A stretch of DNA of 34,516 nucleotides, from contig JAFGSX010000590.1 of assembly GCA_016934455.1 (NCBI GenBank), forward strand, positions 1 through 34,516, written 5' to 3'. Both the position numbers and the translations under genes were made by a program. Below are positions 1 to 34,516 of this stretch, in pieces. This DNA is from Deltaproteobacteria bacterium. Its GTDB lineage: Bacteria; Myxococcota; JACRCW01; JAFGSX01. The stretch's first letter is position 1. Every line of letters begins with the position of its first letter. Below the pieces are notes generated by a model. The model was not told the origin of the DNA. It was given only the letters and a program-made list of their open reading frames with translations, and ran no database searches.

Positions 1-258
1 CCGCGCGTCGTACACCGCGCGGTGCAGCGGCCACTCGCCGAACAGCCGGTGCCGCCCGCGCAGCACCTTGCCGCCGCGATCGACGACGAGCAGGTCGTCG
101 ATCTCGACCAGGCGTTTGGAGTACGCCGTCGGGGTCGCGACGAAGCGGCCGTCGTCGTCGCGAACGCTGACGTTGCCATCGTGGTTGGCGACCCAGCCGC
201 GCGCGTGCAGCTCGCGGGCGTAGCGCGCCACCTCGGCCAGGCGCTTGCGGTCAACCAT
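1..258 (-). CDS. Class II aldolase/adducin-family protein, N-terminal part (runs off window)
   Basis: Only the first 86 codons lie in the window. The N-terminus carries a helix rich in Arg/Ala, then the class II aldolase signature GNVSVR at residues 28-33, which forms the phosphate-binding region in fuculose- and rhamnulose-phosphate aldolases. The zinc-binding histidines lie further on and are outside the window, so activity cannot be judged. The ATG at 258 overlaps the TGA of the upstream vertex-protein gene (253-251), so the two are translationally coupled. Class II aldolases sit beside several BMC-P genes in the sugar-phosphate microcompartments of the Planctomycetes-Verrucomicrobia type, where they split fuculose- or rhamnulose-phosphate to lactaldehyde; a comparable role is inferred here. 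Other members (ribulose-5-P epimerase, adducin-like) cannot be excluded. Confidence 0.75.
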   Translation of the reverse strand, partial: MVDRKRLAEVARYARELHARGWVANHDGNVSVRDDDGRFVATPTAYSKRLVEIDDLLVVDRGGKVLRGRHRLFGEWPLHRAVYDAR

Positions 259-535
259 GCGACGCCTGCGGCACGCTGTCCACCGCGTCGACCACCCCGA
301 TGATCAGCGAGCGGATCGGCGGCTCGCCGACGATGAGCTGACGCACGCCGTTGCCCTCGGTCATCACCAGCACCAGGTCGCCGGCTCCGGCTTGCACGCG
401 GTCGATGGCGAGAAAGGAGGCCGCGCACGGCTCGCCGCGGTCGTCGACCGGCTCGACCACCAGCAGCTTGTGACCCAGGTAGGACTCGTGCTTGGCAGTC
501 TGGGTCACGCTGCCGAGCACCCGGCACAGCCTCAC
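251..535 (-). CDS. EutN/CcmL-family microcompartment vertex protein (BMC-P), copy 2
   Basis: A 94-residue protein, the usual size of the family. It opens with [10 protein letters not shown] and has the VEPVD stretch around residues 27-31, the AGDLVLV core at 50-57 and the closing IIGVVDAVD at 78-86, all typical of EutN/CcmL/PduN proteins. These form pentamers that close the twelve vertices of a bacterial microcompartment shell. The start is the GTG at 535, which overlaps the TGA of the preceding paralogue (534-532) in a GTGA arrangement; an upstream extension of the frame would run through the neighbour gene. It lies between another BMC-P gene and a class II aldolase gene, as expected inside a microcompartment operon. 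Family assignment is secure; the cargo pathway is not. Confidence 0.88.
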
Positions 536-840
536 GGTGCCCGCCTCAGATGCGTCCGGCCGGGGTCGACGACGTCCACGCTGTCTACGATGCCGACGAT
601 CGCGGCGTCGACCGGCACGAATTTGTCGGGCATGGCCAGCGACGCCTCGCGGCTGCCGACCAGCGACACCAGATCGCCGGGGCCGGCGCGCACGGTCGGG
701 TCGCACGCCACCTCGGGCTCGCGCGTGCTCTTGCCGGCATGGTCGACCGGCTGCACCACCAGGAACTTGATGCCGTCGAGACCCGGCACCTTGCGGGTGG
801 CGACCACGGTGCCGATGACGCGTCCCAGATACAAGCTCAC
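532..840 (-). CDS. EutN/CcmL-family microcompartment vertex protein (BMC-P), copy 1
   Basis: A 102-residue EutN/CcmL-type protein. Visible family marks are the N-terminal strand [15 protein letters not shown], the FLVVQPVD segment at residues 26-33, [11 protein letters not shown] at 53-63 and [12 protein letters not shown] at 80-91. The start is a GTG at 840; there is only a weak ribosome-binding site (GGA just before). It is clearly a diverged paralogue of the next gene rather than a recent copy: the cores match but the loops differ. Two or three distinct BMC-P proteins per locus are known in several metabolosome types and let different vertices carry different pentamers. It follows the HD-GYP gene by 47 bases on the same strand, so read-through from that promoter is possible. 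Confidence 0.85.
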
Positions 841-887
841 TCCGCGACTACCGCCTGCGCCTTTGTAGCCCGGCCAGCGCGGCACCG

Positions 888-2042
888 TCAATGCGCGCCG
901 CTGCCCGCGGCGGCTCCGGCCGCGCCAGGCGCGCGCAGCGTCGGCAGCTCGTGTCTCCGGGCGGCGGCCATCTCGTCGAGCTGGGCGCGAATGGCGACCC
1001 ACTCGGCGATCGGCACCGCGACGAAGGCGCTGGCCACGACCGGATCGAACTGGCTGCCCGAACAGCGGTTCACCTCGGCGATGGCCACCTCTGGCTCGCG
1101 GCCCTCGCGGTAGGGCCGGTCGCTGGTGATGGCGTCGTAGGTATCGACCACGGCGAAGATGCGCGCTCCGATCACGATCTGATCGCCGCGCAGCCCCTGC
1201 GGGTAGCCTTTGCCGTCAAAGCGCTCGTGGTGGTGCAGCACGACCAGCGCCGCGCCGTGCAGGAATTCTACCGGCTGGATCAGGTCGTGCCCGATCTTCG
1301 GGTGCTGCTTCATCTCGGCCCACTCGGCCTCGTCGAGCGCAGCGGGTTTGAGCAGCACCGAATCGCGCACGCCGATCTTGCCGATGTCGTGCAGCAGCGC
1401 GCCCTGCTCGACCACGGTCAGCTCCGGCTCGGTGATCCCGAGCTGCTGCGCCAGCCGCCGCGCGTAGAGAGCCACCCGCCGCGAATGCCACTGGGTCTCG
1501 GTGTCGCGAAAGTCGAGCGCCGAGATCAGCCCGTCGAGCAGGTTGGCAGTGCGCTCGTGCACCAGACGGTCGAGCCGCTCGTTGGTGTGGCGCAGCAGCT
1601 CGTTCTGGCGCTGCACCGCCTGCTGCAGGGCGCGGTTCTCGCGCTGCAGCCGGGCCATCCGCACGCCCTCGGAGACCGCGCTGAACAGCTCGGCCGGCTT
1701 CCAGGGCTTGGCCACCACCCGCTGTACGCCGCCGCGATTGACCGCGTCGCTCACCGTGTCGAAATCGGTGTTGGCGGTGATCAGCAGTCGCGCCGCCTCG
1801 GGCGACGCCTCGGCCACCTTGGCCAGCAGCTCGCTGCCGACCATCTCGGGCATGCGATAGTCGCTGAGCACCACGTCAAACGGCTGCTGCGCGCGCTCGG
1901 CATCGAGCACGAGGTCGAACGCGACGCTCGGTCGGCTGGCGGTGACGACGTCGAAGCCCTGGCGCTCGAGCAGGCGGCCGAGCGCGACCAGGATCACCTC
2001 GTCATCGTCGACCACCAGCACGCGCGCCTGGGACCCGGTCAT
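888..2042 (-). CDS. Response regulator with HD-GYP output domain (predicted c-di-GMP phosphodiesterase)
   Basis: A 384-residue two-domain signalling protein. Residues 6-125 are a receiver domain: acidic pair D12/D13, phospho-acceptor D61 in LSDYRMP, and K112 in AKPW. A coiled helix follows (about 130-165), then an HD-GYP domain from about 165 to 345 with the metal-binding HD in LLHDIGKIG (H218, D219), HHERFDGKGYP at 271-281 and the VVDTYDAIT stretch at 298-306. This family hydrolyses cyclic di-GMP (some members cGAMP). The HHE-GYP motif is complete, so activity is expected. The tail after 360 is Ala-rich and likely disordered. The ATG at 2042 was chosen because GAGGGAG lies just upstream and the receiver domain starts there. 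The partner kinase is not in the window. It is divergent from uvrC and lies upstream of the microcompartment genes. Confidence 0.9.
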   Translation of the reverse strand: MTGSQARVLVVDDDEVILVALGRLLERQGFDVVTASRPSVAFDLVLDAERAQQPFDVVLSDYRMPEMVGSELLAKVAEASPEAARLLITANTDFDTVSDAVNRGGVQRVVAKPWKPAELFSAVSEGVRMARLQRENRALQQAVQRQNELLRHTNERLDRLVHERTANLLDGLISALDFRDTETQWHSRRVALYARRLAQQLGITEPELTVVEQGALLHDIGKIGVRDSVLLKPAALDEAEWAEMKQHPKIGHDLIQPVEFLHGAALVVLHHHERFDGKGYPQGLRGDQIVIGARIFAVVDTYDAITSDRPYREGREPEVAIAEVNRCSGSQFDPVVASAFVAVPIAEWVAIRAQLDEMAAARRHELPTLRAPGAAGAAAGSGAH

Positions 2043-2061
2043 CGCTCCCTCTCGTCGGCCT

Positions 2062-2096
2062 GCGCCGATCGTCAAAATATGACGCGAAATCGGCGC
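2062..2096. promoter_or_regulatory. Nested inverted repeat in the leader of the HD-GYP gene
   Basis: The outer arms GCGCCGAT (2062-2069) and ATCGGCGC (2089-2096) are perfect complements. The inner arms CGTCA (2070-2074) and TGACG (2080-2084) are also perfect, around the loop AAATA. Only four bases (2085-2088) are unpaired, so the whole forms a 13-bp dyad with one bulge. It lies 20-54 bases upstream of the HD-GYP start codon, in the region shared with divergent uvrC. It could be an operator for a dimeric repressor or a stem-loop in the mRNA leader. No follow-on T-run is present, so it is not a simple terminator. Confidence 0.5.
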
Positions 2097-2125
2097 CAGA
2101 TCCATCTTTTCCAAAACGCCGGCGC

Positions 2126-2153
2126 TTGCCGCGAAGCGCCGGACCGCTATGCT
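2126..2153 (+). promoter_or_regulatory. Putative sigma70 promoter of uvrC (leaderless start)
   Basis: TTGCCG at 2126-2131, a 16-base spacer, and TATGCT at 2148-2153. Transcription would be expected to begin about 6-7 bases downstream, at or next to the GTG start codon at 2160. uvrC has no recognisable Shine-Dalgarno sequence, which fits a leaderless mRNA. Prediction from sequence only. Confidence 0.4.
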
Positions 2154-2159
2154 GATGGC

Positions 2160-4109
2160 GTGGATCGCGGGCCGACACTCCCCGGCAGCGCGCTCGATCG
2201 GCTGGCCGACAAGCTGGCCCATTTGCCGGCCGAGCCCGGCGTCTACCTGATGCGCGACGCCCGCGGCGCGATCTTCTACGTCGGCAAGGCCGGCAACCTG
2301 CGCCAGCGCGTGCGCTCCTATTTTCACCACGGCGGCGACGAGCGCGCCTTTGTCCAGCTCCTCGACCAGATGCTGGCCGATATCGAGATCGCGGTGGTCT
2401 CCAGCGAGCACGAGGCGCTGCTGCTCGAAAACCAGTTGATCAAACAGCACCGGCCGCGCTTCAACGTGCGGCTGCGCGACGACAAGAACTACCTGAGCCT
2501 GCGCCTCGACGACACCGGCTACGCCGCGGCCGACCGCGGCCAGGCCGTCAAACGGCACCGGCTCTTCCCGCGGCTCGAGGTGACGCGGCGGCGGCAGCGC
2601 GATGGCGCCCGTTACTTCGGTCCCTACACCTCGGCGCTGGCGGTGCGCGAGACGCTGCGCCTGGTCAACCACCACTTCGGCCTGCGCACCTGCAGCGATC
2701 GCACGCTGCTCCACCGGAAGCGGCCCTGCATCATGCACCAGATGGGGCGCTGCAGCGCCCCCTGCTGCCGCAGCGTGGCGGTCGACGAATATCGGGCGCG
2801 AATCGCGGACGTGGTGCTGTTGCTCGGCGGTCGCCAGGTCGAGCTGTGCGCGCTGCTGCGCCAGCGCATGCAGCAGGCGAGCGCGGCGCAGGCCTACGAG
2901 GCGGCGGCGCGGCTGCGCGATCAGGTGCGCGCGGTCGAGAAGGTGATGCAGGCTCAACCGACGCCATCCGGCAAGCTGGTCGACCGCGACCTGATCGGCT
3001 ACGCCCGCAGCGGACCGCTGCTGTGCGCGGTGCTGGTGCCGCAGCGCAACGGCCTGCTCGGCGCGCCGCGGCTGCACCGCTTTGACGATCTGGTCGCGCC
3101 CGACGACGAGGTCCTCTCCAGCCTGCTGGTGCAGCTCTACCAGGCCGCGGCGGATACCGAGCTGCCGGACCAGGTGCTGCTGCCCCTGGCGCTGCCGGAC
3201 GCGGCCGGGCTGGCGCACTGGTTGAGCGGTCGGCGGCGGCGCCGCCGGGTGTCGGTGCGGGCACCGCGGCGCGGGCCGGCGCACCGCTTGCTCGAGGTGG
3301 CGCAGCGCAACGCGCAAAACGCGCTGGCCGAGGCGCAGCGCTCCCGCGAGACCCGACAGCAGGAGAGCCAGCGGCTGCAGCGGCTGCTGCGCCTGGAGCA
3401 GCCGCCGCGCTGCATCGAGTGCTTCGACGTGTCGACGCTGCAGGGGCAGGCCGCGGTCGCCTCCAAGGTCCGCTTTGTCGACGGCGCCGCCGAGCGATCC
3501 GGCTACCGCCGCTATCTGATCAAGAACGTGGTCGGCCAGGACGACTTCGCCATGCTGTACGAGGTGCTGACCCGCCGGCTGCGGCGCGGCCTGCGGGAGG
3601 GCGACCTGCCCGACCTGCTGCTGGTGGACGGCGGGCCGGGTCAGTTGGCCGTCGCCGCCGCGGCCTGCCGCGACCTCGGCGTGCGCGGGCTGCCGATCGC
3701 CGGCATCGCCAAGAGCCGGGTCATCGATGACGGCGCCTACCGCGGCGAGGCGCCGGTGCGCTCGCCCGAGCGGCTCTACCTGGCCGGCCGCAAGAACCCG
3801 ATCGCGCTGCTGCCCCACAGCGCCGAGCGCGCGCTGATCGAGCGCATCCGCGACGAGGCGCACCGCTTTGCCATCGCGTTCCATCGTCAGCGCCGGAACC
3901 GGCGCTCGCTGCACAGCGCGCTGGCCGAGATCCCCGGCGTCGGCCCGCGGCTGAGCCGCCGCCTGCTGCGCCAGTTCGGCAGCGTGCGCGCGCTGCGGCA
4001 GGCCGACGTCGCTCGGCTCCAGCAGGTCGGCGGCGTCTCGGCGCGGCTGGCGCAGACCATCCTCTGCCACCTGGCCGCGGACGCGCCCCTTGCTGCCCGG
4101 CCGGGCTGA
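2160..4109 (+). CDS. uvrC: UvrABC excinuclease subunit C
   Basis: A 649-residue UvrC, normal length. It makes the two incisions on either side of a lesion in the UvrB-DNA complex. In order: GIY-YIG nuclease domain (GVY at 27-29, then FYVGKAGNLRQRVRSYF), a linker with four cysteines in the pattern RTC...RPC...GRC..PC that in E. coli UvrC binds a 4Fe-4S cluster, a UVR helix pair (around AQAYEAAARLRDQ) that contacts UvrB, the RNase H-like endonuclease domain with the acidic residues in IECFDVST and LLVDGGPGQL and the His in RDEAHRFAI, and a C-terminal tandem helix-hairpin-helix (IPGVGPRLSRRLL). The GTG at 2160 is the first codon that gives the family N-terminus; no better start lies nearby. A LexA-type box was not seen in front of it. 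The central part carries unusual Arg-rich runs (about 355-365). Confidence 0.96.
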   Translation: MDRGPTLPGSALDRLADKLAHLPAEPGVYLMRDARGAIFYVGKAGNLRQRVRSYFHHGGDERAFVQLLDQMLADIEIAVVSSEHEALLLENQLIKQHRPRFNVRLRDDKNYLSLRLDDTGYAAADRGQAVKRHRLFPRLEVTRRRQRDGARYFGPYTSALAVRETLRLVNHHFGLRTCSDRTLLHRKRPCIMHQMGRCSAPCCRSVAVDEYRARIADVVLLLGGRQVELCALLRQRMQQASAAQAYEAAARLRDQVRAVEKVMQAQPTPSGKLVDRDLIGYARSGPLLCAVLVPQRNGLLGAPRLHRFDDLVAPDDEVLSSLLVQLYQAAADTELPDQVLLPLALPDAAGLAHWLSGRRRRRRVSVRAPRRGPAHRLLEVAQRNAQNALAEAQRSRETRQQESQRLQRLLRLEQPPRCIECFDVSTLQGQAAVASKVRFVDGAAERSGYRRYLIKNVVGQDDFAMLYEVLTRRLRRGLREGDLPDLLLVDGGPGQLAVAAAACRDLGVRGLPIAGIAKSRVIDDGAYRGEAPVRSPERLYLAGRKNPIALLPHSAERALIERIRDEAHRFAIAFHRQRRNRRSLHSALAEIPGVGPRLSRRLLRQFGSVRALRQADVARLQQVGGVSARLAQTILCHLAADAPLAARPG

Positions 4110-4140
4110 TGTTAGAGCCGTTGTCGTCGTGCGATGACGC

Positions 4141-4171
4141 GCTGGCCGGGAGCCCTGGGCGGGCGGCCAGC
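4141..4171 (+). terminator. Weak hairpin after uvrC
   Basis: GCTGGCC (4141-4147) and GGCCAGC (4165-4171) are perfect complements flanking a 17-base G-rich loop, followed by TCTTGCT. The T content after the stem is poor, so this is at best a weak terminator for uvrC. It ends 23 bases before the tolQ start codon. Confidence 0.25.
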
Positions 4172-4194
4172 TCTTGCTCGGCCGGGGAGCGCAG

Positions 4195-4926
4195 ATGCCG
4201 CAATCGGTGATCCACGTCTTCGTCGCCCAGACCGGATCGGTGACCGAGATCTCGTTCTGGCAGATGATCACCCACTCGGGGCCGCTGGTCTTCAGCGTGC
4301 TGCTGCTGCTGGTGGTGGCCTCGGTCGCCTCGTGGGCGGTGATCGGATACAAGGCCTACCTGGTGCGTCAGGCGCAGTTGCACTCGGTCTCGTTTCTCGA
4401 GTCCTTCTGGCAGTCCAAGAGGTTGGACGAGATCTTCGGCGAGAGCGAGAAGTACCAGCGCAGCCCGATCGCCCAGGTCTTCCGCGCCGGCTACGTCGAG
4501 CTGGCCAAGGTCAAGCAGCGCGCCCAGAGCAAGGAGGAGCAGGGCGCCGAGGTGGCCACGCTCGATCCCTCGACCAACATCGAGCGCGCGCTGCGCCGCG
4601 CCACCACCAGCGAGCTGACCCACCTCGAGACGCTGGTGCCGTTCCTGGCCACGGTCGGCTCGACCTCGCCCTTTGTCGGGCTGTTCGGCACGGTGATCGG
4701 AATCATGAAGGCTTTCCGCGACATCGGCAACGTCGGCAGCGCCAACCTGGCGACCGTGGCGCCGGGTATCGCCGAGGCGCTGATCGCCACCGCAGCGGGC
4801 CTGGCCGCTGCCATCCCGGCGGTCATCGCCTACAACTACTTCAACTCCAAGATCAAGGTGCTGGCGAGCGAGATGGATAATTTTTCCGCCGACTTCATGA
4901 ATATCGTGCGGCGGCATTTTTTCTAG
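4195..4926 (+). CDS. tolQ: TolQ/ExbB-family proton channel subunit
   Basis: A 243-residue MotA/TolQ/ExbB protein. A first membrane helix spans about residues 31-53; a cytoplasmic loop follows; two further helices (about 145-165 and 190-212) are in the conserved stretch with LATVGSTSPFVGLFGTVIGI and PGIAEALIATAAGLAAAIPA. It forms the pentameric stator that, with TolR, converts proton flow into movement of the TolA-like partner. The ATG at 4195 is preceded at five bases by GGGGAG; a TTG at 4174 in the same frame is less likely. Called TolQ rather than ExbB because tolR, a TolA-like gene and tolB follow on the same strand. Spacing to tolR is 36 bases. Confidence 0.9.
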   Translation: MPQSVIHVFVAQTGSVTEISFWQMITHSGPLVFSVLLLLVVASVASWAVIGYKAYLVRQAQLHSVSFLESFWQSKRLDEIFGESEKYQRSPIAQVFRAGYVELAKVKQRAQSKEEQGAEVATLDPSTNIERALRRATTSELTHLETLVPFLATVGSTSPFVGLFGTVIGIMKAFRDIGNVGSANLATVAPGIAEALIATAAGLAAAIPAVIAYNYFNSKIKVLASEMDNFSADFMNIVRRHFF

Positions 4927-4962
4927 GCCGTCAGCCGGGGTCGCCCGTTGGAGGAGTGAGAA

Positions 4963-5382
4963 ATGGCATTCACGACCCGCACCGGCCCCGAGGCCATGAG
5001 CGAGATCAACGTCACGCCGCTGGTCGACGTGATGCTGGTGCTGCTCATCATATTCATGATCACCGCGCCGCTGCTCGCGCAGGGCGTCAAGGTGGACCTG
5101 CCCAAGACCAAATCGACCCAGATCGAGAGCAAGGAGCAGAAGCTGGTGCTCACCATGACCGCCGAGGGCAAGTACTTCATCGGCGAGACCGAGGTGCCGC
5201 GGGAAAATCTGTCGGCCGTGCTGTCCAGCAACGCCAAGCTCAAGCGCGACCGCGAGCTGTACCTGCACGCCGACCGCAAGCTGCCGTACGGCGACGTGGT
5301 CGCGGTGATGTCGCTGGTCAAGGAAGCCGGGGTCGAGTCGCTGGGCATGGTGACCGACCCGCTCGAGATCGAGCGCAAGTGA
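4963..5382 (+). CDS. tolR: TolR/ExbD-family stator protein
   Basis: A 139-residue protein with the family plan: short cytoplasmic N-terminus with SEINVTPLVDVMLVLLIIF, where D22 is the membrane aspartate used for proton transfer, one membrane helix (about 21-38), then a periplasmic domain ending in VTDPLEIERK. The start ATG has a strong ribosome-binding site (GGAGGAG about six bases upstream). The sequence LPYGDVVAVMSLVKEAGV at the C-terminal side is typical of ExbD/TolR. Together with the upstream channel subunit it would energise the TolA-like protein encoded one base downstream of its stop codon. Confidence 0.92.
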   Translation: MAFTTRTGPEAMSEINVTPLVDVMLVLLIIFMITAPLLAQGVKVDLPKTKSTQIESKEQKLVLTMTAEGKYFIGETEVPRENLSAVLSSNAKLKRDRELYLHADRKLPYGDVVAVMSLVKEAGVESLGMVTDPLEIERK

Positions 5383-5383
5383 G

Positions 5384-6133
5384 ATGAGCGGCCGCACCGC
5401 CTCCCATAGCTACAGCTACCTGCGGCCCCGCCAGCGCGGCTTCTGGTGGGTGTTCCTGGTCTCGACCGCGCTGCACGCGGTGGCCATCGCGACCTACGCG
5501 CTGGGCACGGCGCAGCGGCGGCCGACCATCGACTTTTCGACCGATGTCATCCAGACCAAGCTGGTGCGCCTGGGCCGGCCGCGCGACCCCAAGCTGCTGC
5601 CGCGCATCGTCAAGACGCCGGCCGCGGCGCCGACGGAGAAGCTGATCAGCACCAAGGACGACGGCGAGAAGGAGAAGCTGGACGAGAAGCGCGACGAGAA
5701 GATGCGGGAGGCGCTGCGCAAGATCGAGGAGGAGGAAAGGCGCCGGCAGGCGCTGCAGCGCATCGCCGAGCGGGTGGGCAAGGACGAGACCGAGGGCAAT
5801 CCCGAGGGCAGCGCCTTCGGCAGCGACGACCAGGCCGGCCCGATGTCGCTGGCGCAGGCCTACTTCGCGCGGCTGCAGGAGCACATCCGCAGCAACTACA
5901 GCCTGCCGAGCATCCTGTCCGACGCCGAGCGGAGACGGCTGCAGGCGACCATCACGGTCTACATCGCGGCGGACGGCCGGATCAGCCGGCACGAGGTCGA
6001 GCAGTCGTCGGGCAACGACGTGTTCGACCAGGCGCTCGAGGCGGCGATCCTGCGCGCCTCGCCGGTGCCCGAGCCGCCGGTGTTCCTGCGCGATACGGTC
6101 GCCAAGGGCGTCTCGCTGCGGTTCAAACCTTAG
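5384..6133 (+). CDS. tolA: TolA/TonB-like energy-transducing protein
   Basis: A 249-residue protein with a cytoplasmic Arg/Tyr-rich tip, one membrane helix (about 20-40), a Lys/Glu/Arg-rich helical stretch (about 85-135) and a TonB_C/TolA-like C-terminal domain (about 150-249, with TVYIAADGRISRHEV and AILRASPVPEPP). Inside the helix, S27 and H31 have the same four-residue spacing as the S16/H20 pair of E. coli TonB that contacts the stator. It is shorter than E. coli TolA. Its position directly after tolR and before tolB suggests the TolA role in outer-membrane constriction; a TonB-type role in transport cannot be excluded from the fold alone. The stop of tolR is one base upstream. Confidence 0.8.
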   Translation: MSGRTASHSYSYLRPRQRGFWWVFLVSTALHAVAIATYALGTAQRRPTIDFSTDVIQTKLVRLGRPRDPKLLPRIVKTPAAAPTEKLISTKDDGEKEKLDEKRDEKMREALRKIEEEERRRQALQRIAERVGKDETEGNPEGSAFGSDDQAGPMSLAQAYFARLQEHIRSNYSLPSILSDAERRRLQATITVYIAADGRISRHEVEQSSGNDVFDQALEAAILRASPVPEPPVFLRDTVAKGVSLRFKP

Positions 6134-6150
6134 GGCGGCGCTGCGCCCGC
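6132..6150. repeat. 19-base direct repeat, copy 1
   Basis: AGGGCGGCGCTGCGCCCGC begins at the tolA stop codon and is found again, identical, at 6490-6508. The core GGGCG...CGCCC can fold on itself. The two copies bracket most of the non-coding gap ahead of tolB. Confidence 0.6.
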
Positions 6151-6152
6151 CC

Positions 6153-6177
6153 CCCGTCGAGGGTGAACCTCGACGGG
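6153..6177 (+). terminator. Strong hairpin after tolA, without T-run
   Basis: CCCGTCGAGG (6153-6162) pairs perfectly with CCTCGACGGG (6168-6177) around the loop GTGAA, a 10-bp GC-rich stem 19 bases after the tolA stop. It is followed by A and a C-run, not T, so it may be an mRNA 3'-end stabiliser or a Rho-linked pause rather than an intrinsic terminator. Confidence 0.4.
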
Positions 6178-6489
6178 ACCCCCCACCCGGCTCGCGCCGC
6201 TGTGCGGCGCGGCCACGCGATGTCTGGTGCTGACAACACTGACGCCTGGGCTACCGGCTGGGGTTGTGGGCGGCCTTGCAGTCGCAGGCTCTTGTCGAGT
6301 AGGCGTCGACCGGGGCGTTGCGACGAGAGCGGAGGCAAGCCCGAGGCGGGGCGCCGAGACCGATGCAGCTTTGGGACATTCCGTGTCGACAGAGTCACGC
6401 TCGCATCGCAAACGCAGCGGGCAGATGGTCCAGCTCCCGCCGAGGGGCGCCGCCGAGAAGCAATGCCCCGGGCGACGGCTACAGAAAAC

Positions 6490-6508
6490 AGGGCGGCGCT
6501 GCGCCCGC
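6490..6508. repeat. 19-base direct repeat, copy 2
   Basis: Identical to the copy at 6132-6150, 358 bases downstream of it. The flanks differ apart from a few bases, so only this core is repeated. Confidence 0.6.
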
Positions 6509-6599
6509 TCGCCAAAACCAGCACTGGCGCCGCCGGGCGCGCTTTACTATTCTTCTTCGGTATTTCGTCCAAGCCGAGCAGCCCGAGAGGAGGGGTTGA

Positions 6600-7940
6600 A
6601 TGCAACGTGCGAGACCCGGCCAACGGCTCATAGACTTGTGCGCCTGCGCGCTGCTCGCCGCCGCTGTGCTCGGTGCCGGGCCGGCCAGCGCCCAGCGGCC
6701 GCTGATCGAGATCGAGGGCGCCGCCTTCCGGCCGTTCCCGATCGCCGTGCCCGACTTCAAGCCGCGCGCCAGCGCGGGTGCCGACGTCGGCCGCGAGCTG
6801 GCCACGGTGCTGCGCGACGACCTGTCCGCGAGCGGGCTGTTCCAGGTGCTCGACCCGCGCTCGTTTATCGCCTCGCCCGAGCGCGAGGGGGTCACCGTCG
6901 GCACCATCGCTTTCCCGGCCTGGCTCAACGTCGGCGCCGACGGCCTGGTCAAGGCGCTGATCGACCAGAGCGGAGGCGAGATCACCGTCGAGGTGCACGT
7001 CTTCGACGTGGTGCGGGGCCGCGAGATCTTCAAGGAGCAGTTCGACAGCGCGGGCCAGCCGCGACGGCTGGCGCACCGCATCGCCGACGCGCTGATCGCG
7101 CACTACACCGGCGAAAAGGGGCTGTTTTTGTCGCGCATCGCCTATGTGCAGCGCCGCGGCCGCAGCAAGGACATCTGCGTCATGGACGTCGACGGCCACA
7201 ACGCGTCGTGCGTCGTGCGCAACAACTACATCAACATCCTGCCGGCCTGGGACGGCACGGGGGGGCTGCTCTTCACCAGCTACCTCAGCGGCAACACCGA
7301 TCTGTTTCGCGTCGACCTGGCCAGCGGCGCGACGGCGCCGGTCTCGCAGTCGCCCGGCCTCAATTCGGGAGCCTGCGTCTCGCCCGACGGCAAGCGCATC
7401 GCCCTCACCCTCTCCAGGGACGGCAACAGCGAGATCTACGTCGTCGACCGCAGCGGCAAGCACCCGCGCCGGCTGACCAGCGAGGCGTGGGCGATCGACA
7501 GCTCGCCGTCGTGGTCGCCCGACGGCAAGCGCATCGCCTTCGTCTCGGACCGCACCGGCAATCCGCAGATCTACGTGATGGACGCCGACGGCAGCAACCA
7601 GCGCCGGATCACCTTTCAGGGCACCTACAACCAGACCCCGGCCTGGTCGCCGCGCGGCGATCGCATCGCGTTCACGGCGCGCGACGAGCGCAACGTGTTC
7701 GACATCTTCACCATCGAGGTCGCCGGCGGTCGCGTCCATCGCATCACCCAGGATCAGGGCAACAACGAGGAACCGACCTGGGCTCCCAATGGCCGGATGC
7801 TCGCCTTCACCTCGGACCGGCAGGGCAGCAAGGCGATCTGGCTGTCCGACCCCCAGGGCAACCACCAGCGCCGCATCTCGTCGCAGAAGGTCACATGCTT
7901 TGCACCGACCTGGTCGGACCTGATGCCAGAGCTGCGGTGA
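6600..7940 (+). CDS. tolB: Tol-Pal system beta-propeller protein TolB
   Basis: A 446-residue periplasmic protein. A Sec signal peptide covers residues 1-31 (cleavage after PASA). The N-terminal TolB_N domain (about 35-165) has the typical LATVLRDDLSASGLF and VLDPRSF segments. A six-bladed propeller follows, made of WD40-like PD40 repeats with the recurring SPDG/R-IAF core (SPDGKRIALTLSRDGN, SPDGKRIAFVSDRTGN, SPRGDRIAFTARDERN, APNGRMLAFTSDRQGS). TolB links Pal to the inner-membrane TolQRA motor. The ATG at 6600 is preceded by GAGAGGAGGGG. Length is normal. Pal and CpoB, which usually follow tolB, are absent here: the next gene is an XRE regulator 281 bases away. Confidence 0.94.
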   Translation: MQRARPGQRLIDLCACALLAAAVLGAGPASAQRPLIEIEGAAFRPFPIAVPDFKPRASAGADVGRELATVLRDDLSASGLFQVLDPRSFIASPEREGVTVGTIAFPAWLNVGADGLVKALIDQSGGEITVEVHVFDVVRGREIFKEQFDSAGQPRRLAHRIADALIAHYTGEKGLFLSRIAYVQRRGRSKDICVMDVDGHNASCVVRNNYINILPAWDGTGGLLFTSYLSGNTDLFRVDLASGATAPVSQSPGLNSGACVSPDGKRIALTLSRDGNSEIYVVDRSGKHPRRLTSEAWAIDSSPSWSPDGKRIAFVSDRTGNPQIYVMDADGSNQRRITFQGTYNQTPAWSPRGDRIAFTARDERNVFDIFTIEVAGGRVHRITQDQGNNEEPTWAPNGRMLAFTSDRQGSKAIWLSDPQGNHQRRISSQKVTCFAPTWSDLMPELR

Positions 7941-7966
7941 AACGACCGCCGGTGCGGTCGTCACCG
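7935..7966 (+). terminator. Hairpin overlapping the tolB stop
   Basis: ACGACCGC (7942-7949) and GCGGTCGT (7954-7961) form a perfect 8-bp stem with the loop CGGT; CGGTG (7935-7939) and CACCG (7962-7966) extend it by 5 bp across a two-base bulge. A run of five T occurs at 7982-7986, sixteen bases after the stem, too far for a classic intrinsic terminator. Probably the tolB 3' end. Confidence 0.5.
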
Positions 7967-7999
7967 CCGATCACGGCCAAATTTTTGCAGAAAGGCATC

Positions 8000-8038
8000 A
8001 TGTTGCGTATCATCAGCGCGAGCCAGACAAGTTTGTAG
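8000..8038 (+). other. Possible 12-codon mini-ORF
   Basis: An ATG at 8000 with AAAGG four bases upstream opens a frame of 12 codons ending in TAG at 8036-8038. It could be a leader peptide or chance. A purine-rich GAAGGAGGAG at 8051-8060 follows but has no start codon at a usable distance. Confidence 0.15.
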
Positions 8039-8061
8039 AGCCGTCGAAAAGAAGGAGGAGT

Positions 8062-8130
8062 AATCTAAATTAAATAAATTTGAAATTTTATTTAGTTAAA
8101 TTATACTCAATTTATATAAAAATTTACTAT
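8062..8130. promoter_or_regulatory. Extremely A/T-rich tract upstream of the XRE-pil genes
   Basis: Only 6 of 69 bases are G or C, in a window that is otherwise very GC-rich. It contains a long A/T hairpin (8068-8078 with 8087-8097, loop TTTGAAAT). It ends three bases before the TTGACT of the promoter at 8133, the place where an UP element recognised by the RNA polymerase alpha subunit would lie. It could also be a binding tract for a nucleoid protein such as IHF, or a remnant of acquired DNA. Confidence 0.7.
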
Positions 8131-8132
8131 TC

Positions 8133-8161
8133 TTGACTCAACATTTGGAAGCGGTTACGAT
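8133..8161 (+). promoter_or_regulatory. Sigma70-type promoter for the XRE gene and pil cluster
   Basis: TTGACT (8133-8138, 5 of 6 consensus), a 17-base spacer and TACGAT (8156-8161, 4 of 6). Transcription would begin near 8168, giving a leader of roughly 55 bases before the XRE start codon. The A/T tract immediately upstream strengthens the case. As the pil genes follow with short gaps, this may drive the whole cluster. Confidence 0.6.
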
Positions 8162-8221
8162 GCAGGCGCCATCCAGGTGGGGATATCGGATCTGACACGA
8201 ACGCACTCTAAGGACCCGACG

Positions 8222-8464
8222 ATGAGACAGACTCGAACCTCCACGAACCGCCTCAGACAACTTCGCGAGGACCGGCTCATGAGCAAGGCCGAGCTGGCCC
8301 GCAAGGCCGGATTGTCGGCGCTGACCATCGATCGCGTAGAGTCCGGATTGAGCTGCCGAATGGACACCAAGCGCAAGATCATCCTCGCGCTCGGGCTCAA
8401 GCTCGAAGAAAAGGACAAGGTCTTCGGCGCCCGGAACGAGGTTGGAGACGACGTCGAGGAGTAG
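8222..8464 (+). CDS. Small XRE-type helix-turn-helix regulator
   Basis: An 80-residue protein that is almost only a helix-turn-helix domain: LRQLREDRLMSKAELARKAG and LSALTIDRVESG give the two DNA-reading helices (about residues 11-41), and MDTKRKIILALGL the closing helix, as in Cro/CI-like repressors. The tail (about 60-80) is acidic. The ATG at 8222 has AAGGA seven bases upstream; a GTG at 8177 in frame would add 15 residues without domain sequence. It is 30 bases ahead of pilM and under the promoter at 8133, so it probably regulates its own operon and may set pilus-assembly levels. No dimeric operator could be picked out with confidence; the A/T dyad at 8068-8097 is a candidate. Confidence 0.8.
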   Translation: MRQTRTSTNRLRQLREDRLMSKAELARKAGLSALTIDRVESGLSCRMDTKRKIILALGLKLEEKDKVFGARNEVGDDVEE

Positions 8465-8494
8465 GTCGAGCGCCGCGCGGCGCGGGGAACGAGC

Positions 8495-9565
8495 ATGGCA
8501 AAGAGCAAACTGTCAGTCGGGCTCGACATCGGCACCAGCACCATCAAGCTGTGCCAGTTGAAGGAGAACAAGGGCCACTACGCGCTGCAGACGTTCGGCA
8601 TGATCGCCCTGCCGCCGGAGGCGATCGTCGACGGCGCGCTGATGAACTCGACCGCCATCGTCGACGCCATCCGCGAGCTGTTCCAGAGCCAGAACGTCAA
8701 GAACAAGGAGGTCGCGATCTCGATCAGCGGCCACTCGGTGATCTTGAAGAAGATCCCGCTGCCGGTGATGACCCCGGAGGAACTCGAGGAGTCTATCCAG
8801 TGGGAGGCCGAGCAGTACATTCCGTTCGACATCAACGACGTCAACATCGACGTGCACATCCTCAACCCCAACACCGATCAGGGGCAGATGGACGTGCTGC
8901 TGGTCGCAGCCAAGAAGGACATGATCAACGACTACGTCTCGGTGGTGACCGAGGCGGGGCTCGACCCGGTGTGCATGGACGTCGACGCGCTGGCGCTGCA
9001 GAACCAGTTCGAGCTCAACTACGACCTGCCCGTGGGCGAGACGGTGTGCCTGATCGACATCGGCGCCGCGGTGATCAACATCAACGTCATCGCCAACCGG
9101 ATCTCGGCCTTCACCCGCGACATCGCGATGGGGGGCAATCAGTTCACCGAGGAGATCCAGAAGCAGCTCAACGTCAGCTACGACGAGGCCGAGGAGCTCA
9201 AGATCGGCGGCCACGGCACCGAGGATGCCGACTCAGTGGTGCCGCAGGAGGTGGCCCGGATCATCCAGGAGGTCTCCGACACGCTGGCCAACGAGGTGCA
9301 GCGGTCGCTCGACTTCTACTCGGCCACCAGCGCCGACTCCAAGATCTCGCGCATCTACCTCTCGGGCGGGGTGAGCAAGGTGCAGACCGTGGCGCGGACC
9401 ATAGAGGGCCGGACCGGTATCGCGGTCGAGGTGGTGGATCCGTTCCGCGCCATCGACTGCAATGGCCGCGGCCTGGATCCGGCATTTCTCAAAAACGTGG
9501 GTCCGGCAGCGGCCATCGCCATCGGTTTGGCCCTGCGCGCTGCTGGCGACAATATTCGGCTCTGA
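8495..9565 (+). CDS. pilM: Type IV pilus assembly protein PilM (actin-like)
   Basis: A 356-residue cytoplasmic actin/FtsA-fold protein. Nucleotide-binding marks are GLDIGTSTIK at residues 9-18 (phosphate 1), LIDIGAA near 186-192 (phosphate 2) and LSGGVS near 289-294 (adenosine). PilM binds the N-terminal INLLP tail of PilN and links the inner-membrane alignment complex PilNO to the motor platform. Length and motif order are normal. The ATG is preceded by GGGGAACG. The gene is the first of pilMNOPQ, with 21 bases to pilN. The pilus motor ATPases, pilC and the pilins are not in the window. Confidence 0.96.
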   Translation: MAKSKLSVGLDIGTSTIKLCQLKENKGHYALQTFGMIALPPEAIVDGALMNSTAIVDAIRELFQSQNVKNKEVAISISGHSVILKKIPLPVMTPEELEESIQWEAEQYIPFDINDVNIDVHILNPNTDQGQMDVLLVAAKKDMINDYVSVVTEAGLDPVCMDVDALALQNQFELNYDLPVGETVCLIDIGAAVININVIANRISAFTRDIAMGGNQFTEEIQKQLNVSYDEAEELKIGGHGTEDADSVVPQEVARIIQEVSDTLANEVQRSLDFYSATSADSKISRIYLSGGVSKVQTVARTIEGRTGIAVEVVDPFRAIDCNGRGLDPAFLKNVGPAAAIAIGLALRAAGDNIRL

Positions 9566-9586
9566 TCGAGAGGTGTGGGAGGCGAC

Positions 9587-10135
9587 ATGATCCGCATCAA
9601 CCTACTGCCCGTCAAAGCAGCGCATCGGATGAGCGTCGGGATCCGGCAACTCCAGTTGATGGGCGTCGTGGTTGCCTGCGTCCTGCTCGTGGTGGTCGGC
9701 TACAACATCAAGCTGGCCAACGACGTGAACAAGCTCGAGGACGAGGTCTCGCGCACCGAGGCCGAGATCAAGCGGCTCGAGGAGCTCATCGGCGAGGTCA
9801 ACCAGTTCGAGGCCGAGCGCCAGCGCCTGCGCAAGCAGCTCGACGTCATCCGCGACCTAGAGAAGGGAAAGACCGGACCGGTCAAGGCCCTCGATACGCT
9901 GGCCACGGTGATCCCGAAGCGGGTCTGGATAGAGACAATGGCTCAGAGCGGATCGACCATCAACTTGACGGGTTACGGGGTCGAGAACGCCGACATCTCG
10001 GACTTCATGAACGCGCTCGAGAAGAGCCCGATGTTCACCGACATCAAGCTGCAGGTGTCGGAGAAGGTGGTTCAGTTTGGGCAGCCGATCTACAAGTTCA
10101 AGCTGACCACCAACGTCAATTACAGCAAGGGCTGA
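9587..10135 (+). CDS. pilN: Type IV pilus assembly protein PilN
   Basis: A 182-residue inner-membrane protein. It starts with MIRINLLP, the short cytoplasmic peptide (INLLP at 4-8) that docks into PilM. One membrane helix (about 24-40) is followed by a coiled coil (about 43-95) and a periplasmic ferredoxin-like domain (about 100-182). It pairs with PilO. The ATG at 9587 has GGGAGG upstream and gives the family N-terminus exactly; an earlier in-frame GTG at 9575 would add four residues ahead of the docking motif. Twelve bases separate it from pilO. Confidence 0.94.
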   Translation: MIRINLLPVKAAHRMSVGIRQLQLMGVVVACVLLVVVGYNIKLANDVNKLEDEVSRTEAEIKRLEELIGEVNQFEAERQRLRKQLDVIRDLEKGKTGPVKALDTLATVIPKRVWIETMAQSGSTINLTGYGVENADISDFMNALEKSPMFTDIKLQVSEKVVQFGQPIYKFKLTTNVNYSKG

Positions 10136-10147
10136 GCGGAGAGAGAG

Positions 10148-10771
10148 ATGGAAAAGTTTTTAAACCAATTCACCAAGCTCTCTTTCGGAAAAAAAGCTAT
10201 AGCCCTCTTTGTCGTGATCGCCGCCTTGGTTGGCTTTGACTACTTTGTCTTTATGTCGAGCCAGTGGGACTCGAAAGAGACGCTGCAGGTGAAGGCCGAG
10301 GAGCTCCAGATAAAGCTGCTCGATAAACAGCAAAAAGCCAAAGATCTCACCGAGTTCAAGCGCGAAGTGGAGCGCCTCAAGCAGCGCCTGCGCGAGGCCG
10401 AGGAGCAGCTCCCCAAGAAGGCCGAGATCCCCAAGCTGCTCAAGGACATCGCCTATGAAGGTCAGCAGTCGGGCCTGCTGGTGAGCAAGTTTGAGCTCAA
10501 GGTCGAGGAAAAACGCGGCACCTTCGCGGCCGTGCCGGTGGCGATGGTGGTCGAGGGCAGCTTTCACGAGGTGGCCGTGTTCTTCGACCGGCTCGCCAAG
10601 CTGCCGCGTATCGTAAATGTCACCGACATCAATCTCAAGGATCCGAAGATCGTAAACAAGAAGATCATGCTCAAGGGCGCCTACACGGCCACCACGTATC
10701 GCTTCCTCGAATCCGGCGAGTCGGCGCCCAAAAAAACGGCGGCAGCGCCGCGGGCCCGTGACGAAGACTGA
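10148..10771 (+). CDS. pilO: Type IV pilus assembly protein PilO
   Basis: A 207-residue inner-membrane protein: a short cytoplasmic N-terminus, a membrane helix at about 16-36, a Lys/Glu-rich coiled coil (about 44-95) and a periplasmic domain with the PilO core SGLLVSKFELK and GSFHEVAVFFDRLAKLPRIVNV. It forms heterodimers with PilN and contacts PilP. The start ATG follows GGAGAGAGAG. The first 40 codons are noticeably richer in A/T than the neighbours (for example TTTTTAAACCAATTC). Last residues (about 190-207) are a Lys/Ala/Arg tail, probably flexible. Confidence 0.93.
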   Translation: MEKFLNQFTKLSFGKKAIALFVVIAALVGFDYFVFMSSQWDSKETLQVKAEELQIKLLDKQQKAKDLTEFKREVERLKQRLREAEEQLPKKAEIPKLLKDIAYEGQQSGLLVSKFELKVEEKRGTFAAVPVAMVVEGSFHEVAVFFDRLAKLPRIVNVTDINLKDPKIVNKKIMLKGAYTATTYRFLESGESAPKKTAAAPRARDED

Positions 10772-10791
10772 GCACGACGCGGAGGACGGCA

Positions 10792-11364
10792 ATGTGGATC
10801 TGGACCAACCATCGCTCGCGGCGCCATTGGCTGGCTTTGCCGGCGCTGACGCCGCTGGTGTTGCTCGGATCGCTGGCGAACACCGCCTGCGGCGACGAGG
10901 AAGAGGCGGCAGTGACGCCGCCGCCGACCGCCGCCACGCCGTCACCGACGCGGGCAGAAAAGGCGGCGGAGGCCGACAGCAAGACCGACGAAAGCGACGC
11001 GGTCTATACCTATAACGCGATCGGCAAGCGCGACCCGTTCCGCACCTACTTCGCCGAGCTCGAGCACGAGGAGACCGAAGCGCGCAAGCTCTCCGAGCTG
11101 CAACTCTTCGATCTCGATCAGCTCAGGCTGGTGGCGGTGGTGGTCGGCACGGCGACGCCGGTCGCCATGGTCGAGGATCCGACCGGCAAGGGACACGCGG
11201 TCAAGGTCGGAACCGTGATCGGCAAGCACTGGGGCCAGGTCAAACACATACGGCGCGGCGAGATCATCATTCAGGAAGAATTCCGAGACTTTACCGGCCG
11301 CCGCGTGACGCACCTGGTGCCGATGAAATTGCCTGAGGAAAAGGAAGAGACGGCTATTCGATGA
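10792..11364 (+). CDS. pilP: Type IV pilus assembly lipoprotein PilP
   Basis: A 190-residue protein with an N-terminal hydrophobic signal, a probable lipidated Cys33 (SLANTAC, an imperfect lipobox because Asn sits at -3), a Pro/Thr/Ala-rich linker (about 37-68) and a C-terminal beta domain beginning near GKRDPFRTYF, the typical PilP entry (RDPF). Residues LRLVAVVVGTATPVAMVEDPTGKGHAVKVG and the following strands fit the PilP fold that ties PilNO to the secretin PilQ. The ATG at 10792 is preceded by GGAGGACGG. A 58-base gap separates it from pilQ. Confidence 0.9.
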   Translation: MWIWTNHRSRRHWLALPALTPLVLLGSLANTACGDEEEAAVTPPPTAATPSPTRAEKAAEADSKTDESDAVYTYNAIGKRDPFRTYFAELEHEETEARKLSELQLFDLDQLRLVAVVVGTATPVAMVEDPTGKGHAVKVGTVIGKHWGQVKHIRRGEIIIQEEFRDFTGRRVTHLVPMKLPEEKEETAIR

Positions 11365-11422
11365 GCTGCCGGGACCAGGGAGCAAGAGCGGCAACTGCGC
11401 GGTGCGCTGAGGAGACGAGCCG

Positions 11423-13990
11423 ATGAAGCCGAGTTCTCACTTGTTGGGCGCGATCATCGTCGGAGCGGTGCTGGCGGCGGGTGGCGCAAATGCAGCCGAG
11501 GGGGGCGGCCTCGAGCTGAACGGAATCGAGGTTCAGGCCGAGGCGAACACGACGCAGGTCGTCATCAACACCAGCGGGCCTCCTCAATACACGGTATTCA
11601 AGTTGACCGCGCCGCTACGGGTGGTGATCGACGTCCAGGGCGCGGACGCGCGCCGGGTGGCGACCACCCTGCCCGGCGGCGGGCTGGTCACCGAGGTGAC
11701 CACGACGCAGTTCGACGACGGCGCCGGTCGCGTCGGCCGCGTCATCGTCGGACTCGCCGACAGCGCGGCCTACGATGTCAAGAGCGCCGGCAACGCGATC
11801 GTGCTGACCGCCACCGCCGACCAGCCGTCGGCCGCCGCCGCGGCCGGGGAGACAGCGACGCCGGCCCCCGCCGAGGCCAGGGAGACAGCGACGCCGGCTT
11901 CCGCCGAGGCCAGGACAGCGCCTGCGTCCGACGCCAAGCCGGCGCGCAAGCTGCTCGCGATCGAGACCCGCAAGAGCGGCAACAGCCTGGTGGTCAAGCT
12001 GCGCACCGACGGCGAACCGCTGCGCTACGAGGTCAAGGAGGTCGCGGACCCGCCGCGGCTGGTGGTCGACCTGTACGGCATCTCGACCAAGCTGAAGCGG
12101 CCGACCGTGGTCAAGGACAGCAACCTCACCCGCATCCGGGTGGGCAAGCACAGCGACAAGACCCGCATCGTGATGGACGCGAACAAAGGCGTTCCGGTCT
12201 ACAACGTCGTCGCAGCCGAGGACGGCCTGGCGCTCGGCATCACCGACCAACTGGCGCAGCGAACGGCGGCGACCGAGGCATCGGACGAGACGACCGTGGC
12301 CGATGTCAAGCTCGACCGGCAGCAGGATTTCTACCGCCTCAGCATCAAGGTGCAGGGCCCCTTCCACGAACGCCTGGCCGCCGACGCGCCGCGGATGAAG
12401 ATCCTCGAGCTCCGGGCCAAGTTGCCGCAGGGATTGGCGCGCACCATCGAGGCCGGCGAGGCCAACAGCCCGCTGCGGCGCGTGTCGACCTTTGTCGACC
12501 CCGACGACGCCTCGGTCGTCCGCATCGCCGCCGACCTGAGCAGCGAGGTCGAGCACAAGGTGTGGCGCAAGGGAGACGAGCTGTTCTGGGATTTCCGCGC
12601 CGCGCCGGAGGAGAAGCCGGTGCCCGCGGTGACCGCGGCGGCCGGCCTGTCGGCCCAGGCCGCCAACGCGTCGCAGACCCTGACCACGGCCGCGCGCCGC
12701 TACAGCGGCAAGCGCATCACCATCGACGTCAAGGACGCCGACATCCTCAACGTGCTGCGCCTGATCGCCGAGGTCTCGGGCACCAACGTGATCGCCTCGG
12801 ACGAGGTCAAGGGCAAGGTGACCATCAAGCTGCGCAACGTGCCCTGGGACCAGGCGCTCGACGTGGTGCTCAAGGTCAAGGGGCTGGGCCAGGATCGGCG
12901 CGGCGGCATCATTCGGGTGGCGCCGCAGACGACGCTGCAGAAGGAGCAAGAGCTGGCGGCGCAGCGGCGCGAGCTGGCGCTCAGGGCGCTGCCCACCTCG
13001 ACCAAGCTGCTGGTCGTCAACTACGCCAATGCCGGCGAGATGCTGCCCCAGGTCGAGAAGTTGCTCTCCGACCGCGGCAAGGCCACCGTCGACGCCCGCA
13101 CCAACGTGATCGTCATCAGCGACATCAAGGAGAAGCTGATCCAGGCCGAACGGCTGGTGCGCACGCTCGACACCCAGACCCCGCAGGTGCTGATCGACAC
13201 CCGCATCGTCGAGGCCACCACCTCCTTCGTGCGTTCCCTCGGCATCCAGTGGGGCGGCGGGCTCAACATGTCGCCCTTCAATGGCAACCCGACGGGACTG
13301 GTCTTCCCCTACATGGCCTCGATGACCGGTGGCGCCGACGACGGGGCCGTCGCCTCGCCCGGCGTGCCGCAGCCGGCCCAGTACGCGGTGAACTACCCGG
13401 CCAACTCCCCGGGAACCGCGCTCGGCATGTCTTTTGGCAGCATCGGCAACATCGGCACTCTCAACTTGCGCCTGTCGGCCGCCGAGACCGAGGGCTCAGC
13501 TCGCATCGTCTCGGCGCCGCGCGTGGTCACGGTCGACAACAAGACCGCCAAAATTTCGCAGGGCGTCGACATCCCGATCACGGTCGTCAGCGCCCAGGGC
13601 TACAACGTGCAGATGATCTCCGCCGCCCTCTCCATGGAGGTGACACCGCACGTGACCACGGACGCCAGCGTGCTGATGAAGATCCACGTTTCAAACAACG
13701 TTCCCAACTTCGACCGCCAGGTGTGGGGTGTCCCTTCGGTCGAGAAAAAGGAGGCCGACACCGAGGTCCTGCTGCACGACGGCGACACCTCGGTCATCGG
13801 CGGCATCTACACCCGGCGTCAGTCCGAGGGCTACCAGTACACGCCGTTCCTCGGCAAGATCCCGCTCATCGGCTGGCTGTTCAAGACCAAGAGCGAGGAA
13901 GATGAGCGCCGCGAGCTGCTTGCCTTTATCACGCCTCACATCGTAAACCGCAAGCAGGCGATGATCGATGTGACGGGCAGCGGACGGTAG
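11423..13990 (+). CDS. pilQ: Type IV pilus secretin PilQ
   Basis: An 855-residue outer-membrane secretin. A Sec signal ends at about residue 24 (GANA). Then come AMIN domains (about 30-130, 175-275 and a more diverged third about 295-395) that bind peptidoglycan, a secretin/TonB short N-terminal domain (about 432-500, RITIDVKDADILNVLRLIAEV), a NolW-type N1 domain (about 525-595) and the secretin barrel (about 600-845) with the VPVLGKIPLIGWLF-like motif seen here as TPFLGKIPLIGWLFKTKSEE. It forms the gated pore through which the pilus leaves the cell. Between the first two AMIN domains is an Ala/Thr/Pro linker containing a tandem 33-base duplication. Start has GAGGAG upstream. Confidence 0.96.
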   Translation: MKPSSHLLGAIIVGAVLAAGGANAAEGGGLELNGIEVQAEANTTQVVINTSGPPQYTVFKLTAPLRVVIDVQGADARRVATTLPGGGLVTEVTTTQFDDGAGRVGRVIVGLADSAAYDVKSAGNAIVLTATADQPSAAAAAGETATPAPAEARETATPASAEARTAPASDAKPARKLLAIETRKSGNSLVVKLRTDGEPLRYEVKEVADPPRLVVDLYGISTKLKRPTVVKDSNLTRIRVGKHSDKTRIVMDANKGVPVYNVVAAEDGLALGITDQLAQRTAATEASDETTVADVKLDRQQDFYRLSIKVQGPFHERLAADAPRMKILELRAKLPQGLARTIEAGEANSPLRRVSTFVDPDDASVVRIAADLSSEVEHKVWRKGDELFWDFRAAPEEKPVPAVTAAAGLSAQAANASQTLTTAARRYSGKRITIDVKDADILNVLRLIAEVSGTNVIASDEVKGKVTIKLRNVPWDQALDVVLKVKGLGQDRRGGIIRVAPQTTLQKEQELAAQRRELALRALPTSTKLLVVNYANAGEMLPQVEKLLSDRGKATVDARTNVIVISDIKEKLIQAERLVRTLDTQTPQVLIDTRIVEATTSFVRSLGIQWGGGLNMSPFNGNPTGLVFPYMASMTGGADDGAVASPGVPQPAQYAVNYPANSPGTALGMSFGSIGNIGTLNLRLSAAETEGSARIVSAPRVVTVDNKTAKISQGVDIPITVVSAQGYNVQMISAALSMEVTPHVTTDASVLMKIHVSNNVPNFDRQVWGVPSVEKKEADTEVLLHDGDTSVIGGIYTRRQSEGYQYTPFLGKIPLIGWLFKTKSEEDERRELLAFITPHIVNRKQAMIDVTGSGR
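11848..11913 (+). repeat. Tandem 33-base repeat within pilQ
   Basis: Two adjacent 33-base units (11848-11880 and 11881-11913) differ at very few positions and encode two copies of an 11-residue ETATPAPAEAR-like segment in the linker between AMIN domains. In-frame, so the linker can change length by slippage without breaking the protein. Confidence 0.75.
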
Positions 13991-14034
13991 CGTCGGTGAA
14001 ACTCGATACCAGGCGAGGCCAGCGGAGGAGTCCC

Positions 14035-14811
14035 ATGGCAACCAAGCTTTTGACCGTTGTTCTCCTGTTGGGTGCGGCGCTGTCTGCAGTGGCCGGCTGC
14101 GCGACCGAAGACGACATGATCTTCATCGCCAACAACACACAACTCGATCCGAAAACGCAGTGCGACGCCAATCCGTTGCTGATACTGTCGCCTGGTGTAC
14201 TGGACGTTTCCGATACCTACCCAGTCGTCCCGGGGGATCCGAGCTCGACACAGATCCAGAGCCCGCGGACCTACTCGGCGATGTTTTTGGTGCGCACCAA
14301 TGCCGAGGAGAACTACAGCAACACCAGAGTCGGCCGCACCACCGAGACGGTCTACAACTACGGTGGCCTGCCCACGACCGACGTACTGATCGAGGAAGTC
14401 GAGGTCCAGTACGACTTCTCGCTCAACTCCGTGCAGCCTTCGGGAGCGACCCTCGATCAGATCCCGGCGCAATTGACCATGCCCGCCAACGCCTGGGTGG
14501 GTCCCAAGACCAAGGCCGGGAGAACTGCCGGCGTGGAGGGAACGGCGTTCCTGGGATTCGATGTCGTGCCCGGCGATATCGGCGCTGTGCTCGGTGCCGA
14601 CCCGGATCTCTACACCAGCCTCAACTACCCGAACTCGTACCTGCTCGCGACCCGGATCCGCGCTCGCGGTCGGACCACCGGCGGCACCCGGATCCAGACC
14701 GAATGGACCACCTTTCCGCTCAAGCTGTGCCGCGGCTGCGTGGTCAATGTCAGCGCCTGCCGCGACATAGGCGAAAACTGCTATCCGCCGTGGCAGGACT
14801 GCGTCTGGTGA
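14035..14811 (+). CDS. Lipoprotein of unknown function downstream of pilQ
   Basis: A 258-residue protein I cannot assign to a family. The signal ends in a good lipobox (AVAGC, lipidated Cys21). The mature part is predicted to be mostly beta strand, rich in Thr, Asn, Tyr and Pro, without a catalytic motif. The last 30 residues hold five cysteines (CRGC, then three more), which could form disulphides on the surface. The ATG at 14035 has GGAGGAG upstream; a GTG at 13996 is in frame but unlikely. It starts 44 bases after pilQ, so it is probably cotranscribed with the pilus genes. A TsaP-like or pilotin-like helper of PilQ is possible by location only; no LysM domain is seen. Confidence 0.7.
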   Translation: MATKLLTVVLLLGAALSAVAGCATEDDMIFIANNTQLDPKTQCDANPLLILSPGVLDVSDTYPVVPGDPSSTQIQSPRTYSAMFLVRTNAEENYSNTRVGRTTETVYNYGGLPTTDVLIEEVEVQYDFSLNSVQPSGATLDQIPAQLTMPANAWVGPKTKAGRTAGVEGTAFLGFDVVPGDIGAVLGADPDLYTSLNYPNSYLLATRIRARGRTTGGTRIQTEWTTFPLKLCRGCVVNVSACRDIGENCYPPWQDCVW

Positions 14812-14969
14812 TCTCCTTCCGGGGCCGTTCCCAGGCGCTTGAATTCTCGAATGCCTCTTGAAATCGTGGTCGCATGCGAGCAGGATTCCCTGCGGCCGAG
14901 ATTGCGGTGTCGTCCGCGCTGTGCGGGCGAGGCTGTACTAGCGGCCGATCGCCTTGCCGGCTGACCCTT

Positions 14970-14998
14970 GCCCGCCCCGAGGCACTCCTGCGGCGGGC
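14970..14998 (+). other. Hairpin ahead of the roadblock gene
   Basis: GCCCGCC (14970-14976) pairs with GGCGGGC (14992-14998), with an inner AGG/CCT pairing. It lies in the 207-base gap between the lipoprotein and the roadblock gene, close to the latter's ribosome-binding site. No other gene, clear promoter or T-run was seen in that gap. Confidence 0.3.
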
Positions 14999-15018
14999 GG
15001 TCCGAAGGAGCGGTGGTC

Positions 15019-15387
15019 ATGGGATTTCGCGAGCACATCGAGCGGCTGGTGCGCGAGGTGCCGGGCAGCGTCAACTGCACGCTGCTCGGTTTCGATGGCA
15101 TCGCTATCGATTCGGTCGACGGGAACAAACCGGCCGGGCAGTTGAATGCCGGCGATGCCACCATCGAATTCGCGCATCTGGTGGCACAGATCAGGCGCGC
15201 CGCCGAGGGGCTGGCGGCCGGAGACGTAGACGAGGTGTGCATCCGCAGCGACAAAATGGTGGCCCTGCTGCGACCGCTGACCGCGGAGTATTTGGTGGTG
15301 CTGACCATGCTGCCCGGCGGCCTGGTCGGCAAGGGCCGCCATCTGCTCAGGGTGGCGGCACCCAAATTACAGCAAGAGCTCAGCTAG
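15019..15387 (+). CDS. Roadblock/LC7-domain protein
   Basis: A 122-residue protein made of one roadblock/LC7 fold: an N-terminal helix (about 3-15), a first strand pair with CTLLGFDGIAIDSVDG (about 20-36), a long helix (about 46-65), then VDEVCIRSDKMVALLRPL and YLVVLTML strands, and a closing amphipathic helix. Members of this fold dimerise and bind small Ras-like GTPases; in myxobacteria MglB is the GTPase-activating partner of MglA in setting cell polarity. This protein is shorter than MglB and no GTPase gene is next to it, so orthology is not claimed. The ATG has GAAGGAG eight bases upstream. It sits between the pilus cluster and efp, with 40 bases to efp. Confidence 0.75.
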   Translation: MGFREHIERLVREVPGSVNCTLLGFDGIAIDSVDGNKPAGQLNAGDATIEFAHLVAQIRRAAEGLAAGDVDEVCIRSDKMVALLRPLTAEYLVVLTMLPGGLVGKGRHLLRVAAPKLQQELS

Positions 15388-15427
15388 CCTAGCGTCGCCG
15401 CTGCTGCGGCAGCCGATTGGAGTCGGG

Positions 15428-15991
15428 ATGTGGACGACGTCGGATTTTCGCAAGGGGCTCAAGATCGAGATCGACGGAGTGCCCTACGTCATAGTCGACT
15501 TCCAGCACGTTAAGCCCGGCAAGGGCACCGCCTTCGTGCGCACCCGCATCAAGAACATGATCACCGGGCAACTGATTGAGCCGACCTTTCGCTCGGGCGA
15601 CAAGGTCAAGCGGCCCGATCTGCTCGAGACCAAGATGCAGTATCTCTACTCGGACGGGGATACCTGCCACTTCATGGACACCAAGAGCTACGAGCAGGCG
15701 GAGATCCCCCGGGAGATTCTGGGCGAGGCCTCCGACTATCTGATCGAGAACCTCGAGATCTCGGCCATCTTCTTCAACGGCCAGCCGATCGGCGTCGACG
15801 TGCCCAACTTCGTCGAGCTCAAGATCATCAGATGCGAGCCGGGCGCCAGGGGCGACACCGTGAGCGGCGCCCAGAAGCCGGCCACGGTCGAGACCGGCGC
15901 GATCTTCTACGTGCCGCTCTTCGTCAACGAGGGCGAGACCATCCGTGTCGACACGCGCGATCGCTCCTACGTCGAGCGCGTCAGCAAATGA
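15428..15991 (+). CDS. efp: Translation elongation factor P
   Basis: A 187-residue EF-P of normal length, with KOW-like domain I (1-65), OB domain II (66-128) and OB domain III (129-187). It relieves ribosome stalling at consecutive prolines. The tip of the domain I loop reads KPGKGTAF, with K32 at the position that is beta-lysylated in EpmA-type organisms or left unmodified in others; it is not the Arg form rhamnosylated by EarP. The signature near VPLFVNEGETIRVDTRDRSY in domain III is complete. The start ATG has GGAGTCGG upstream. efp-accB-accC is a common bacterial gene order, seen here intact. Confidence 0.96.
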   Translation: MWTTSDFRKGLKIEIDGVPYVIVDFQHVKPGKGTAFVRTRIKNMITGQLIEPTFRSGDKVKRPDLLETKMQYLYSDGDTCHFMDTKSYEQAEIPREILGEASDYLIENLEISAIFFNGQPIGVDVPNFVELKIIRCEPGARGDTVSGAQKPATVETGAIFYVPLFVNEGETIRVDTRDRSYVERVSK

Positions 15992-16032
15992 GCGGCGAGC
16001 GCCCGACAAAATCGCAGGTACGGGGTCGCGGC

Positions 16033-16485
<453 letters not shown>

Positions 16486-16493
16486 CCGTCTCC

Positions 16494-17903
16494 ATGGCCA
16501 GGCCGAAGCCCAGGCTGTTCGAGAAGCTGCTGATCGCCAACCGCGGCGAGATCGCGCTTCGCGTCATCCGTGCCGCCCGCGAGCTGGGTATTCCGACGGT
16601 CGCCATCCACTCGACCGCCGACGCCGACTCGCTGCACGTCCGGCTGGCCGACGAGTCGATCTGCGTCGGGCCAGCCAGCGTGCAGCAGAGCTACCTCAAC
16701 GTGCCATCGATCATGAGCGCGGCCGAGGTCATCGGCGCCGACGCCATTCACCCCGGTTACGGCTTCCTGTCGGAGAACGCGTCGTTCGCCGGCGTCTGCG
16801 AGACCTGCGGCATCGCCTTCATCGGCCCGACCGCGGCCAACATCCGCCTGCTCGGCAACAAGATCGAGGCGCGCGCGGCGGCGCGCCGCGCCGGCATGCC
16901 GCTGCTGCCCGGCAGCGACGGCGCGCTCGAGAACCCGAGACAGGCCGCCAAGCTGGTGCAGGAGATCGGGTTGCCGGTGATCCTCAAGGCCGCCGCCGGC
17001 GGCGGCGGTCGCGGCATGAAGATCATCCGCGACACCCAGAATCTCGAGCGCGCGCTCGAGGCCGCGGCCAGCGAGGCGGCAGCCTCGTTTGGCGATGGCT
17101 CGCTTTTTCTCGAGCGCTACATCGACGAGCCGCACCACATCGAGATCCAGGTGGTGGCCGACCAGCACGGCAACGCGGTCCACCTGGGAGAGCGCGAGTG
17201 CTCGGTGCAGCGGCGCCACCAGAAGCTGATCGAGGAGTCGCCGTCCCCCGCGCTCGACGACGGGCTGCGGCAGCGCATGGGCCAGGCCGCGGTCAGGCTG
17301 CTCGAGAGCGTCGGCTACCGCAGCCTGGGCACGGTCGAGATGCTGCTCGACGACCAGGGCTGCTTCTACTTCATGGAGGTCAACACCCGCATCCAGGTCG
17401 AGCACCCGGTGACCGAAGCCGTCACCGGCATCGATCTGGTGCAACTGCAGCTTCGCCTCGCCGCCGGCGAGAAGCTGCCGTTTGCACAGGACGCCGTCAG
17501 GCTGCGCGGCCACGCCATCGAGTGCCGCGTGATGGCCGAGGATCCCAACAACTTTGCCCCCTCGCCGGGCACGATCACCGCCTACCACGAGCCGGGCGGC
17601 TTTGGCGTGCGGGTCGACAGCGCGGTGTGCGAGCACTTCAAGGTGCTGCCCGCCTACGACTCGCTGCTGGCCAAGCTGATCGCCCGCGGCGAGACCCGGC
17701 CGCAGGCGATCGCGCGCATGCAGCGGGCGCTGCACGAGTACATCATCGAGGGGGTGCGCACCACCATCCCGTTCCACCAGCGCGCGCTCGACTCCAAGCT
17801 GTTCGCCTCCGGCGACTACAACACCACGTTTGTCCAGAAGCTGCGCGAGTCCGAGGCCAAGGCCAACGGCAAGAAGCAGGCGAGCGCCGCCGACGCCCAG
17901 TGA
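16494..17903 (+). CDS. accC: Acetyl-CoA carboxylase, biotin carboxylase subunit
   Basis: A 469-residue biotin carboxylase (typical 445-450 plus a short Lys/Ala tail). It has the pre-ATP-grasp domain (KLLIANRGEIALRVIRAARE), the ATP-grasp lid with the glycine-rich KAAAGGGGRGMK from residue 165, the bicarbonate/biotin site with VNTRIQVEHPVTE (Arg near 299), and the C-terminal biotin carboxylase domain. It charges the biotin of AccB using ATP and bicarbonate. The ATG at 16494 gives the family N-terminus; a TTG at 16482 overlapping the accB stop is a less likely alternative. The stop is three bases from the convergent lexA stop. The carboxyltransferase genes accA and accD are not in the window. 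Confidence 0.96.
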   Translation: MARPKPRLFEKLLIANRGEIALRVIRAARELGIPTVAIHSTADADSLHVRLADESICVGPASVQQSYLNVPSIMSAAEVIGADAIHPGYGFLSENASFAGVCETCGIAFIGPTAANIRLLGNKIEARAAARRAGMPLLPGSDGALENPRQAAKLVQEIGLPVILKAAAGGGGRGMKIIRDTQNLERALEAAASEAAASFGDGSLFLERYIDEPHHIEIQVVADQHGNAVHLGERECSVQRRHQKLIEESPSPALDDGLRQRMGQAAVRLLESVGYRSLGTVEMLLDDQGCFYFMEVNTRIQVEHPVTEAVTGIDLVQLQLRLAAGEKLPFAQDAVRLRGHAIECRVMAEDPNNFAPSPGTITAYHEPGGFGVRVDSAVCEHFKVLPAYDSLLAKLIARGETRPQAIARMQRALHEYIIEGVRTTIPFHQRALDSKLFASGDYNTTFVQKLRESEAKANGKKQASAADAQ

Positions 17904-17906
17904 CCT

Positions 17907-18548
17907 TCACACGCGCCGGAACACGCCGACCACGGTGCCCAGGATCATGGTCTCGCGAAACTCGCTGCGGCGCACGTAGATGGGCTTGAGCCGGCTGTTG
18001 GCGGGCTGAAAACGGATGCGGTCGCGCTCGGGGTAGAAGCGCTTGACCGTGGCCTCGCCCTCGATCATGGCGACCACGATGCTGCCCCGGTCGGCTGTCG
18101 GCTGCTTGCGCACGAACAAAAAGTCGCCGTCGAAGATGCCGTCCTCGATCATCGAGTCGCCGACCACCTTGAGCGCGTAGACCCGGGTGGCGTCGCCGAC
18201 CAGAAAACTGTCGATGGTGACCGATTGCTCGGCCTGCTCGACGGCCAGGATCGGCTCGCCCGCGGCCACCCGGCCGCACAGCGGCACCGTTACCGTGCGG
18301 CCGGCGGCCAGGGCCGCGCGCACCAAGCCGTCGCTGCGGCGCGCCAGAGCCAGCGCGCGCGAGCGGTGGCCGTCGCGCGCCAGCAACCCCTTGCGCTCGA
18401 GCGCCTTGAGGTGATCGTTGACGCCGTTGAGGCTCCTGATGCCCAGCTCCTCGCCGATCTCGCGCAGCGTCGGCGGGTAGCCCTGCTCGACGATGCGGCG
18501 CTCGATGAAACGCAGCACCTCGGCCTGGCGATCGGTCAGCTCCTCCAT
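17907..18548 (-). CDS. lexA: SOS repressor LexA
   Basis: A 213-residue LexA. The N-terminal winged helix-turn-helix (about 1-65) reads PTLREIGEELGIRSLNGVND with the recognition helix after IRS. The self-cleavage site is A96-G97 (GRVAAGEP), the nucleophile S132 (GDSMIEDG) and the base K169 (EATVKRF), so RecA-stimulated self-cleavage is expected. The ATG at 18548 is preceded by GGAGG. A sigma70-type promoter overlapped by a LexA-type box lies directly upstream, which indicates autoregulation. It is convergent with accC (three bases between stops) and downstream of RNase J on the same strand, from which it is separated by its own promoter. Confidence 0.96.
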   Translation of the reverse strand: MEELTDRQAEVLRFIERRIVEQGYPPTLREIGEELGIRSLNGVNDHLKALERKGLLARDGHRSRALALARRSDGLVRAALAAGRTVTVPLCGRVAAGEPILAVEQAEQSVTIDSFLVGDATRVYALKVVGDSMIEDGIFDGDFLFVRKQPTADRGSIVVAMIEGEATVKRFYPERDRIRFQPANSRLKPIYVRRSEFRETMILGTVVGVFRRV

Positions 18549-18590
18549 GGCGGCCTCCGGCGTCGGGCAGACGCAACTGAAATCTTGTCC

Positions 18591-18619
18591 AGTATACTGA
18601 ACAGATGTTCAAAGGACAA
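18591..18619 (-). promoter_or_regulatory. lexA promoter
   Basis: On the minus strand TTGTCC (18619-18614), a 17-base spacer and TATACT (18596-18591, 5 of 6 consensus). The start of transcription is predicted near 18584, some 36 bases before the start codon. The LexA box fills the spacer and touches the -10 element. Confidence 0.65.
18596..18612 (-). promoter_or_regulatory. LexA box (Myxococcus-type SOS operator)
   Basis: The minus strand reads TTGAACATCTGTTCAGT. It agrees at 15 of 17 positions with the LexA-binding consensus I recall for Myxococcus xanthus (CTRHAMRYBYGTTCAGS); only the first and last bases differ. It contains the dyad GAACa-tctGTTC. It lies between the -35 and -10 elements, where bound LexA would block RNA polymerase. 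Confidence 0.65.
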
Positions 18620-18644
18620 GGCGGACTGCCGACTTCCTGGCGGC

Positions 18645-20357
18645 TCAGCGCGAGCGCCGGCCGCGCTTCTGCCGGCGCGGCGGCGTCCCGTCGGGGGCGA
18701 CCGGAGCCAGCGCCACCACCACCTCGGGCGGCCGCACCTCGCCGCGCCGAAAAATGCGCCGCAGCGCGCGCTGCACGGTCTCCTCGACCACGGCCGCGTC
18801 GCGCTGCTCGCCGCGATCGAGAAGGCCGGCGTCGCGATCGATCTCGGCCCGCGCCTCGTCGAGCAACGGCGCCAGCGCCCGCTCGTCGACGCCAAATGTG
18901 CGTAGCTGCACCGGACCGATGCGGCTGTCGCGACCGGCCGCCAGCGGCAGCGCGGCGAAGACCACGCCCTGGCGCGCGGCGTGGCGGCGCTCTCCGAGCG
19001 CGGTCTCGCTCTCGAGAACGCCGCCGCTCTCGTCGAGCAGCAGCGGTCTCAGCTCCAGCGGCGGCAGCCCGCGCCAGCGCCAGCCGCCGCCCTCTTCGAA
19101 GATCTCGATCGGCTGTCCGTCCTCGACCAGCGCGATCGCCTTCGGCGCCACGCCGGACTGCTCGGCGAGCGCCGCGTGCTCCTGCAGGTGCAGGCGATCG
19201 CCGTGCGCGGGCACGAAGACCGCCGGCCGGGTCAGCTCGATCAACTGCCGCAGATCGTCGCGATGACCGTGGCCCGAGACGTGAACTCCGGCCGTCGCGT
19301 CGACCCACTCGGCGCCGCGCCGCAGAAGCGCATTGGCCGTGCGCAGCACCGCCACCTCGTTGCCGGGGATGACGCGCGCGCTGTGGATGACGCGATCGCC
19401 GCGCTCCACCGGCGGCAGATCGGGCGCGCCCATCGCCATCCGCGGCAGCGCGGCCCGGCGCTCGCCCTGGCAGCCCGTCGTGATCACCAGCAGGCGCGAC
19501 GGCGGCAGATCGCGGGCGCGCGCCTCGTCGACCAGCAGGCCGGCGGGGGCCACGACGATACCGTGGCGCAGCGCCAGCGCCAGGTGCTCCTGGGCCGAGC
19601 GGCCGACCACCGCCACCTGGCGACCGCAGCCGAGCGCGATCTCGAAAAGCTGCCGCAGCCGGGCGGCGTGCGAGGCGAAGGTGGTCACAAAGACGCGCCG
19701 CGGTGCGGAGGCGATCGCCTGCTGCAGGCTGCCGCGGATCGAGCGCTCGCCCGGATTGGCGCCGGCAGTATCGGCGCCGGTGCTGTCGGCGACCAGCAGC
19801 GCCACCCCGGCCTCGCCCAGCGCCTCCAGCCGTGCCACGTCGGTCGCCGGCCCGTGCACCGGATCGCGGTCGATGCGGAAGTCGCCCGAAAAGATCGACA
19901 GCGCCTCGCCGCAGCGCACCGCCAGCGCCAGGCTGTCCGGGATCGAGTGGCTGACCGCAATCGGCTCCACGGTGAACGGCCCCACCTCGACCGGCTGTCC
20001 CGGCTGCAGCGGCCTGCGCGCGATGTACTGCTGGCCGTGCGCCTCGAGCCGCGCCTGAAGCTGGTGCAGGCAGTACAGAGGGGCCAGCAGCGGCGCCGGC
20101 TGCCGCGCCAGGGCGTGGGGCAGCGCCGCGATGTGATCCTCGTGACCGTGCGTGACCAGGTAACCCTGCAACCGGCGGCCGAGCCGCTCGAGCATGGCCA
20201 GATCGGGCAGCATCACATCGACGCCGGGAAGCTCCTCGCCTGCGATGCGGCCGCCGCAGTCGATGGCGATGCAGGGGCCGGACTCGACGCTGCCGTCGAC
20301 CAGCAGCGAGCAATTCATCCCGAACTCGCCGTAACCGCCGAGCGGGATCAGGGTCAT
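18645..20357 (-). CDS. rnj: Ribonuclease J family metallo-beta-lactamase nuclease
   Basis: A 570-residue RNase J-like protein. It has the metallo-beta-lactamase core (LGGYGEFGMN at the start, metal motif THGHEDHI with H70, H72, D74, H75, a further His in VSHSIPDS, and FSGDFRID near 157-163), the beta-CASP insert (about 200-345, FVTTFASHAARLRQL, GRSAQ) and the closing VHVSGHGHRDDL and FVPAHGDRLHL motifs. A C-terminal domain (about 440-570) ends in a basic Arg/Lys tail. RNase J degrades and matures mRNA and rRNA from the 5' end. ATG at 20357 was taken because it gives the family start; a TTG at 20393 is in frame. It follows the small membrane-protein gene by 43 bases. Confidence 0.9.
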   Translation of the reverse strand: MTLIPLGGYGEFGMNCSLLVDGSVESGPCIAIDCGGRIAGEELPGVDVMLPDLAMLERLGRRLQGYLVTHGHEDHIAALPHALARQPAPLLAPLYCLHQLQARLEAHGQQYIARRPLQPGQPVEVGPFTVEPIAVSHSIPDSLALAVRCGEALSIFSGDFRIDRDPVHGPATDVARLEALGEAGVALLVADSTGADTAGANPGERSIRGSLQQAIASAPRRVFVTTFASHAARLRQLFEIALGCGRQVAVVGRSAQEHLALALRHGIVVAPAGLLVDEARARDLPPSRLLVITTGCQGERRAALPRMAMGAPDLPPVERGDRVIHSARVIPGNEVAVLRTANALLRRGAEWVDATAGVHVSGHGHRDDLRQLIELTRPAVFVPAHGDRLHLQEHAALAEQSGVAPKAIALVEDGQPIEIFEEGGGWRWRGLPPLELRPLLLDESGGVLESETALGERRHAARQGVVFAALPLAAGRDSRIGPVQLRTFGVDERALAPLLDEARAEIDRDAGLLDRGEQRDAAVVEETVQRALRRIFRRGEVRPPEVVVALAPVAPDGTPPRRQKRGRRSR

Positions 20358-20400
20358 CGGACGGCGCCCGCCGCCGCGGCGAGAGGTAGTCAAGAGTCGG

Positions 20401-20943
20401 TCACTTCGCGGTTCGCACCGTCACCGGGGTACGGTACACGCCGTCGGCGCAGCGCACCTCGACCACGCTGGGGGTGAAACCGAGGCTGGGACCGACGTTC
20501 TGCTCGTCGGTCAGGTGCTTGGCCTCGATGGTCTGGGTCTGGCCCTCGCGCAGACGCGCCTTGCTGTACTTCCAGCGGCCCGATCGCTTCTTGCCGGTCC
20601 TGAGGTCGGTTTCGGTGCCCTCGACGATGACCACCAACGGCTTGTATTCGTCGCTGCTCTCGTTGGTCACCTGGACCAGGGTCTTCAGGCTCTCGCCCCA
20701 CGGGATGGCGGTCACCACCACCCGGGCGTTGATCGGATTGGCGATGCCGGGCGCGCGCGCGAGCAGGGGAGTCAGCACCACCAGCACGACGAAACCGGCG
20801 ACCACGCCGGCGCGGGCCTTGAAGTAGATCGTCTGCCGCTTAAACTCGTCGATGAGGTCGAGCGTCGCCTCGCGCAGCTCGCGCAGCATCTGCAGCGCCC
20901 AGCGCCTGACCTGCTCGAGCCGCTGGCGGTGGATCTCCTTCAT
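20401..20943 (-). CDS. Single-pass membrane protein of unknown function
   Basis: A 180-residue protein not recognised. It has a charged, probably helical cytoplasmic N-terminus (1-43), one membrane helix (about 45-63) and an outer domain (about 70-180) of beta strands with an immunoglobulin-like look (LVQVTNESSDEYKPLVVIVEG, then strands to the C-terminus). No catalytic motif. The ATG at 20943 has GGAGCGAG upstream; an in-frame upstream start would add 18 residues with no support. It leads a two-gene unit with RNase J, under a promoter predicted at 20969-20997. A role beside RNase J, for example as membrane anchor, is only a guess from position. Confidence 0.65.
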   Translation of the reverse strand: MKEIHRQRLEQVRRWALQMLRELREATLDLIDEFKRQTIYFKARAGVVAGFVVLVVLTPLLARAPGIANPINARVVVTAIPWGESLKTLVQVTNESSDEYKPLVVIVEGTETDLRTGKKRSGRWKYSKARLREGQTQTIEAKHLTDEQNVGPSLGFTPSVVEVRCADGVYRTPVTVRTAK

Positions 20944-20968
20944 CGCGCTCGCTCCATGACCGCGCCCA

Positions 20969-20997
20969 AAAATAGCCGAGCGGGCCGCCAGTCGCAA
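20969..20997 (-). promoter_or_regulatory. Putative promoter for the membrane-protein / RNase J unit
   Basis: On the minus strand TTGCGA (20997-20992), a 17-base spacer and TATTTT (20974-20969), four of six consensus bases each. The -10 is embedded in TCGGCTATTT, which also occurs at the candidate promoter of the methyltransferase operon. Confidence 0.4.
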
Positions 20998-21063
20998 CTG
21001 GCGCCGTGGCTACGGCCGGGCTACAACGGAGGCGGCCGGTGAGCCGTCCATGGGGATGCCGAC

Positions 21064-21813
<750 letters not shown>

Positions 21814-24111
21814 ATGCTGCAGTTGCTGGGCCAGGCGGCGCAGGGATTCAACGACTGGCGTTTGTGCGTCATGTCGTCGTTGCCCGCGCCGTGGCTGGCC
21901 GCGCTGGCGCTGGCGCTGGCGGCTTCGCTGGTGCTCTCGGCGCTGGCGCTGCGGCGCGCCAGCCTGGCGGGACGCGGCGTGCTCGTCGCCCTGCGCCTGG
22001 TCGCCGCGCTGCTGATCGGGGCGATTCTGCTCGAGCCGGGCGTCGAGCTGCGGTCCACCGTGCACGAGCGGGGCCGCCTGGCGGTGCTGGTCGACGCCTC
22101 GGCCTCGATGGCCATGGCCGACGGCGACCTGACCCGCTGGCAGCGCGCGGCCGAACGCTGGTCCGACCTGGCGCCCGGGCTGCGGCGGCTCGCCGAGTCC
22201 GTCGACATCGAGCTCTACCGGGTGGCCGAGAGCGCGCTGCCGGTCGCCGGCGAGAGCGCACTTCTGCAGGCGCCGCCGAACGGCCAGCGCAGCGACCTGC
22301 TGGCGGCGCTGGCCGCGATCGCGCCCGACGCCGGCAAGCGACCGCTGGCCGCGGTGGCGCTGATCTCGGATGGCGCCGACAACGCCGATCTGCAGAGCGG
22401 CGATCCCGAGCGCGGCCGGCCGGTGGTCGAGGCGCTCCGGGCACCGCTGTGGGCGGTGCCGGTCGGCGATCCCAAGCGATTTCGCGACCTGGCGATCGAG
22501 GAGGTCGTCGCCGACGACTTCGCCTTTGTCCGCAACGAGATCGAGATCGAGGTCGCCGTCTCGGCGCACGGCATCGAGGCCAAGAGCGTGCCGGTGACGC
22601 TGCGCGACGGCGGCCAGGTGATCGCGGTGGTCAACGCCGCGATCGATGCGGCGCGGCCCACGGCTCGCGCCTCGTTCCGTTTCACGCCCGCGGCCACCGG
22701 CAAGAAGCTGCTGGTGGCCGAGGTGCCGGTTCTGGCTGGCGAGGCCGTCGTCGAGAACAACCAGCGCGCGTTTGCGCTCAAGGTGATCCGCGACCGCATC
22801 CGCGTGCTGCAGGTCGCGGGTCGGCCGTCGTGGGACGAGCGCTTTCTGCGCGTCTTTCTCAAGGCCAACCCGTCGGTCGACCTGATCTCGTTCTTCATCC
22901 TGCGCTCAGCCTCGGACCAGAGCGGCAGCAGCAGCGACGAGCTGTCACTGATCCCGTTTCCGACCGAGGAGCTGTTCACGCGCGAGCTCAAGACCTTTGA
23001 CATCGTCATCCTGCAGAACTTCAACTACCGGCCTTACCAGATGGGTCTGTACCTGCAAAACGTGCGCGACTTCGTCACCGAACAGGGCGGCGGTCTGGCC
23101 ATGATCGGAGGCGACCTCAGCTTCAGCGAGGCCGGCTACGGCGGCACGCCGATCGCCGAGGTGCTGCCGGTGCAGCTCGGCAGTGCCCCGCGCCAGTACC
23201 GCCGCGCCCCGTACCAGCTCGAGCTGACGCCGATCGGACGCCAGCATCCGATCCTCGACCTCGGGCGCGGGGAGGTCGGCAGCGTGCTCGGTCGCCTGCC
23301 GCCGCTGTCCGGCCTCAACCTGGTAGCGGGCGTCGCCGACGGCGCCCAGGTGCTGCTGACGCATCCCTTCGAGCGCGCCGGCCGCGACCGCGCGCCGGTG
23401 GTCGCGGTGCGCGAGGTCGGCCGCGGCCGCTCGCTGGCGGTGCTGACCGACGACACCTGGTACTGGTCGCTGCCCGACGTCGCGAGCGGAGGTCGCGGCG
23501 TGGCGCATCGCCAGTTCTGGGCCAACGCGCTGCGCTGGCTGATCCGCGATCCGGCGCTGTCGCGGGTACGGCTCGAGTCGGCGCGCCGCAGCTACGATCC
23601 CGGCGCCGAGGCAGAGCTGCGGGTGCGCACCGTCGACGCCGCCTACCGGCCGCTGGCCGCGGCGCGCGTCACGCTGCAGGTGGTGCGCGAGCAGGCCGGC
23701 GGCGATCGGACGGCCGCCGAGCGCAGCGCGATCACCGACGCCGACGGCGAGGCCGCGCTGCGCATCCCGGATCTGGCGCCGGGCAACTACCGCGCCATGG
23801 CCAGCGCTGTCGCCGACGATGGCAGCGCCCTCGGCCACGACGACGACGTGTTCATCGTCAGCGCGGCGCGGCCGGAGCAGACAGCGGCCCGCCCGCGGCC
23901 CGAGCTGTTGGCCGCGCTGGCGCGCATGAGCAACGGCGCGCTGGTGAGCGGCGCTGTCGAGGTCGAGCAACTGCCGCGGCGCGACGCCCGCGTCGAGCGG
24001 ATCAGCCGCGCCAAGCGGATCCCGCTGTGGGACAACCTGTGGAGCGTGCTCGCGCTATGCGCCATCGCCGGCAGCGAGTGGTGGTTGCGGCGCCGCTGGG
24101 GATTTGCGTGA
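21814..24111 (+). CDS. VWA / glutamine-amidotransferase-like membrane protein
   Basis: A 765-residue inner-membrane protein. Two membrane helices lie at about 26-47 and 55-74. A von Willebrand A domain follows (about 88-250) with an intact metal site DASAS at 94-98 and the ISDGADNAD strand. A periplasmic beta region leads to a class I GATase-like domain (about 330-510: VLQVAGRPSWDERFLRVFL, FVTEQGGGLAMIGGD). An Ig/CNA-B-like region (about 590-690) and a final membrane helix with a basic end (about 740-765) close the protein. The GATase-like part shows no obvious Cys nucleophile, so it is likely a binding module. The ATG abuts the upstream stop. A role in envelope assembly with the DUF4159 protein is inferred. 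Confidence 0.75.
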   Translation: MLQLLGQAAQGFNDWRLCVMSSLPAPWLAALALALAASLVLSALALRRASLAGRGVLVALRLVAALLIGAILLEPGVELRSTVHERGRLAVLVDASASMAMADGDLTRWQRAAERWSDLAPGLRRLAESVDIELYRVAESALPVAGESALLQAPPNGQRSDLLAALAAIAPDAGKRPLAAVALISDGADNADLQSGDPERGRPVVEALRAPLWAVPVGDPKRFRDLAIEEVVADDFAFVRNEIEIEVAVSAHGIEAKSVPVTLRDGGQVIAVVNAAIDAARPTARASFRFTPAATGKKLLVAEVPVLAGEAVVENNQRAFALKVIRDRIRVLQVAGRPSWDERFLRVFLKANPSVDLISFFILRSASDQSGSSSDELSLIPFPTEELFTRELKTFDIVILQNFNYRPYQMGLYLQNVRDFVTEQGGGLAMIGGDLSFSEAGYGGTPIAEVLPVQLGSAPRQYRRAPYQLELTPIGRQHPILDLGRGEVGSVLGRLPPLSGLNLVAGVADGAQVLLTHPFERAGRDRAPVVAVREVGRGRSLAVLTDDTWYWSLPDVASGGRGVAHRQFWANALRWLIRDPALSRVRLESARRSYDPGAEAELRVRTVDAAYRPLAAARVTLQVVREQAGGDRTAAERSAITDADGEAALRIPDLAPGNYRAMASAVADDGSALGHDDDVFIVSAARPEQTAARPRPELLAALARMSNGALVSGAVEVEQLPRRDARVERISRAKRIPLWDNLWSVLALCAIAGSEWWLRRRWGFA

Positions 24112-24149
24112 GGTGTCTGGAGGTGACCCGTGGAAGTGCTGCCAGGTTC

Positions 24150-24177
24150 AGCGCTGGTCGACGCGGCCGGCAGCGCT
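24150..24177. terminator. Hairpin between two convergent genes
   Basis: AGCGCTG (24150-24156) and CAGCGCT (24171-24177) are perfect complements with a 14-base GC-rich loop. They lie between the plus-strand VWA gene and the minus-strand gene that ends at 24176. No T-run is seen on either side, so a shared terminator is possible but weak. Confidence 0.3.
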
Positions 24178-25282
24178 AGCGCCGCTTCTGATTCGCCTTG
24201 ACCACGCGGCACCCCTCCTCGTGTCCGAGCTGGCACGCCTGCTGGGCATCGCGCATGGCGACGTCGAAGTTGTTCATCTTCATCTCGGTGTCGCTGCGCA
24301 GAAAATAGGCCTGGCCGTTCTTGTACTTGGGGTCGAGCTTGATCAACTGGTCCAGGTAGATGACGGCGTCGTCGTACTTCTTGAGCTCGCGGCTGGCGGC
24401 GGCCGCCCACTCGAAGGCGAGCGGATTTTCCTCTTCGATCCGGATCCATGAGACAAAATCGGCCAGCGCCTTCTCGCGCTCGCCCTTCTTGAAATAGGCC
24501 TGGCCGCGCCACTGGTAAGCCTGCGCGTTGTCGCGCTCCTTCTTGACCGCCTCGTCGAACATGGCGATCGCCTTGTCGACCTCGCCGGCCTGGAACGCCG
24601 CAACCCCGGAGGCGATGCTGACCGCTGCCTGTAGCTGCACCGCCTGCTGGGCTGCGGCGAGCAGCTCCTCGGGCGAGCGCAGCGGCTTGCCCTCGCCGTC
24701 TTTGTAGATCGGCACCGGCCTCGGGCTGGCGCCGCCGGCCGCCATGGCAAACAGCGCCGGGCAATCGGCGACCCCGTACTTGACCGAGAGCGCAGCCTCT
24801 TGCTCTCCCTGCCCCGGATCGATGCGCACCAGCAGCGCCTGACTCAGATACTGCTGCACGACGTCGGCAGCCAGCGGCCCGCGATCGAAGTCGCTGCAGC
24901 GCTCGCAGCGCACGGTATCGAAATAGACGAACAGCGGCTTCTTGGTCTTGGCCTGCTCGGCCAGCGCCTGCTCGTAGCCTGCAGCGCCGGCCAGCCACTG
25001 CTTGAGGTAGCCCGGCTCGCGCTCCATCGTGAGCAGCGCGACGGCGGCGGCGATGACGACCACACCGCCGACGACACCCAGCACCAGCGCGGCGAGCTTC
25101 TTGCCCGAGGTCTTGGCTGGCGACGGCGCGCTCTGCGCCGTCTGGCGGGCACTGTGCTCCGATCGCTCGCCCGGCTGCAAAAACTTGTTGATGATGATGC
25201 CGCAGCGCGGGCACTCCTCGCCGGTCACCTTGTCGAAACCGCACTTGGGACAGGTACGGAGCCTGGGTGTAGGTTTGGCCAC
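24176..25282 (-). CDS. Zinc-ribbon / thioredoxin-like / TPR membrane protein
   Basis: A 368-residue protein with an unusual domain order. Residues 11-27 form a zinc ribbon (CPKC ... CPRC). A membrane helix lies at about 61-84. A thioredoxin-like domain (about 95-195) follows, with PLFVYFDTVRCERCSDF, whose C126-C129 pair (CERC) takes the place of the usual CxxC. The C-terminal 200 residues hold about four TPR helices (QAYQWRGQAYFKKGEREKAL and YDDAVIYLDQLIKLDPKYKN). So a cytoplasmic ribbon is joined to an outer redox and protein-binding part. The GTG at 25282 was chosen for the GGAGGAGGAGG next to it; a TTG at 25312 adds ten residues. Predicted function: thiol chemistry or chaperoning in the periplasm; not assigned. 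Confidence 0.7.
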   Translation of the reverse strand: MAKPTPRLRTCPKCGFDKVTGEECPRCGIIINKFLQPGERSEHSARQTAQSAPSPAKTSGKKLAALVLGVVGGVVVIAAAVALLTMEREPGYLKQWLAGAAGYEQALAEQAKTKKPLFVYFDTVRCERCSDFDRGPLAADVVQQYLSQALLVRIDPGQGEQEAALSVKYGVADCPALFAMAAGGASPRPVPIYKDGEGKPLRSPEELLAAAQQAVQLQAAVSIASGVAAFQAGEVDKAIAMFDEAVKKERDNAQAYQWRGQAYFKKGEREKALADFVSWIRIEEENPLAFEWAAAASRELKKYDDAVIYLDQLIKLDPKYKNGQAYFLRSDTEMKMNNFDVAMRDAQQACQLGHEEGCRVVKANQKRR

Positions 25283-25342
25283 CGCCTCCTCCTCCGGCAC
25301 ACCGACGGCCAATTCATTGTATACCGGCTCCCGGCCAGGCCC

Positions 25343-25368
25343 AAAAAAACGGCCGGCGCATTCCGGCC
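25343..25368 (-). terminator. Rho-independent terminator of the methyltransferase operon
   Basis: On the minus strand GGCCGG (25368-25363), loop AATGCG, CCGGCC (25356-25351), then G and seven T (25349-25343). It begins directly after the stop codon of the homocysteine methyltransferase gene. The strongest terminator in the window. Confidence 0.9.
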
Positions 25369-26265
25369 TCAGACGCGTCGGGCCCGGCGGTCGACCGCCG
25401 CGCGGATGGCGGCGATGTGCGCGGGCGTGGTGCCGCAGCAGCCGCCGACGATCTGGACGCCGGCGTCGAGCAGCGCCGCCACCTGGCCGGCCATGAACTC
25501 CGGCGTCTCTGGGTAGACCGCCGCGCCGCCCTGCAGCAGCGGCAACCCGGCGTTGGCCTGGATCAGCAGCGGCCGGGCGGTGGCCGCGCGCATGGCGCGC
25601 GCGATCTCGACCATGCGCTCGACGCCGTTGCCGCAGTTTGATCCCACCGCGTCGGCGCCCGCAGCGAGCAGTCCGGCCGCGGCCTGCGCCGGCGTCGTCC
25701 CCATGATCGTGAAAAAGCCTCGCGGCGTGTGGTCGAAGGTCATGCTCGCCAGCACCGGGGTCGCCGGCGCGAGCGCCTTGGCCGCGCGCACCGCGAGCTG
25801 CGCCTCGGCCAGGTCGGTCATGGTCTCGATGCAGAACAGGTCGACCCCGGCGTGCGCCAGCGCGCGGAGCTGGCGCTCGAAGCTCGCGCCCACCTGGTCC
25901 GGTGTGGCATCGCCGTACGGCTGCAGCAGCCGGCCCGACGGCCCGATCGACGCCGAGACATAGGCGCGATCGCCGACCGCGCGCCGCACCGCGGCCACCG
26001 CGGCGGCGTTGATCTCCTCGGCGCGATCGTCCAGGCCGTACTGCGCCAGCTTGAGCGGCGAGCCGCCAAAGGTGTTGGTCTGCACGATCTCGGCCCCGGC
26101 CTCGAGGTAGAGCCGGGCGATCGCCTCGAGCGCGGCCGGGTGGTCGAGGTTGAAGCGCTCGGGGCAGGCGCCCGGCTGCAGGCCGCGCTCCATCAACATC
26201 GTCCCCAGCGCGCCGTCGGAGACGACGACCTCGCCCGCGGCCAGGCGCTCGAGCAGCGGCCGCAT
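25369..26265 (-). CDS. Zinc-dependent homocysteine S-methyltransferase (MetH N-terminal module type)
   Basis: A 298-residue protein of the Hcy-methyltransferase family (the first module of MetH, and BHMT). It has the opening VSDGALGTMLMERGL, the NTFGGSPLKL segment, and the three zinc ligands: C211 in GSNCGNG and C276/C277 in VGGCCGTTP. Homocysteine binds zinc and accepts the methyl group, giving methionine. The protein contains no folate, cobalamin or activation domain, so it needs a partner; the upstream gene encodes a corrinoid protein that could donate the methyl. The ATG at 26265 overlaps that gene's stop by one base (TGATG). It is the last gene before the terminator at 25343-25368. Confidence 0.88.
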   Translation of the reverse strand: MRPLLERLAAGEVVVSDGALGTMLMERGLQPGACPERFNLDHPAALEAIARLYLEAGAEIVQTNTFGGSPLKLAQYGLDDRAEEINAAAVAAVRRAVGDRAYVSASIGPSGRLLQPYGDATPDQVGASFERQLRALAHAGVDLFCIETMTDLAEAQLAVRAAKALAPATPVLASMTFDHTPRGFFTIMGTTPAQAAAGLLAAGADAVGSNCGNGVERMVEIARAMRAATARPLLIQANAGLPLLQGGAAVYPETPEFMAGQVAALLDAGVQIVGGCCGTTPAHIAAIRAAVDRRARRV

Positions 26266-26903
26266 CACGCGGTCCCGAGGTAGCGCTTGACCACGTCCAC
26301 CGCGTTGACGCCGTCGAAGCAGTAGGCGTCGGCTCCGATCTCGCGCGCGTACTCGGCCGACAGCGGCGCCCCCCCGACGATGAGCTTGACCTTGCCGTAC
26401 AGGCCGCGCTCCCGGCACAGATCGACCACCTGCCTCATCACGGGCATCGTCGTCGTCAGCAGCGCCGACATGCCGATCACCTGCGCGCCGTGTTCCTGCG
26501 CCGCGGCCACGAACCTCTCGGGCGCCACGTCCTTGCCCAGGTCGATCACCTCCAGGCCGGCGCCCCGGAGCATGATCGCCACCAGGTTCTTTCCGATGTC
26601 GTGCAGGTCGCCCCGCACGGTGCCGATCACCACCCTGCCGCCGGTCGCGACGCCGGCCTTTGCCAGCAGCGGCCGGAGCAGATCGAGCCCGGCGTACATC
26701 GCCTTGGCCGCCAGCAGAACGTCCGGCAGGAATATCTCGTGCGCCTTGAACCGGTCTCCGACAACGGTCATGCCGGCGATCAGGCCCTGGTCGAGGATCG
26801 GCTTGGGAGCGAGGCCAGCAGCGAGCGCCTGTCGGGTGAGCTCCGCCACTTGGTCGGCGTCGCCGCCCTGCAAACTCTCGGACAACCGTGTGAGCAGATC
26901 CAT
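26265..26903 (-). CDS. Methyltransferase corrinoid protein (MtaC/MttC/MtbC family)
   Basis: A 212-residue cobalamin-binding protein. A four-helix cap domain (about 1-85, with FLPDVLLAAKAM) precedes the Rossmann B12 domain, in which D99-L100-H101-D102-I103-G104 is the DxHxxG motif; H101 is the lower cobalt ligand. SALLTTTM and VGGAPLS close the cofactor site. Such proteins carry a methyl group on cobalt between two methyltransferases, here by inference from the MttB-like protein to homocysteine. The ATG has AAGGAG upstream. It lies 20 bases after the activation-domain gene and overlaps the homocysteine methyltransferase gene by one base. Confidence 0.92.
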   Translation of the reverse strand: MDLLTRLSESLQGGDADQVAELTRQALAAGLAPKPILDQGLIAGMTVVGDRFKAHEIFLPDVLLAAKAMYAGLDLLRPLLAKAGVATGGRVVIGTVRGDLHDIGKNLVAIMLRGAGLEVIDLGKDVAPERFVAAAQEHGAQVIGMSALLTTTMPVMRQVVDLCRERGLYGKVKLIVGGAPLSAEYAREIGADAYCFDGVNAVDVVKRYLGTA

Positions 26904-26923
26904 TGGATACTCCTTGCGGCCGG

Positions 26924-27670
26924 TCAGTCCAGACCACTTTCAGCCACCAGGCTGTTGATCCGGTCGACGCAGGTGCGCGCCTGGCACCCGCGGCAGCACT
27001 CGAACTCCGGATCGAACATGAAGATCTCCTTGTCGCCCGCCACCAGCACGCCGCTAACCGACTTGAGCGGCTGCATCAGGAAGCTCGAGTTGAGCGCGAT
27101 GCCGATCTCGGCCGGACGCAGCCGGGCGAACAGCGGCTGCTGCGCTGTCACCTCCCAGCCGCAGTAGCCGGGGCTGAACTCCATGATGCCGGTGGTCGGC
27201 TGCAGGCGACCGGTGGCCAGCAGGTGTTCGCGCCACCGCGCCTTGATCGCCTGCGCCGCCAGCTCGGCGCCGTGCGACGCCGCGGTGTCGAGCATGCTGG
27301 CGAGGGCAAAATCGTCGGCATCGAAGAGGCGGCCGATCAGCTCGCTCACCGGCTCGCCCACGGTCACCGCGTACAGCGCCAGAGCGCCGGCGTCGGGGTA
27401 GATTTGGCGCAGCGGGCTGTCCCCGATTTCCCCCGGCCGCAGCAGCGGCTCGAACGCGTCCGCGGTGAGCTCGTCGAACAGGCCGCGCGGCACCGCCTGC
27501 TCGCAGTAGAGCGAGATCGCCTGCAGCGCGAGCTGACGCGCGCGCTCGCGGCGCGGGGCGTCGTCCGGGCTCCTCGATCGTCCGCCGCCGCCGGGGACGC
27601 CCTGCGCCTGCAGCACCTGCTCGACCTGGGGCGCCGTGTCGTCGGAGGCGATGTCGAAAAGGGCGCGCAT
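26924..27670 (-). CDS. Free-standing MetH-type activation (cobalamin reactivation) domain protein with C-terminal Cys cluster
   Basis: A 248-residue protein. The second half matches the AdoMet-binding activation domain of cobalamin-dependent methionine synthase: SPGYCGWEVTAQQPLF at 167-182 and IGIALNSSFLMQPLKSVSG at 189-207. In MetH this domain reduces and re-methylates cobalt that has been oxidised to Co(II). Here it stands alone, as in anaerobic corrinoid systems, and ends in a cluster C225, C226, C229, C234, which could hold an iron-sulphur centre or metal to deliver electrons. The first 45 residues are poorly ordered. The ATG overlaps the MttB-like stop by one base (TGATG). It would keep the downstream corrinoid protein active. 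Confidence 0.82.
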   Translation of the reverse strand: MRALFDIASDDTAPQVEQVLQAQGVPGGGGRSRSPDDAPRRERARQLALQAISLYCEQAVPRGLFDELTADAFEPLLRPGEIGDSPLRQIYPDAGALALYAVTVGEPVSELIGRLFDADDFALASMLDTAASHGAELAAQAIKARWREHLLATGRLQPTTGIMEFSPGYCGWEVTAQQPLFARLRPAEIGIALNSSFLMQPLKSVSGVLVAGDKEIFMFDPEFECCRGCQARTCVDRINSLVAESGLD

Positions 27671-29127
27671 CAGATGCTGACCGGCAGCCGATCGATCCCG
27701 GCCCGAAGCGCCGCCGCATTCATCAGCCGGGTGAGCTGCTGCTTGACGCCGCTGTCCAGCCGCACCGGCCGGTGGGCCGCGACCAGCCGCTCCACCTCGG
27801 CGCGGGCGCGCTCGCCCAGCGTCTTGCCGCCCTCCTCGGCCCAGCGCGACTTGTTGGCGCGGTCGATCACCGGCCCCGGCAGGTAGTGCTCCTGGCGCAG
27901 GTGGCGCCTCGTGTGCGCGGAGATCAACAGGTGGCCCTCGGCCAGCATCTCCTCGAACCGGGCGCGCGCCGGGAAATCCTCCTTGGGCGTGATGCCCCGC
28001 AGCAGGTGCAGCGCGCTGCCGCAGATCTCGTTGTCGAGCACCAGCTTCTCGAGCGAAAAGCAGCTCTCGAAGTCGAGCATGCCCGATCCCGAGCAGTTGT
28101 TGATGCCGGACAGCGCCGCCAGCAGGGCGCCGGCCGCGCTCTCGAAGCCGGCCTGGGCGTCGAGCAGCTTGGCGTCGCTGAGCCCGATGTAGGCCTGCGT
28201 CGGCAGGCCGAGGGATTTTCCGATCTCGTTGTAGGCGCAGTCGATCATCATGGTGCCGATGTCGCCCATCGGTGTGGTCTCGTAGCGCACGTCGAACACC
28301 GCCGGCGAGCCGCCGTACAGCACCGGCGTGCCCGGCCTGGTGAGCTGCGAGATGGCGACGCCCGACAGCGTCTCGGCCGTGTGCTGGATCAGCGAGCCGA
28401 CCATGGTGACCGGCGCCATGAACCCGGACAGCGGCATCGAGATGTACTCGACCGGGATCCCGAAGCGCGCGCAGTCGACCACGTTCTGCGAGGTCACGTC
28501 GCTCCACTTGATGGGCGCGGTCGGGCAGCAGGAGAAGATCGTCAGCGGCCTGGCCGCCAGCGCCTCGGCGCTGCCGCGCACTGCCAGTTGCAGATCCTTC
28601 ATCAGCTCGAACGCCTCGACGGTGAAGCAGCCGGTGACGACCGGCTTCTCGCAAAAACCCAGGCTCAGGTAGAGGCGGTAGCTGTCCTGGATCTTCTCCG
28701 GCACGTCCTGCGGGATGAAGGCCGTGGACTGCGACGCGAGGTTCGGCAGCCCGCACATCAGCTTGGCGTACCTGACGTAATCCGCGGCCGCCGGCCGCCG
28801 CGACCGATCGGCGCCGTGGTCGAGGATGGTGATGGCGGCCGAGCCCGGCGTGTAGTTGGTGCGGTCACCGGAGAGATCGACCGCCTCCTGGCCGAGGCTG
28901 TCGTACAGCTTGAAGCCGTGCGGCGCGCTCTCGAGCGAGCGATCGATGATGTCGGGCGTGAAAAAGGCGCGCTGCGCGGCGGCGTCGATGCGGGCGCCGT
29001 GTCCGTGCAGCAACTCGAGCACGCCCGGGTTGTGGATCTCGACGCCCAGCGTGCACAGCAGGTCGCGCGCCTCGGCGACGATCCTCTCGATCAGCTCCTC
29101 GCTCAACAGGTGGACGGTCGGTCTCAC
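27670..29127 (-). CDS. MttB-family (trimethylamine/quaternary amine) corrinoid methyltransferase, non-pyrrolysine type
   Basis: A 485-residue TIM-barrel protein of the trimethylamine methyltransferase family. Family marks include the N-terminal LLCTLGVEIHNP, VTGCFTVEAFELMKDL, SCCPTAPIKW, PLSGFMAPVTMVGSLIQHTAETLSG and GGSPAVFDVRYETTPMGD. The frame is open throughout with no TAG at the pyrrolysine position, so it belongs with MtgB-type members that act on glycine betaine and other quaternary amines; the real substrate is unknown. It should methylate the corrinoid protein encoded two genes on. The GTG at 29127 has GAGGGG upstream; another GTG lies two codons earlier. It is the first gene of the operon and diverges from the nucleotidase operon. 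Confidence 0.88.
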   Translation of the reverse strand: MRPTVHLLSEELIERIVAEARDLLCTLGVEIHNPGVLELLHGHGARIDAAAQRAFFTPDIIDRSLESAPHGFKLYDSLGQEAVDLSGDRTNYTPGSAAITILDHGADRSRRPAAADYVRYAKLMCGLPNLASQSTAFIPQDVPEKIQDSYRLYLSLGFCEKPVVTGCFTVEAFELMKDLQLAVRGSAEALAARPLTIFSCCPTAPIKWSDVTSQNVVDCARFGIPVEYISMPLSGFMAPVTMVGSLIQHTAETLSGVAISQLTRPGTPVLYGGSPAVFDVRYETTPMGDIGTMMIDCAYNEIGKSLGLPTQAYIGLSDAKLLDAQAGFESAAGALLAALSGINNCSGSGMLDFESCFSLEKLVLDNEICGSALHLLRGITPKEDFPARARFEEMLAEGHLLISAHTRRHLRQEHYLPGPVIDRANKSRWAEEGGKTLGERARAEVERLVAAHRPVRLDSGVKQQLTRLMNAAALRAGIDRLPVSI

Positions 29128-29191
29128 GGCCACACCCCTCGCCGCGCGCCGTATCGTCGGCTCCCGCACCAGCGCGATCGCGGCGCTGGCA

Positions 29192-29221
29192 GAAATAGCC
29201 GACCGCGCGGGGCGCCGGCAA
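29192..29221 (-). promoter_or_regulatory. Candidate promoter of the methyltransferase operon
   Basis: On the minus strand TTGCCG (29221-29216), then TCGGCTATTTC with a -10 placed at 29197-29192 (18-base spacer) or one base earlier. Match to consensus is modest; the case rests on position in the divergent region and on the shared TCGGCTATTT also found upstream of the RNase J unit. Confidence 0.35.
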
Positions 29222-29255
29222 CACAATTGCGATGGCGGTCTCGTGCAAGACAGCG

Positions 29256-29284
29256 TGGCCAACGGCAGCGCAGAGCGTTATAGT
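29256..29284 (+). promoter_or_regulatory. Putative promoter of the nucleotidase operon (leaderless start)
   Basis: TGGCCA (29256-29261, 4 of 6), a 17-base spacer and TATAGT (29279-29284, 5 of 6). Transcription would begin at about the A of the start codon at 29291. No Shine-Dalgarno sequence precedes that codon, consistent with leaderless translation. Confidence 0.5.
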
Positions 29285-29290
29285 CCGCGC

Positions 29291-31186
29291 ATGAAAAAAC
29301 TGTGCTCTGCCGTGCTCACCGCGTTGGTGGTCAGCGCCTGCTACGAGGAGGGGCCGACCATCGACCTGGGAGACCGCGACGTCGCCCTCACCATCCTGCA
29401 CACCTCGGACATCCACTCGCGCATCCTGCCCTACACCTACGATCCGCCGGCGCCGATCGAGGAGAACGGGCTGACCAAGGAGAACGCGCCGTTCGGAGGC
29501 ATCGCCAAGCTGGCCACCCTGATCAAACGCGAGCGGGCGCGAGCCAAGCGCGTCATCTACGTCGACAGCGGCGACATCTTCCAGGGGGCGCCCATCTTCA
29601 ACTACTTCAAGGGCGAGCCCGAGGTGCGCGCCATGTCCGAGCTCAAGCTCGACGCCTTTGCCCTGGGCAATCACGACTTTGACCTGGGCGTGGACAACGC
29701 GGTGCTGCAGTACGGGACCTGGGCCAACTTCCCGGTGATGGCCGCCAACTGGTCGACCGACCGGGCCGACGTGCTGGGGAACAAGCAGCTCGGCAGCATC
29801 ATCTCGCCGCTGGTGGTGCTCGACGTCAAGGGGCTGCGCGTGCTGATCATCGGCCTCGGCAACCGCTCGTCGATGACCTCGCTCGGCGAGGGCGGCAACT
29901 CGATGGGCGTCACCCCCTACGACCCGCATCCGCTGGTGCAGCAGTACATCAACCAGTGGGCCCCCTACGTAGACCTGGTCGTGGGCGTCTCGCACCTCGG
30001 CCTGGACGAGGACATACGCCTGATCACCGGCACCTACCGCTACCTGCGCGAATCCGAGCTGTCGTCGAGCCCCGGCTGCGGGCCCAGCTCCGAGCCCGGA
30101 GTGCTGCGCTGCCGGGTGCCGGGTGTGCGCGGATTGGACTTGCTGTTCGGCGGCCACCACCACATCGTGCTCAATCCGCCCAAGGTGCTGCCCGATCCGG
30201 ACGGCAGAAGCGTGCCGCTCGTCCACACCGGCGCCTTCCTGCAGTTCCTCGGCCGGCTCGACGTCATCACCCGCCCCGCCAAGTACGCCGAGCCGCCCCG
30301 GCCCGACTGGTACGGCCGCGAGGTGATCGACCACAAGTACACGCTGTTCCCGATCGATCGCCGCACCCGGGACGATCCCAGGATGCAGCGCCGGCTGGCG
30401 CCCTACGTCCAGGAGCTGGCGCTCAACACCAACCTCGGCAAGCCGGTGGCATTTGCGCCCGAGTCGCTGCTGCGGCGCAGCCCGAGCGGCACCGACAGCG
30501 TGCTCGGCAACATCGTGGCCGAGGCCATTCGCACCCGGGCCGGGGTCGAGACCGACTTCGCGATGACCAACTCGCTCGGCATCCGCGACAACATCTATCC
30601 GGGCGTCATCACCAGCGAGACGCTGTTCAACGTCTTCCCGTTCGAGAACACCATCGCCACCATGTTCGTCTCCGGCGCCGAGGTGCAGGAGATCTTCGAC
30701 TTCGTGGCCGGCCGCTCGACCGCGCGCGGCTGCCAGAGCCAGGTCCAGGTGGCGGGCGTCAGCTTCACCATGCGCTGCGACTGCGCGATCAACAACGACG
30801 GCTGCTGCGCCGCCGCCACCCGCTATCAGGGCGAGTACCCCAAGGCCTGCGCCGAGAACATCCGCATCCGCGGCGTGCCGATCAACCCCAACGGCACCTA
30901 CGAGCTGGGCAGCAACGACTACATCGCGGGCGGGGGCTCGGGCTTCATCATGCTGCGGCGCAACACCACCCAGCGCAACACCGGCATCCCGCTGCGCACC
31001 GCGGTCGAGGAGTGGATGCAGCAGCAGCCGCCCTGCACCGCGAGCTACGAACTGGCCTGCAGCGACGAGGTGCCCGACAGTTCGGCCTGCCAGTACAAGC
31101 GCGTGCTCGAGAACTTCGGCGCGCCCGCCTGCGTGCTGCCCGACGGCATCATCGACGGCCGCATCGAGCGGAGGGTCGGCCAATGA
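29291..31186 (+). CDS. 5'-nucleotidase / cyclic phosphodiesterase lipoprotein (UshA-like)
   Basis: A 631-residue surface or periplasmic lipoprotein (lipobox VVSAC, Cys17). The metallophosphatase domain (about 33-360) has the two-metal ligands in HTSDIHS (D40, H42), VDSGD (D95), LGNHDFD (N127, H128), a His in VGVSHLG and GGHHH. The C-terminal 5'-nucleotidase domain (about 395-600) has the substrate-binding SLGIRDNIYPGVIT and FPFENTIATM segments. Cysteine-rich inserts (for example CDCAINNDGCC near 497-507) are not usual in E. coli UshA and suggest disulphides. It releases phosphate and nucleosides from extracellular nucleotides. It overlaps the next lipoprotein gene by four bases (ATGA), so both are made together. 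Confidence 0.88.
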   Translation: MKKLCSAVLTALVVSACYEEGPTIDLGDRDVALTILHTSDIHSRILPYTYDPPAPIEENGLTKENAPFGGIAKLATLIKRERARAKRVIYVDSGDIFQGAPIFNYFKGEPEVRAMSELKLDAFALGNHDFDLGVDNAVLQYGTWANFPVMAANWSTDRADVLGNKQLGSIISPLVVLDVKGLRVLIIGLGNRSSMTSLGEGGNSMGVTPYDPHPLVQQYINQWAPYVDLVVGVSHLGLDEDIRLITGTYRYLRESELSSSPGCGPSSEPGVLRCRVPGVRGLDLLFGGHHHIVLNPPKVLPDPDGRSVPLVHTGAFLQFLGRLDVITRPAKYAEPPRPDWYGREVIDHKYTLFPIDRRTRDDPRMQRRLAPYVQELALNTNLGKPVAFAPESLLRRSPSGTDSVLGNIVAEAIRTRAGVETDFAMTNSLGIRDNIYPGVITSETLFNVFPFENTIATMFVSGAEVQEIFDFVAGRSTARGCQSQVQVAGVSFTMRCDCAINNDGCCAAATRYQGEYPKACAENIRIRGVPINPNGTYELGSNDYIAGGGSGFIMLRRNTTQRNTGIPLRTAVEEWMQQQPPCTASYELACSDEVPDSSACQYKRVLENFGAPACVLPDGIIDGRIERRVGQ

Positions 31187-33009
31187 GGAATCCACTGCTG
31201 ACGACGGGCATTCTGGTTGCGCTGGCCGCTGCGGTGAACCTCGCCGGCTGCAAGATCGCGGCCCGCCAGCCGGCCGAGACGCTGGACTCGTTTGCGGTCA
31301 GCTTCAACTTCGATCCGGCGGTGGCGGCGGCAGCCGGCTGCGGCGGCGCCGCGATGACCGACATCTGCCCCACCGGCCCGGGCACGGCCGAACAGCCCCT
31401 GCCCTACGCGCAGGAGGAGTACAACTCCTTCTTCGTCGACATCGATGCCATCGGCACCCGGGGCACGCGCCCCTTCGTCTGGCACGGCGAGGTCGGGGCC
31501 ACGCTGCCGCGCGGCACGCTGCACATGCAGCAGCCGGCGATCGTGCTCGTCAACGGCGAGGCGCGCGGCGTGCAGATCCGGCTGCGGCGGGCGGCCGGGT
31601 CGACCCTGATCGCGATCGAGGACCGGCTCGAGGGCCGCAACGAGAAGACGCCGACCTTTGTCGCCGGCGGCAGCCCGAAGATCCACTTCGAGCAGCCCAC
31701 CATCATGCAGGTGCAGGAGACGCGGGACGAGGGCACCTCGCCGCTCGACCGCAGCAGCGTGCGCCTCAGCGACGGCACGCTGGTCGTCTCGCGCGTGACC
31801 CCGAGCGGCTTCTACCTGCAGGACGTGAGCGCACCGCCGCCCGGAGACTGGAGCGGGCTCTTCATCTACACCTACTGGCCGCCCGAGGAGATCTGGCCCG
31901 GTGCCCAGTTGCTCGAGATCGGGGGCTCGGTCACCGAGTACCTCGGCTCGACCCAGATCCAGCAGCCCGAGATCGCCGGCATCAACATGCGCTGCGTCCC
32001 CGAGTTTCGCGCCAACGAGGGGGTCGAGGACACCGACGAGGAATTCAGCAACGCGCTGTTGCTGCCGGGCTGCGGCCCGGGCGCCACCTGCACCAGGCTG
32101 GAGGAGGACCGCGACGGGACCATCGTGGTCACCCACCGCTGCGTCCTCGACAGCCAGCCCGAGCGCTTCGACCGCCGCGGCCGCCGCATCTGCAGCGCCG
32201 ACAACGACCCGGTCTGTCCGACCGGCACCACCTGTCTGCTCGACCCGGAGGAAAACGTCCGCTACTGCCAGATCGTGCCGGTGGCGCCGCCGGCCGAGTC
32301 GTGGCCCAAGGCCTACGCGGGCGAGTTCCCCTACTGCGGGCCGTTCCACACCGAGCGCACGCTGCCGCTGGCAAGCGAGATGGTGGAGGGCCGGCTGGTC
32401 AAGCTGCAGTCGGCGGACGGCAGCCCGCTCCGGATCGAGGGCATCCCGCTGTGCAAGCACGTCGACGACATCACGAGCGTGCGCTCGCGCTGCAACATCG
32501 ACGACAGCGTGCCGGACTGCGAGCTGGCGCGCGCCGGCGAACGGCTGCTGCGCGACGCCAGCGGCAAGATCTGCCCGCGCTGGTACCAGGCCTGCGCCAG
32601 GTACGTGCCCGACCCCGCCCATCCCGGCCAGATGATGGAGGTCGACTGGCAGAGCGTCGAGTCGACCTGCACCGGCGACGACACCCTGCCCTACTGCGAT
32701 ACCGCGCTGCCGGGCGAGGAGCCGCTGCGCGACAGCCACGACGCCATCTGCCGCAGCACGTTCGACGAGTTCCTGGTCGGCGGCTGGGAGAACTTCTACC
32801 AGTGGAAGGTCACCTTCACCGACAGCGCGGGCGACCTGCGCTGCGCCACCGTCATCTCGGACGCGCTGCCCGAGCTCGACCCGATCGCGCTGCAGGAGAG
32901 CCCGGGGACGCTGCGCAGCATCACCGGCACTTTCAAACAGACCCAGTTCAGATCGGGCAGCTCGTTCTGGATCGTCCAGGTTGGCCAACCGAGCGACGTC
33001 GAATACTGA
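31183..33009 (+). CDS. Cys-rich lipoprotein with nuclease-type OB-fold
   Basis: A 608-residue lipoprotein (lipobox LAGC). The middle part (about 190-265) reads like the OB-fold found beside secreted nucleases such as YhcR and ExeM: LSDGTLVVSRVTPSGFYLQD, then GLFIYTYWPPEEIWPGAQLLEIGGSVTEYLGSTQI. No nuclease active site was recognised, so it may only bind nucleic acid. From about 270 on there are many cysteine pairs, including two related 28-residue units (437-464 and 496-523) that share CxxDDxxPxC, LRD and a final IC. The ATG overlaps the stop of the 5'-nucleotidase gene. A partner role in handling extracellular DNA or nucleotides is inferred; an exact function is not known. Confidence 0.7.
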   Translation: MRNPLLTTGILVALAAAVNLAGCKIAARQPAETLDSFAVSFNFDPAVAAAAGCGGAAMTDICPTGPGTAEQPLPYAQEEYNSFFVDIDAIGTRGTRPFVWHGEVGATLPRGTLHMQQPAIVLVNGEARGVQIRLRRAAGSTLIAIEDRLEGRNEKTPTFVAGGSPKIHFEQPTIMQVQETRDEGTSPLDRSSVRLSDGTLVVSRVTPSGFYLQDVSAPPPGDWSGLFIYTYWPPEEIWPGAQLLEIGGSVTEYLGSTQIQQPEIAGINMRCVPEFRANEGVEDTDEEFSNALLLPGCGPGATCTRLEEDRDGTIVVTHRCVLDSQPERFDRRGRRICSADNDPVCPTGTTCLLDPEENVRYCQIVPVAPPAESWPKAYAGEFPYCGPFHTERTLPLASEMVEGRLVKLQSADGSPLRIEGIPLCKHVDDITSVRSRCNIDDSVPDCELARAGERLLRDASGKICPRWYQACARYVPDPAHPGQMMEVDWQSVESTCTGDDTLPYCDTALPGEEPLRDSHDAICRSTFDEFLVGGWENFYQWKVTFTDSAGDLRCATVISDALPELDPIALQESPGTLRSITGTFKQTQFRSGSSFWIVQVGQPSDVEY

Positions 33010-33020
33010 AGAGGAAAAAC

Positions 33021-34516
33021 ATGCGCCTCGCCTGCATCCCGTTCGCCACGACCCTCCTCCTCGCCGCGCCGCTGCTGGCGCAAGATCCCGCGACCGCCGA
33101 CGCCGACGAGACCTCGGCCGAGGCCGGTACGCTGCCCGAAGGCGACGCGGTCTCGCCCGCGGTCGAGCACCAGCCGGACGACGTCGCGCCGCCCACCGAC
33201 GTCGGCGTGCCGCCCCCGGACGAGGGCATGCCCGGCGAGGGCAAGCCCGGCGGCGGCGAGACGCAGCCGGCGTCGCAGCAGGGGCCGGGCGAGATCGCGC
33301 CGCCCAAGGGCACCACCTTCCTGTCCGAGTTCGCCGACACCCGGCTCTCGTTCTCGCTCTCGGACGACGACTTTTTGGCCGCGCCCGGCGACACCCGGCC
33401 CAACTCGCCGTCGATCGACTTCGCCGCGCGCCGCGCCAACAAGCTGTTCTTCGAGAACCTCAACCGCCGCGACACCGGCCAGGAGACGCTGACCCACGTC
33501 GTGGTCTACCGCCACTTTCCCGGCTACTTCCAGGGCTTCGACACCGAGGCGGCGCTGGTGATGCGCTTCGACCTGTACGCCCAGGACGAGACCGGCAAGC
33601 GCGGCCAGAGCTTCTACGACGACGGCACCTACATCAAGCTGGGCTGGTTTCCGACCGGCACCGTGGCCAGCAAGGAGCCCAACCTCACCCTCACCATGTT
33701 CCCGTTCGACACCAACCGCTTCCGGCTGGGCTACCTGTACGACATCACCTGGGGCGGGCCGTCGATCTTCCCGGCCAAGGACGTCACCGCGCCGGGCGCC
33801 AAGCTGCAGTTCAACTGGGGGCCGTTCTACCTCTACACCGGCGCCAAGACCGCGCGCATGCTCGACGAGTCGATCAACGAGATCCAGGCCTACTGGGGCA
33901 CGCTCAACGGCATCGGCATCGACATCGCCGAGATCTTCAACCTGGAGCTGGGCGGCGGCTACTTCGATCGCGGCACCAACCCGCTCACCGGCGTCGAGGG
34001 CAAACCGGTCAACGGCTACGGCGTGTCGACCCGCGCCGTGTTCCACTACGGCGCCGGCGCCGGCTCGTCGGTCGACTTCAGGCTCTACAAGACCGACCCG
34101 GCCGCCACCGATCTGTTCCTGCAGAACAGGGAGTACACCAGCAAGCTCTCGGCCTACGCCGCGCTCGAGTACACCTACCTGCAGCAGACGCTGCAGGACG
34201 GCAACCCGGGCCGGCTGTCGTCGCTGTCGGCGCAGGGGGCCAACGCCGCCGCCTTCTCGACCAAGCTGCAGCTCTGGTACTTCGACCTCGGCGCCGACAT
34301 CATCTACCGCGACCTGGCGTTCGTGCTCTTCAACCGGCCCAGCTTCGTGCCGTTCCAGAATTTCCCCGACGGCGTCGTGCTCGAGCCCGAGTTCATGTTC
34401 GCGGTCTCGGGCGCCGCCCACATCCCGCCGGCGCGGACCACGCTGGCGCTGGTGTTCGGCATGCAGCTTCCGTCGACCTTCACCGGCCTGCTGCCCGAGA
34501 GCCTGAAGACCGCGGA
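33021..34516 (+). CDS. Predicted outer-membrane beta-barrel protein, partial (runs off window)
   Basis: The first 498 codons are present. A Sec signal (about 1-20, LLLAAPLLAQ) is followed by a long Pro/Asp/Glu/Gly-rich, probably disordered region (about 22-95), then alternating hydrophobic and polar strands full of Tyr, Phe, Trp and Gly (FFLYTGAKTARM-like strands, GVSTRAVFHYGAGAG, LQLWYFDLGADIIYRDLAF) as in transmembrane barrels. No family was recognised. The ATG at 33021 is preceded by GAGGAAAAAC and lies 11 bases after the lipoprotein stop, so the gene is the third of the nucleotidase operon. It may form a pore for the products of the two surface lipoproteins; this is inference. Confidence 0.65.
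   Translation, partial: MRLACIPFATTLLLAAPLLAQDPATADADETSAEAGTLPEGDAVSPAVEHQPDDVAPPTDVGVPPPDEGMPGEGKPGGGETQPASQQGPGEIAPPKGTTFLSEFADTRLSFSLSDDDFLAAPGDTRPNSPSIDFAARRANKLFFENLNRRDTGQETLTHVVVYRHFPGYFQGFDTEAALVMRFDLYAQDETGKRGQSFYDDGTYIKLGWFPTGTVASKEPNLTLTMFPFDTNRFRLGYLYDITWGGPSIFPAKDVTAPGAKLQFNWGPFYLYTGAKTARMLDESINEIQAYWGTLNGIGIDIAEIFNLELGGGYFDRGTNPLTGVEGKPVNGYGVSTRAVFHYGAGAGSSVDFRLYKTDPAATDLFLQNREYTSKLSAYAALEYTYLQQTLQDGNPGRLSSLSAQGANAAAFSTKLQLWYFDLGADIIYRDLAFVLFNRPSFVPFQNFPDGVVLEPEFMFAVSGAAHIPPARTTLALVFGMQLPSTFTGLLPESLKTA

What the first reader, a model, noticed from the sequence alone, without database searches (positions are those of the whole stretch)
1..840. Edge of a microcompartment locus with two diverged vertex proteins and a class II aldolase
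Two BMC-P genes and a class II aldolase overlap each other by a few bases. This combination is familiar from Planctomycetes-Verrucomicrobia fucose/rhamnose compartments but the neighbourhood (HD-GYP regulator, uvrC, Tol) is not. It suggests a metabolosome, possibly sugar-phosphate/lactaldehyde type, in a Myxococcota-like genome.
Basis: partly seen in the sequence, partly recalled or inferred. Interest (0 to 1): 0.55.

Follow-up and report, generated by a model that had tools for sequence, protein, structure and literature searches.

The report
Satellite genes of Haliangium-type bacterial microcompartment
These three overlapping genes are an outlying piece of a known kind of bacterial protein-shelled compartment whose job is still unknown, and comparing many relatives suggests that the compartment breaks down the sugar from DNA building blocks.

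Summary
Window 1-840 (minus strand) carries two overlapping vertex (BMC-P) genes and the first 86 codons of a class II aldolase. It is a satellite locus of the Haliangium ochraceum (HO) type microcompartment, already described in print (PMC8217296: "type I HO ... [quoted passage not shown] The rest of the shell lies on other contigs: BMC-T-dp, BMC-H (77 of 92 residues identical to HO-5815), the third BMC-P and an acylating aldehyde dehydrogenase on C310; a PduS-like protein and a PduT-like BMC-T on C198. The fucose/rhamnose reading is weakly supported: in 61 of 102 BMC-P-linked aldolases the third zinc histidine of FucA is Asn (here too), and 97 of 102 lack FucA's Ser71. Instead, an N-terminally extended deoxyribose-phosphate aldolase goes with the compartment (57 of 73 BMC-P-positive against 6 of 122 negative genomes). 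This supports and extends the published guess that HO compartments degrade nucleic acids. That enzyme was not found in this 82%-complete genome, so its own substrate stays open.

The parts
532..840 (-). BMC-P vertex protein 1 (102 aa, GTG start), orthologue of the first satellite BMC-P of HO-type systems
   Evidence: Pfam EutN_CcmL 4.9e-26; in the sat1 clade of 88 BMC-P (100/94 support)
251..535 (-). BMC-P vertex protein 2 (94 aa, GTG start), orthologue of the second satellite BMC-P; overlaps BMC-P1 by 4 bases
   Evidence: Pfam EutN_CcmL 5.4e-21; in the sat2 clade (99/96 support); ORF 251-706 ends at the stop 251-253
1..258 (-). class II aldolase, first 86 residues; runs off the contig; remainder is at the end of contig C428 (L110:17713-18339 minus, kept as P0001)
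   Evidence: Pfam Aldolase_II 4.4e-16; window covers profile 7-89, C428 covers 94-221; P0001 Aldolase_II 2.7e-16
888..2042 (-). response regulator with HD-GYP domain, 47 bases upstream on the same strand; a neighbour, possible co-transcription, not shown to belong
   Evidence: Pfam Response_reg 3.2e-19, HD_5 2.3e-32; spacing

Best explanation
The three genes are a type I satellite locus of an HO-type microcompartment: two vertex paralogues (sat1, sat2) plus the satellite class II aldolase. Shown: identity of the genes, orthology of all three BMC-P, and presence elsewhere in the genome of HO-type BMC-H, BMC-T-dp, the third BMC-P, an acylating aldehyde dehydrogenase with a targeting-peptide-like N-terminus, and a PduS/PduT-like redox pair. 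Inferred mechanism (for the type about 0.6, for this genome about 0.4): an aldolase makes acetaldehyde inside the shell, the aldehyde dehydrogenase turns it into acetyl-CoA, PduS/PduT pass electrons out, and a PduL-acetate kinase protein makes ATP. The aldehyde source in the type is most likely a deoxyribose-phosphate aldolase (DERA) that carries a targeting peptide and a Cys-rich linker, so the compartment would degrade deoxynucleosides. The satellite class II aldolase is probably cargo with a changed active site rather than a fuculose-phosphate aldolase.
For: Three BMC-P clades main/sat1/sat2, each one side of a branch in 200 of 200 bootstrap trees; window proteins in sat1 and sat2, C310 protein in main. 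BMC-H 77 of 92 residues identical to HO-5815; BMC-T-dp best hit HO-5816 chain 1.1e-75. 63 of the 73 BMC-P-positive genomes have exactly three BMC-P (counted by eye). 85 of 112 distinct aldolases have two BMC-P just upstream. DERA with its N-terminal extension aligned: 57 of 73 BMC-P+ genomes vs 6 of 122 BMC-P-. A targeting-peptide matrix made from DERAs scores 15 of 17 aldehyde dehydrogenase N-termini above the 99th percentile of 452 controls, this genome's included (15.2). Predicted DERA: helix 5-25, low-confidence linker 28-84, barrel. DERA next to thymidine phosphorylase and purine nucleoside phosphorylase in L052 and L057.
Against: DERA and EutB were not found in this genome, though it is 82% complete. 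The aldolase tail here has no targeting-peptide-like score (-9.2). The association of the DERA extension with the shell is not corrected for kinship; 31 of 122 negatives have a DERA whose place was not listed. Several BMC-negative genomes keep a helix like the peptide (13 of 29 rows over the control 99th percentile). No activity has been measured.
Confidence: 0.72

Rival explanations
1. A fucose/rhamnose (PVM-like) metabolosome: the class II aldolase splits L-fuculose- or L-rhamnulose-1-phosphate and lactaldehyde is oxidised inside the shell.
For: A class II aldolase of the FucA fold stands next to the vertex genes in most satellites; the model's best structural match is E. coli FucA, Z 28.5, 28% identity.
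Against: FucA Ser71 (phosphate site) absent in 97 of 102 and zinc ligand His155 replaced by Asn in 61 of 102 BMC-P-linked aldolases, this genome's included; a homologue scores 84 bits against a FucA cut-off of 400; no fucose or rhamnose genes were looked for.
Confidence: 0.1
2. The satellite aldolase is an active lyase on another 1-phospho-ketose (for example ribulose-1- or 5-deoxyribulose-1-phosphate), giving glycolaldehyde or acetaldehyde alongside DERA.
For: Glu73, His92 and His94 are kept wherever the positions could be read in BMC-P-linked rows; Asn could hold the metal; the Bacillus thuringiensis enzyme 6btg (Z 27.2), described there as a deoxyribose-phosphate aldolase bound with DHAP, is among the close matches; C-terminal helices on many members look like targeting peptides.
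Against: No equivalog model reaches its cut-off; the changed residues include phosphate and metal positions; nothing measured.
Confidence: 0.35
3. In this lineage the shell is fed by ethanolamine (EutBC) or is a decaying relic.
For: The only other genome held of this class has EutB-EutC and a BMC-domain gene with no BMC-P found; DERA not found here.
Against: EutB not found in this genome; all three BMC-P, BMC-H, both BMC-T types and the aldehyde dehydrogenase read open here.
Confidence: 0.12

Closest known systems
HO-type bacterial microcompartment (Haliangium ochraceum), type I, Sutter et al. 2021, PMC8217296
   Same: BMC-P triplet, two of them in a satellite with a class II aldolase; one BMC-H; BMC-T-dp of the HO-5816 kind; acylating aldehyde dehydrogenase in the main locus
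   Different: The BMC-T lies beside a PduS-like gene on its own contig; the aldolase ends in three 26-residue repeats; DERA not found in the incomplete genome
SPU (sugar phosphate utilization) microcompartments, PMC8217296 and PMC4207490
   Same: Predicted use of deoxyribose phosphate through DERA and acetaldehyde, if the type-level evidence applies
   Different: Shell orthology here is HO; DERA is mostly outside the main locus; RpiB was not tested
PVM (Planctomycetes-Verrucomicrobia) fucose/rhamnose microcompartment, as described in PMC4207490
   Same: A class II aldolase linked to vertex genes
   Different: Altered zinc and phosphate residues; no contiguous locus
L-fuculose-1-phosphate aldolase (FucA, 1FUA)
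   Same: Fold; Glu73, His92, His94
   Different: His155 to Asn in most, Ser71 to Phe or Pro, Gly44 to Ala in most; well under the family score cut-off

Membership tests
HO-type microcompartment, type I | BMC-P triplet | tested here: met
   three BMC-P in the genome, one in each of three clades
[quoted passage not shown]
   window 1-840
HO-type microcompartment, type I | HO-type BMC-H and BMC-T-dp with BMC-P and aldehyde dehydrogenase in a main locus | tested here: met
   C310: BMC-T-dp, BMC-H, BMC-P, aldehyde dehydrogenase (cut by contig end)
HO-type microcompartment, type I | assembles into a shell | not testable with these tools
   needs expression and microscopy
SPU microcompartment | DeoC-type aldolase (pfam01791) | tested here: inconclusive
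   none found with PF01791 or with a DERA profile, genome 82% complete
SPU microcompartment | RpiB-type isomerase (pfam02502) | not tested
   no search made
PVM microcompartment | class II aldolase as signature enzyme | tested here: inconclusive
   class II aldolase fold present, but FucA Ser71 and His155 are changed
PVM microcompartment | shell, aldehyde dehydrogenase and aldolase genes in one locus | tested here: not met
   C428 (25.3 kb) and the window hold no further shell gene; no aldehyde dehydrogenase seen in the C428 gene list, read by first residues
FucA (L-fuculose-phosphate aldolase) | score over the family cut-off (TIGR01086, 400 bits) | tested here: not met
   homologue L049 scores 83.9; the window fragment 23.6
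FucA (L-fuculose-phosphate aldolase) | zinc ligands His92, His94, His155 (roles recalled) | tested here: not met
   His, His, Asn in the C428 piece

The most novel reading that the evidence does not exclude
HO-type microcompartments, the main structural model shell, are deoxynucleoside organelles. Their true signature cargo is a DERA with an N-terminal targeting peptide and a Cys-rich (CxxCxxC-like) linker that may bind metal or a cluster. The satellite 'class II aldolase' has been rebuilt at its metal and phosphate sites (His155 to Asn, three changes on the tree: separate gains, or one gain with losses) and does new chemistry or acts as a scaffold. Myxobacteria that lost the shell kept fading targeting peptides on DERA as fossils.
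Probability: 0.35. Interest if true: 0.68.

Novelty: new member of a known kind. Interest (0 to 1): 0.45.

Why it matters
A 2025 paper says that HO compartments have "a yet unknown function" and that their native encapsulation peptides are unknown (PMC11924220, passages seen). The comparison made here names candidate native cargo (extended DERA, aldehyde dehydrogenase, satellite aldolase) and candidate native targeting peptides for that widely engineered shell, which makes both questions directly testable. The locus itself is one more member of a described type, from a class with two genomes held.

Tried and rejected
PF01791 over the phylum at E 1e-20 proved useless for DERA: DERAs score weakly (47 bits for one) and most rows there look like other members of that family; replaced by a DERA profile. 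EutB as the aldehyde source here: not found. Fold search of the aldolase model: nearest is FucA; it does not tell a substrate. PduL with a targeting peptide: the only PduL domain found is the C-terminal part of a cNMP-AckA-PduL fusion; Ack-PduL fusions without a peptide are already described (PMC4784909, passages seen). Score thresholds are hand-set. Gene calling was by composition and conservation, no gene finder. H. ochraceum's own genome was not reached: it is not among the 80 loci, and no G handle bears a name; HO identity rests on PDB chains. Whether the HD-GYP regulator goes with satellites elsewhere was not tested. Absence from print: the searches showed no report of the His155-to-Asn change, of the Cys-rich DERA linker or of relic peptides; only listings, starts of abstracts and the passages were seen, so this is weak.

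Full report
What is there. On the minus strand of window 1-840 lie two BMC-P (vertex) genes, 532-840 and 251-535, and the first 86 codons of a class II aldolase from 258 to the contig end, with overlaps of 4 and 8 bases. The window is one whole contig, C181, of a 613-contig genome that is 82% complete. The genome's order is represented only by itself and its class by two genomes.

What lies beyond base 1. A profile of related aldolases hits the window at profile positions 7-89 and contig C428, at its very end and on the same strand, at 94-221. Both pieces are cut by contig ends and complement each other, so C428 almost certainly precedes the window, with a few codons missing. C428 (25.3 kb) has no shell gene and none of the expected cargo genes was seen in its gene list, read by first residues. 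Whether that fusion serves the compartment is not shown.

Identity. BMC-H matches H. ochraceum HO-5815 at 77 of 92 residues, BMC-T-dp matches the HO-5816 chain at 1.1e-75, the third BMC-P the 5v74 vertex chain at 1.4e-33. In a tree of 88 BMC-P from 48 loci, proteins next to the aldehyde dehydrogenase, first in the pair and second in the pair form three groups, each one side of a branch in all 200 bootstrap trees; the window's proteins fall in the first-of-pair and second-of-pair groups and the C310 protein in the main group (7 rows could not be labelled by place and the 3 rows of this genome were left unlabelled on purpose). This is the type I HO satellite of Sutter et al. 2021 (PMC8217296; [quoted passage not shown] 73 of 195 genomes of the phylum have BMC-P, 63 of them exactly three (counted by eye). 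Type II layouts are seen in L044, L045 and L132-L136, and compact ones with pair and main genes together in L182, L183, L194, L195, L211, L218, L222, L224 and L227.

The aldolase is not a plain FucA. Among 102 distinct BMC-P-linked aldolases with the positions readable, the third zinc ligand (FucA His155) is Asn in 61 and His in 41; FucA Ser71 is kept in 5 (two linked rows with unreadable positions, the window piece and L136, were left out). FucA residue roles are recalled, apart from the mutant list shown. The window genome has Phe and Gly at 71-72 and Asn at 155. On a 112-row tree the Asn/His label needs three changes, all forced by well-supported branches; the bootstrap had not settled. The tree puts this genome's aldolase in an all-Asn group of 50 rows (88/83 support), but no starred set holds it. 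A model of an Asn member has mean pLDDT 91.7 and matches FucA at Z 28.5, rmsd 2.0, over 206 residues. Row selection is biased, since loci were fetched through BMC-P or aldolase matches.

DERA goes with the shell. Near many satellites stands a deoxyribose-phosphate aldolase with an N-terminal helix and a Cys-rich linker; in L052 and L057 thymidine phosphorylase and purine nucleoside phosphorylase follow. With a profile of these DERAs over 195 genomes, the match reaches the N-terminal extension (profile start 10 or less) in 57 of 73 BMC-P-positive and 6 of 122 negative genomes. Of the other positives, 9 start at 11-57 (seven of family f3, G164 and G027; the f3 ones read carry an extra domain behind the peptide), 2 at 58 or later though a peptide-like helix is seen by eye, and 5 have no DERA (this genome among them). 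Of the other negatives, 2 start at 11-57, 74 at 58 or later, 31 have a DERA whose place was not listed and 9 have none. Fisher's exact p is 1.8e-27, without correction for kinship. Three or more Cys in the 75 residues before the barrel: 46 of 51 distinct DERAs of the shell-linked set (which includes L137 and L217, whose loci show no BMC-P) and 5 of 29 of the negative set. The five are G001, three odd Asp/Cys-rich ones and L363. A matrix built from the shell-linked DERA peptides scores 15 of 17 aldehyde dehydrogenase N-termini above the 99th percentile of 452 control N-termini; this genome's scores 15.2. The model of a DERA shows helix 5-25, a low-confidence stretch 28-84 and the barrel.

Fossils of loss. 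Many BMC-P-negative genomes have a DERA with a fading copy of the helix and no Cys motif: 13 of 29 rows of the negative set pass the control's 99th percentile (G001, which may simply lack the shell contigs, and one odd DERA of family f15 are among the 13). This fits loss of the compartment, but a different use of the helix is not excluded. The negative set is 29 of the 82 negatives whose DERA place was listed.

What it means for this genome. DERA and EutB were not found; with 18% of the genome missing, either may exist. G001, the only other genome of the class, has an extended DERA with the Cys motif and a EutB-EutC-BMC module but no BMC-P. Modules of EutA/B/C with a BMC-T as satellites of HO compartments are described in PMC8217296 (passage seen). 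Strong EutB matches (over 560 bits) are in 36 genomes, 31 of them BMC-P-positive.

What is known and what is added. PMC8217296 already says that the HO function is enigmatic, that some HO genomes have a pfam01791 enzyme elsewhere, some with a peptide-like extension, and suggests nucleic-acid catabolism. PMC11924220 (2025) still calls function and native peptides unknown. Added here: the count over 195 genomes, the Cys-rich linker, the relic peptides, and the changed zinc and phosphate residues of the satellite aldolase.

Verdict. The finding is real and is a new member of a known kind. The functional lead has interest beyond this locus, but rests on sequence association alone.

Noticed in passing
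L110:17719-17954 (contig C428), 3' end of the aldolase gene: Three 78-base tandem repeats, 98% alike, each with a 9-base hairpin; they read through as three 26-residue repeats at the aldolase C-terminus. The core is in no other of the 364 loci held; the genome was not searched for it.
   Followed up: partly
L040:1998-4430 (contig C443): One 810-residue protein with cyclic-nucleotide-binding, acetate kinase and PduL domains. Ack-PduL fusions are described (PMC4784909); the cyclic-nucleotide part was not looked up.
   Followed up: partly
L293, L294, L295 (genomes G158-G160): DERAs of shell-less small genomes with a targeting-like helix and an extreme Asp/Cys-rich linker, perhaps metal binding.
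   Followed up: no
L310:7314-10266 (G001:C127): EutB, EutC with a helix-like N-terminus, and a BMC-domain protein in the only other genome held of this class.
   Followed up: partly
L007:12118-12354 (contig C310): A 78-codon open frame, lipoprotein-like at its start, sits between BMC-H and BMC-P; no Pfam match. May not be a gene.
   Followed up: no
L112:3814-4512 (contig C476): A second class II aldolase of this genome with His155 kept and a short CxxCxxC tail; no shell gene on its contig.
   Followed up: no
12 of the 25 loci L041-L065: A gene for a zinc-ribbon protein of about 450-700 residues recurs in these loci, in most of them close upstream of the BMC-P pair.
   Followed up: no
L189, L224: Contigs labelled Klebsiella pneumoniae MAG carry myxobacterial-type HO loci, so the labels look wrong.
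   Followed up: no
L044, L045, L132-L136 (type II loci): DERA reading frames of about 500 codons with a further domain between the peptide and the DERA barrel.
   Followed up: no

What the first reader, a model, noticed from the sequence alone, without database searches (positions are those of the whole stretch)
25369..29127. Dismantled methionine synthase with an MttB-type methyl-donor module
Seen: four same-strand genes, three of the joints being one-base TGATG overlaps or a 20-base gap, closed by a strong terminator. They encode an MttB-like methyltransferase, a lone MetH activation domain, a corrinoid protein and a zinc homocysteine methyltransferase. Known: MetH joins homocysteine, folate, B12 and activation modules in one chain; MttB/MtgB proteins move methyl from (quaternary) amines to corrinoid proteins. 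Inferred: here the folate module is replaced by MttB, giving a folate-independent methionine route from a quaternary amine or similar donor. Related split or folate-independent methionine synthases are known, but this exact set may be new.
Basis: partly seen in the sequence, partly recalled or inferred. Interest (0 to 1): 0.72.

Follow-up and report, generated by a model that had tools for sequence, protein, structure and literature searches.

The report
Folate-free four-gene methionine synthase cassette
Four adjacent genes, found in the same order in bacteria of about a dozen phyla, most likely make the amino acid methionine with a methyl group from an unidentified small methylated compound instead of from folate, and in some bacteria they appear to be the only way left to make it.

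Summary
The four genes are real and correctly placed: MttB-family methyltransferase (27670-29127), stand-alone MetH-type reactivation protein (26924-27670), MtgC-like corrinoid protein (26265-26903) and zinc homocysteine methyltransferase (25369-26265). It is not a local oddity. A genome scan found 80 related loci; 42 carry all four genes together, 40 in this order, across about 12 phylum-level groups, with no shared neighbours. Of the cassette genomes tested, 13 lack MetH, MetE/Mes-type synthases and MTHFR together (11 strictly), including three single-contig chromosomes. In 12 of the 13 the cassette gene is the only homocysteine methyltransferase found (the 13th also has a fragment). This strongly supports a folate-independent methionine synthase. 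The window's own assembly keeps a full MetH and an HMT-MTHFR fusion, so here the cassette is auxiliary. And all five glycine-betaine contacts proposed for DhMtgB are replaced by conserved different residues, so the donor is probably not glycine betaine bound that way and remains unknown. The closest known system, Ruegeria MtgBCDE (2025), has a folate module and RamA/DUF1638 reactivation; the cassette has neither, with a MetH-type reactivase instead. No activity has been shown.

The parts
27670..29127 (-). MttB-superfamily methyltransferase, non-pyrrolysine, 485 aa, GTG start (donor-side enzyme)
   Evidence: Pfam MTTB 243 bits; TIGR02369 321 bits, below its 525 cut-off; AF2 model pLDDT 90.3, TM 0.87-0.92 to MttB/MtgB structures; Leu316 at the pyrrolysine position
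26924..27670 (-). Stand-alone MetH-type reactivation protein, 248 aa, with SPGYCGW and C-terminal Cys-x2-Cys-x4-Cys
   Evidence: Pfam Met_synt_B12 29.7 bits; AF2 pLDDT 93.9; top PDB match TM0269; C170, C226, C229, C234 invariant in 53 sequences
26904..26923 (-). 20-base intergenic gap with AAGGAG ribosome-binding site before the corrinoid gene
   Evidence: sequence
26265..26903 (-). Corrinoid (cobamide-binding) protein, MtgC-like, 212 aa, GDLHDIGKN motif
   Evidence: Pfam B12-binding and B12-binding_2; best NCBIfam MtgC 223 bits, below cut-off 370; H101 invariant
25369..26265 (-). Zinc homocysteine S-methyltransferase, 298 aa, no folate domain
   Evidence: Pfam S-methyl_trans 235 bits; PDB best T. 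maritima MetH; Cys211, Cys276, Cys277 invariant
25351..25368 (-). Putative intrinsic terminator: 6-GC-pair stem followed by a run of T
   Evidence: not enriched over shuffles; sequence

Best explanation
The operon encodes a split, folate-free, corrinoid-dependent methionine synthase. The MttB-family enzyme takes a methyl group from a small methylated donor (most likely a quaternary ammonium or related onium compound, but probably not glycine betaine bound as in DhMtgB) and passes it to the cob(I)amide of the corrinoid protein. The zinc homocysteine methyltransferase then moves it to homocysteine, making methionine. The stand-alone MetH-type activation protein rescues oxidised corrinoid by reductive methylation with S-adenosylmethionine; its four invariant cysteines may hold a redox centre. 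In some genomes this seems to be the only methionine synthase; in the window's genome it is a second route beside MetH. Shown: gene set, folds, conserved zinc, corrinoid and activation motifs, conserved order, joint absence of folate-route genes elsewhere. Inferred: all catalytic steps. Unknown: the donor.
For: 80 related loci; 40 with mttB-act-cor-hmt in this order and 2 with act first, with no widely recurrent neighbours, so the four genes form the unit. Pairwise distances of the four proteins correlate (r 0.54-0.66; permutation maxima 0.20-0.32). Of 15 cassette genomes with neither MetH nor a PF01717 synthase, 13 lack MTHFR, against 2 of 25 with one of them (Fisher p 8e-7; relatedness not corrected). 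Among them are three single-contig chromosomes, G200, G202, G230, with no pterin-binding protein over the cut-off except folP, so no MetH folate domain or AcsE. In 12 of the 13 the cassette hmt is the only S-methyl_trans match; G221 has one extra 110-aa fragment. In G230 act-cor-hmt form a trio with mttB elsewhere. Zinc cysteines, corrinoid histidine and the activation-motif PGYC core are (nearly) invariant. No separate folate-transfer module in the window's assembly.
Against: Full-length MetH and an HMT-MTHFR fusion are present in the window's own assembly. No biochemical data exist. The donor is unidentified and no transporter or demethylation gene is conserved next to the cassette. Most of the genomes lacking folate-route genes are Zixibacteria, so the events are not independent, and several are incomplete. 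Canonical PF01053 homocysteine-forming enzymes are clear only in G198, G200, G205, G209 and G214; G202 and G230 show only weak hits, so their homocysteine source is unknown. No SAM, SAH, folate or cobalamin riboswitch was found in 38 cassette loci.
Confidence: 0.72

Rival explanations
1. It is a glycine-betaine system of the MtgBCDE kind (Ruegeria): MttB demethylates glycine betaine, the corrinoid protein carries the methyl, and both folate and homocysteine can accept it.
For: Same module types; published precedent (PMC12478193); MtgC is the nearest named corrinoid family.
Against: All five residues proposed to contact glycine betaine in DhMtgB (Y94, N199, R309, H345, F353; docking-based, PMC6855144) are replaced by S, C, Q, S, E, conserved in 64-71 of 71 relatives. 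No mtgD in the operon or elsewhere in the assembly; none in several cassette genomes. The reactivase in the cassette is of MetH type, not RamA/DUF1638.
Confidence: 0.12
2. It is a catabolic methyl-transfer system that mainly feeds methyl groups to folate or C1 oxidation; the homocysteine methyltransferase is a side outlet.
For: Characterised MttB-superfamily systems in acetogens feed THF (PMC8604678, PMC12155760). Some Planctomycetota with a close MttB relative carry a Wood-Ljungdahl-type cluster with an AcsE-like pterin protein.
Against: Cassette genomes such as G200, G202 and G230 have no pterin methyltransferase and no MTHFR, so methyl-THF could be neither made nor oxidised by known enzymes. 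hmt is inside the cassette.
Confidence: 0.08
3. The homocysteine methyltransferase acts alone like BHMT, taking a methyl directly from a betaine or sulfonium; mttB, act and cor serve another reaction.
For: Phaeobacter Bmt, the homocysteine module of a split MetH, uses betaine and DMSP directly in vitro (PMC12366255). NCBIfam PRK07534 betaine-homocysteine methyltransferase scores 207 bits, below its 338 cut-off.
Against: hmt is tightly linked to cor and act, even where mttB is elsewhere; the nearest structure is the MetH homocysteine domain, ahead of BHMT.
Confidence: 0.07
4. In the window's genome the cassette is a recently acquired or redundant set with little role, or the contig is mis-binned. 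(This concerns the role in this one host and is not exclusive of the best explanation.)
For: MttB found in 1 of 195 genomes of the phylum; MetH and MTHFR fusion present; MAG is 82% complete, 4.8% contaminated.
Against: GC (0.707 vs 0.686), GC3 and tetranucleotide profile of the cassette match the rest of the contig (r 0.92), which matches the MetH contig (r 0.90); frames intact and all motifs kept.
Confidence: 0.15

Closest known systems
Ruegeria/Phaeobacter MtgBCDE split methionine synthase and glycine-betaine methyltransferase (PMC12478193; PMC5764234)
   Same: Separate MttB-family, corrinoid and homocysteine-methyltransferase proteins; methionine made through a free corrinoid protein; published link between MttB enzymes and methionine synthesis.
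   Different: There methionine synthesis requires the folate protein MtgD, reactivation is attributed to RamA/DUF1638 with no PF02965, and mtgE usually lies apart. Here no folate protein, PF02965-type reactivase, all four genes adjacent, and a different MttB pocket.
Cobalamin-dependent methionine synthase MetH
   Same: Homocysteine, corrinoid and activation modules
   Different: Separate proteins; folate module absent, an MttB-family protein in the operon instead
Core (folate-independent) methionine synthases MesA-D (PMC7857596; PMC7005905)
   Same: Methionine without methyl-folate; MesA-C thought to take methyl from corrinoid proteins
   Different: Mes proteins are MetE relatives; here the enzyme is an S-methyl_trans (MetH/BHMT-type) protein with its own adjacent corrinoid, donor enzyme and reactivase
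MttB superfamily (MttB, MtgB, MtpB, MtcB, MtyB, MthB)
   Same: Sequence family, fold, partnership with a corrinoid protein
   Different: Leu at the pyrrolysine position; glycine-betaine contact residues replaced; acceptor inferred to be homocysteine rather than THF or CoM
TM0269-type stand-alone MetH activation protein
   Same: Fold, SPGY motif, separate from MetH
   Different: Invariant C-terminal CxxCxxxxC and SPGYC cysteines; linked to an MttB/MtgC-like pair

Membership tests
MttB superfamily (PF06253/COG5598) | Full-length PF06253 match above cut-off and MttB fold | tested here: met
   243 bits vs 25; TM 0.87-0.92 to 7xcl, 9yce, 4yyc
Pyrrolysine trimethylamine methyltransferase MttB | In-frame amber codon/Pyl at the active site and TIGR02369 cut-off | tested here: not met
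   Leu316 at that position, L or M in all 71 relatives; 321 bits vs cut-off 525
Glycine betaine methyltransferase MtgB | Proposed glycine-betaine contacts Y94, N199, R309, H345, F353 | tested here: not met
   Replaced by S96, C201, Q311, S346, E354, conserved in 64-71 of 71 relatives; the contacts are docking-based
MtgBCDE dual methionine/betaine system | Separate corrinoid MtgC-type and homocysteine MtgE-type proteins | tested here: met
MtgBCDE dual methionine/betaine system | Folate-binding MtgD | tested here: not met
   Own assembly: only folP-type and MetH pterin domains; assembly 82% complete; absent in several other cassette genomes
MtgBCDE dual methionine/betaine system | RamA plus DUF1638 reactivation | tested here: inconclusive
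   Not in the cassette, which has a PF02965 protein instead; the rest of the genome was not searched for them
MetH (full enzyme) | Folate-binding (PF00809) module with the other modules | tested here: not met
   No pterin module in the cassette; true MetH lies on another contig
MetH-type activation (reactivation) protein | Activation-domain fold and AdoMet-site PGY motif | tested here: met
   Fold; PGYCGW (nearly) invariant. AdoMet binding itself was not tested
Zn homocysteine methyltransferase (PF02574) | Three zinc-ligand cysteines | tested here: met
   C211, C276, C277 invariant in 44 sequences
Core methionine synthases MesA-D | MetE C-terminal-type (PF01717) enzyme | tested here: not met
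   hmt is PF02574
Folate-independent methionine synthase (functional class) | Methionine formed from homocysteine without methyl-folate | not testable with these tools
   Supported indirectly by joint absence of MetH, MetE and MTHFR

The most novel reading that the evidence does not exclude
A widespread, undescribed folate-independent methionine synthase: a four-gene cassette in about a dozen phyla in which a new MttB subfamily draws methyl from an unidentified donor through a corrinoid protein to homocysteine, with a possibly metal-cluster-bearing MetH-type reactivase, letting some bacteria do without MetH, MetE and MTHFR altogether and so without methyl-folate.
Probability: 0.55. Interest if true: 0.78.

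Novelty: new variant of a known kind. Interest (0 to 1): 0.63.

Why it matters
Methionine supplies S-adenosylmethionine, and its methyl normally comes from one-carbon metabolism on folate. A cassette that replaces MetH or MetE and also methylene-folate reductase would make methionine, and all SAM-dependent methylation, depend on a scavenged or still unknown methyl donor. It would fill the apparent methionine-synthesis gap in several uncultured lineages, give a function to a branch of the large, mostly uncharacterised MttB superfamily, and pose a testable question: what is the donor? It would also show reactivation by a stand-alone MetH-type protein in an MttB-linked corrinoid system.

Tried and rejected
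(1) First translations of the window genes were out of frame and were redone. (2) A dedicated folate methyltransferase in the window's assembly: none found. (3) Conserved neighbour genes naming the donor: none; only scattered cases such as a CBS-domain protein, amino-acid permease, proline racemase. (4) Riboswitches near the cassette: none in the window or in 38 loci; the Rfam PYLIS_3 matches lie inside mttB coding sequence at the pyrrolysine region and are read as coding similarity, since the residue there is Leu or Met. (5) Glycine betaine as donor: tested on residues and disfavoured. (6) Same cassette within the window's own phylum: MttB in none of the other 194 genomes; stand-alone activation relatives there (L035-L037) have no MttB, corrinoid or HcyMT gene beside them. 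(7) Literature for the exact gene set: eight searches returned no description; the library holds open-licence papers only.

Full report
WHAT IS THERE. Window 25369-29127, minus strand, holds four intact genes in the order mttB (27670-29127, GTG start), act (26924-27670), cor (26265-26903), hmt (25369-26265). mttB/act and cor/hmt share one base in TGATG; act and cor are 20 bases apart with an AAGGAG before cor. A GC stem with T7 follows hmt (25368-25351), though shuffled sequence gives about as many such sites. Neighbours are ordinary: a TPR/thioredoxin-like protein, a GATase1-like membrane-type protein and a 5'-nucleotidase-type metallophosphatase.

IDENTITY. mttB: Pfam MTTB 243 bits, full length; TIGR02369 321 bits, below its cut-off; model pLDDT 90.3 matching MttB (7xcl) and MtgB (9yce, 2qne) with TM about 0.9. 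act: weak Pfam match (29.7 bits, cut-off 25), but its model (pLDDT 93.9) matches TM0269 and otherwise, at significant E-values, only MetH activation-domain structures. cor: B12-binding plus cap; MtgC is the nearest named family, below its cut-off. hmt: S-methyl_trans 235 bits, nearest solved structure the T. maritima MetH homocysteine domain, well ahead of BHMT. Zinc cysteines C211/C276/C277 and corrinoid histidine H101 are invariant among cassette relatives.

A CONSERVED CASSETTE. A scan of 84,980 species genomes with this MttB gave 80 loci at about 46-74% identity. In 40 the order is mttB-act-cor-hmt (one with hmt in two pieces) and in 2 act precedes mttB; many of the rest are cut by contig ends. 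Record titles place the four-gene loci in Zixibacteria, Planctomycetota, Gemmatimonadota, Bacteroidota/Ignavibacteria/Chlorobi, Eisenbacteria, Stahlbacteria, Cloacimonadota, Electryonea, Hatepunaea, Acidobacteriota, Actinomycetota and Armatimonadota. Beyond these four genes no gene family recurs in more than 10 of the 80 loci. Distances of the four proteins correlate across 38 loci (r 0.54-0.66; permutation maxima 0.20-0.32), as for genes inherited or transferred together. A Chloroflexi group has mttB-cor-hmt without act beside it.

JOINT ABSENCE OF THE FOLATE ROUTE. Host genomes were searched for MetH activation domain, pterin-binding domain, MetE/Mes (PF01717), MTHFR and homocysteine methyltransferase. 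Fifteen cassette genomes have neither MetH nor a PF01717 synthase; 13 of these also lack MTHFR (G195, G197, G198, G200, G202, G203, G207, G209, G221, G226, G230, G239, G241). Leaving out G207 and G209, which carry short ambiguous pterin-binding fragments, gives 11. Of 25 with MetH or PF01717 only 2 lack MTHFR (Fisher p 8e-7; most of the 13 are Zixibacteria, so they are not independent). Three of the 13 are single-contig chromosomes (CP070756, CP070674, CP070777). In 12 of the 13 the cassette hmt is the only PF02574 match in the genome; G221 has one additional 110-aa fragment. In CP070777 act-cor-hmt form a trio (L124:7303-9624) with mttB about 0.4 Mb away. The three chromosomes also have no AcsE-type pterin protein, so no known enzyme route to methyl-folate remains.

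THE WINDOW'S OWN GENOME. The assembly (82% complete, 4.8% contaminated) has a full-length MetH on contig C236 (counted from its MDFRDRLRQG start it is 1136 aa), an HMT-MTHFR fusion on C212, a single MttB and no separate pterin methyltransferase. MttB is absent from 194 other genomes of the phylum, while cassette composition matches the contig: an old lateral acquisition is the simplest reading. Here it is a second route, not the only one. The phylum looks like Myxococcota from genome sizes; that is my inference, not a tool result.

DONOR. A docking study proposed Y94, N199, R309, H345 and F353 of DhMtgB as glycine-betaine contacts (PMC6855144). In the cassette family these are S, C, Q, S and E, conserved in 64 to 71 of 71 relatives. 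Leu (or Met) occupies the pyrrolysine position. Known non-pyrrolysine MttB enzymes act on quaternary amines, with an acidic group thought to aid binding (PMC12155760). So the donor is probably an onium compound other than glycine betaine bound in that way, but this is inference.

REACTIVATION. act has SPGYCGW, the counterpart of the MetH AdoMet-site motif, and four invariant cysteines (C170, C226, C229, C234). Reductive methylation with SAM as in MetH is the likely job; a metal cluster is possible. Separate PF02965 proteins are known in other bacteria (PMC5764234).

COMPARISON. The nearest published system is Ruegeria MtgBCDE (PMC12478193), where MtgC and the folate protein MtgD are both required for methionine synthesis and glycine-betaine use, reactivation is attributed to RamA and DUF1638, and mtgE usually lies apart. 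The present cassette omits MtgD, uses a MetH-type reactivase and keeps all four genes adjacent. MesA-D (PMC7857596) are folate-independent but MetE-related. Hence: new variant of a known kind.

LIMITS. No enzyme activity is shown; many genomes are incomplete MAGs; p-values ignore relatedness; homocysteine supply is clear in G200 but not in G202 or G230; RamA was not searched genome-wide; the literature library is open-access only.

Noticed in passing
L125 (G237:C1:3736000-3753000), L126, L127: Phycisphaerales-type genomes with a close MttB relative but no act/cor/hmt beside it carry a Wood-Ljungdahl-type cluster (AcsE-like pterin protein with proteins that look like CoFeSP subunits, CooC and an activator) and no MetH or MetE; what their MttB and methionine synthase are is unclear.
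   Followed up: partly
L114, L117, L120-L122: Chloroflexi loci with mttB-cor-hmt and no activation gene beside it; their MttB has His instead of Gln at position 311 but the same S96, C201 and E354.
   Followed up: partly
L035:3173-4093, L036:7286-8038, L037:7975-8670: Stand-alone activation-domain relatives in the window's phylum with the same SPGYC motif and C-terminal cysteines, not linked to MttB, corrinoid or HcyMT genes; partner unknown.
   Followed up: no
L045:10948-11045, L073:1383-1482 and similar: Rfam PYLIS_3 (pyrrolysine insertion element) scores above threshold inside non-pyrrolysine mttB genes: likely coding similarity, a possible false-annotation trap.
   Followed up: partly
G240:C1:2075259-2077220 and G237:C1:2305013-2306836: A single open frame of 828-859 aa matches MTHFR and, further along, a pterin-binding domain weakly: an unusual fusion.
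   Followed up: no
window 891-4109 (+): 1072-aa open frame with UvrC domains from residue 449 on and about 440 upstream residues without any Pfam match; may be an over-long start or an N-terminal extension.
   Followed up: no
L115:14138-14599, L083:5155-5574, L109:4428-4847: A CBS-domain protein family follows hmt closely in three distant loci (by ATGA overlap in L115); possible regulator.
   Followed up: partly
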